Source: a virus
IMG/VR virus record: IMGVR_UViG_3300011115_000657
Coordinates: 1-32,662 of that record
Direction: 5' to 3' (one strand)
DNA length: 32,662 nucleotides
Below the pieces are notes generated by a model. That model worked only from the letters and a program-made list of their open reading frames with translations, did not search any database and was not told the origin of the DNA. The stretch's first letter is position 1. Each line of letters starts with the position of its first letter. Position numbers and translations under genes: made by a program. Shown piece by piece: positions 1 through 32,662 of the stretch.

Positions 1-127
1 ATTTCATAATCTCTAAATGTAAAGTTTGGCATTGGTTTATCCCATAACTTATTCCTATTATCTTTTTTAAGAGTTTCTATAATATCTGTATAGTGCCATC
101 TTCTTTTAGGATGTGGTATCATATCTA
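1..127. repeat. Terminal direct repeat, left copy (circular closure)
   Basis: These 127 bases are identical to 32536-32662. The reading frame of the gene at 491 continues without a break across the join into 32535-32517, so the repeat is an assembly overlap of a circular (or circularly permuted) genome rather than two different loci. The length of 127 is also a usual maximum assembly k-mer, which supports the artefact reading. The true unit is 32,535 bp. Confidence 0.95.
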
Positions 128-491
128 AATAGTTTACTAACTCTTTATCTCTTGTTCGTTTGGTTACAGTTGCAACATAAACCTTTTTATTTATCTGTAA
201 TGCTCTGTTATCATATATTTGTTTTTCAAGTGCAAATAACTCCTGGTCCTTATTATCAAATGCCTTTTGAATATTCGCATAATTAAAATAAGTTTTGAAT
301 TTATTAGTACGTTGATAACATAAAGTAACTGAAGATACAGTCATCTTTAACTCATCAGCTATCTTTTGATTTGTTAATCCTTTTAAATGCTCCTGATTAA
401 CGTAAATGTTTTTTAAGATAGTGAATACCCTATTTTTATTTTTATGTCTTAAATCAACTCCAAACAAGTTTTTTATTTCTTCTAATGTCAT
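1..491 (-). CDS. Helix-turn-helix (DnaA domain IV-like) DNA-binding protein, crosses the circle join
   Basis: The ATG is at 491. The frame is open to base 1 and, on the circle, continues through 32535 to a TAA at 32519-32517, giving 169 aa. Residues about 44-65 read as a helix-turn-helix (LTNQKIADELKMTVSSVTL). The preceding stretch (EEIKNLFGVDLRHKNKNRV, residues 4-22) resembles the lead-in to the DnaA DNA-binding domain, as found in small phage replication or regulatory proteins. The C-terminal half is basic and unrecognised. It is the last gene of the long early operon, its start shares one base with the stop of the upstream gene (TAATG), and the C-run hairpin at 32441-32479 follows its stop. 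A role in origin binding or transcription control is an inference. Confidence 0.8.
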   Translation of the reverse strand, partial: MTLEEIKNLFGVDLRHKNKNRVFTILKNIYVNQEHLKGLTNQKIADELKMTVSSVTLCYQRTNKFKTYFNYANIQKAFDNKDQELFALEKQIYDNRALQINKKVYVATVTKRTRDKELVNYLDMIPHPKRRWHYTDIIETLKKDNRNKLWDKPMPNFTFRDYE

Positions 492-685
492 TACAAGTAT
501 TTTTCTATTTTATTATATTCAATTTCTATAAATTCTTTGGTATCATAAACGTAAATAGATGCAAACCATATATTACCTTTTAAAGTAGATCCAGCTAACC
601 GGCAATCGTGTCCTAACTTATTTTTAAACATTTTTGAACCTATTGGAGTTTCTTCTCCTCTAAATAAATAATTACCGCATCTCAT
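491..685 (-). CDS. Small hypothetical protein, 64 aa
   Basis: No family recognised. The protein is mixed basic and aromatic, with no membrane segment, and has two cysteines (C3, C28). It is held in the operon by overlaps on both sides: its start lies inside the end of the MazG-like gene (14 nt overlap) and its TAA shares a base with the ATG of the HTH gene. That tight packing is the main evidence that it is real. Confidence 0.65.
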   Translation of the reverse strand: MRCGNYLFRGEETPIGSKMFKNKLGHDCRLAGSTLKGNIWFASIYVYDTKEFIEIEYNKIEKYL

Positions 686-929
686 AATTCAATTTAGATT
701 TAAGTTTTTCAATATACAAAGTAGCATCCATTAACTCCTGTTGAAGGTGAATTAGCCATTCTAACATAGTCAAATCATTTCTATCTAATGTTGTACCATA
801 TTTCTTTATTCCTACATTAGACCTATCTTTAAATTGGTCTATTACACTTTCTACAATAAAGTCTTTAACAGGTCTTGGTTCAGTGCTATTAGTTGTCCAT
901 TCCATAGCTTCATAAATTTTATCCTTCAT
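672..929 (-). CDS. MazG-like nucleotide pyrophosphohydrolase-type small protein
   Basis: The 85 aa carry the pattern R-x-x-x-GIKKYGTTLDRNDL-x(4)-W-x-x-H-x-x-x-ELMDA-x-x-Y (residues about 36-73). It is seen in many phage proteins annotated as MazG-like or dATP/dGTP-pyrophosphohydrolase-like. In MazG proteins the helical E/D residues bind metal and hydrolyse nucleoside triphosphates; here only one E-LMDA helix is obvious, so activity is uncertain. The protein is short even for this group. It sits in the nucleotide/DNA metabolism end of the early operon, with a GC-rich hairpin just upstream at 944-960. Confidence 0.6.
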   Translation of the reverse strand: MKDKIYEAMEWTTNSTEPRPVKDFIVESVIDQFKDRSNVGIKKYGTTLDRNDLTMLEWLIHLQQELMDATLYIEKLKSKLNYEMR

Positions 930-943
930 AATTTTAGTTTTCT

Positions 944-960
944 GCGGTGATTATCACCGC
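944..960 (-). promoter_or_regulatory. GC-rich inverted repeat between two early genes
   Basis: GCGGTGA and TCACCGC form perfect 7-bp arms around TTA. The element fills most of the 33-nt gap between the VRR-NUC stop (963) and the next ATG (929). Its GC content contrasts strongly with its surroundings. No T-run follows on the minus strand, so it is not an ordinary terminator. An operator, an RNA processing hairpin or a weak attenuator are all possible. Confidence 0.5.
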
Positions 961-962
961 AA

Positions 963-1214
963 TTAATACTGTTCGTTAAAATTTGTCCATATCTCAACAT
1001 CAAATCCATTTGTGCGTAGTGTATCTATTACATATTGCTGCACTGGAGATATTATACCTTTAGGTTGTTTTACTTCTATAAATTTAACATCTCCATCTTT
1101 TAAACACATTAGATCCGGAATACCATTCATAGAAGTTTTGATTAGTTTTACAACTATCCATCCATCTGCCTGGAGCTTCTTTTTAATTTGCGTTTGTATT
1201 GCTGATTCTAACAT
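963..1214 (-). CDS. VRR-NUC domain nuclease
   Basis: The 83-aa protein is essentially a single VRR-NUC domain, the virus-type PD-(D/E)XK nuclease fold related to Holliday-junction resolvases. GIPDLM supplies D34, FIEVKQPKG supplies the E47-x-K49 pair, and SPVQQ gives the conserved Q59-Q60; the ends fit the family's normal length. It lies 14 nt downstream of an SNF2-like helicase gene, a pairing common in phages, which suggests the two act together on branched or stalled DNA during replication or recombination. The ATG at 1214 is the only good start. Confidence 0.9.
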   Translation of the reverse strand: MLESAIQTQIKKKLQADGWIVVKLIKTSMNGIPDLMCLKDGDVKFIEVKQPKGIISPVQQYVIDTLRTNGFDVEIWTNFNEQY

Positions 1215-1228
1215 AAGCCAAATTTATA

Positions 1229-2446
1229 TTATAATAACTTCTTAAACAAATTTAATGTGAAGTTTTTTTTATTTAAAACACTTTTATAAATAGCGTTCTC
1301 AATTCCACCTTTAGCAAATATCCAATAAACATCATTTGATGATCGGTCCATTGTTGTGAGTCTATCTCTACTTTGCCAATATGATGTAGCACTAAAATCA
1401 ATATTATAATATACAAGATACTTTGCGTTTTTAAGGCTGATTCCTTCTCTCGCCGAAACAATCTGAAGGGCAATACATTTGTCAGTATTATTAAATTCAT
1501 CTAAATCTTCTGTTAAATCACTTCCATAAATGCTTTTTAAGGCATTTAGTTCTTCCTTAAATTTATAAAATATAGCAATCTTTTCATCTGAAAATCTCCA
1601 TTTAATAAACTCTGCTTTACTATAATCAATAACCATTGATATACCATCTTCAAACTTACAAGTTCCTGATGATAACTGATGAACCTTCTGCATTAATTTA
1701 ACTCCAGTATCTCCGAGTATTAATCCACTTTTGCCTTGCACTATTTTATCACGTTTTAAACGCTTAATAATATCATAAGTAATGTCTTCCATATTACATT
1801 CTAATATATGTTCATTTACTTCTGAAGTAAAACCAGCTTCAGCTTGTGTAAAAGTTATAATATACGGTTGTATTTTCGGTAAAATTTTACTTTCAATACC
1901 ATCTTTATAAACCTTTACTCTTGCATATCCAAGATTTTGTTCGGTAACATTCACATAATCATTCGCCCATTTATAGAAGTTAGTGTATTGTTTGAATGGG
2001 GATTTGTCAGTTACTTGTAATTGATGATACCATTGACTAAATGATTCGGGAGTTGGAGTTCCTGATAAAAATATAATTGGCTTTTTACTAAATCTTTTAC
2101 GAATGTCTTTTTGATATTTAGATGCTTTTGGAAATGCAGATAATCCGTGAGCTTCATCAATAATAACCACATCAAAATAATTCTCCTCAATTGTATGTAA
2201 TGATTCTTTATTGATGATAGTTAGGTTATATAGATACCCAATATTATCGTAATCACTCTTGATTGAGGAAAATGCTTTGATTTTAGTTATAAATAGTACA
2301 CGTTCAGCACCAAAGTTGTAAGCAGTTTCTAAAGCAGTAATTGTCTTACCAGTTCTCACTTCCATCGATAGGTAAACAAATCCACATTCTTTTAAGATTT
2401 TAGTAGCTTTTTGAGCTATTTCATCTTGGTACGGTCTTAATTCCAT
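1229..2446 (-). CDS. SNF2/DEAH-type superfamily 2 helicase
   Basis: The 405-aa protein has a Q-motif-like N-terminus (LRPYQ, 3-7), Walker A EVRTGKT (29-35), a DEAH box (97-100), motif III LSGTP (127-131), a motif V region (SAREGISL) and motif VI YWQSRDRLTTMDR (about 356-368). This is the SNF2/RAD54 layout in minimal phage form, an ATP-driven translocase on double-stranded DNA. It is followed by the VRR-NUC gene and preceded by a small gene and the primase-helicase, so it probably serves replication, recombination or fork repair. No accessory domain is seen. Confidence 0.9.
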   Translation of the reverse strand: MELRPYQDEIAQKATKILKECGFVYLSMEVRTGKTITALETAYNFGAERVLFITKIKAFSSIKSDYDNIGYLYNLTIINKESLHTIEENYFDVVIIDEAHGLSAFPKASKYQKDIRKRFSKKPIIFLSGTPTPESFSQWYHQLQVTDKSPFKQYTNFYKWANDYVNVTEQNLGYARVKVYKDGIESKILPKIQPYIITFTQAEAGFTSEVNEHILECNMEDITYDIIKRLKRDKIVQGKSGLILGDTGVKLMQKVHQLSSGTCKFEDGISMVIDYSKAEFIKWRFSDEKIAIFYKFKEELNALKSIYGSDLTEDLDEFNNTDKCIALQIVSAREGISLKNAKYLVYYNIDFSATSYWQSRDRLTTMDRSSNDVYWIFAKGGIENAIYKSVLNKKNFTLNLFKKLL

Positions 2447-2460
2447 ATTATAATGTGGAT

Positions 2461-2700
2461 TTACTCTATTAATTTATCAATGTTTATATTATGTTCCTCA
2501 AGTATATCTGCTATTTCATCTCCCATAAAATCAACAACACTTGACCATTCAGGAGTATCAATATAACTTTCATATTTTCTAAACATAGCCTTACGAAGTT
2601 GTAATATATCAAACAAAGCACAAGCCATATCTAAAGACTGTGATGCTCTATTAAACTCCATTTGTTCTTCGGGTAAATTAAATTCTAATATTGCTTTCAT
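2461..2700 (-). CDS. Small acidic phage protein, 79 aa
   Basis: It begins MKAILEFNLPEEQMEF and has a largely helical, acidic body. Small phage proteins with this kind of start (hydrophobic strand, then LPE, then a helix) are common near replication genes, but I do not know a function. It sits 5 nt after the primase-helicase stop and 14 nt before the SNF2-like helicase start, so it is co-transcribed and probably co-regulated with both. Confidence 0.7.
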   Translation of the reverse strand: MKAILEFNLPEEQMEFNRASQSLDMACALFDILQLRKAMFRKYESYIDTPEWSSVVDFMGDEIADILEEHNINIDKLIE

Positions 2701-2705
2701 AATTT

Positions 2706-5024
2706 TTAAAACATTATATCATTAGTACTTTCTTCTACTTCTCCTATTGTAAACCATTTCATTCCATTGCTATTACCATCATTGTATTTCAAATCTTTAT
2801 AAGAACAATATTTTTGGATCCAAATCTGAAATCTTTTGTGTGTCAATTTGAATTGTGCAAAATCCGGATAATCACGTTTGAAATTGTCTAAATAAATTTG
2901 CTTATCTAATCTTAATCCACTTGGTAAGTTTTCACTATCATTTGTCCATTCATCAAACTCTGGAGATGTAGCAGATATAAATTTACGTTTTTTACTATTC
3001 TTACTATTTTGAGCAATCAATCCAAGTGTAAAATATGTCTGTAAACATTCAACCATATAATTGTCAAATTTGTTAAAATCATCAAATGACCAATCATCAA
3101 ACAATTGCCTTCCAAAATCCTGCTCAGGAGTTAGGTTTTTACCATAAAATTGAGCAATCTCTAATTCGTGCCTTCTACGGTCTTGCGAGTGTCCATCTCC
3201 TTTGATTGCATAGTTAGTAGATATAATTACCTTTGGTGATTCGTGTACATTTAATTTAATAGCATCCTTGTTTTTACGTTCTAAAGTTATTCCTTCAGTT
3301 ATCAAACTAAAATTATTCTCAAAATCAAATCCCTTTTTAACATCATCAAATACTAATACTCTTGTTTCTAAAGATATTGTTTGATATGCAAATGATTTTT
3401 TACTATCAAACTGCTTTCCATCAATAATATCACATCTTCTTATCTGTCCAATTCCCTGCACAAATAAACCCTTTCCAGTTCCACCTTCAGGAGATTCAGA
3501 GATTAACTCATCATTTAATATAATTGCCTTATTTTGACTTCTATTCTTATAATTTAATAATAAGTAACCTATTGCAGCTTCAATTGCAGTTGGATCATTA
3601 TGCGATATATTATTTATAAATCTCTTATAGTCGTTATCATTATTTTTAGATTGTATCCAATCCCTATCTAAAATCTGACTATCCCATATATAACCATCCA
3701 TTTCAAAGTATTCCTTCAAAACTGCATCAGTTTTTGTAACTTCTAATATACCATTTTTAAATGGAATAAATGATTTATAAGCAAAATCTTGCATCATTAA
3801 TAAATCAATTGTTTCAAGCATAATTAAATACTGTTCAGTAAATAAATTATGATAAGTTGAGCAGTAATTAAACACATCAATTTTTCCATTTTCAAGAAGA
3901 TAATTAAGAACAAAATCTTTTATTCTTGATATTGATGACTCTTTTACTTTATTCTCTTTTACATAAACAAACATCGGCTTATCACTTCCGTTTGGATAGT
4001 GTTTTGCAAATCCCTTATTTTCTAAAAATAACTTGTACTTATGTGAATCAATTTTAATATTATCCTTTTTATCCAAGAACCAAAAATCTTCGTGATCGTG
4101 TACTTCTTTTAATTCATTATAAACATCCTCTTTTATATTGTGCAACCGGATAACCTCATCTTTACCTTTTGACAAATCAATTTTTATCTTATTAATCTTA
4201 TTATAATCTTCAAAAAATTTACTATCAAATTGTCGTTTTCTATATGCAGATTTAATTGTGTTCTTTACTTCCTGCTCTGAAAAATCGCCAATAACTACAT
4301 TATTAAAAATATATCCTTGAGCATTATATTCTTGGATCCCATATTCACAAAATGCACCGGCTAAATCAAATATATAAGCATTGCGTTCTCCTTCATTAAA
4401 TCCCTTTTGCCAATTGAATTTCATTATCTTATCAATAATCTTATCTTCATCAGTTATTGGAATTAAAGGTACTTTCTCTGCTATCTTAAACCCTTCATCA
4501 ACTATTATAGTATCAAATACTTCAGCATCATAATTAATATATATATTTGGATCGTAGGATTCAAAACAAACTCTATCAACATTTGAATTAGCAATATCAA
4601 AATAATCATAATCAAACTTTTTTTGAAATGCCTTGAAGTATTTTGGATGTGTTTCTTTAGTTGCAATTGGTATTTTTACAACACCTTTTATACCATTACC
4701 AGATGGACTGATAAAAAGTAAACAAAAATGTTTATTTTGTTTCAAAATTTCCAAATGTTCGTTAATTGCGACAATATCGGGGTATTTGTCGAAATCTACA
4801 ATCATTAGTCCAGAATGCTTAACTAATCCATTTGAGTTACGTTCTGTAAATTCACCTGCAAATAATATACAAGGAAGTTGTTTCTTTAAATCTTCTCCAT
4901 TCCGGATGCGTTCTATTAAGTCTTTTGACTTACCTAATTTTATTCTATTTACGACCTTTTCAATAGGCACTATAAATGGAACTTCTTTTGACTTTAATAA
5001 GTCTTTAAATACTGATATTTGCAT
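2706..5024 (-). CDS. Primase-helicase: BT4734/VirE-like N-terminus with D5/P4-type SF3 helicase
   Basis: 772 aa. The N-terminal part matches BT4734/VirE-N primase-like proteins: PCILFAGEFTERN (51-63), SGLMIVDFDKYPD (71-83, with D77 and D79), ISPSGNGIKGVVKI (105-118) and DRVCFESYDP (150-159). These are the usual acidic and S/G positions of the archaeo-eukaryotic primase fold. The C-terminal half is a D5/P4-like superfamily 3 ATPase: Walker A SPEGGTGKG (about 511-519), Walker B VLVFDD (about 556-561), an ISTNY sensor (about 601-605) and an arginine cluster DRRRHE. It therefore both primes and unwinds at the phage origin. It starts 2 nt after the methyltransferase stop. An origin-like intergenic region lies one gene upstream at 5666-5903. 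Confidence 0.9.
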   Translation of the reverse strand: MQISVFKDLLKSKEVPFIVPIEKVVNRIKLGKSKDLIERIRNGEDLKKQLPCILFAGEFTERNSNGLVKHSGLMIVDFDKYPDIVAINEHLEILKQNKHFCLLFISPSGNGIKGVVKIPIATKETHPKYFKAFQKKFDYDYFDIANSNVDRVCFESYDPNIYINYDAEVFDTIIVDEGFKIAEKVPLIPITDEDKIIDKIMKFNWQKGFNEGERNAYIFDLAGAFCEYGIQEYNAQGYIFNNVVIGDFSEQEVKNTIKSAYRKRQFDSKFFEDYNKINKIKIDLSKGKDEVIRLHNIKEDVYNELKEVHDHEDFWFLDKKDNIKIDSHKYKLFLENKGFAKHYPNGSDKPMFVYVKENKVKESSISRIKDFVLNYLLENGKIDVFNYCSTYHNLFTEQYLIMLETIDLLMMQDFAYKSFIPFKNGILEVTKTDAVLKEYFEMDGYIWDSQILDRDWIQSKNNDNDYKRFINNISHNDPTAIEAAIGYLLLNYKNRSQNKAIILNDELISESPEGGTGKGLFVQGIGQIRRCDIIDGKQFDSKKSFAYQTISLETRVLVFDDVKKGFDFENNFSLITEGITLERKNKDAIKLNVHESPKVIISTNYAIKGDGHSQDRRRHELEIAQFYGKNLTPEQDFGRQLFDDWSFDDFNKFDNYMVECLQTYFTLGLIAQNSKNSKKRKFISATSPEFDEWTNDSENLPSGLRLDKQIYLDNFKRDYPDFAQFKLTHKRFQIWIQKYCSYKDLKYNDGNSNGMKWFTIGEVEESTNDIMF

Positions 5025-5026
5025 AG

Positions 5027-5665
5027 TTAAAATAGTTTTTGTTGTGCTATATGGTTGTTAATTCTTGTCATTGCTTTATCGAAGTATTCTTTATCTAATT
5101 CACAAGCTGTTAAATCAAATCCGTAATCGTGACAAGCTATTGCTATGCTTCCACTGCCTAAATGCGTATCAAGTATTTTATCGCCTTGCTTTGCATATTT
5201 ATCTAATATCCATTTATAAAGTGCAACAGGCTTTTGTGTTGGATGTATAGATTTTTCTTTTTTATTTCTTCCTAAAATACCATCACTTAAACCTCCCCAA
5301 GCATATTTGAATAATTTTGTATTTTTATCAAATGAAGTCCAAGCAAGTTCTCCATCTGCAAAATTTTCAACTTGAACCATTTTATCCCAAAATATATAAC
5401 ATCTTGTAGGAGGTAAATTAAAATAGTTTCCACCCCATATAATTTGATTTTTACTAACTCTAAAAAGTTCTTTAAAATATAATTCAGTTGGGTAATTATC
5501 ATTCCATATTCCAGATACAAATCTATTTTTAATTTTATTTTTTGTTTCTTTTATATTTTTAAAACTATCAATCCCATAAGGCGGATCAACTATTGCCAAA
5601 TCAAAATAATTATCAGGATAACGTGCCATTAATAACATATTATCTTCATTTGTAATTTGTAACAT
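5027..5665 (-). CDS. Orphan DNA methyltransferase (beta-type amino-methylase)
   Basis: 212 aa. The catalytic motif DPPYG (27-31) precedes the S-adenosylmethionine-binding motif LDTHLGSGS (165-173), the order of beta-class methylases; HPTQKP (141-146) is the usual element in front of the binding motif. The domain is complete at the small end of the family. DPPY fits N6-adenine or N4-cytosine methylation of DNA, and I cannot read the target from the sequence. No restriction enzyme partner is nearby, so it probably protects phage DNA from host restriction or marks it for replication or packaging. It is the first gene after the terminator and origin-like gap. Confidence 0.9.
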   Translation of the reverse strand: MLQITNEDNMLLMARYPDNYFDLAIVDPPYGIDSFKNIKETKNKIKNRFVSGIWNDNYPTELYFKELFRVSKNQIIWGGNYFNLPPTRCYIFWDKMVQVENFADGELAWTSFDKNTKLFKYAWGGLSDGILGRNKKEKSIHPTQKPVALYKWILDKYAKQGDKILDTHLGSGSIAIACHDYGFDLTACELDKEYFDKAMTRINNHIAQQKLF

Positions 5666-5903
5666 AATTTTGTGTTAGTTAATACTTATGCAAATATTAT
5701 AAACTTATTTTAATTTAACTAATTTTTTAACATTTATTTATAAGATTGCAATCTCATAAAACATTTATTTAAGGTTATAGACTTAAATTAAAATTATTTT
5801 ATCAGTTTATAACCTTACTTTTTGTCATAACATAAACCCTAAAAAATGGGGTCTATATTTCGGCACAAAGTAACGTTTGCTGCCAATCTTATAATGCTAA
5901 AAA
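5666..5903 (-). other. AT-rich intergenic region with nested repeats (candidate origin or operator)
   Basis: This is most of the only gap of about 300 bases inside block 1. A 12-bp direct repeat AACATTTATTTA at 5729-5740 and 5760-5771 flanks a perfect 12-bp palindrome AGATTGCAATCT at 5743-5754. A 10-bp inverted repeat TAAGGTTATA / TATAACCTTA lies at 5770-5779 and 5818-5827. A further imperfect hairpin with GGCA and TGCC ends lies around 5860-5880. No clean TAnnTTTG promoter box is present (the nearest is TAATATTTG, about 5683-5691). Position just upstream of the methylase and primase genes fits an origin or a repressor-controlled promoter, but both are inferences. Confidence 0.5.
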
Positions 5904-5925
5904 AAGCCATCCGTTAAGATGGCTT
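5899..5925 (-). terminator. Rho-independent terminator after the SSB-like gene
   Basis: On the minus strand AAGCCATC (from 5925 to 5918) pairs perfectly with GATGGCTT (5911-5904) over a 6-nt loop, and a run of T follows (plus-strand A at 5899-5905). It lies about 45 nt beyond the stop of the gene at 5969. With the promoter at 6693 it closes a one-gene transcription unit. Confidence 0.85.
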
Positions 5926-5968
5926 GTGTTTTTTAGGTGTAGACTAAAACCCTGTTATTAATTATTTT

Positions 5969-6637
5969 TTAAAATTCTAAATCATCCTCTACTTCAACTA
6001 AAATCTCTGAAGCAACTACTTCTTCAACTTTTGTTAAATAGGTTTTTAAATAGGCTTCTAATGTGTCAAAATTTGTATCAGCATCATTAGACTCTTGAAG
6101 TGTTAATACATTTCCAATTACAAAGGATGGAGTTGTATATTTAACTGCACCTTTTTTACCTTCAATTGCCTTATCAACTAATATCCAGCTTGTGGTTAAT
6201 AATTTCTTATTAGCATTTACAAATTCTCCCCATCCTTGAACTGCACTTCCCTTTAATTGGATGTTTGCAAGTGATCCATCTTCTAACATAATATAGATAG
6301 ATTTCACGTAATGCCCTCCAGCGTTTTTTGCTTTGTCTTTAATCTCATTATAAAGACCTTTTGCAATCTCACCACCTTTAAAAGCTTTTACAGTCATTGG
6401 TTCCTTTGAAATGAATTTAACTTCATTTGCATATACTCCAGAAGATGAAGCATCATTCCAACCTTTTACCGTATGTAATTCATCAAGAAATACAAATTTC
6501 AAAGGTAATTTAACCTCAATCGTTTTTGATTGTTCTTTGTCATAGTAAGAAAATTGCTTATCGTTTGACTTCCAATCTAAAAATTTACTCGCAGGATTTT
6601 TTGTTGTTCCTGTAAACACTTGTGTTCTATTGCTCAT
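5969..6637 (-). CDS. Putative single-stranded DNA-binding protein
   Basis: 222 aa, beginning MSNRTQVFTGTTKNPASKFLDWKSNDKQ. The body alternates strand-forming and charged stretches with many aromatics and lysines, and it ends in an acidic tail with a final phenylalanine (VEVEDDLEF). Such a tail is the classic partner-binding feature of SSB proteins. I see no standard OB-fold signature, so the call rests on the tail, the size and the position between recombination and primase genes; proteins of this kind occur at the same place in other Bacteroidota phages. It has a promoter (6693-6724) and a strong terminator (5899-5925) of its own, consistent with a product needed in large amounts. Confidence 0.6.
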   Translation of the reverse strand: MSNRTQVFTGTTKNPASKFLDWKSNDKQFSYYDKEQSKTIEVKLPLKFVFLDELHTVKGWNDASSSGVYANEVKFISKEPMTVKAFKGGEIAKGLYNEIKDKAKNAGGHYVKSIYIMLEDGSLANIQLKGSAVQGWGEFVNANKKLLTTSWILVDKAIEGKKGAVKYTTPSFVIGNVLTLQESNDADTNFDTLEAYLKTYLTKVEEVVASEILVEVEDDLEF

Positions 6638-6692
6638 CGCACTTAATTTATTTATGACTTGGAATTGTGATGCCCAAGCCTTGCATCTTTTA

Positions 6693-6724
6693 CAAATGTA
6701 TTATTTAATCTTCAGTTATCCAAA
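6693..6724 (-). promoter_or_regulatory. Host-type (Bacteroidota sigma-A) promoter for the SSB-like gene
   Basis: On the minus strand TTTG (6724-6721), 20 nt, then TACATTTG (6700-6693) matches the Bacteroidota TTTG / TAnnTTTG consensus at normal spacing. The expected start of transcription leaves a leader of about 45-50 nt before the ATG at 6637. The -33 box lies inside the last codons of the upstream gene. Confidence 0.75.
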
Positions 6725-6947
6725 AAAAATTAAAAGAAAATATAAAAAATAATAATTGAAATGTATGTTCAGTAATTAATTCTTCATTATCATCATTATT
6801 AAAATTGCAAAAATTAGATTCATTATGGTATAAAGCTCCAATCATCAAACCTTTAATTGTTGTCATTGTAAATTCACCTTTATAATAATTCACAGTTTCT
6901 ATTCCTAACCATAACATTACTATAATCGTTGCTATTATTTGTATCAT
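6705..6947 (-). CDS. Small membrane protein, 80 aa
   Basis: An N-terminal hydrophobic helix (residues about 2-15, IQIIATIIVMLWLG) and a second very hydrophobic stretch near the C-terminus (FQLLFFIFSFNFFW, about 63-76) flank a polar, Asn/Asp-rich middle. It probably sits in the inner membrane with both segments inserted. Its ATG overlaps the TGA of the 42-aa gene upstream (ATGA). Function unknown; host takeover or superinfection exclusion are possible for early phage membrane proteins but are not shown. Confidence 0.6.
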   Translation of the reverse strand: MIQIIATIIVMLWLGIETVNYYKGEFTMTTIKGLMIGALYHNESNFCNFNNDDNEELITEHTFQLLFFIFSFNFFWITED

Positions 6948-7072
6948 TTTTCTAATCGTTTTAAATTAATTTTTCTATATAATTCGTTTACTCGTTCTGA
7001 ATTTAAACCTCTTTTATAATTAAAGTTCATAACTCTTAATATTCTCTGCCAATCACTATATTTTTTCTTCAT
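6944..7072 (-). CDS. Tiny basic protein, 42 aa
   Basis: It reads MKKKYSDWQRILRV, continues basic, and ends NLKRLEK. It is lysine/arginine-rich with no membrane segment. Both ends are ATGA overlaps (ATG at 7072 over the upstream TGA; its own TGA over the ATG at 6947), the arrangement expected for translationally coupled genes. This is the main reason to accept so short a frame. A nucleic-acid-binding role is possible from charge alone. Confidence 0.6.
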   Translation of the reverse strand: MKKKYSDWQRILRVMNFNYKRGLNSERVNELYRKINLKRLEK

Positions 7073-7290
7073 AAGTTTATCTGTATTTTTTGTGTTGGAC
7101 AACTCATTTTATGTGTGCCATTTATAAGATTACATTTACTGCAATATTCCCAGTAGTAATCACATTTACCATCTTTAATTGGTGTTTCACAAAAATATGA
7201 TTGTCTATACTTACTTGGTGTTGCTTTGTATCTGTAGCAAGTTTGTGCTAATTCGCAATAGTTACCATTACACATTGTTATATCTGCCAT
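7069..7290 (-). CDS. Cysteine-rich zinc-binding-type phage protein, 73 aa
   Basis: Nine cysteines in 73 residues: C7, C12, C18, C34, C43, C50, C53 and C64 can be read in order, including CNGNYCELAQTCYRY at the start and CSKC-x10-C near the end. The N-terminal part (ITMC-x4-C-x5-CYRY, then YRQSYF, CDYYW) matches a small phage protein often found in early regions; the second half looks like a separate zinc ribbon. Function not known. It overlaps both neighbours by one to four bases (TAATG, ATGA). Confidence 0.75.
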   Translation of the reverse strand: MADITMCNGNYCELAQTCYRYKATPSKYRQSYFCETPIKDGKCDYYWEYCSKCNLINGTHKMSCPTQKIQINL

Positions 7291-7586
7291 TATTCAAAAT
7301 ATTTAAAATGATTTAGACAAGCAAAAAACGTATATAATTCATCTGTATGAAGTTCAATTCGTTTACTTTCCCATTTTTCTATACTGATTTCACTTTCAAA
7401 ACTTATATCATATCCTTCGCCATTTACCCATTCAGTTAATTTACAATATGATTTTTTTAAACCATCAATTTCGTACTCAACAGTTTTTCCTTTTCCAAAT
7501 AATTTTGGTTTATAATATTCTTCTTTTATAGCTTCTTCTTCTTGTTTTATAAGAAACTTACCAATCTTTTCTAATATTTTTTTCAT
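7290..7586 (-). CDS. Hypothetical early protein, 98 aa
   Basis: The N-terminus is a basic amphipathic helix (MKKILEKIGKFLIKQEEEA); the rest looks like a small beta-rich domain with several aromatics and ends in NHFKYFE. No family recognised, though similar proteins seem usual in flavobacterial phages. Its stop shares a base with the next ATG, and it follows the upstream gene by 2 nt. Confidence 0.7.
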   Translation of the reverse strand: MKKILEKIGKFLIKQEEEAIKEEYYKPKLFGKGKTVEYEIDGLKKSYCKLTEWVNGEGYDISFESEISIEKWESKRIELHTDELYTFFACLNHFKYFE

Positions 7587-7588
7587 AA

Positions 7589-7840
7589 TTACATTTCTTG
7601 ATTAAATTCTCGTCTTAAAATCGTATCAATTTTATTAGTTATATCTTGAAAATAAGTGCTTCTTTGAATTGGCGCAGTATCTGCTAACACATTATTTAAC
7701 TCCTCACAAAATCCAATCAAATCAGATTGATATTTGATCATCCTTTCAGTAGTAGGTTTTAATCTATCTAAACTTTCTAACAATAAATTACATAAGCAAT
7801 ATAGCTTGTGCATCTCTTGGTTCTTACTCTTTGGGTTCAT
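7589..7840 (-). CDS. Hypothetical helical protein, 83 aa
   Basis: Almost entirely predicted alpha-helix, with leucine-rich heptad-like spacing around residues 10-30 (LYCLCNLLLESLDRLK) and again in the middle. No known motif. It overlaps the end of the HTH gene upstream by 17 nt and is 2 nt from the next gene, so expression is presumably coupled. Confidence 0.7.
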   Translation of the reverse strand: MNPKSKNQEMHKLYCLCNLLLESLDRLKPTTERMIKYQSDLIGFCEELNNVLADTAPIQRSTYFQDITNKIDTILRREFNQEM

Positions 7841-8036
7841 AAGTCTTTAATATTTTTATTTTATCAAATTTATCTTTTATCACTATATATCCAAGTGCTT
7901 CATAAAGTTTTATATATCTGTAAACTGTTCTTATATTTACATCTAAATATCTTGCCATTGTATGCATATTTCGTGGCTTATCTTGTAGAAATTCCATTAG
8001 TCTAATGCATCTATACATTTTGTGTTGATTCATCAT
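7824..8036 (-). CDS. Winged helix-turn-helix regulator, 70 aa
   Basis: The body matches an HTH_11/DeoR-type winged helix: RCIRLMEFLQDKPRNMHTMA (helix 1 and turn), YLDVNIRTVYRYIKLYEALGY (recognition helix with TVYRYI), then IVIKDKFDKIKIL as the wing. It is just the DNA-binding domain with no sensor domain, so it probably acts as a small phage repressor or activator, possibly at one of the palindromes noted elsewhere. Two ATGs lie in tandem (8036 and 8033); the first overlaps the upstream TGA as ATGATG. Confidence 0.8.
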   Translation of the reverse strand: MMNQHKMYRCIRLMEFLQDKPRNMHTMARYLDVNIRTVYRYIKLYEALGYIVIKDKFDKIKILKTYEPKE

Positions 8037-8251
8037 AACTTTTCTATTTCTTTTTTAATATTTTCCCAATATTGATCATTTAAAACATCTTCAAATAAAA
8101 TTTTATTATTTTTTAATATCTCATCAACTGCTATTAATGCACATTTTTTAGCGTGAATAATATTTGTAAAATACCCATCGTTAGTTTTTTCAGTAGCCAT
8201 TGCTAAACACATTTTATCAAATAATTCTTTTGCCTTATCTTCTGGGTTCAT
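8033..8251 (-). CDS. Small conserved-type phage protein, 72 aa (paralogue of 9640-9834)
   Basis: It starts MNPEDKAKELFDKM and contains AKKCALIAVDEIL, then ends YWENIKKEIEKL. Proteins with this MxPxxKAKEL ... ALIAVDEIL ... EIEKL pattern are very common in phages and prophages of Bacteroidota; the role is unknown. A second, diverged copy with the same plan lies at 9640-9834. It overlaps the YqaJ stop as ATGA and overlaps the HTH gene downstream likewise. Confidence 0.75.
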   Translation of the reverse strand: MNPEDKAKELFDKMCLAMATEKTNDGYFTNIIHAKKCALIAVDEILKNNKILFEDVLNDQYWENIKKEIEKL

Positions 8252-8925
8252 CGCTGCAAGTTATTAGTTATTTTCTCAATATATGCTTCTTTAATAGCAA
8301 TGGCTTCTTCCAATCTCTCTTTAATAAGAGCAATCATTTCCTCATCTCTTTTTACTTCGATTGTGTGGTGAAATTCCTTTCCATCAATGATGCAATAGTT
8401 AAAGAAATATGCTTTATCAGAATTGCTACACAACATTTGCATCTGCATTTGAGCATAATATTCCTTATCGATATTCTCATCGGCTACAATCTTAAAGAAC
8501 TTTGTTGCTCTTGGACACTTGATTTCAAGTATCGCATCATAACCTACAACTCCATCAGGAGATGCCCCAGCGTGTTTTCCATAAGGAAACATAAACGATT
8601 CAGTTGCTTCAGGATGCATCTCTTGGAATTTGGCAAATGCTAATGGTTCTAACTCAACTCCACGTTGCATATCTGCACCACGATAAGAATCTTCGACTTG
8701 TCCATATAATTGCTCTATTGCCTTTTCGATAGCGTAAGTCTTTCCAGTTTCTCCTAAACCTTTGATACCTAACAACTTGTGTATCTCTGAGGCTGTGAAT
8801 TTTCCATATCTTTCCTTGAACCAGCCCAAACTTCTCTGCGAGTTTTGATTGCCTTGATAGGTTGTTTCGTAGGGTAAATTGTTAATTGTTTCTAATTGTT
8901 CGATTGCTTGATGTCTATTGCTCAT
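8248..8925 (-). CDS. YqaJ-family viral recombination exonuclease
   Basis: 225 aa, the usual length for phage YqaJ/lambda-Exo-like alkaline exonucleases. Seen in order: an N-terminal W-x-x-x-RYGKFTASE segment (35-47), RGVELEP (88-94), the catalytic GASPDGVV (120-127, D124) and ILEIKCP (132-138, E134 and K136), and the family's QMQMQML helix (about 158-164). It digests one strand of linear double-stranded DNA and would feed single-strand annealing during replication and recombination. No separate annealing protein was recognised, so the SSB-like protein or a small neighbour may fill that role. Confidence 0.92.
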   Translation of the reverse strand: MSNRHQAIEQLETINNLPYETTYQGNQNSQRSLGWFKERYGKFTASEIHKLLGIKGLGETGKTYAIEKAIEQLYGQVEDSYRGADMQRGVELEPLAFAKFQEMHPEATESFMFPYGKHAGASPDGVVGYDAILEIKCPRATKFFKIVADENIDKEYYAQMQMQMLCSNSDKAYFFNYCIIDGKEFHHTIEVKRDEEMIALIKERLEEAIAIKEAYIEKITNNLQR

Positions 8926-9106
8926 TTTTTTTTGTTTTAATTATCCATTTACCTATTGAATATTCTCCTAATGTTGCTTTTGTAGATTTTCCAAACCAGC
9001 AAAACTCTATAACTCTATTTGTAGCAAAATAATTATTTACTATTATTTCATCAGGAATACCCATTCTAGATAAAGTACCTTCTGCTACTGTCCAATTTTC
9101 TTTCAT
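8915..9106 (-). CDS. Hypothetical protein, 63 aa
   Basis: Small, mixed-charge, beta-leaning protein starting MKENWTVAEGTLSRMGIPDE; no motif recognised. It overlaps the start of the exonuclease gene by 11 nt, and its own ATG overlaps the TGA of the 35-aa gene upstream (ATGA). Confidence 0.6.
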   Translation of the reverse strand: MKENWTVAEGTLSRMGIPDEIIVNNYFATNRVIEFCWFGKSTKATLGEYSIGKWIIKTKKNEQ

Positions 9107-9210
9107 TTCTTAATTCTTTCGTAAGCGTTACACATTCTTTCGTTGTCGTGGTAGTGAATGGATTGTACTGTTTTTCTCATCCATTTGTCAAATCTTTTTA
9201 TCTCTTTCAT
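9103..9210 (-). CDS. Tiny protein, 35 aa
   Basis: It reads MKEIKRFDKWMRKTVQSIHY and ends AYERIKK, probably a single basic helix. It fills the gap between two genes exactly: its ATG shares a base with the upstream TAA (TAATG at 9210) and its TGA overlaps the downstream ATG (ATGA at 9106-9103). This double coupling makes it believable despite the size. Function unknown. Confidence 0.6.
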   Translation of the reverse strand: MKEIKRFDKWMRKTVQSIHYHDNERMCNAYERIKK

Positions 9211-9398
9211 TATAAGTATTGTGATAGGATTAATTGTTTATCTAATTGTTCTTCTGATGATAACGAACCAAAGGTAATAAAATTTGATTCAATTCTAGCT
9301 AATTCTTTTAAATGATTTATAGCTATGTCTAATCTTCTTTGTTGACTATTTAATATAAGCTCTAAAGACTCTAACTGTTGTAGGGTTATTTCGTCCAT
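9210..9398 (-). CDS. Hypothetical helical protein, 62 aa
   Basis: Strongly helical with a leucine/isoleucine heptad-like pattern (ITLQQLESLELILNSQQRR, then INHLKELARI), so a short coiled coil is likely. It overlaps the gene upstream by 13 nt and the gene downstream by one base. No function can be assigned. Confidence 0.65.
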   Translation of the reverse strand: MDEITLQQLESLELILNSQQRRLDIAINHLKELARIESNFITFGSLSSEEQLDKQLILSQYL

Positions 9399-9601
9399 AT
9401 AGATATATTATTAAGATTAGACATAGTTTCATCATAATTCAATACTTCTCTAATTTCTTGAGCATAAGCATCAGACTCATTCCAATCCTTTACTAATGCT
9501 TCAGCAATATACTCTAATTGTTTACGCACATAAAGATTGTCCGTTGTTTCTAAAATAGAAATGCAAATTTCTAATTTTGCTAAAATTTCTTGTTTGTCCA
9601 T
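9386..9601 (-). CDS. Hypothetical helical protein, 71 aa
   Basis: Acidic, helical protein beginning MDKQEILAKLEICISILETT and holding VRKQLEYIAEALVKDWNE. No motif known. Its end overlaps the following gene's start. The gap upstream (about 38 nt to 9640) is AT-rich without a clear signal. Confidence 0.65.
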   Translation of the reverse strand: MDKQEILAKLEICISILETTDNLYVRKQLEYIAEALVKDWNESDAYAQEIREVLNYDETMSNLNNISIWTK

Positions 9602-9639
9602 TTTGTTTATTTTTTAAATTGTTTTTATTTCTTTTGGTA

Positions 9640-9834
9640 TCATAATAAATTTATTTCTTGTTTTACTTTAATATAATATTTAATTTTTTCTTTGTGTAAA
9701 GTAAATGGTTTTACATTACATATATATAATATTTCATAAACTATTTTATTTGCAAATAATTTAGCAACTTCTTTAGAAGCTCCATTAGTAATCGCCCAAT
9801 CAATTAAATCTTTTGCTTTGTCTTTTGGTGTCAT
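9640..9834 (-). CDS. Small phage protein, 64 aa, paralogue of 8033-8251
   Basis: MTPKDKAKDLIDWAI... followed by ANKIVYEILY and a C-terminal KVKQEINLL parallels the 72-aa protein at 8033-8251 (MNPEDKAKELFDKM ... ALIAVDEIL ... KKEIEKL). The likeness covers both ends and the middle helix, so the two probably arose by duplication or were recruited from the same phage gene family. Function unknown; cytoplasmic. Confidence 0.7.
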   Translation of the reverse strand: MTPKDKAKDLIDWAITNGASKEVAKLFANKIVYEILYICNVKPFTLHKEKIKYYIKVKQEINLL

Positions 9835-9847
9835 AATTATTAAATTG

Positions 9848-10054
9848 TTATTTGTTATTATTATTTAACCAAGACTTTCCTGATTTTACTGTTCTATATC
9901 TACTAACTACAAAAGAATCTTGTGTACTTTCTATATCAGTATCTTTTATTAATATTCCAAAATCTTGAGTTTCAAAATATTTCATATCATATTTACCTTG
10001 AAATAATAAATTTCCTCTATTTGATCGTGCGAATTTATAAAAATGTGTTCCCAT
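9848..10054 (-). CDS. Hypothetical protein, 68 aa
   Basis: The open frame reaches back to a GTG at 10087, but that would overlap the upstream gene by 29 nt; the ATG at 10054, 4 nt after the upstream stop, is the better start (MGTHFYKFARSNRGNLLFQ). The protein is basic and aromatic with many strand-forming residues and ends in a run of asparagines. No family recognised. Confidence 0.6.
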   Translation of the reverse strand: MGTHFYKFARSNRGNLLFQGKYDMKYFETQDFGILIKDTDIESTQDSFVVSRYRTVKSGKSWLNNNNK

Positions 10055-10058
10055 AATT

Positions 10059-10265
10059 TTAATTATTAAATTCTTCATATCTTTCACTAACTGGATTATT
10101 ATATCTTTCTGTTATTACAGTCCATAAAGCTAATTCTTTACTATCCCCTAATTGTATTAATATATTCAAAGATTTTTCTTCTTTTGTAGAAAATAAATTA
10201 ACTAAATTATTATATTGATTTTCAGTAGTTTCATTTGCTAATTTGTAAATTTCTGTAGTTGTCAT
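10059..10265 (-). CDS. Hypothetical protein, 68 aa
   Basis: I start it at the ATG at 10265 (MTTTEIYKLANETTENQY). An upstream TTG at 10295 falls inside a promoter -7 box (10293-10300), so translation from it is unlikely. The product is helical, polar and asparagine/glutamate-rich, with no recognised motif. It is probably the first gene expressed from the weak promoter just upstream. Confidence 0.6.
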   Translation of the reverse strand: MTTTEIYKLANETTENQYNNLVNLFSTKEEKSLNILIQLGDSKELALWTVITERYNNPVSERYEEFNN

Positions 10266-10292
10266 AATTTCTATTTGTTTGTTTGTTGAGTA

Positions 10293-10300
10293 CAAATCTA
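10293..10300 (-). promoter_or_regulatory. Possible host-type promoter -7 box
   Basis: TAGATTTG on the minus strand fits TAnnTTTG and lies 27 nt before the ATG at 10265, a plausible leader. The -33 region (about 10318-10322) is only T-rich and lacks the final G of TTTG, so strength is doubtful. Confidence 0.4.
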
Positions 10301-10327
10301 AACGTAATAAATGGAATAAAAAAAATA

Positions 10328-10720
10328 TTATGAAAACTTTAACATTTTAGCTTCTGTAATATCTAAATAACAAACCTCTTTTTCAACCCTATCATAGGAT
10401 CCAAAATTAGTAGTAGCAGGATTTTTTGAGTTGATCTCCCAAATAGGATTTATTTTAAGAAGATTAAAAATAAATATTCCTTTAGGAGTTGAATTTATAT
10501 ATAGTGGAATATCATTATGTTTTGAGCATTCCAAAATCATTGCGTTAAATTTCTTCTTTTCAAGTAAAAGAGTTGGATAATGGACCTTTCGACACTTTAA
10601 TTCAATTCTGTACTTTTTAGATGGAGAGTAACAATCCCATCTTGACATTTGATTTTTAGCTTTTAATAAATCAGGGAATAGTTGATTTTTTAATATCTGA
10701 AATAATTGTTCTTCTATCAT
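10328..10720 (-). CDS. Putative PD-(D/E)XK nuclease, first early gene
   Basis: 130 aa. Residues 25-45 hold WDC (D29) followed 11 residues later by IELKCR (E40-x-K42), then an LLEKKKFNA segment. This is the D ... (D/E)-x-K layout of small PD-(D/E)XK endonucleases, with lysines after the active site. The second half is unrecognised. It is the promoter-proximal gene of the early block, with a 5' leader of about 15 nt. A nuclease made first could attack host DNA or help break it down for nucleotides, but recombination use is equally possible. Confidence 0.6.
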   Translation of the reverse strand: MIEEQLFQILKNQLFPDLLKAKNQMSRWDCYSPSKKYRIELKCRKVHYPTLLLEKKKFNAMILECSKHNDIPLYINSTPKGIFIFNLLKINPIWEINSKNPATTNFGSYDRVEKEVCYLDITEAKMLKFS

Positions 10721-10741
10721 AAATCAAATATATAATAAATC

Positions 10742-10771
10742 CAAATATAAAATAACATATTTATTAACAAT
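10742..10771 (-). promoter_or_regulatory. Host-type promoter of the early block (module A)
   Basis: On the minus strand ATTG (10771-10768), 18 nt, TATATTTG (10749-10742). Box spacing and sequence fit the Bacteroidota housekeeping consensus. The same stretch, near-identical over about 40 bp, recurs at 32315-32344 before the sigma-like gene. A second TATATTTG at 10732-10725 has no -33 partner. Confidence 0.85.
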
Positions 10772-10784
10772 AGGATTTTTCCTA
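10771..10784. promoter_or_regulatory. Inverted repeat abutting the -33 box (module A)
   Basis: TAGGA-TTTT-TCCTA is a perfect inverted repeat touching the upstream edge of the -33 element. The matching site in module C is TAAGA-TTTT-TCTTA (32344-32357): both arms changed together, so symmetry is kept. This argues for a dimeric regulator's operator. Confidence 0.55.
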
Positions 10785-10839
10785 CTATTACTATATACTC
10801 TTTTATATATATATTTACTTTTTTTTTAAAAAATTTAGT

Positions 10840-10887
10840 AAAAAGGGGGTACCCCTATTTTTAAAGTATGTTTTTTAGGGGGGGGTA
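10840..10887 (-). terminator. G/C-run hairpin terminator, end of the lysis operon (module A)
   Basis: On the minus strand a C8-TA run pairs with TAGGGG (10857-10852), followed by TACCCCC and a T5 tract (plus-strand A at 10840-10844). The spanin stop codon (10863-10861) lies in the loop. Similar elements occur at 21971-22016 and 32441-32479. Confidence 0.7.
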
Positions 10888-11367
10888 TAGGAAACACAAA
10901 TATTTATAAATTAAATATAATCCAAATGGAATTAATAATAACCAATATGGATATGAAGTTTTCTCTATATCTTTAACTTTTCTATTTTGTGTTACTTTTG
11001 TGTCTTGTACTTTTAACTCGTTTTTAGACACTTTTTTATCTTGGACTTGTATAGTATTATCTTTTGTCTTTTTATAGCTTAAAACAACGTTTTTGTATGT
11101 TATTCCATTTACTACAATATCTTTACAATTATCTAATGGAGTTATAGTAAACTCATCAGTTATAATATTATTTTTAGTTTCTATTTTAATATCTTCTTTT
11201 GTCGCAATTTTAACCGATATTTGCGACAAACTATCTTTCTTAATTTCATCTATTACTACCTTTCTTGTGCTACAAGATGATAACATTGTAATTATAATAG
11301 TGGATAATATAACTGCTAACCAAAAGGATAAAACTCCTTTATTTTGTGAAATAATTGTCTGCTTCAA
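10861..11367 (-). CDS. Probable unimolecular spanin (lipoprotein with C-terminal membrane helix)
   Basis: 168 aa. The N-terminus is a lipoprotein signal: basic start, hydrophobic core (SFWLAVILSTIIITM, 14-28) and lipobox LSSC (C32). The middle is a charged periplasm-type stretch rich in K, D and T. The C-terminus has one membrane helix (about 141-163, YWLLLIPFGLYLIYKYL). An outer-membrane lipid anchor plus an inner-membrane helix in one chain is the layout of u-spanins, which fuse the two membranes at the end of lysis. It follows and overlaps the endolysin gene by 29 nt. The start appears to be TTG (11367), as no ATG precedes the signal core. Its last codons lie inside the terminator hairpin. 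Confidence 0.75.
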   Translation of the reverse strand: MKQTIISQNKGVLSFWLAVILSTIIITMLSSCSTRKVVIDEIKKDSLSQISVKIATKEDIKIETKNNIITDEFTITPLDNCKDIVVNGITYKNVVLSYKKTKDNTIQVQDKKVSKNELKVQDTKVTQNRKVKDIEKTSYPYWLLLIPFGLYLIYKYLCFLYPPLKNIL

Positions 11368-11812
11368 TTTGTCGTCTTTTAGTTAAACCTGCTAATTTTT
11401 TAGTACCTACTTTATCCCATTTCAAAAATTCATCTGCAATTGTATGGTCTAATCTATTATTATTTACTTTCTTTAGTAACGTACTTCTCATAAAATTAGC
11501 AATACCCACATTATAAGCAAAAGATACTAAACTATTATATTGGTTTTGAGTTAATGGTTGAGTAACTACCTTACTTACTTGTTTGGCAAATTTATCAGCA
11601 ATATCTTTAAACATTTCAAATGCTTCAGATTTAGTTATTGGATTATCTACCATAGTGACTTTTTTACCATCTTTATAGAATGTGTTACCATATCCAATGG
11701 TAGCTAATTTAGCTGGACACAAATAAGGTTTAGCACTAAATCCTTCAAATTCTGTAATAAGCATATAGCCTTTATTGTCCAGCTTCATTTTTTGGTTTAT
11801 TAAATGATTCAT
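11339..11812 (-). CDS. Endolysin, GH24 T4-type lysozyme
   Basis: 157 aa, one complete GH24 domain that cleaves the glycan chain of peptidoglycan. The catalytic pattern is E23-x8-C32-x5-T38 within FEGFSAKPYLCPAKLATIGYG, as in phage 21- and P22-type lysozymes with C in place of D; NQYNSLVSFAYNVG is the family's second hallmark. There is no signal or SAR helix, so release through a holin is expected. ATG 11812 is used here; an internal ATG at 11788 (MKLDNKGY) is nearly as good and would shorten the overlap with the gene upstream. Confidence 0.93.
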   Translation of the reverse strand: MNHLINQKMKLDNKGYMLITEFEGFSAKPYLCPAKLATIGYGNTFYKDGKKVTMVDNPITKSEAFEMFKDIADKFAKQVSKVVTQPLTQNQYNSLVSFAYNVGIANFMRSTLLKKVNNNRLDHTIADEFLKWDKVGTKKLAGLTKRRQIEADNYFTK

Positions 11813-11936
11813 AAATTTTTACACAAGTATATAAAATCGATAAAATCAATAGCAATATCTTCAACGTATTTTCAATGTTGGTAAATGTGATAATCATCGT
11901 CAAAGAATTAAGCATATATAACTTCATTGATTCCAT
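11772..11936 (-). CDS. Small membrane protein, holin candidate, 54 aa
   Basis: It begins MESMKLYMLNSLTMII and has a clear membrane helix (about 30-45, LKILLLILSILYTCV) and possibly an earlier weak one, then a polar tail (NKPKNEAGQ). It overlaps the endolysin start by 41 nt (17 nt if the endolysin starts at 11788) and follows another small membrane protein by one base. Position immediately ahead of the endolysin fits a holin or holin partner. Confidence 0.6.
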   Translation of the reverse strand: MESMKLYMLNSLTMIITFTNIENTLKILLLILSILYTCVKIYESFNKPKNEAGQ

Positions 11937-11937
11937 T

Positions 11938-12102
11938 TTAACTTTCCTTATCTATAATTGACCAAATTGAACCTATTGCTGTGGATATTAAACCTGATAA
12001 TGCCATATAGTCAGCATCACTTGTATATCCTTTTAATACTAAAATACCTCCAACGAATGTTAAAACGTGTCTAACAATTCCCATTACTTGTTGCTTGTTC
12101 AT
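11938..12102 (-). CDS. Putative holin of Pam3-gp28-like type, 54 aa
   Basis: It reads MNKQQVMGIVRHVLTFVGG, then ILVLKG, a short polar turn (YTSDAD), a second hydrophobic segment ending GSIWSIIDK. Two short membrane helices, the RHVLT-x-x-GG start and the S-x-x-DK end are features I associate with Pam3-gp28-type holins. It would form inner-membrane holes for the endolysin. Its start lies inside the preceding membrane-protein gene. Confidence 0.65.
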   Translation of the reverse strand: MNKQQVMGIVRHVLTFVGGILVLKGYTSDADYMALSGLISTAIGSIWSIIDKES

Positions 12103-12277
12103 TACTTTTTAATTTAATTATTAAATCTGTTACCCCTTGTACGCTTATATATATTGTTGCAATTACAACCCAATCTGAACTTGTTAATGTTCCTGTAAAT
12201 AAACCACCACAAGCAATTAAAAAGACCATTAACTTGCGTGATATAATTTTATTTAATATCTTATCTAAATTACTCAT
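12071..12277 (-). CDS. Small membrane protein, holin-like, 68 aa
   Basis: A basic N-terminus (MSNLDKILNKIISRK) is followed by two hydrophobic segments (LMVFLIACGGLFTG, 16-29, and WVVIATIYISVQGV, 36-49) and a polar tail. The two-helix plan and the position in the lysis cassette suggest a holin or antiholin. It overlaps its neighbours by 32 nt (downstream) and 8 nt (upstream). Confidence 0.65.
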   Translation of the reverse strand: MSNLDKILNKIISRKLMVFLIACGGLFTGTLTSSDWVVIATIYISVQGVTDLIIKLKSNEQATSNGNC

Positions 12278-12434
12278 AAATTAAATATTGATGTATTTCT
12301 GGAATTTCATCTTCTGAAATCTCAAACAAAGTTGGATTATTAACTATTGATAAATGTTGCTCTAATGGTTCTTTAGCTATAACTACTGTGTAACTATCTG
12401 TTCCTACTGAATTTATTTGTCTTATATGTCTCAT
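12270..12434 (-). CDS. Small acidic protein, 54 aa, after the tail fibre
   Basis: It reads MRHIRQINSVGTDSYTVVIA and ends in an acidic stretch (EISEDEIPEIHQYLIYE). The TAA of the fibre gene shares a base with its ATG (TAATG), and its end overlaps the next gene by 8 nt. It could be a fibre assembly helper or a small virion protein, but nothing in the sequence proves it. Confidence 0.6.
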   Translation of the reverse strand: MRHIRQINSVGTDSYTVVIAKEPLEQHLSIVNNPTLFEISEDEIPEIHQYLIYE

Positions 12435-14188
12435 TATACAAAATATTGAATTACTGAATATCCATATTGAAAGTTACCACTTGCTCTTGCAATTACTATT
12501 TCAAATACATTTGGTGTGCCTAATGTTTTTAATCGTAATGATGTATAAGTAGCTATTGGAGTTCCTAAAGATGCTTTAGTAGTTGATAATGTACCACTAC
12601 CATAATTTAAAGTATCTAAATTTGTTGTAACACTTGAAGGTAAAGCGGGAGTTGGTAAATCACTTGGTAACACACAAGCTACTGAAGTTAATGCAGACCC
12701 AGCTACTGTATAACTTAAATTTATTCTTATAGTTACCATATTTCCAATTTGATTCCAAGTATAGGTATGTGCAGTTGTTCCACTTGGATTAGTTGTTCCT
12801 GTCCAAGTTATATTACCACTTGGAAAAGTTTGTTCTGCTATGCTTTTAAATACTTGTGCAGTTCCATTTGCAGTAGCATTTGTATTATTTGCAATTACAC
12901 TATATGCTGCTAATGATTTATCTTGTTTACCATTAATTTGTGTCTGAATAGAACTTGTAACTCCTTTTACAGTTTGTATTTCTATTAGATTTGGATAAAC
13001 ATAATTGCTACCTATCTCTATTTGTCCTGTTCCATTTTCTATAACTAAAGCTCCTATACCACTATTACCCCCATTTACAGGTATTTTTGGATTTGAACTA
13101 AATGTTTTAACTCCTGCAATTGTTTCTGCACCTGTTAAATGTACCACACTTGCATCATTTGCTTTTAAAACTAAAGCGTCAAAAACTGCATCTTGACTTG
13201 GTGCAGTAGTAGTAACTCCATTTGTTATTGTTTGTACTACCTTTGCATCTGCAATAGTTTGTACTTGACTTTCTGTTTGGTATCCACTTGGATTTGTAGC
13301 ATTATATGGAGTGTAACCTAAAGCCGTTTCAACTGTTTTATTTTCCCAAATACTTGTAGATGAAGTATAAGCTAAAACATTATTATTTGCAACGCCATTT
13401 ATTTTAACATTATGAAGTTCGTTTAATTCATAACCATTATCAACTTTAACAAATATAGTTCCTTGATTTACGTGTGCGTAAATAACATAACCTATAATTA
13501 TTAAATGATTTGGAGCTATTGGTTTTACCTTTGTTAAACTTCCTGCAACCGTTGGACTCAAATAAAGAATATCCCCATCTAACCAAGTTTCACCTTGTAA
13601 ACTTCCCGTTGTATTTATTCCTCTAATTAATCCACTTGTTGTAATAAATCCTTCTTGATTATTAGTAATTGTTTCGGTTACTAATCCAATTGTTTCAGCA
13701 CTTAATACGTCATTTGTCGCTTGTGCAAAATCTACTTTTGGTCTTTGTCCTTGTGCTCCTGTTATTCTTACCGCTTGGTAATTGCTTTGTAATAAACTTA
13801 CATTTGTAGATGTTTTATTTACTACTCTAATTACAGTTTCTTGTCCTACTTGTAAAGTAACATTACCGCCTTTTAATACTAAATCTAAAGTACCATCCGC
13901 ATCATTGTAATACATTGAACCAGCAGCAGTAGGAATATTTGTAGGTGTATTGTCAAACTCTAAATTTCCTAACTGAATACCGAACTCTCCTAAATTAACA
14001 TCGCTTGTAGCTCCTGTATAAGGAACACCACTTCCACCACCACCTGAAACAGTTAAATCGCCACTTCCTAAAATAGAATTGCCATTAATAGATTTAATAT
14101 TTACAGTAGATACTAAAGTATCTTGTTTTGCAATTTCAGTAGCGTCTGAAATATAATCTTCAATCTGATGTTTTTTTATTTTTATCAT
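12434..14188 (-). CDS. Tail fibre / receptor-binding protein
   Basis: 584 aa, low in charge and rich in G, T, N, S and V. A short N-terminal attachment part is followed by a glycine-rich hinge (SGGGGSG, about 50-56) and by fibre-type modules such as PYTGATSDVNLG, MYYNDADGTLDLVLKGG and ETALGYTPYNATNPSGY, the last being the common phage fibre repeat form. The C-terminal part (TYTWNQIGNMVTIRINLSY ... QYGYSVIQYFV) looks like a compact beta domain, probably the receptor-binding tip. It overlaps the SGNH protein gene as ATGA. No chaperone or cleavage domain is seen. Confidence 0.8.
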   Translation of the reverse strand: MIKIKKHQIEDYISDATEIAKQDTLVSTVNIKSINGNSILGSGDLTVSGGGGSGVPYTGATSDVNLGEFGIQLGNLEFDNTPTNIPTAAGSMYYNDADGTLDLVLKGGNVTLQVGQETVIRVVNKTSTNVSLLQSNYQAVRITGAQGQRPKVDFAQATNDVLSAETIGLVTETITNNQEGFITTSGLIRGINTTGSLQGETWLDGDILYLSPTVAGSLTKVKPIAPNHLIIIGYVIYAHVNQGTIFVKVDNGYELNELHNVKINGVANNNVLAYTSSTSIWENKTVETALGYTPYNATNPSGYQTESQVQTIADAKVVQTITNGVTTTAPSQDAVFDALVLKANDASVVHLTGAETIAGVKTFSSNPKIPVNGGNSGIGALVIENGTGQIEIGSNYVYPNLIEIQTVKGVTSSIQTQINGKQDKSLAAYSVIANNTNATANGTAQVFKSIAEQTFPSGNITWTGTTNPSGTTAHTYTWNQIGNMVTIRINLSYTVAGSALTSVACVLPSDLPTPALPSSVTTNLDTLNYGSGTLSTTKASLGTPIATYTSLRLKTLGTPNVFEIVIARASGNFQYGYSVIQYFV

Positions 14189-15462
14189 ATTTTATATTTA
14201 TTAAAAAATACAGTAGTTGCTATTGCTTGATTTATTTTAATTGCCAATTTAGGTTGTCCTAATCTTGCATTTGGATGCAATCTACTTCCAGCAGTTTGTT
14301 CTCCAGTTGTATAATTTAAAGGTTCTGACGACAAATAGGTCTGACTTGGCGATGTGTCGGCTAAAACTAAATCCCAAGTGGGGTTTAACACTTTTAATTC
14401 AGAAACTAAAGCAGTTGTTTCTATACGGATTGCTTGTAATTTAGTAAGACCATTATAAATTCCGAATGTAAATAAAGATATTAATACTGATTTATCTGAA
14501 TCGGCTATTTGATTTATAATCATACATCCATCAGGTCTTTCTTTAAAATATGCACTTATTATATTTTTATATGCAGTTTTATATATACCATCAACTCCTA
14601 GAGTTAAGCAAAAATAAGTAGTTTGTAAAGCATCATTTATTCCTAAATTACAAGATAAAATATCAGGCTTCCAATTTCTAAACAAACCATTTGAAACCTC
14701 CGTTTCCCATATAGTCGTATCTGTTCCGCCTATCCCTATATTTGACATTCTACTTTGTATTCCATTTGTTTTTAAATATTCATTGCATATAACAGGCCAT
14801 ATACCGTGAATTACTCCAGCTCTATTTGCATATTCAAGTTCTTTAACATCGCTTGTTATGCAAAAACTATCCCCCATAACTCCATACATAAAATTAGAAT
14901 CAAATGATTCATCATTTGCAACTTCAACACCTTCTACTATTACAGACCAATTTGTACTTAAATTTTCATCTCTTGAATAATAAAAACTTAATTGTTCACT
15001 ATATTTAACTTTTTTTGGATTGCTAGTAAAATCAATAACTAATGGTGTAGATGCGTTAGTGACATCAAATATTTCATCAGTAAAAACACCATTGTAATTT
15101 AAAACAGATTCTCCATTTAAACCATAAGGACTTCCATCTCTTAACGTTCTAATGCCTAATTTTGACGGATGACTAAATTTAACAGTTATTTTTTTAATAT
15201 ATATTGTTCTACCAGCAAACGGCCATACAAGTCTTGTAGCCATTGTTATCCAAGTATTTTTTGTAATAGGAGTTTGAGGAACTTCATAATATGGATATGT
15301 AACAGAACTCACTGTCTGAGTAGGAATACTTACATTTGAAGAAAGATTACTAAAATTTCCAGCATTTGTAGTTGCTATATAAAATTTTTTTGATTCATTT
15401 CTTAAAACATAATCTAAATCTACTGGTTGTTTTTGTATTGCTACTGGAAAATTTTTTGCCAT
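14185..15462 (-). CDS. Tail-associated SGNH/GDSL hydrolase protein
   Basis: 425 aa. The first 190 residues look like a beta-rich virion attachment domain. The rest carries SGNH blocks: YGVMGDSF with the nucleophile S199, NIGIGGT (G245), LGINDA (274-277, the GxND block) and LHPN with H396. The usual aspartate three residues before the histidine is a serine here (S393-R-L-H), so the enzyme may be a Ser-His dyad or use another acid. Such enzymes on tails remove acetyl or other ester groups from surface polysaccharide. The gene lies directly upstream of the fibre gene and overlaps it by 4 nt, fitting a role in adsorption. Confidence 0.78.
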   Translation of the reverse strand: MAKNFPVAIQKQPVDLDYVLRNESKKFYIATTNAGNFSNLSSNVSIPTQTVSSVTYPYYEVPQTPITKNTWITMATRLVWPFAGRTIYIKKITVKFSHPSKLGIRTLRDGSPYGLNGESVLNYNGVFTDEIFDVTNASTPLVIDFTSNPKKVKYSEQLSFYYSRDENLSTNWSVIVEGVEVANDESFDSNFMYGVMGDSFCITSDVKELEYANRAGVIHGIWPVICNEYLKTNGIQSRMSNIGIGGTDTTIWETEVSNGLFRNWKPDILSCNLGINDALQTTYFCLTLGVDGIYKTAYKNIISAYFKERPDGCMIINQIADSDKSVLISLFTFGIYNGLTKLQAIRIETTALVSELKVLNPTWDLVLADTSPSQTYLSSEPLNYTTGEQTAGSRLHPNARLGQPKLAIKINQAIATTVFFNKYKI

Positions 15463-15479
15463 TACGTTTATTTTTTAAA

Positions 15480-16070
15480 TTATATTTCTTCTACTGCCGC
15501 TATCCACATTCTTACTCCATCAGGATATAAATGATAAATTGTATTTGTTATTCCTTTATTTTCATCATTCAATACTTTTACTATTAATAAGTTAGTTGGT
15601 GTTGGAATTGCAACCATTAACGCATAAGTATTTACTTGTGCAAATTTTGAATATAATGATAAATCAGGATTTTGTAAAAAACCTTCAGGATAATTATATA
15701 TAATTGTTATAATATCCCCAACTACTAAATCATTTAATATTGTAACTATATTTGGATTTGTATAGCTATATGCTGAAGGATGTAATGAGGTTGTATTTAT
15801 AATTACTTGTAATATATTTGTTATTGAATTTTGTAATGAAAATATATTTGTTGATGAATAAGTAAATGTTTCTTTTTCAAATGCAAAAGCTGATATATCA
15901 TTAGCTTCAATGTTATTAATATTAACAGTAGTTAAATTTGGAGTTACTGATATATCTACATAAGTATCAGTTCCACTAACATTAACATCTATTGTTTCAG
16001 ATATAATAGTTGGATTTATAACTACATTATCAATAGTTTCATTAACAATTAAACTAATATTATCTGCCAT
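15480..16070 (-). CDS. Virion-associated beta-rich protein, 196 aa
   Basis: Low charge, rich in I, V, T and N, with repeated NETIDNVVINPTI / SETIDVNVSGT-type strands in the first 50 residues. The C-terminal part ends IYHLYPDGVRMWIAAVEEI. The composition is that of a tail-fibre or baseplate component, and it sits between a baseplate-type Ig-like protein and the SGNH protein. No specific fold is recognised. Confidence 0.65.
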   Translation of the reverse strand: MADNISLIVNETIDNVVINPTIISETIDVNVSGTDTYVDISVTPNLTTVNINNIEANDISAFAFEKETFTYSSTNIFSLQNSITNILQVIINTTSLHPSAYSYTNPNIVTILNDLVVGDIITIIYNYPEGFLQNPDLSLYSKFAQVNTYALMVAIPTPTNLLIVKVLNDENKGITNTIYHLYPDGVRMWIAAVEEI

Positions 16071-16071
16071 A

Positions 16072-16407
16072 TTATCGAGTTACATCATTAGTTACGTAAA
16101 AATTACCACTTATATAAGTTTTAATACTTCCATCTGCTTTATCTAATTCAATATCATAAATGTAATTAGCAGCTTCAATATTTATTATTTGCTTATTAAT
16201 TTTAAATAAACCACTTGCTGCATTAGTTATAGTTATTCCTGCACTTGCAACCGATGTTAAAGATAAATAAACTATACCTCCATATTCCTTTCTTAACTGC
16301 ATTCTTAATGTACATCCAGTTAAATTTAAAGCTACTGAATTAACAAGCATTTGAAAGTTTACCGCTTCAAATGTATCTCCTTTTATATGTGTAAAATCTA
16401 AAGCCAT
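16072..16407 (-). CDS. Baseplate/tail Ig-like domain protein (BppU-N-like)
   Basis: 111 aa with the plan FTHIKGDTFEAVNFQ, LTGCTLRMQLRK, LTSVASAGITITNAASGLF, YIYDIELDKADGSIKTYISG, DVTR. This strand pattern resembles N-terminal domains of baseplate upper proteins (BppU-like), which dock receptor-binding parts to the tail. As a stand-alone domain ahead of the adhesion genes it is probably a virion connector protein. Confidence 0.65.
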   Translation of the reverse strand: MALDFTHIKGDTFEAVNFQMLVNSVALNLTGCTLRMQLRKEYGGIVYLSLTSVASAGITITNAASGLFKINKQIINIEAANYIYDIELDKADGSIKTYISGNFYVTNDVTR

Positions 16408-16410
16408 ATC

Positions 16411-16968
16411 TTAATCGTTTTTATATCTAAAATCTCCTGCTGCATTATCTGGAAAACTTGTAGTTTGTGGCAAAAACCAACCTCCAAAATTAGCAGACAT
16501 AAATGGAATTTGATCTCCTGTTTGTGCTAAATAGTATTCCGGGAACAAAGTATAGTTTACAATCATATAATCAATAAATTTTTGAGTATAATTTTGTGCT
16601 ATTTGTCTTTGTTTCTCTACAAGATAATCAATTTCTGACTTTTCAACTCCTGTACTGTTCTCTGAATTGTGTTTGAATACTCCTTTATTAGCAATAGTAT
16701 AAGAAATAAATGGTAATATCTCCACCATTGACCATTGTATTGTCATTGGTTTTATATAATCATTTAATAATGTTAAGTAATTACCACTTAAAGAACCGGT
16801 AACAATATCATTATTAATCTTTTCATATAATCTTGAACCTAAATAACTAAAGATATGCGTATCTTGTGCTATTATTACAAATTGTTTTGTCTTATCCGGA
16901 TCTATATTTCCATTTAAAACAGTCATTTGTTTTAATTCCTTATCGGTTATAAATAGTGCTTTTGCCAT
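16411..16968 (-). CDS. Head-tail connector-type structural protein, 185 aa
   Basis: It begins MAKALFITDKELKQMTVLNG and continues with helices around AQDTHIFSYLGSRLYEKI. The same start-and-helix plan occurs in a family next to portal genes in Bacteroidota phages (I believe DUF6712, from memory only). The stop of the portal gene shares a base with its ATG. Neck or connector function is inferred from position and size. Confidence 0.6.
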   Translation of the reverse strand: MAKALFITDKELKQMTVLNGNIDPDKTKQFVIIAQDTHIFSYLGSRLYEKINNDIVTGSLSGNYLTLLNDYIKPMTIQWSMVEILPFISYTIANKGVFKHNSENSTGVEKSEIDYLVEKQRQIAQNYTQKFIDYMIVNYTLFPEYYLAQTGDQIPFMSANFGGWFLPQTTSFPDNAAGDFRYKND

Positions 16969-18698
16969 TATCCTTTATAATTTGGGTGATGTCCTATATT
17001 TGGCATATCTATTGGTGCTATTTTTGACTCTGCTAATCCTGCAGGAGTTGGTTTATATCCTGCAATACTATCAACTTCTTGACTTGAAGATAATGATTTA
17101 TCTACATAAGGAGTTCCATCAGTTTTAGTTTTCAATCTATATAAATTTTCGTTCCAATAATGTGAACAAGCTACACCGCCTTTATATTTAAAAAGTGAAT
17201 AGCTTTGACCTTCGTGTCCAAAGTCTTTATTAACTCCTTGAAATGATGCCTGGTCTATATCTTCTTTTCTATATACTACTCCATTATTAGTACGTGTCAT
17301 CATTTTAACACAAAAATTTCGTGAATTAGGCTTATTGTAACGAGCAGCATATTCATATCTAACTTTATAAGTATCTTGGTCTAAATAACTTTTAGCACTT
17401 GGATTAGATTTAATTATATCAGCTAATTTTTGAAGCGTTGTTTTTTTTTCAACTATTAAATTATTTGCCCAATCTTCAATAGATATATTTTTATCTGAAT
17501 ATTCTCTTTTATCTACTAATTCCCATTCATCTGTAATTGACTCTCCTTCTAAACTATCAATATCAAAATGATCGTGTACTTCTTCACTCATTTGAACCGG
17601 TGCAATATCTTCAGGATGCATTGCATCAACTAAAGGATTTAAAGGTTTAAATGTTAAATCTAAACTAATTTTGTTATATGCTAAAATCTTGTCTATACCA
17701 TCGCAAAATTGTTCCTGATTAGGTATTACTACATTATTATCAAATAATACAAATGCGGTCTTTAATTCGTCTGCATTAGAACTAAATCCACTTGCAGATG
17801 GAATGCCAAATAATAATCCGGATGTTACACCGTGAGATAACATTATTTTAGCTCTTGCTTCATTACTCAAATACTCATATTGCTGAGCTGCATTATCTAA
17901 TCCAACTGAATCAATAGTAGTCTTTTTACTTTCTTCTGAATTAAATGATATAATTAATTTTTTACCACTTGCCCCTGTAGTTTGGCTAACTACTGAATCG
18001 TTTATAGTTCTTTGTTGATCTTCTGTTGGAATTCCATTGTTAAAGTTAATTATTTTTAACGGTGTAAATCCTGTTTCAACTAATGAGATTAAGTATTCTG
18101 AAATATCCTCCTCTAATTTTGCATAAGAAATACCACCTAAATAAGATACAGAACTAAAATATTTTTGACCAATTGTGTAATTACCAATCATTAATATCTC
18201 AAGTGTTCTATCTCCATTACCAAATGATGGTATTAATGTAGGTGGAAAATCTCTTAATTTATCCCAATTATCCGAGTAGTAATAATTCTCAATAATACCT
18301 TCTTTATTGCATTTTTGTGGTCTTAATAAATGAACCGGCATATGCTGAACATCAACAATAGTCTTTTTATTTTTAGCATAAATAACCTGTAATGCACATT
18401 GACCTAATAAATACATATCTGTAACTGCTCTTTTAGTAGTTTCTTTACTAAAAAGCATTTTCATTTGTGCATATTCATTTGGTTTACGTGCAGCATCTCT
18501 TGCATCTAATCCTTTACCAAAAATCAATTTAACGATATTATTGATAACTTGGTTATTAGTTGTAGAGTTATTATAACAATCTATCAAAAATTGATAATAA
18601 TCATTTTTATCTCCAAACTTAACCCAATCATCTTGCCTATTCTCAACCGCTTTTGGAGGATTATAAGCTTTTAATTCTATTATGTGGTTATTACTCAT
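16968..18698 (-). CDS. Portal protein with extra C-terminal domain
   Basis: 576 aa. The N-terminal 370 residues match a phage portal: conserved start (NRQDDWVKFGDKNDYYQFLIDCYNNS), a GKGL turn, YLLGQCALQVIY, HMPVHLLRP, a long central helix region and SGLLFGIPSASGFSSNADE before the crown. It would form the dodecameric DNA gate of the head. Beyond about 390 there is a further part (SRNFCVKMMTRTNNGVVYRKEDI ... FGHEGQSYSLFKYKGGVACSHYW) that I associate with C-terminal domains of Bacteroidota head proteins, not with the portal core. It lies downstream of the capsid genes rather than next to the terminase, which is unusual. Confidence 0.85.
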   Translation of the reverse strand: MSNNHIIELKAYNPPKAVENRQDDWVKFGDKNDYYQFLIDCYNNSTTNNQVINNIVKLIFGKGLDARDAARKPNEYAQMKMLFSKETTKRAVTDMYLLGQCALQVIYAKNKKTIVDVQHMPVHLLRPQKCNKEGIIENYYYSDNWDKLRDFPPTLIPSFGNGDRTLEILMIGNYTIGQKYFSSVSYLGGISYAKLEEDISEYLISLVETGFTPLKIINFNNGIPTEDQQRTINDSVVSQTTGASGKKLIISFNSEESKKTTIDSVGLDNAAQQYEYLSNEARAKIMLSHGVTSGLLFGIPSASGFSSNADELKTAFVLFDNNVVIPNQEQFCDGIDKILAYNKISLDLTFKPLNPLVDAMHPEDIAPVQMSEEVHDHFDIDSLEGESITDEWELVDKREYSDKNISIEDWANNLIVEKKTTLQKLADIIKSNPSAKSYLDQDTYKVRYEYAARYNKPNSRNFCVKMMTRTNNGVVYRKEDIDQASFQGVNKDFGHEGQSYSLFKYKGGVACSHYWNENLYRLKTKTDGTPYVDKSLSSSQEVDSIAGYKPTPAGLAESKIAPIDMPNIGHHPNYKG

Positions 18699-19020
18699 AA
18701 AATACTGTATCAGATGCAGCAGCGTTTACATATGCTCCATTATTAATTGAATATTCATCTGCAGTTTGATTAGTGCAGAAAATTTTATCTAAATATATTA
18801 TATTACCGGATATATCTTTTACCGTAAAATTATAAAAATGATTTTCAACTAAAGTAAATACAAGAGTTGCAGTTAGATAATATTCATTTTTATAAAAAGA
18901 TGGTGTTATTACAGTTTCTACTTGTGTACTTTCATTTCTCAATGTAATAGAATATGCTTCCATATTACGAGGAATAAAAGATACTTGTTGAGCTGATGTA
19001 GATTGTAATAGTTTAATCAT
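18691..19020 (-). CDS. Small structural protein, 109 aa, first gene of the portal operon
   Basis: Beta-rich (FIPRNMEAYSITLRNESTQ, YYLTATLVFTL, FTVKDISGNIIYLDKIF) with a serine/alanine-rich end; the look is that of an Ig-like or virion decoration protein. No exact family recognised. It overlaps the portal start by 8 nt. A phage-type late promoter motif ends 3 nt before its ATG, and a strong terminator lies just beyond that, so it opens a new transcription unit. Confidence 0.65.
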   Translation of the reverse strand: MIKLLQSTSAQQVSFIPRNMEAYSITLRNESTQVETVITPSFYKNEYYLTATLVFTLVENHFYNFTVKDISGNIIYLDKIFCTNQTADEYSINNGAYVNAAASDTVFYE

Positions 19021-19023
19021 ATT

Positions 19024-19053
19024 ATAATAACAATTTTTACCCTATATTGTTTC
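19024..19053 (-). promoter_or_regulatory. Phage late promoter motif, portal operon
   Basis: GAAACAA (19053-19047), 13 nt, TTGTTATTAT (19033-19024) on the minus strand, then AAT and the ATG at 19020. This is one of four sites with the same two boxes and exactly the same spacing. It sits directly after a terminator. Confidence 0.7.
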
Positions 19054-19083
19054 AAAAAAAAACCCCTATAATAAAATAGGGGT
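19054..19083 (-). terminator. Rho-independent terminator after the tail tube gene
   Basis: On the minus strand ACCCCTAT (19083-19076) pairs perfectly with ATAGGGGT (19069-19062) over a 6-nt loop, followed by a T9 tract (plus-strand A at 19054-19062). It ends the head operon and touches the next late promoter. Confidence 0.9.
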
Positions 19084-19125
19084 AATTTAAAAAAAGACTT
19101 AAAGGCTGATCTTATGGTAAGCGAT

Positions 19126-19674
19126 TTAAGTTCCTACTGTAATTGTTCCGCCTACTACTGTTGTAATAGCACCTGATAAGAAATTAGCAGCTAATTTTTC
19201 CATACCTTGAAATTCAATAGTATATCCACTTAAATCACCTAAAGCAGTTCCTGTAACAACTGTACCACCTGTAGCATCCATTCCTTGCTCTAAACCTGCA
19301 AAGAATAAATTACCATTGTTATCTTCAACAATCATTTGTGGTCTTGAATAAGCCAAAAGTTTTAATTGTTGATGACTTACTGCATTTAACTTTTTAAGTT
19401 GTAATGCTAATTTTTGTTCAAAAAATGTAGTTCCGTTTTCACGTGAACTTGTCATAGTTTGGTCAAATGAATTTGTTCCTTTCAAATCATATTTAACTGC
19501 TGTAATTGTAGCAGCACCACTATTAGAAGCAATAGCATCTGATAAAGTAGTTGTACCATATACGAAAGTTGAAGGAGCAATATATCCACTTGAAATAATG
19601 TAAACAGATCTTAATCCACCTACGCTTGATTTAGTTGGCTCAAGTCTGCCGAGTGTAAACGCTTCTGCTGGCAT
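19126..19674 (-). CDS. Probable major tail tube protein
   Basis: 182 aa. The middle, TFFEQKLALQLKKLNAVSHQQLKLLAYSRPQMIVEDNNGNLFFAGLEQGMDATGG, followed by GYTIEFQGMEKLAANFL, resembles tail tube proteins of Bacteroidota siphophages, with a beta core and one helix. The gene lies after the major capsid gene and behind an internal terminator, which would set its level below that of the capsid. Placement between capsid and portal rather than next to the tape measure is unusual, so a head decoration protein is a weaker alternative. Confidence 0.6.
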   Translation of the reverse strand: MPAEAFTLGRLEPTKSSVGGLRSVYIISSGYIAPSTFVYGTTTLSDAIASNSGAATITAVKYDLKGTNSFDQTMTSSRENGTTFFEQKLALQLKKLNAVSHQQLKLLAYSRPQMIVEDNNGNLFFAGLEQGMDATGGTVVTGTALGDLSGYTIEFQGMEKLAANFLSGAITTVVGGTITVGT

Positions 19675-19688
19675 AGTTTTAAAGTTTT

Positions 19689-19712
19689 AAAAAGGGGATT
19701 TTTACATCCCCT
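19689..19712 (-). terminator. Internal terminator between capsid and tail tube genes
   Basis: On the minus strand AGGGGAT (19712-19706) pairs with ATCCCCT (19699-19693) over a 6-nt loop, followed by T5 (plus-strand A at 19689-19693). No promoter is visible between it and the ATG at 19674, so partial read-through must express the downstream gene. Confidence 0.8.
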
Positions 19713-19725
19713 AATTTATTATTAA

Positions 19726-20742
19726 TTATCCTCCGTAAAGAACTCCTTTTGTAGCTTGACCAACATTGGCAGCTAAAGTATAGATAGCTCTTACAAATTG
19801 AGTATCTCCATCATTAACGGTTTTACCGATTTCAAAACGGTTTACGTCATCTAACAAGTCAGTATTCCAAGATACTGCTGCTGGTCTTTGAGCATAAGCC
19901 ATCAAGTTATTTGGAGTTGGAACAAATACCATTTCAACACCATTATAGAAACATTTTGCATCATTAGATGCTCCATCAAATAAGAAGTTTATTTGTTGAG
20001 CGGCACCTACTGCATTGTTAGCTATTCTTGCTAATTGTTTCCAAGCTCTTGGGCAATAGATTTTAACAGGTGATAATGTATCAGCTAATATTTCTGCAGG
20101 AATAGCAGCATATATTAAAGCACATTGAGCAGCAATGTTAGCAGATGTTACAGTAGTACCTGTTACTTTGATATAACCACCTACTGCAGCATTATCATAA
20201 AGTACTTTAGCAAATACACCATCAACTGGTCCTGCAGTTAAAGCAGCTACTGCAGTTTGAGTTGCAGCAGTAATAGATCCTTGTCCTGCACCGGGAGTTA
20301 AAGCAGCAATTGCAGTTTTTGTAGCAGAAGTAATACCACCCCAAAATTGAGATTCAGCATCTTCTGAAACGTTTGGAGCATATTGAGCTAATACAGTTGA
20401 AGCAAACTCGTTACTATCAATGTTAAATGCACCTGGACTCATTGAACGACCAAAACGACCTGCTCTCAAAGACTCTTGTAAGAATGTTTGTTTGTATTCA
20501 AGTTTAGTAGGTGTAATGATTCTATCAGTAATAGTCATTGAACCACTATTAGATAATGCAGCACCTGTATAAAGTTGTGCAGTTACTGCTACTGATGCTT
20601 CAGTAAAAATTGTACCTGCTTTGATGTCTGTGTTAAATGTAACATACCCATCAGCGATTGTTTTGTTAGCGAATAAAACTTCCTCAAGGATAGGTTCTAC
20701 TGCTTTTCCTCTAATGTCTACCGAAGTATAAGAAATTGCCAT
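19726..20742 (-). CDS. Major capsid protein (HK97-like)
   Basis: 338 aa, with the sequence feel of small HK97-fold capsids of Bacteroidota phages. The N-arm region (SYTSVDIRGKAVEPILEEVLFANKTI) is followed by an E-loop region with a long strand-rich stretch (TDRIITPTKLEYKQTF), then SPVKIYCPRAWKQLARI and a C-terminal NRFEIGKTVNDGDTQFVRAIYTL. It comes right after protease and scaffold genes, the normal order. A near-repeat of about 15 residues with a 20-residue period occurs at 137-171 (ITSATKTAIAALTPG / ITAATQTAVAALTAG). Capsid autocleavage by the upstream protease is possible but not visible. Confidence 0.88.
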   Translation of the reverse strand: MAISYTSVDIRGKAVEPILEEVLFANKTIADGYVTFNTDIKAGTIFTEASVAVTAQLYTGAALSNSGSMTITDRIITPTKLEYKQTFLQESLRAGRFGRSMSPGAFNIDSNEFASTVLAQYAPNVSEDAESQFWGGITSATKTAIAALTPGAGQGSITAATQTAVAALTAGPVDGVFAKVLYDNAAVGGYIKVTGTTVTSANIAAQCALIYAAIPAEILADTLSPVKIYCPRAWKQLARIANNAVGAAQQINFLFDGASNDAKCFYNGVEMVFVPTPNNLMAYAQRPAAVSWNTDLLDDVNRFEIGKTVNDGDTQFVRAIYTLAANVGQATKGVLYGG

Positions 20743-20748
20743 ATTTTA

Positions 20749-21294
20749 TTATTTTAAATTTTGTTTAATTAATCTGAATTTTTCGAGTGCAGTCATCTCT
20801 CTATTTACTGCTGGTTCTGGATTAGTTACAATTGCTTTAGCTCCTGCTTCTTCTAATTCCACTTTCAATGCTTCTAATTCTACTTTTAATGCTTTGTTTT
20901 CAGCTTCTAATTTTTCAACCTCAACTTTAACTTCTGCAAAAAATGTTTCTTTAGTAATTGTATCAACTACTTTTTTAATAGCTGGAGTTTCAGCAGATGC
21001 TTCAACTACAGGAGCTTCTTCTGGCATAGGAGCTTCTTCTTCAGGAGCTTCTACTGGTTTTACCTCTTTGATAATTCCTTCAACTTCTACTACTATAATC
21101 ATTCCATCAACTGTTTCATATTCTCCAATCGGAGCAGGAACAATTCCTTCAGATGTAACTATACCAACTGAATAATCAGGTTCAAATGATTCAGCTTCTA
21201 AAACGGTAATACCATCTACTAATTTCATTTGTTCTAATTTTACTTCAATTGATAAAAGTGCTTTAATTTTGTTTAATGTGTTTTTAAACTCCAT
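20749..21294 (-). CDS. Head scaffolding protein
   Basis: 181 aa. An N-terminal globular-looking part is followed by an acidic, proline- and alanine-rich linker (VEAPEEEAPMPEEAPVVEA, about 81-100) and a strong coiled coil (VEVEKLEAENKALKVELEAL, about 125-150). The end is basic (ALEKFRLIKQNLK), typical of the segment that binds capsid protein. The position between the protease and capsid genes agrees. It is expected to be made in bulk and removed by the protease during head maturation. It overlaps the protease gene by 11 nt. Confidence 0.8.
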   Translation of the reverse strand: MEFKNTLNKIKALLSIEVKLEQMKLVDGITVLEAESFEPDYSVGIVTSEGIVPAPIGEYETVDGMIIVVEVEGIIKEVKPVEAPEEEAPMPEEAPVVEASAETPAIKKVVDTITKETFFAEVKVEVEKLEAENKALKVELEALKVELEEAGAKAIVTNPEPAVNREMTALEKFRLIKQNLK

Positions 21295-21853
21295 TGATTA
21301 AATCTTTTATTTTGTTATACATTAATTCATCTTCAGACATTTCTAATTTTTCATTAAAAAATCCTTCGATTGAAAATCCTTTGATCTCACCAGATTTAAC
21401 TTTATCTTTTATATCCGGATTGTCAATTGATATAGCAACCATCCAAGTATTAATAGGATAATCAAATCCATACATAACACTCTTATCATTTACCATATCC
21501 TCTTTTAGCCACGTTTCAACAACTGTTACGCCTTCAACTTTAGACTTGTGTTGTAAGGTCGATTCCGATTGATAACCGTTTTTCATAAATTTATGTGCAG
21601 TTTTTTGGATTGTATCACCACTAAAAAATACCTGGTATATTTCTCCATCTTCTCCCATTCTGTCTATTTTCATATCCGGAATAAGAACTGCACCTAATAA
21701 TATATTTTTTTTAGATTCAATTTCTTTAAATTCAATCTTATGCTCTTTTGATAATGCAATCCAATTTTCTTGAATTGCAGGATGATCAACTAAAGAAATA
21801 GCAAACACACCGTCTTGCTCCTCATCTAAAACCAATTCAAAAACTTTCTTCAT
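21284..21853 (-). CDS. Prohead protease, XkdF-like
   Basis: 189 aa. Hallmarks in order: GVFAISLVDHPAI (15-27), LLGAVLIPDMKIDRM (52-66), STLQHKS with a likely catalytic H102, WLKEDMVNDKS, NTWMVAISI and GEIKGFSIEGFF with a likely nucleophile S161. This is the XkdF family of phage serine proteases that process the scaffold and capsid. It is first in the head operon, directly behind a late promoter motif that ends 3 nt before the ATG, so its message may lack a leader. Confidence 0.85.
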   Translation of the reverse strand: MKKVFELVLDEEQDGVFAISLVDHPAIQENWIALSKEHKIEFKEIESKKNILLGAVLIPDMKIDRMGEDGEIYQVFFSGDTIQKTAHKFMKNGYQSESTLQHKSKVEGVTVVETWLKEDMVNDKSVMYGFDYPINTWMVAISIDNPDIKDKVKSGEIKGFSIEGFFNEKLEMSEDELMYNKIKDLINGV

Positions 21854-21856
21854 ATT

Positions 21857-21886
21857 ACTATAACAATAAAACCCTGTTTTTGTTTC
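21857..21886 (-). promoter_or_regulatory. Phage late promoter motif, head operon (module B)
   Basis: GAAACAA (21886-21880), 13 nt, TTGTTATAGT (21866-21857) on the minus strand, then AAT and the ATG at 21853. Module B has this phage motif where modules A and C have a host-type promoter. Confidence 0.7.
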
Positions 21887-21970
21887 ACACTATTTTTATT
21901 TAGACTAATTCTAAATAAACATTTATACTCTTTATATATATATTTAATCTTTTTTTTTAAAAAATTTAAT

Positions 21971-22016
21971 AAAAAAGGGGTACCCCCTAAAATGAAACGT
22001 CTTTTTTAGGGGGGGT
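21971..22016 (-). terminator. G/C-run hairpin terminator after the tape measure (module B)
   Basis: CCCCCTAAAA (minus, 22013-22004) pairs perfectly over 10 bp with TTTTAGGGGG (21992-21983), followed by TACCCC and T6 (plus-strand A at 21971-21976). It begins 19 nt beyond the tape measure stop (22035). Confidence 0.8.
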
Positions 22017-22034
22017 ATATAAAAACATATAAAA

Positions 22035-23615
22035 TTACCCAATACTTGCACTTTGGATTATATTCCTATCAAGTGATTGAGCAGTTGTAACATCATTAGA
22101 AACCACATAAGCCTTAATAGGTTGTGCTTCTTTATTGCCTATTGTTTGTGCTAATTGATTTGTTGCACTTGCACCTACTACGTTAAATGAAGGAGCAGCA
22201 GGAGCAGCACCACCTGTAGCACCTCCTCCACCACTTGGAGCACTACCACCTCCTGCAGTTATTGAAGTTGCACTTCCTATTCCTGCCGCTAATATTGAAG
22301 CAATAGAAGTTGCAGCTCCTATTTTGGTAGTTAATATGGAAGTAGCACCTAATTTTAAATTTGCTAAATAAGATGGATTTGGAACTCCTGGTCCTATAAA
22401 AGCTGGATTTAAAGGTGTAGGTGCCATAGATGCTTTAGCTAAACCTATTGCTTTTGTTGAACCAACTATAACATCTGCAATAGCTAATCCTTTTTGAACT
22501 GCTAATATACCTAATGCAATTGCTTTATTTTTACCCGCAAATTGTTGTAATATATTTAATGATGTATCTAATGCATTTCTTTTTGCGTCTTTTAAAGCTT
22601 GTTCTATTGCAATTTCTTTGTCTGCTTGTTCTTTTTGCTTTGCAAGTTTTTCTTCATAAATAGCATATTCTGCATCCGCTTGGCTTTTTAAAAAGTTATT
22701 TGTTAATTCAGAAGCATCTAAATTATTAGCTTCTAAAATTGCTTTCTTTTCATTGTATTCTCTTAATTCTTTTTGTGCAGGTGTTTCTTTTGATTTTGCT
22801 ATTTCGTCTAATATAGCTATTGCATCTTTAGCAGATTGCATTTCATTAGCTAATCTTTCTTGTTCTAATTTATCAAGTTCATCATTAGTTTGTTTTTTAT
22901 TTTCTACTCTTTTTTGACCTTCTTTCTTTTCAACTTTAGTTACTTCTTTTGTACCTGCAATAAATCTGTTTATAGAGTCATCATAATTTTTACTAAAATC
23001 ATTTACTGAACTTTTAGCATCTTTCCAAGCTCCACTAAAATCACCTGAAATAAGTTTTTTAATTGCACCACCTAACATTCCTAAAGATTGAAATACTGCA
23101 GTAACAGAACTATATACTACACCAAATGCTTTTGATACAGTAGGTAAAGCATTAACCGCTAAATCAACTAATGTATTAAATAATGGCTCAATTGCTCTAA
23201 ATACTCCATTAAATAATTTACCAATACCATCAAGTAATGGCTGCAATTTTTTCATTGCATTTTCATTGTCTTGAAATGCAGCAACTAATCCTCCGATTAA
23301 AGAAACAAATAAGCCTATGCCGGTGGCTTTCAATGCTCCTCCGAAGGATTGAGTAGCTACCTTTGCTTTATTCAAAGATGCTCCAACCATACCCAATGGT
23401 CCACCTGCACTTTCTAAAGTATCAATCCAATCTGATGATGCCTTTTTAGATGATTTAATTTTATCTTCTAAATCGTCAATTTGGTTATATAACTTTTTAA
23501 AATCTTCAGAACCTGCAGCGGTATCTTTTAACTGTCTTTTTAATGCTTTTAAATCAGAAATAGACTCTCCAACATTTGATTTAACTTCTAACTCTATTGT
23601 TTTCTTTTCAGCCAT
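22035..23615 (-). CDS. Tail tape measure protein
   Basis: 526 aa, the largest helical protein in the tail block. The N-terminal coiled coil (SISDLKALKRQLKDTAAGSE ... LYNQIDDLEDKIKSSK) leads to hydrophobic segments (about 90-115, IGLFVSLIGGLVAAF, and further ones near 175 and 360-440). A charged coiled-coil middle (about 225-345) and a glycine/alanine-rich stretch (about 445-475) follow. It sets tail length and may help DNA cross the inner membrane. By the usual 1.5 angstrom per residue rule the tail would be about 75-80 nm. It is the last gene of its block, with its start inside the 52-aa gene upstream. Confidence 0.88.
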   Translation of the reverse strand: MAEKKTIELEVKSNVGESISDLKALKRQLKDTAAGSEDFKKLYNQIDDLEDKIKSSKKASSDWIDTLESAGGPLGMVGASLNKAKVATQSFGGALKATGIGLFVSLIGGLVAAFQDNENAMKKLQPLLDGIGKLFNGVFRAIEPLFNTLVDLAVNALPTVSKAFGVVYSSVTAVFQSLGMLGGAIKKLISGDFSGAWKDAKSSVNDFSKNYDDSINRFIAGTKEVTKVEKKEGQKRVENKKQTNDELDKLEQERLANEMQSAKDAIAILDEIAKSKETPAQKELREYNEKKAILEANNLDASELTNNFLKSQADAEYAIYEEKLAKQKEQADKEIAIEQALKDAKRNALDTSLNILQQFAGKNKAIALGILAVQKGLAIADVIVGSTKAIGLAKASMAPTPLNPAFIGPGVPNPSYLANLKLGATSILTTKIGAATSIASILAAGIGSATSITAGGGSAPSGGGGATGGAAPAAPSFNVVGASATNQLAQTIGNKEAQPIKAYVVSNDVTTAQSLDRNIIQSASIG

Positions 23616-23752
23616 TTTATTTCTCTTTTGATTTGGTTAAATCCTTGTTTTAATGTTGTTGATCTTTGATATTTTCCTTTAGCTATTTCAATTAATTCAC
23701 TTTGTCCGTAAAATTCATCTAATGCTAATAAATCTAAAATGTGCTTTATCAT
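23594..23752 (-). CDS. Small protein, 52 aa, between tail tip and tape measure genes
   Basis: It reads MIKHILDLLALDEFYGQSEL and ends KREIKWLKRKQ: helical, with a basic tail. ATG 23752 overlaps the upstream TGA (ATGA), and it runs 22 nt into the tape measure gene in another frame, so translation is probably coupled to it. An assembly helper for the tape measure is a reasonable guess from position only. Confidence 0.6.
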   Translation of the reverse strand: MIKHILDLLALDEFYGQSELIEIAKGKYQRSTTLKQGFNQIKREIKWLKRKQ

Positions 23753-25722
23753 AATGTTCTAAAATCTGTTAGTAATTCAAATTGAACTTTTCCTGTTGTT
23801 AAATCTGTTGTCATTGTATTAATTAAATATCTCTTATCTCTTATAACAAGTCTATCATTCAATTTAATAGTTGTTAATAATGATGTTGGTAATATTCCAC
23901 TAACTTTAATTAATCGTGCTTTAGAGTTAAATATATTAGATAAATAATTATCGTAATATTGGTTATATAAACTTTTGTCAATTAATTCATTTGTTAATGT
24001 ACTTTGTTGTTGATTAAAATTTAAACTATATGTATCAGTACCATCATAATATTCTTGTCCAAATGCTTTGTATGTAGTATGCAATGTTGATGTTCCTCCC
24101 GTAACATTTGTGTTAAAATAAAAATCAGCAGCAGCAGTTAGTGTAGTTAATGCAGTTGGATTATAATCATATAATATAACTGGCTTTGGAATGTACTTTT
24201 GTAAATCAGTTTTTAATGAATAACCTACTTGCAAAAGTTCTGATAAATTACTAAAGTTTAAATCTTCAAATGGTAATTTAATATTGTATTCATCACCATC
24301 ATTATTTGTATCGTAAAACAAAGAACCATACTCAATTCCATTATTAGAATTAAATCCAACATTAACTAAAGACTCACTTTTTTCATATTCAAAATTTATT
24401 TTCTTATATGTTTTTACTCTATTTAAATTTACGTTATCAGATTTAATATATTTCGTAATATCTCTTGTAGTTCCTGCAGCATAATAATCTTCTAATTGTT
24501 CAACTGTATAATTAATTCCATCAGTTGAATAACAAGTAAGATTAAACATTTTTAATAATCCACTAAAAAAATCTTCTATTTTAATTTCTGGCATATATGA
24601 ACTAACAGAAACTTTAGCAACTGTAACAACTTGGTTAGATGCTTTTGTCCAAGTGACTGTATTTTGTAAAACTCCAGTATATGCATAAGTTCTAATTATT
24701 GCAGTTGAATTAAAAGTAATTGTAGCATCTGAAATTATATAAACAGTAAAATTTGAATTATCATTTACTAAAGCTCCAAAAGGAAAACTTTGTAAACCCA
24801 CAATAGATGTTGTAGTTATTTTTTTATATTCAACACCATTTTTATATAATAAAATACTATATGGTATTCCTGATACAGTTGGAGTTATAGTAACTTCTAA
24901 TGCTTTATAATCTTGTCTTGCTACGTATGGTACTGTTTGTATTGAACTACCTTGTGTCCAAGTTATTTGAATAGGAGTAGGTTTAAATTCAAAATCATCA
25001 GCATTTTTTAACCATAAATAAGCGTTTGTAAATCTTGCATCAGATAAAAATGTACTTGGCTCTAAAGTAGTACCATCAAAGTTAATTCCAAATTGAGTTT
25101 CAATCATATTTAAAACTGCTCTTAATCTTAATGCTGGAAATAATTCATTATATCTAATTGGACTTGTAGTTAAACTAATATCATTTGTACCTGTTGCACC
25201 ATAATTCCAATATCTATTAGAACTAATTAAAGGAAACATAACATCAGAACTTGTAGTATTTGTAACTACTTTTGCTTTAACATCTGCAGCACCGTAATTA
25301 AAATCATAAGTAGTATCTGTTAAATCTTTTAAATATAAACCGTTAAATTTATCTTTTAAACTACCTAATGCTCCAATAAATGTAATGCTATAATCTTGTG
25401 GTTGTCCATCTTTTACATTGGCACTTTCTAATTGTATCTTACCACTTCTAAAAGGAATGGTATCTATCTCAATATATGCATCAGCTTTAACTAATGTACT
25501 AAATCCATTGTCATTTGAATTTTCGTACCAATGTCTGAATATTTTATTATTTTGTTTTGATGAAGGTACAGTAAATGTTTGGCTAAAATCTGTATAGGTT
25601 TTACTTATATCATTCACATTTTGAATAGAACTATTAACAAAAATCTTTTCATCTGAAAATAATTCTACTCTATTGTATTCTAATGTAACTGAATCTTTAA
25701 TATATATTCCTACTACTATCAT
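23749..25722 (-). CDS. Tail tip / baseplate hub-type protein, 657 aa
   Basis: A long beta-rich protein. The N-terminal part (VTLEYNRVELFSDEKIFVNSS, then DISKTYTDFSQTFTVPSSKQN, about 40-58) is the sort of start seen in tail tip proteins of Bacteroidota phages. A middle Ig-like stretch (about 260-360) and a C-terminal region ending KARLIKVSGILPTSLL ... RLVIRDKRYLINTMTTDL resemble hub proteins that close the tail tube. No peptidase or glycosidase motif is seen. It overlaps both flanking genes by four bases (ATGA). Confidence 0.68.
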   Translation of the reverse strand: MIVVGIYIKDSVTLEYNRVELFSDEKIFVNSSIQNVNDISKTYTDFSQTFTVPSSKQNNKIFRHWYENSNDNGFSTLVKADAYIEIDTIPFRSGKIQLESANVKDGQPQDYSITFIGALGSLKDKFNGLYLKDLTDTTYDFNYGAADVKAKVVTNTTSSDVMFPLISSNRYWNYGATGTNDISLTTSPIRYNELFPALRLRAVLNMIETQFGINFDGTTLEPSTFLSDARFTNAYLWLKNADDFEFKPTPIQITWTQGSSIQTVPYVARQDYKALEVTITPTVSGIPYSILLYKNGVEYKKITTTSIVGLQSFPFGALVNDNSNFTVYIISDATITFNSTAIIRTYAYTGVLQNTVTWTKASNQVVTVAKVSVSSYMPEIKIEDFFSGLLKMFNLTCYSTDGINYTVEQLEDYYAAGTTRDITKYIKSDNVNLNRVKTYKKINFEYEKSESLVNVGFNSNNGIEYGSLFYDTNNDGDEYNIKLPFEDLNFSNLSELLQVGYSLKTDLQKYIPKPVILYDYNPTALTTLTAAADFYFNTNVTGGTSTLHTTYKAFGQEYYDGTDTYSLNFNQQQSTLTNELIDKSLYNQYYDNYLSNIFNSKARLIKVSGILPTSLLTTIKLNDRLVIRDKRYLINTMTTDLTTGKVQFELLTDFRTL

Positions 25723-26819
25723 ACAACATCATTTATAAGGTTATAAGCATATTCAAATTCCATTTCATAGTTTATTAATCTATCTTTTAAACTTGTCTTT
25801 AAATCGCTTCCTTGTGTTTTTACTGTTACTGATTTTTCATCTAATAATACTGTTTCACTTAATAATAAATCAGTTATCAATTCCGAATAGTTTTGATCTA
25901 CAAATCCAGTGTTTAGTTTTATAGTTTGTGTTCCATTTATATTAAATGTTTTTACTTGCCCTTTAGATGTGTTATAATTTATAGCTGATGGCATTAATTT
26001 ATAATCTGTTCCTTTTACTGCAATAGAATTAGTTTGTTGTTTAAAGAAAGTTAAAACTTCCCAACCACCATAACGATTTATAAATGTACATTCAACAGGA
26101 GTATATTTATATTCTTCATTTATATAAGTATAAAAACTATCTGAAGCTATTTGTACTGAACTTGCATTGTATAAATTTACATCAAGTCTATTTCCTAAAA
26201 TAAATTTTGTATCAGTTGGATATTTTGTTAATGGTATTTTAAAGTTATATATTCCACTCAATCCAGTTATGCTTTGAGTTACTGAATAACTATTATCTAA
26301 TTTAACATAAATCAAATCTAATCTATATCCACTTGCCATCTCTCCAATCCAATTAACATAATTTTTTGAAGTAGAACTTGATTTAATTATATTTTTTGAT
26401 ATTAATTTATTAGATAAAAATCCAGTAGTATAAGAATCAATAATTGCATTTACCCCTTGTGTATAAGTTGTAAATCCATTTACTCCTACATATTCAATTG
26501 TATCTAAAAGTGTATAAGTAGTGCCAACTAATTTATATCTTTTAACTTGAAATTTTATCCATTCATTACTATCTTCAGAAGCATAAGAAACTATTTTAGT
26601 AGGTTTAATATTATCAATAAATTCTTTAACATAGTTTGAAACATTATAAGATGTACTTATTTGCGTAGTACTTGGAATTGATTTTGATAAAGAATAAAAT
26701 CCTGTTCCTGATGTTGGATATGCACTACCATTCCAAATTGATAATTCTATCTTGCTTCCTATTTGTCCAGTTTCATTTACTTCAATTATAAATGGACTTC
26801 TTACTTTTACTACTTTCAT
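25719..26819 (-). CDS. Tail structural protein (distal-tail type), 366 aa
   Basis: Begins MKVVKVRSPFIIEVNETGQI and is dominated by short beta strands with many Y, S, T and N residues; no enzyme motif. The position ahead of the larger tip protein and the pattern LIYVKLDNSYSVTQSI / YTPVECTFINRYGGWEVLTFF suggest a distal tail or tip component. Family not identified. It is coupled by ATGA overlaps at both ends. Confidence 0.6.
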   Translation of the reverse strand: MKVVKVRSPFIIEVNETGQIGSKIELSIWNGSAYPTSGTGFYSLSKSIPSTTQISTSYNVSNYVKEFIDNIKPTKIVSYASEDSNEWIKFQVKRYKLVGTTYTLLDTIEYVGVNGFTTYTQGVNAIIDSYTTGFLSNKLISKNIIKSSSTSKNYVNWIGEMASGYRLDLIYVKLDNSYSVTQSITGLSGIYNFKIPLTKYPTDTKFILGNRLDVNLYNASSVQIASDSFYTYINEEYKYTPVECTFINRYGGWEVLTFFKQQTNSIAVKGTDYKLMPSAINYNTSKGQVKTFNINGTQTIKLNTGFVDQNYSELITDLLLSETVLLDEKSVTVKTQGSDLKTSLKDRLINYEMEFEYAYNLINDVV

Positions 26820-26974
26820 ATTGTATGGTATATCGTATCAATTAAATCTTCATCTATATATATTTCTTCTTTACAAGGTATTTCTATATAAATTGAACTA
26901 TCTATTAGATTTATGCTTTCTATTATAAATGTTGGAATTGTATCTTCTCCTTTATAAATTTTTACTATGTTCAT
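26816..26974 (-). CDS. Small acidic protein, 52 aa, in the tail operon
   Basis: MNIVKIYKGEDTIPTFIIES followed by an acidic second half (IPCKEEIYIDEDLIDTIY). It is tied to its neighbours by ATGA overlaps at both ends (26974-26971 and 26819-26816), strong evidence that this short frame is translated. It may be a small tail component or assembly factor; nothing more can be read. Confidence 0.65.
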   Translation of the reverse strand: MNIVKIYKGEDTIPTFIIESINLIDSSIYIEIPCKEEIYIDEDLIDTIYHTI

Positions 26975-27501
26975 TTTATATCTTTTAAATTATAATCTAC
27001 CATTGTTTCTACGTCTTGTCCAAATGCTTTTAATAAATCTACATCTATATATTTTTTATATCCTGCTTCAAATGGCTTTGTAAAAAATAAAGAAGGTTTA
27101 ATTCCTTTGTGAAAAATACTTCGTGTAATTAAGAAAGCAGTTGCTTGGTAACTCATAAACTTGCCACTCGTTTTGTCTCGGAACTGAAAACCTTTCAATC
27201 GTACCCATTTTTCTATTCCTTTAGTTAATCCTCCTTTTGGTCCTGTGCCTGATCCAAACTTAAATGGACTGTTTGGCGCTTTTGCTGAACTTGATTTACC
27301 TTTTACCCCTTTATCTTGAAATGCCCCATAGTCATCCATTGAAAAGCCAACAATACTAAATCTATTCTCTGTAACTATTTCTCCTTTTAAACTATCGTAT
27401 AGTTTTTTAGTTACATTCTTACCACCTTTAGTTAAATTACTTCTGGCTTGTTGGATCACATAATCCCTAAATTTTTTTATGACATTATCTACTTCAGTCA
27501 T
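26971..27501 (-). CDS. Tail completion / neck protein, HK97 gp10-like
   Basis: 176 aa with the marks of the gp10-like morphogenesis family: an N-terminal helix (VDNVIKKFRDYVIQQARSNL), then FSMDDYGAFQDKGVKGKSS, a glycine-rich loop (KFGSGTGPKGGL) and a C-terminal helical part (FFTKPFEAGYKKYID). Such proteins join head and tail or close the tail. The start shares a base with the upstream TAA (TAATG). Confidence 0.75.
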   Translation of the reverse strand: MTEVDNVIKKFRDYVIQQARSNLTKGGKNVTKKLYDSLKGEIVTENRFSIVGFSMDDYGAFQDKGVKGKSSSAKAPNSPFKFGSGTGPKGGLTKGIEKWVRLKGFQFRDKTSGKFMSYQATAFLITRSIFHKGIKPSLFFTKPFEAGYKKYIDVDLLKAFGQDVETMVDYNLKDIK

Positions 27502-27926
27502 TATCTTATAGGCATATCATTTGGAACTAATATATCAAATGTAACTGTACATCCTGCAACCTTATCCTCAAACCTATCTCTAAAAAATTCGTAGTTTACA
27601 CCACCGGTTAATTGATATAAATCAGTAAATAAATCTCCCCTTCTTAACATTTCAACTAACTTAATACCGACCATTGATTGCGTATGCATTACATCCTGCT
27701 CATTTGTATCATCATCATTTACTAAATCCATTGATATAACTGATATATTATAAGCAAATGCCTCTCCTTCTTCCCGAAATGAATTCACAACTATATGCGA
27801 TATTGGATAAATATCTTGTTTATTTAGTGCAATATTAAAAATAGATCCACTTGTAACTGTTTTACAAAACGGATCTAACTTTAATTGCTCCTCTATTGTG
27901 CTTAAAACTTGGTAATATCCTATCAT
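27501..27926 (-). CDS. Tail terminator/completion-type protein, 141 aa
   Basis: MIGYYQVLSTIEEQLKLDPF, then FNIALNKQDIYPISHIVVNS and FTDLYQLTGGVNYEFFRDRF. An N-terminal helix followed by a beta sheet with a helical middle is the layout of tail terminator proteins, and the position next to the gp10-like gene agrees. The call depends on context more than on a motif. Its ATG overlaps the TGA of the frameshift frame upstream (ATGA). Confidence 0.6.
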   Translation of the reverse strand: MIGYYQVLSTIEEQLKLDPFCKTVTSGSIFNIALNKQDIYPISHIVVNSFREEGEAFAYNISVISMDLVNDDDTNEQDVMHTQSMVGIKLVEMLRRGDLFTDLYQLTGGVNYEFFRDRFEDKVAGCTVTFDILVPNDMPIR

Positions 27927-28195
27927 TTCTTTATCATTTTAGCTTCTAATTCTGTTTTTTGTTTCTCAAAACTTAACCACGTTAAGCATTCGTGTATATT
28001 TATCCTTGTAATTTCGTCAAATCTTGTAAGGTCTCCTTGAGCAATAGCATAGATTGAACTATACCATCCCCATCTTTGCCCAAATTGCCCTGCAGAAGAA
28101 TATTCTGTACCTCCGGATCCTTCTCCAAATAAACAATCGTAGCGTTCAATAATGCGTTCCCTAAATTGTAAAAAAAAACCGTTGCACCTAAACAA
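27923..28195 (-). CDS. Second frame of the tail assembly chaperone, reached by -1 frameshift
   Basis: The frame is open from upstream of 28195 to a TGA at 27923 but holds no ATG before its last five residues; only a poor TTG (28195) could start it. It overlaps the 220-aa gene by 196 nt in the -1 frame. A T TTT TTT slippery site in the zero frame lies at 28177-28171; a slip there joins residue 164 of the first frame to LQFRERIIERYD... of this one, giving a product of about 246 aa. The part FGQRWGWYSSIYAIAQGDLTR ... CLTWLSFEKQKTELE is well formed, and its TGA overlaps the next ATG. Chaperone pairs made this way (lambda G/GT) guide tape measure and tube assembly. Confidence 0.7.
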   Translation of the reverse strand: MFRCNGFFLQFRERIIERYDCLFGEGSGGTEYSSAGQFGQRWGWYSSIYAIAQGDLTRFDEITRINIHECLTWLSFEKQKTELEAKMIKK

Positions 28196-28662
28196 ACATC
28201 TAAAGGAGCATATTTCATTACATCTCCATAAGTAACTGTTCCATTATAATCTTCAATCTCATATGTGCCATTTAAGCCATTCTTTTTAATTGGTCTATAT
28301 AACACTGCCATTGCTCTATGCATCATATCCCAATCAGTTATATAAGTATCTAAATCGGTATACTCTCCAAAAGTCATATCCTCAAGATTAGGAATAAATC
28401 CAAATTCAGTGCCTCCTAATTTAAATCTTTGGATCAACTTATGCTCCTGATTAAACATTGCACCAAGTGAAGCAGTTATATCATTTACATCTTTGTATTT
28501 TATAAGTGCAATATCTTTTAAATCAATTCCACAAAATATCTGTACCATCTTTTGGTGCAGGAACTCGGAATCTTCATTGTCTTTTGCAATCTTTAAAAAT
28601 GCCTGATATTGAGATAATTTAATCTCATTTAATTTAGTCGGGATTGTGATTTCTAACTTCAT
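28000..28662 (-). CDS. Tail assembly chaperone-type protein, first frame, 220 aa
   Basis: First gene of the tail operon. It begins MKLEITIPTKLNEIKLSQYQ and runs through IQRFKLGGTEFGFIPNLED, DWDMMHRAMAVLYRPIKKNG and APLDVCLGATVFFYNLGNAL to LKETLQDLTKLQG. The plan is known to me from tail regions of Bacteroidota prophages without a firm function. The chaperone call rests on the long -1 overlapping frame downstream and the T9 run (28170-28178) inside the gene. A phage late promoter motif ends 3 nt before the ATG. Confidence 0.72.
   Translation of the reverse strand: MKLEITIPTKLNEIKLSQYQAFLKIAKDNEDSEFLHQKMVQIFCGIDLKDIALIKYKDVNDITASLGAMFNQEHKLIQRFKLGGTEFGFIPNLEDMTFGEYTDLDTYITDWDMMHRAMAVLYRPIKKNGLNGTYEIEDYNGTVTYGDVMKYAPLDVCLGATVFFYNLGNALLNATIVYLEKDPEVQNILLQGNLGKDGDGIVQSMLLLKETLQDLTKLQG
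28170..28178 (-). other. T9 slippery run for -1 frameshifting
   Basis: On the minus strand the zero-frame codons GTT TTT TTT TAC contain a T TTT TTT heptamer, a perfect X XXX YYY slippery sequence. It is the only such heptamer between the opening of the second frame and the stop of the first. Polymerase slippage on nine T residues could produce the same fusion. Confidence 0.65.
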
Positions 28663-28665
28663 AAT

Positions 28666-28695
28666 ATAATAACAATTTTAATAAAAATTTGTTTC
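28666..28695 (-). promoter_or_regulatory. Phage late promoter motif, tail operon
   Basis: GAAACAA (28695-28689), 13 nt, TTGTTATTAT (28675-28666) on the minus strand, then ATT and the ATG at 28662. A terminator-like hairpin (28702-28731) lies immediately upstream, the same order as at 19024-19083. Confidence 0.7.
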
Positions 28696-28701
28696 ACACA
28701 A

Positions 28702-28731
28702 AAAAGGATAACCATTTATGATTACCCTTTT
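28702..28731 (-). terminator. Terminator-like hairpin ahead of the tail operon
   Basis: In the minus-strand RNA, AAAAGGGUAA pairs with UUAUCCUUUU (one G-U pair) over a 10-nt loop, followed by UU. The stem carries part of its own U tract. It lies about 25 nt beyond the stop of the small-gene cassette (28754). Confidence 0.65.
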
Positions 28732-28753
28732 AAGTCTAACAAAAACCAAATTA

Positions 28754-28915
28754 CTAATTAACTAACTTTATATCTATTGCGAAAAAATTTTCACTAAACA
28801 TCTCTTTAAAAATGGTTATTACCATTTGTTCATTCTCTGCAGTTATATCTGCATATTGATAATCCTTCTCATTATCACCATATCTAAACCATCCTTTTAC
28901 TTCGTATCGTTTCAT
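28754..28915 (-). CDS. Small protein, 53 aa, end of the tiny-gene cassette
   Basis: It reads MKRYEVKGWFRYGDNEKDYQ and continues through ITAENEQMVITIFKEMF to a short hydrophobic end. The plan (strand, acidic turn, strand, helix, strand) is that of small ferredoxin-like phage proteins found in Bacteroidota, function unknown. Its ATG shares a base with the upstream TAA (TAATG). A terminator-like hairpin follows. Confidence 0.65.
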   Translation of the reverse strand: MKRYEVKGWFRYGDNEKDYQYADITAENEQMVITIFKEMFSENFFAIDIKLVN

Positions 28916-28995
28916 TATCTAACTATTAAATTGATTACAAAATAAGCTGCTACTACTCCGATAAAATAAATTTGATATTTTTGTTTTGATAACAT
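28915..28995 (-). CDS. Micro-membrane protein, 26 aa
   Basis: MLSKQKYQIYFIGVVAAYFV followed by INLIVR: a basic N-terminus and one hydrophobic helix. Too short for most gene finders. It is supported by the TAATG join to the next gene and by filling the gap after the 33-aa gene. It may be an inner-membrane peptide acting on the host early in infection; this is inference. Confidence 0.5.
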   Translation of the reverse strand: MLSKQKYQIYFIGVVAAYFVINLIVR

Positions 28996-29000
28996 AGTTT

Positions 29001-29102
29001 CTATTTTTTAATTTGATAATTATATTTATACATTTGAATTAATTGACCTTGTGTAGGCGTAAAATATATCCATTCTTTACGCCATTTACTAAAGTATTGC
29101 AT
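29001..29102 (-). CDS. Tiny basic protein, 33 aa
   Basis: MQYFSKWRKEWIYFTPTQGQ, then LIQMYKYNYQIKK: rich in aromatic and basic residues. The start shares a base with the TAA of the 47-aa gene (TAATG). Function unknown. Confidence 0.5.
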   Translation of the reverse strand: MQYFSKWRKEWIYFTPTQGQLIQMYKYNYQIKK

Positions 29103-29245
29103 TATCTAATTGATTTTAAAAAATTATTAATAACTAAAGCCATCATTTGCATATTGTGTTTTGTTTTAGGATACATTGCTTGACCTTTAAATTGAAATAA
29201 TTTTGTAGCTTCTTCGATTGTTAATGTGTTGTTAAATGTTGTCAT
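29102..29245 (-). CDS. Small protein, 47 aa, first gene of the tiny-gene cassette
   Basis: Started at the ATG at 29245 (MTTFNNTLTIEEATKLFQFK). An ATG at 29296 in the same frame lies upstream of the expected transcription start, inside the promoter, and is rejected. The product is a short helical protein ending NMQMMALVINNFLKSIR. It is the promoter-proximal gene of a four-gene unit between packaging and tail genes. Confidence 0.6.
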   Translation of the reverse strand: MTTFNNTLTIEEATKLFQFKGQAMYPKTKHNMQMMALVINNFLKSIR

Positions 29246-29279
29246 AGTGTTTAGTTTTTTAGTTGTTGTTATCTGAGTA

Positions 29280-29309
29280 CAAATATAAGCCAACATTTTA
29301 AACTACAAA
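29280..29309 (-). promoter_or_regulatory. Host-type promoter of the tiny-gene cassette
   Basis: TTTG (29309-29306), 18 nt, TATATTTG (29287-29280) on the minus strand: the best match to the Bacteroidota consensus in the genome. The leader to the ATG at 29245 is about 25-30 nt. It lies beyond the last gene of the terminase operon (stop 29343). Confidence 0.85.
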
Positions 29310-29342
29310 ATTAAATATTAAATTTTAACAAAACTTTAACAT

Positions 29343-29495
29343 TTAGAATATTTTTATCCTTGCATTTGCTACCTCAAACATCTGCCTTAATTTCTGCACT
29401 TGTTGAAATGATCTTGGCAATGCAATCTGTACTTCTTGGCCTGTCATCAAATGTATATAACATTGAACAAAAGCAATCATATAAGAATAGTTCAT
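29343..29495 (-). CDS. Small protein, 50 aa, after the large terminase
   Basis: MNYSYMIAFVQCYIHLMTGQ, then EVQIALPRSFQQVQKLRQMF and a basic end. Its ATG shares a base with the terminase TAA (TAATG at 29495). Mostly helical; possibly a packaging accessory protein, but no motif is known. Confidence 0.6.
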   Translation of the reverse strand: MNYSYMIAFVQCYIHLMTGQEVQIALPRSFQQVQKLRQMFEVANARIKIF

Positions 29496-30706
29496 TAGTA
29501 AATGTGGTATTTGCCCCTTTCAGGATTGCTTAAATTAAAAAATACATTATATCTTATCGCATCAATTGCGTGGTTCCAATTATCAATAACCAATCCGGAC
29601 TTCTTATCCGAGTAAACATAATTATTAAACTCTTTTGCAATATTAGAACTGCTTTCATCAACTATAATAGTATAGTCTTGCATTAGTGCCAATCCTGCAG
29701 TTATGCTCCCGGGTCCTTTAGCAGTTGGTATTATATTACATCCATTCGCTGACATTTCTGCAATTAATCTTGGTTCTGCACTATCAGCTACTATAAGCCT
29801 TTCTCTTGCAATATTTTTATTATAGAATACTATTTCACTTGTGGTTAGTTTTGGCTTGTATAAATGTTCTTTAACATAGATTATCTTTTTAGTTTTATCT
29901 ATTGCAACCTCAACTAATGTAGTCGGATCAATACTAAATCCATAATCCTGCCCAAATGATGTTTGCAAGTTATCCGGATTAAACTCTCCAAATCTCCAAT
30001 TAGTAAATACTACACCTTCAGCCTTATCTAACCATCCACCTAAAATAACGTGCTTATACTTTTTAGGATTTAATTCTTTTATTTTCTCAATTTCATTTAT
30101 GAATGATTGGTCCAGATTATCTATATTGTCCTGATAGGTTGTATGGATATAAGTAACATTTCCTTTTGTACCATTAAAGCCTTCAGTAATTCCTTCACTT
30201 TCAAAAAACCTTTTATAAATCCAATGCTCCTTTGTGGCCGGATTTAATATAAGTACTATTCTATTTTGAACTCCTTTCTGTCTAATAGATAAATTAATCT
30301 TATCAAATATATCTTCATCTACTAACTCCTCTGCTTCATCTAATATCCAGGTTGTAACTCCTTGTAATGATTTAAGATTTGCAGTTTGATCTCCGGAGCT
30401 TGTTTTGATACCTTTGAAAATTATATCTGTTCCTGACTTCTTATTCCTTATTTCGCCTTTATTAACTTCGAATAAATCTCCAGCCTCCATCAAATCAATT
30501 TTCTCTTGGAACTCTGGAATTATTGATAGATGTGCAGATGTCATTGTCTGCCTTGTAAATAATATCTTATGCCCTGATTGAAATGACAAAGTCGATGCCA
30601 TAGCACCGACCTCAAAACTCTTTCCACTTCCTCTACCTCCGGTAACTATGAAATATCTTGTTTCATTTTCATAAAGTGGTAAGTATTTTGAATTAAGATT
30701 TAGCAT
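29495..30706 (-). CDS. terL: Terminase large subunit (PBSX/Terminase_3 type)
   Basis: 403 aa, full length for this type. The ATPase part shows Walker A GGRGSGKS (23-30), Walker B ILDEAEE (121-127) and the coupling motif region LILNPAT (152-158). The nuclease part shows acidic residues in the usual RNase H-like order: GQDYGFSIDP (D254), IVADSAEP (D308) and NHAIDAIRY near the C-terminus. It pumps DNA into the prohead through the portal and makes the packaging cut. In this genome it is separated from the portal by the whole tail block. It overlaps the 59-aa gene upstream by 14 nt. Confidence 0.95.
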   Translation of the reverse strand: MLNLNSKYLPLYENETRYFIVTGGRGSGKSFEVGAMASTLSFQSGHKILFTRQTMTSAHLSIIPEFQEKIDLMEAGDLFEVNKGEIRNKKSGTDIIFKGIKTSSGDQTANLKSLQGVTTWILDEAEELVDEDIFDKINLSIRQKGVQNRIVLILNPATKEHWIYKRFFESEGITEGFNGTKGNVTYIHTTYQDNIDNLDQSFINEIEKIKELNPKKYKHVILGGWLDKAEGVVFTNWRFGEFNPDNLQTSFGQDYGFSIDPTTLVEVAIDKTKKIIYVKEHLYKPKLTTSEIVFYNKNIARERLIVADSAEPRLIAEMSANGCNIIPTAKGPGSITAGLALMQDYTIIVDESSSNIAKEFNNYVYSDKKSGLVIDNWNHAIDAIRYNVFFNLSNPERGKYHIY

Positions 30707-30872
30707 AAAAATTAGTCAATGTCATTCCGTAAACTATTCTTACTTTGTGTTTCATTTCTTTACAAAGTCTTTTATATATTTTAGGATGCACCGTAATTAC
30801 ATTTGGCTTTACTTCTAAACTATTTGCATCCTGTACTATTCGATTGTATACCGGTCTTGAAATTTGTTTCAT
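30693..30872 (-). CDS. Small basic protein, 59 aa, between the terminase genes
   Basis: MKQISRPVYNRIVQDANSLE, then VKPNVITVHPKIYKRLCKEM and MTLTNFYAKS. Basic with alternating strand and helix. It runs 14 nt into the large terminase gene in another frame. A TATATTTG box at 30881-30888 lies just upstream but has no -33 partner. It is possibly a packaging accessory protein; no family recognised. Confidence 0.65.
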   Translation of the reverse strand: MKQISRPVYNRIVQDANSLEVKPNVITVHPKIYKRLCKEMKHKVRIVYGMTLTNFYAKS

Positions 30873-30914
30873 ATCTTTTACAAATATAGGTGTTTTTGTA
30901 ATTTATATTTAATC

Positions 30915-31184
30915 TTACTTAAATTTAATAACATCTTTTAAATCAAAGTCATTTACATTAAGATTTGTATTTTGATCTATAACTTGTTTAGGCATTCCAT
31001 ATCGATATTGTAACCAAGTCTTAATAGCATTTGTATCTCCTTTGCTAACCTTTTCTGCTAAAGCTGCCCATACTTCTTCAGGTACTGCAATAGCATCCAT
31101 AGACTCAATAAGTGTTATTTCATCTATCTTTGGTTTTCTTCCTGCTCCTGGTCTTGCACCACCCATTTTTTTAATTTCTTCCAT
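30915..31184 (-). CDS. terS: Terminase small subunit
   Basis: I use the ATG at 31184; the upstream TTG at 31205 is weaker, and the ATG at 31166 (MGGARPGAGRKPK) is a good alternative. The glycine/arginine-rich start GGARPGAGRKPK is typical of DNA-binding small terminase subunits in Bacteroidota phages. It is followed by a helical domain (VPEEVWAALAEKVSKGDTNA) and WLQYRYGMPKQ. It recognises phage DNA and hands it to the large subunit, whose gene lies 209 nt further on. Length about 89 aa, at the short end for the family. Confidence 0.75.
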   Translation of the reverse strand: MEEIKKMGGARPGAGRKPKIDEITLIESMDAIAVPEEVWAALAEKVSKGDTNAIKTWLQYRYGMPKQVIDQNTNLNVNDFDLKDVIKFK

Positions 31185-31205
31185 TGAAAAAATTTGATTA
31201 TTCAA

Positions 31206-31631
31206 TTATATTAATTTACCAACTTGCCCCAATGCTTTTATCACATCGGTATTATTGTCGTAGTGTTTATCTATTTTTAATTCTTTTATCTTTTTAATTT
31301 TCTCTGCATTAGATCCGGTTGCGTAAACTTTGTCCGGAGATATTCCTAATCGTCTTGCAGTTCCAATCATTCCTTGTTTTGAATGTCTTGCAGAAATAAT
31401 ATATAGGTTATCTCCATCATTAATTAGCTTCTGTGCTAAATCAAAACCTTTTTTAGTTGATAATGTACCATCATAATCAAAACTAATCTTTAAACCTGCT
31501 AATAAGAATGCTGACTCACAAACTGCATATCTTTGTTCGGTATCATATTCAGATTTCATTTTTTCATCTGACATACACCTTTCTAAAAATTTGTCTTTAT
31601 GTTCTCCAGAATTAGGCTTTGGTATCGGCAT
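31206..31631 (-). CDS. Fusion of a phage cysteine/QR-type domain with a HAD-like phosphatase domain
   Basis: 141 aa in two parts. Residues 1-42 (MPIPKPNSGEHKDKFLERCM, then SDEKMKSEYDTEQRYAVCES) match a short module that in other phages usually begins head or protease proteins. Residues 47-141 look like a small HAD hydrolase: FDYDGTLS (D52, D54), IISARHS (S80), GSNAEKIKKI (K111) and DKHYDNNTD (D121, D125). HAD enzymes remove phosphate from small molecules, polynucleotide 3' ends or proteins; a polynucleotide or nucleotide substrate is likely in a phage but unproven. It is the second gene behind a late promoter motif, in the terminase operon. Confidence 0.75.
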   Translation of the reverse strand: MPIPKPNSGEHKDKFLERCMSDEKMKSEYDTEQRYAVCESAFLLAGLKISFDYDGTLSTKKGFDLAQKLINDGDNLYIISARHSKQGMIGTARRLGISPDKVYATGSNAEKIKKIKELKIDKHYDNNTDVIKALGQVGKLI

Positions 31632-31833
31632 CTTTTACTTTTGTTTTTGGTGCTTCAGCAAATGTAGATAATATATCTGTATAAGTTCTCCATTGTGAAT
31701 CGTTATCATTTGCATCAACCAAACCTCCTACTTCTTCTTTATATACTTCAGCTAATATAATTTTTTGACCTAATGTTAATTCCTTTTTATTATTGAAATG
31801 ATTATTGATTATTTCTTGATTTTCTTTTTTCAT
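31612..31833 (-). CDS. Hypothetical protein, 73 aa, first gene of the packaging operon
   Basis: Acidic and helical (MKKENQEIINNHFNNKKELT, GQKIILAEVYKEEVGGLVDA), ending in a charged tail. No motif. It overlaps the HAD fusion gene by 20 nt. A late promoter motif lies 17 nt upstream of its ATG, overlapping the end of the sigma-like gene. Confidence 0.65.
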   Translation of the reverse strand: MKKENQEIINNHFNNKKELTLGQKIILAEVYKEEVGGLVDANDNDSQWRTYTDILSTFAEAPKTKVKDADTKA

Positions 31834-31850
31834 TTTGATATAGTGTTTTT

Positions 31851-31880
31851 ATTATAACAAATTAATCCTTAATTTGTTTC
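31851..31880 (-). promoter_or_regulatory. Phage late promoter motif, packaging operon
   Basis: GAAACAA (31880-31874), 13 nt, TTGTTATAAT (31860-31851) on the minus strand. It overlaps the last codons of the sigma-like gene and lies 17 nt before the ATG at 31833, the only one of the four motifs not set 3 nt from its start codon. Confidence 0.68.
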
Positions 31881-32293
31881 AAACGTTCTTTGAGTTCTTT
31901 CAGTGTTCTATAAACCCAGTTATAATTGTAGTGATATTTTTTAGCAAATTTGCGAAGGGATAATTCTTCTTCGATATATTTTAAATAGAATAACTTTTCA
32001 TCCCAAGTCCAATTATCTAAAGTAAATAATACATCTGTTATATCTGTTGTAGTTGATGGTTCAATATCTTCAGCATCCAAGTTATCATAAAACGGAATAG
32101 TATCTAATTTCCTTTTGTTATGCATATTCATACATATTGAATGCAAGGTAAAATAAAAATACGATTCGTTAATATTTTCTTTACCGTATATTTTTAGATA
32201 AGCATCCTGTACTGCATCCTCTGGGAAATCTGTAATACCAAATGAATATGCTAATCCAATCCAGTACTTGTGCTTTTTATATATCTCATCCAT
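31862..32293 (-). CDS. Sigma-70 family (ECF-like) RNA polymerase sigma factor
   Basis: I start it at the ATG at 32293 (MDEIYKKHKYW, 143 aa). An in-frame TTG at 32317 falls in the promoter's -7 box and cannot lie in the message. The N-terminal part resembles sigma region 2 (FPEDAVQDAYLKIYG, then SYFYFTLHSICMNMHNKRKL), which binds core polymerase and the -10 element. A divided acidic linker leads to a region 4-like helix-turn-helix (WDEKLFYLKYIEEELSLRKF, then NYNWVYRTLKELKERLKQ), which would contact the -35 element. It has a host-type promoter, and a repeated late promoter motif begins inside its own 3' end. The match is clear in pattern but weak in detail, so a terminase-like or other HTH protein is not excluded. 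Confidence 0.65.
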   Translation of the reverse strand: MDEIYKKHKYWIGLAYSFGITDFPEDAVQDAYLKIYGKENINESYFYFTLHSICMNMHNKRKLDTIPFYDNLDAEDIEPSTTTDITDVLFTLDNWTWDEKLFYLKYIEEELSLRKFAKKYHYNYNWVYRTLKELKERLKQIKD

Positions 32294-32314
32294 AATGTAA
32301 ATATAGTATAAATC

Positions 32315-32344
32315 CAAATATAAAATAACATATTTATTAACAAT
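32315..32344 (-). promoter_or_regulatory. Host-type promoter of the sigma-like gene (module C)
   Basis: ATTG (32344-32341), 18 nt, TATATTTG (32322-32315) on the minus strand, near-identical over about 40 bp to the early promoter at 10742-10771. The leader to the ATG at 32293 is only about 15 nt. Confidence 0.85.
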
Positions 32345-32357
32345 AAGATTTTTCTTA
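32344..32357. promoter_or_regulatory. Inverted repeat abutting the -33 box (module C)
   Basis: TAAGA-TTTT-TCTTA, a perfect inverted repeat at the same place as TAGGA-TTTT-TCCTA in module A (10771-10784). The paired differences keep the symmetry, as expected of a shared operator. Confidence 0.55.
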
Positions 32358-32440
32358 CTATTACTTTATACTACTTTTATATATATATATATATTTTTTT
32401 TTTAAAAATTTAAAATATATATAATAATTTACTTTTTTGA

Positions 32441-32479
32441 CCCCCCCCCTATTTTCAAATCACTTTTTTAGGGGGGGGT
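32441..32479 (-). other. G8/C9 hairpin at the end of the early block (module C)
   Basis: TAGGGGGGGG and CCCCCCCCTA form a perfect 10-bp stem over a loop of about 17 nt, 38 nt beyond the stop of the HTH gene (32517). Unlike modules A and B, no T tract follows on the minus strand, so it may not terminate on its own. The rest of 32294-32516 is AT-rich promoter and spacer sequence with no gene. Confidence 0.6.
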
Positions 32480-32516
32480 ATAGGAAAACTATATTTTTTT
32501 ACAAATTATAAATTTG

Positions 32517-32662
32517 TTAAACTAAATTTTTTAATATTTCATAATCTCTAAATGTAAAGTTTGGCATTGGTTTATCCCATAACTTATTCCTATTATCTTT
32601 TTTAAGAGTTTCTATAATATCTGTATAGTGCCATCTTCTTTTAGGATGTGGTATCATATCTA
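32517..32662 (-). CDS. Second copy of the 3' part of the HTH gene (circle join)
   Basis: Bases 32535-32517 hold the last codons and TAA of the 169-aa protein that starts at 491. Bases 32536-32662 repeat 1-127. It is not a separate gene; it is drawn here because the linear window splits the frame. Confidence 0.9.
   Translation of the reverse strand, partial: DMIPHPKRRWHYTDIIETLKKDNRNKLWDKPMPNFTFRDYEILKNLV
32536..32662. repeat. Terminal direct repeat, right copy
   Basis: Identical to bases 1-127. On the circle base 32535 is followed by base 1. Confidence 0.95.

Follow-up and report, generated by a model that had tools for sequence, protein, structure and literature searches.

An ECF-Type Sigma Factor and Its Probable Late Promoters as a Candidate Host-to-Phage Sigma Cascade in Bacteroidota Phages

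Introduction

A short gene in a viral genome of 32 kb raises two questions at once: which protein turns the host's RNA polymerase to the late genes of this phage, and what brings that protein into play? The gene lies in a stretch of 32,662 nt (IMG/VR record IMGVR_UViG_3300011115_000657; hereafter, the window), and an earlier note, made from the sequence alone, had proposed that its product is an ECF-like sigma factor that is expressed from a host-type promoter and reads a late motif. Sigma switches in phages are textbook biology, and phage-coded sigma factors or analogues for late genes, like SPO1 gp28 and T4 gp55, are familiar examples. Phage sigmas are also discussed in PMC9429907.

Here, we argue that the window very probably holds a host-to-phage sigma cascade, in which an ECF-type phage sigma would act at its own cognate late promoters. 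The argument draws on four things that can be read from sequence: the homology and fold of the sigma, promoter motifs with a fixed geometry, the co-occurrence of the two throughout a family of phages, and the covariation between them. The features on which it turns are collected in Table 1.

Table 1. Positions in the window of the sigma gene, the promoters and the other features discussed
Feature	Position	Strand	Remarks
ECF-like sigma factor gene	31862..32293	minus	143 aa + stop; ATG 32293, stop 31862
Codon of N56 (region 2.4; aligned to SigH N92)	32126..32128	minus	rank 1 of 144 columns for -10 base 2
Codon of N59 (region 2.4, one helical turn past N56)	32117..32119	minus	rank 1 of 144 columns for -10 base 1
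Host (Bacteroidota housekeeping sigma)-type promoter TTG-N18-TATATTTG before sigma gene	32315..32343	minus	largely kept in relatives
Identical host-type promoter before early/replication operon	10742..10770	minus	inside 87-nt duplication D3
C/G-run hairpin + A/T tract between early operon end and sigma promoter	32377..32478	minus	repeats D2, D4
Same hairpin/tract module closing first late block	21932..22015	minus	repeats D2, D4; terminator scan
Third C/G-run hairpin + A/T-tract module	10801-10884		at block boundary
Late motif 1	31854-31881	minus	precedes ORF 31612-31833 and TerL cluster; leadered, 26 nt from -10 to ATG
Late motif 2	28669-28696	minus	-10 exactly 12 nt before ATG of ORF 28000-28662
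Late motif 3	21860-21887	minus	-10 exactly 12 nt before ATG of ORF 21284-21853
Late motif 4	19027-19054	minus	-10 exactly 12 nt before ATG of ORF 18691-19020
Conserved late gene	28000..28662	minus	orthologous promoter used for covariation
Terminase large subunit (TerL)	29495..30706	minus	Pfam Terminase_3 E=1.6e-35; behind late motif 1; bait for relatives

A Predicted Two-Domain Sigma Factor

The open reading frame is real, and the two parts that the earlier note had seen in its product are both found: a region 2 of roughly residues 1-64 and a region 4 of roughly residues 86-142, joined by a linker (~65-85). How safe is this assignment? Used alone, the protein returned nothing usable from Pfam, the PDB or a phage collection, its one Pfam match being to an Mga HTH and not to a sigma family. 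This dead end was overcome by reaching relatives of the sigma by way of TerL. A profile built from 34 such relatives has B. subtilis SigW as its top match in the PDB (E=4.9e-6), in an alignment spanning both domains, followed by the 87-aa sigma fragment 1h3l, SigE, a Fusobacterium sigma-H and SigL. The NCBIfam model sigma70-ECF (TIGR02937) matches 33 of the 34 (best 1e-13) and aligns with residues 21-140 of the window protein itself (E=1.6e-4), at a score of 21.4 bits that falls below the curated cut-off of 42.9, which is a score threshold and not a biological feature. Region 2 is also recognised by Pfam Sigma70_r2 in 23 of the relatives (best 8.7e-8) and by profile matches to SigW, SigR and SigE; for region 4, there are the SigW alignment, which continues to the C-terminus, the TIGR02937 alignment to residue 140 and a Foldseek match to 2o8x (TMt 0.68). 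PHROG 1740, "RNA polymerase sigma factor," is matched by 18 of the 34.

Structure prediction gave a fold that is ECF sigma-like and not something unrelated. The AF2 model (pLDDT 81, pTM 0.42) consists of two helical domains and, between them, a linker of low confidence (73-80); a loose connection of the domains probably accounts for the low pTM. Nearly all of the top Foldseek matches are ECF sigmas (SigH, SigE, AlgU, SigL and SigW), with probabilities near 1 and modest E-values. The match at rank 4 is the chain 9n9q_C, which belongs to an RNA-guided transcription complex from 2025.

We assign the protein to the sigmas because NCBIfam, the family profiles and the fold agree, and not on the strength of Pfam with a single sequence. 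With 143 aa and two domains only, lacking regions 1.1 and 3, the protein has the build of an ECF sigma (~140-190 aa). By homology and fold, then, it is a minimal two-domain ECF-type (group 4) sigma, predicted to bind core polymerase and to start transcription. Neither of the adjoining genes (31612-31833 and 31206-31631) matched an anti-sigma. A cognate anti-sigma is common for ECF (group 4) sigmas, not universal.

The Late Motif and Its Geometry

What might such a sigma read? The motif TGAAACAA-N13-TTGTTAT is present in exactly four perfect copies in the window, all on the minus strand, which is the sense strand here, and all lying in intergenic DNA or at its border. The plus strand of the window has none, and allowing one or two mismatches adds no further copies; the dinucleotide-shuffled window holds a mean of 0.58 matches even with 2 mismatches allowed. 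Two full-length relatives have exactly four copies each, and a reversed control pattern has 0. In its AAC-type -35, its spacer of ~16 nt and its CGT-type -10, of which the window's TGTT is a variant, the motif looks like a promoter of the ECF type. The first copy does lie in the 3' end of the sigma gene, as had been claimed, with its -35 inside the reading frame and its -10 past the stop.

The fixed spacing of three of these motifs from a start codon invites a simple calculation. M. tuberculosis SigH has a -10 numbered G-11 T-10 T-9 (PMC6411747); counted in the same way, the late -10 element opens at -12 and the A of the ATG becomes +1, and therefore, leaderless mRNAs are predicted. This geometry is seen at 3 of the 4 late promoters in the window, motif 1 being leadered. 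The mRNAs from these three are thus probably leaderless and start at or adjoining the A of the ATG, although both the start sites and leaderless translation are things that we infer. In the family as a whole (see below), 117 of 125 accepted sites have a -10 that begins exactly 12 nt ahead of the ATG, and in the isolated Nonlabens phage P12024S, each of six sites precedes, by 11-12 nt, a CDS start that had been annotated independently. The mRNAs of F. johnsoniae are mostly leadered (PMC6847099).

Might the protein instead be a TerS-like, DNA-binding packaging protein and the motifs sites of packaging or replication? Its gene is close to TerL, which would suit that role, but the motifs are strand-specific and keep a fixed distance from start codons, the protein has a two-domain ECF match, and a small gene still nearer to TerL (30915-31205) has a weak small-terminase PHROG match of its own. 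Homology and fold disfavour this packaging role, and we find it barely credible.

A Pairing Found Throughout a Family

The same two elements, a sigma and a motif of ECF-like design, are found together in the relatives that were collected through the terminase. Most of these encode a homolog of the window sigma (usually, among the loci of the first set, at one to a few kilobases upstream of TerL), and most have (A)ACAA-N13/14-CGTT before one orthologous gene; this gene, which lies behind TerL, has a promoter in nearly every lineage. In the first set of loci, AACAA-N14-CGTT was counted 49 times in the sense direction vs. 8 times in antisense, and other gaps gave mostly 4-15. Untargeted dyad counting made the motifs of Nonlabens and of L060/L063 visible and was too noisy for most loci.

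Two cases show how closely sigma and motif keep company. Contig L115 has the motif but lacks a sigma near TerL; its homolog was later located in another part of the contig (E 3.5e-42). In Riemerella phage RAP44, the TerL of which is ~49% identical, the full record yielded no sigma homolog, and a scan of a 17-kb locus yielded no AACAA-N13/N14-[CTA]GTT site. A pair of sigma and late motif, with letters that change together (see below), appears to be common to dozens of related viruses.

Two side observations belong with this survey. In L085, L092 and L093, a clade in which the sigma is more divergent and farther from TerL, another conserved motif, TTTAGCAAA...TTTATATATTAAAG, stands upstream of the MKFEKITI ORF, which is the same promoter-bearing gene. 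Also, the TerL of Shigella phage Henu10 (OQ791282.1) matches the TerLs of Riemerella phages, with the same identity and record position as Riemerella phage ON933637.1, and the host label of Henu10 may be wrong.

Covariation Between Sigma and Promoter

The assignment of the motif to the sigma rests in part on covariation. In a run for which sites were chosen blind to bases 1 and 2 of the -10, residue 56 is the best of 144 columns for base 2 (FWER 0.042) and residue 59 the best of 144 for base 1 (FWER 0.083), with 27 clusters in each case; the corrected significance is modest. A curated set of 23 clusters has residues 59 and 56 on top as well. The two residues were not on top in a strict fixed-position set, uncurated and with non-sites included, or in an expanded automatic set without register control, which let in mis-registered sites. 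The site filter was fixed after the unfiltered run had failed, so the p-values need to be read accordingly.

Close relatives allow the same comparison to be made almost letter by letter. The window and its close kin have N56/N59 with TGTT, and sister lineages have D56/R59 with CGTT. In L009-L011, the region 2.4 helix is DSFFGYVVRSVCIDMIRKKK where the window has ESYFYFTLHSICMNMHNKRK, and the two of them with visible promoters have CGTT, the -35 being unchanged. The exchange recurs independently in L077-L080 and L082 (NLHNK, TGTT) vs. L066/L067 (DLSRV, CGTT); L062/L071 have D56/M56 with CGTT/CATT, and L157/L148 have D56/N56 with CGTT/TGTT. Residue 56 differs in 4 of 4 close-relative contrasts, and the same is true of columns 55 and 58 but of no other.

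Is residue 56 where a -10 reader ought to be? In the profile alignment to chain 1h3l, the family's Asp/Asn 56 falls on the Asn of ...TNTFINSYRKKQ. The residues named for SigH (W81, I85, N88, I91, N92, Y94 and Q98; PMC6411747) match this stretch, and the Asn is therefore the counterpart of SigH N92, which contacts the -11 base pair in the solved complex (PMC6411747). That base pair corresponds to base 2 of the late-motif -10.

The code is not a tidy one. L006 (L006:89-517 and L006:2945-2976) has the N56/N59 helix, yet its promoters are CGTT. It is a mosaic, with a helix closest to L017 and the surroundings of its second promoter closest to L019/L009, and it is possibly a recent recombinant or a chimeric assembly; it is a counterexample nonetheless. 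R59 is found with AGTT in two lineages (L068 and L189) and K59 with C, A or T at base 1, and residue 59 is therefore not the sole determinant of that base. A simple rule, in which N59 means T and R59 means C, is too strong given R59 with A in those two lineages and an effect of residue 56 on base 1 as well.

Could the protein act without being a complete sigma, as an ECF-like DNA-binding activator or appropriator that brings the host holoenzyme to the late motifs? Phage late regulators with a region-4-like domain alone exist, the window sequence is very divergent, and the Mga HTH is all that Pfam recognises in it on its own. However, regions 2 and 4 are both there, the motif has the -35/-10 geometry of ECF promoters in place of the host's TAnnTTTG, and the residues that covary fall in region 2.4, which is the -10 reader of true sigmas; we consider an activator of this kind unlikely. 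Bacteroidota hosts also have many ECF sigmas with related promoters, and one of these, or another phage protein, might read the motif while the phage sigma serves something else. Against this stands the behaviour of close relatives, in which motif variants track residues of the phage's own sigma, together with L115, where the motif led to a sigma elsewhere in the contig, and RAP44, which lacks the sigma and, over the 17 kb scanned, the motif. A reader from the host, or another from the phage, is on these grounds very unlikely. Co-occurrence, the joint absence in RAP44 and covariation all favour the original proposal that the phage sigma would be the reader of the late motif.

Host-Type Promoters and Genome Blocks

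If the sigma opens the late genes, what opens the gene of the sigma? The TTG-N18-TATATTTG upstream of it fits the housekeeping consensus of Bacteroidota, TTTG/TANNTTTG (PMC6847099), and the earlier note was right that this promoter is held in common with the early operon: both copies have the same 29 bp, and the 87-nt duplication around them is 89% identical. In both copies of the duplication (10718-10804 and 32291-32377), there is a short palindrome just upstream of the TTG (TAGGA-TTTT-TCCTA / TAAGA-TTTT-TCTTA), the arms of which differ between the copies but change in concert. It is possibly an operator for an early regulator.

The genome is laid out in blocks, which we label early or late from their gene content. 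Two host-type promoters stand before the sigma gene and the replication operon, and four late promoters stand before genes from packaging, head and tail onwards; in other words, the layout of a phage switch, with a sigma behind a host-type promoter and putative cognate promoters upstream of structural genes, can be traced in the sequence. The three hairpin/tract modules at block boundaries are probably terminators, with uneven folding support (the one before the sigma promoter folds at -21.3 kcal/mol, with a z of only -1.45). Positions 1-127 are an exact repeat of 32536-32662; the map is therefore circular, and the window looks like a complete, circularly assembled genome.

Discussion

How would these parts work together? 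In the cascade that we propose, host RNA polymerase with its housekeeping sigma would start at the two near-identical host-type promoters and so transcribe the replication operon (from 10720 downwards) and the phage sigma gene (from 32293). The two-domain ECF-like sigma would then join the host core polymerase, its region 4 reading (TG)AAACAA at the -35 and its region 2.4 helix (N56 and N59) reading the double-stranded part of the -10, the TG in TGTT. The resulting holoenzyme would start at the four late promoters and express the packaging, head, tail and probably lysis genes, three of these promoters starting at or adjoining the A of the ATG and giving leaderless mRNAs. The timing of these steps and the binding to core polymerase are what we infer from this arrangement, and comparative evidence favours the compact switch that the earlier note had imagined.

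Parts of this cascade resemble known systems. B. subtilis SigW (PDB 5wuq) is the best profile match over both domains and has the same two-domain architecture. The promoter logic of SigW, TGAAAC-N16-CGTA, resembles TGAAAC-N16-[CT]GTT here. SigW is, however, chromosomal, with an anti-sigma (RsiW) and a stress regulon, whereas the window sigma is phage-borne, driven by a host promoter, without a recognised anti-sigma and with TGTT as its presumed -10. With SPO1 gp28 and T4 gp55, the likeness is that of a phage-coded sigma that turns host polymerase to late genes, and the differences are the ECF type, the ECF promoter geometry and the 32-kb genome. M. tuberculosis SigH (PMC6411747) is alike in fold, in its G-11 T-10 T-9 and in the N92 contact, whose counterpart here is the covarying residue 56, and unlike in its -35 (GGAAYA), its spacing and its biology. 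The Nonlabens (Persicivirga) phages P12024S/L have a TerL 62% identical to that of the window, a sigma homolog near it (P12024S_33) and, in P12024S, six AAACAA-N14/15-CGTTA sites; there, the sigma follows replication-type genes without a block of its own, and the -10 is CGTTA. The record of P12024S_33 carries a note of Sigma-70 region 2, calls the product hypothetical and annotates no promoter pairing.

What, then, is new? In the searchable open-licence literature, we found no description of a phage sigma of the ECF type for which a cognate late promoter had been identified, and none of such a pair in any Bacteroidota phage. For the ECF sigmas of bacteria, a residue-to-base code is already in print, as noted in PMC8103513, and the code itself is therefore not new; its apparent presence within a phage family is, as far as searchable open-licence papers go. 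The ECF type, the Bacteroidota setting, the family-wide pairing, the exchange of helices and the probable leaderless late mRNAs are what would set this cascade apart.

For the many uncultured Bacteroidota phages, the sigma-promoter pair offers a way to mark late promoters, with predicted start sites, from sequence. The natural variants, with their close-relative contrasts, are material for testing the ECF residue-to-base code (PMC8103513), and if the 12-nt spacing does mean leaderless mRNAs, it raises a question about late translation in hosts that are mostly leadered (PMC6847099). One might go further and imagine that, across the whole Bacteroidota phage family, -10 specificity keeps shifting by point change or recombination of one region 2.4 helix, that every late promoter changes in step and that the late mRNAs are leaderless, starting from the ATG in mostly leadered hosts. 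We offer this larger picture tentatively, thinking it somewhat more likely to be wrong than right. If it is true, private sigma-promoter codes could stop phages from turning on one another's late genes during co-infection.
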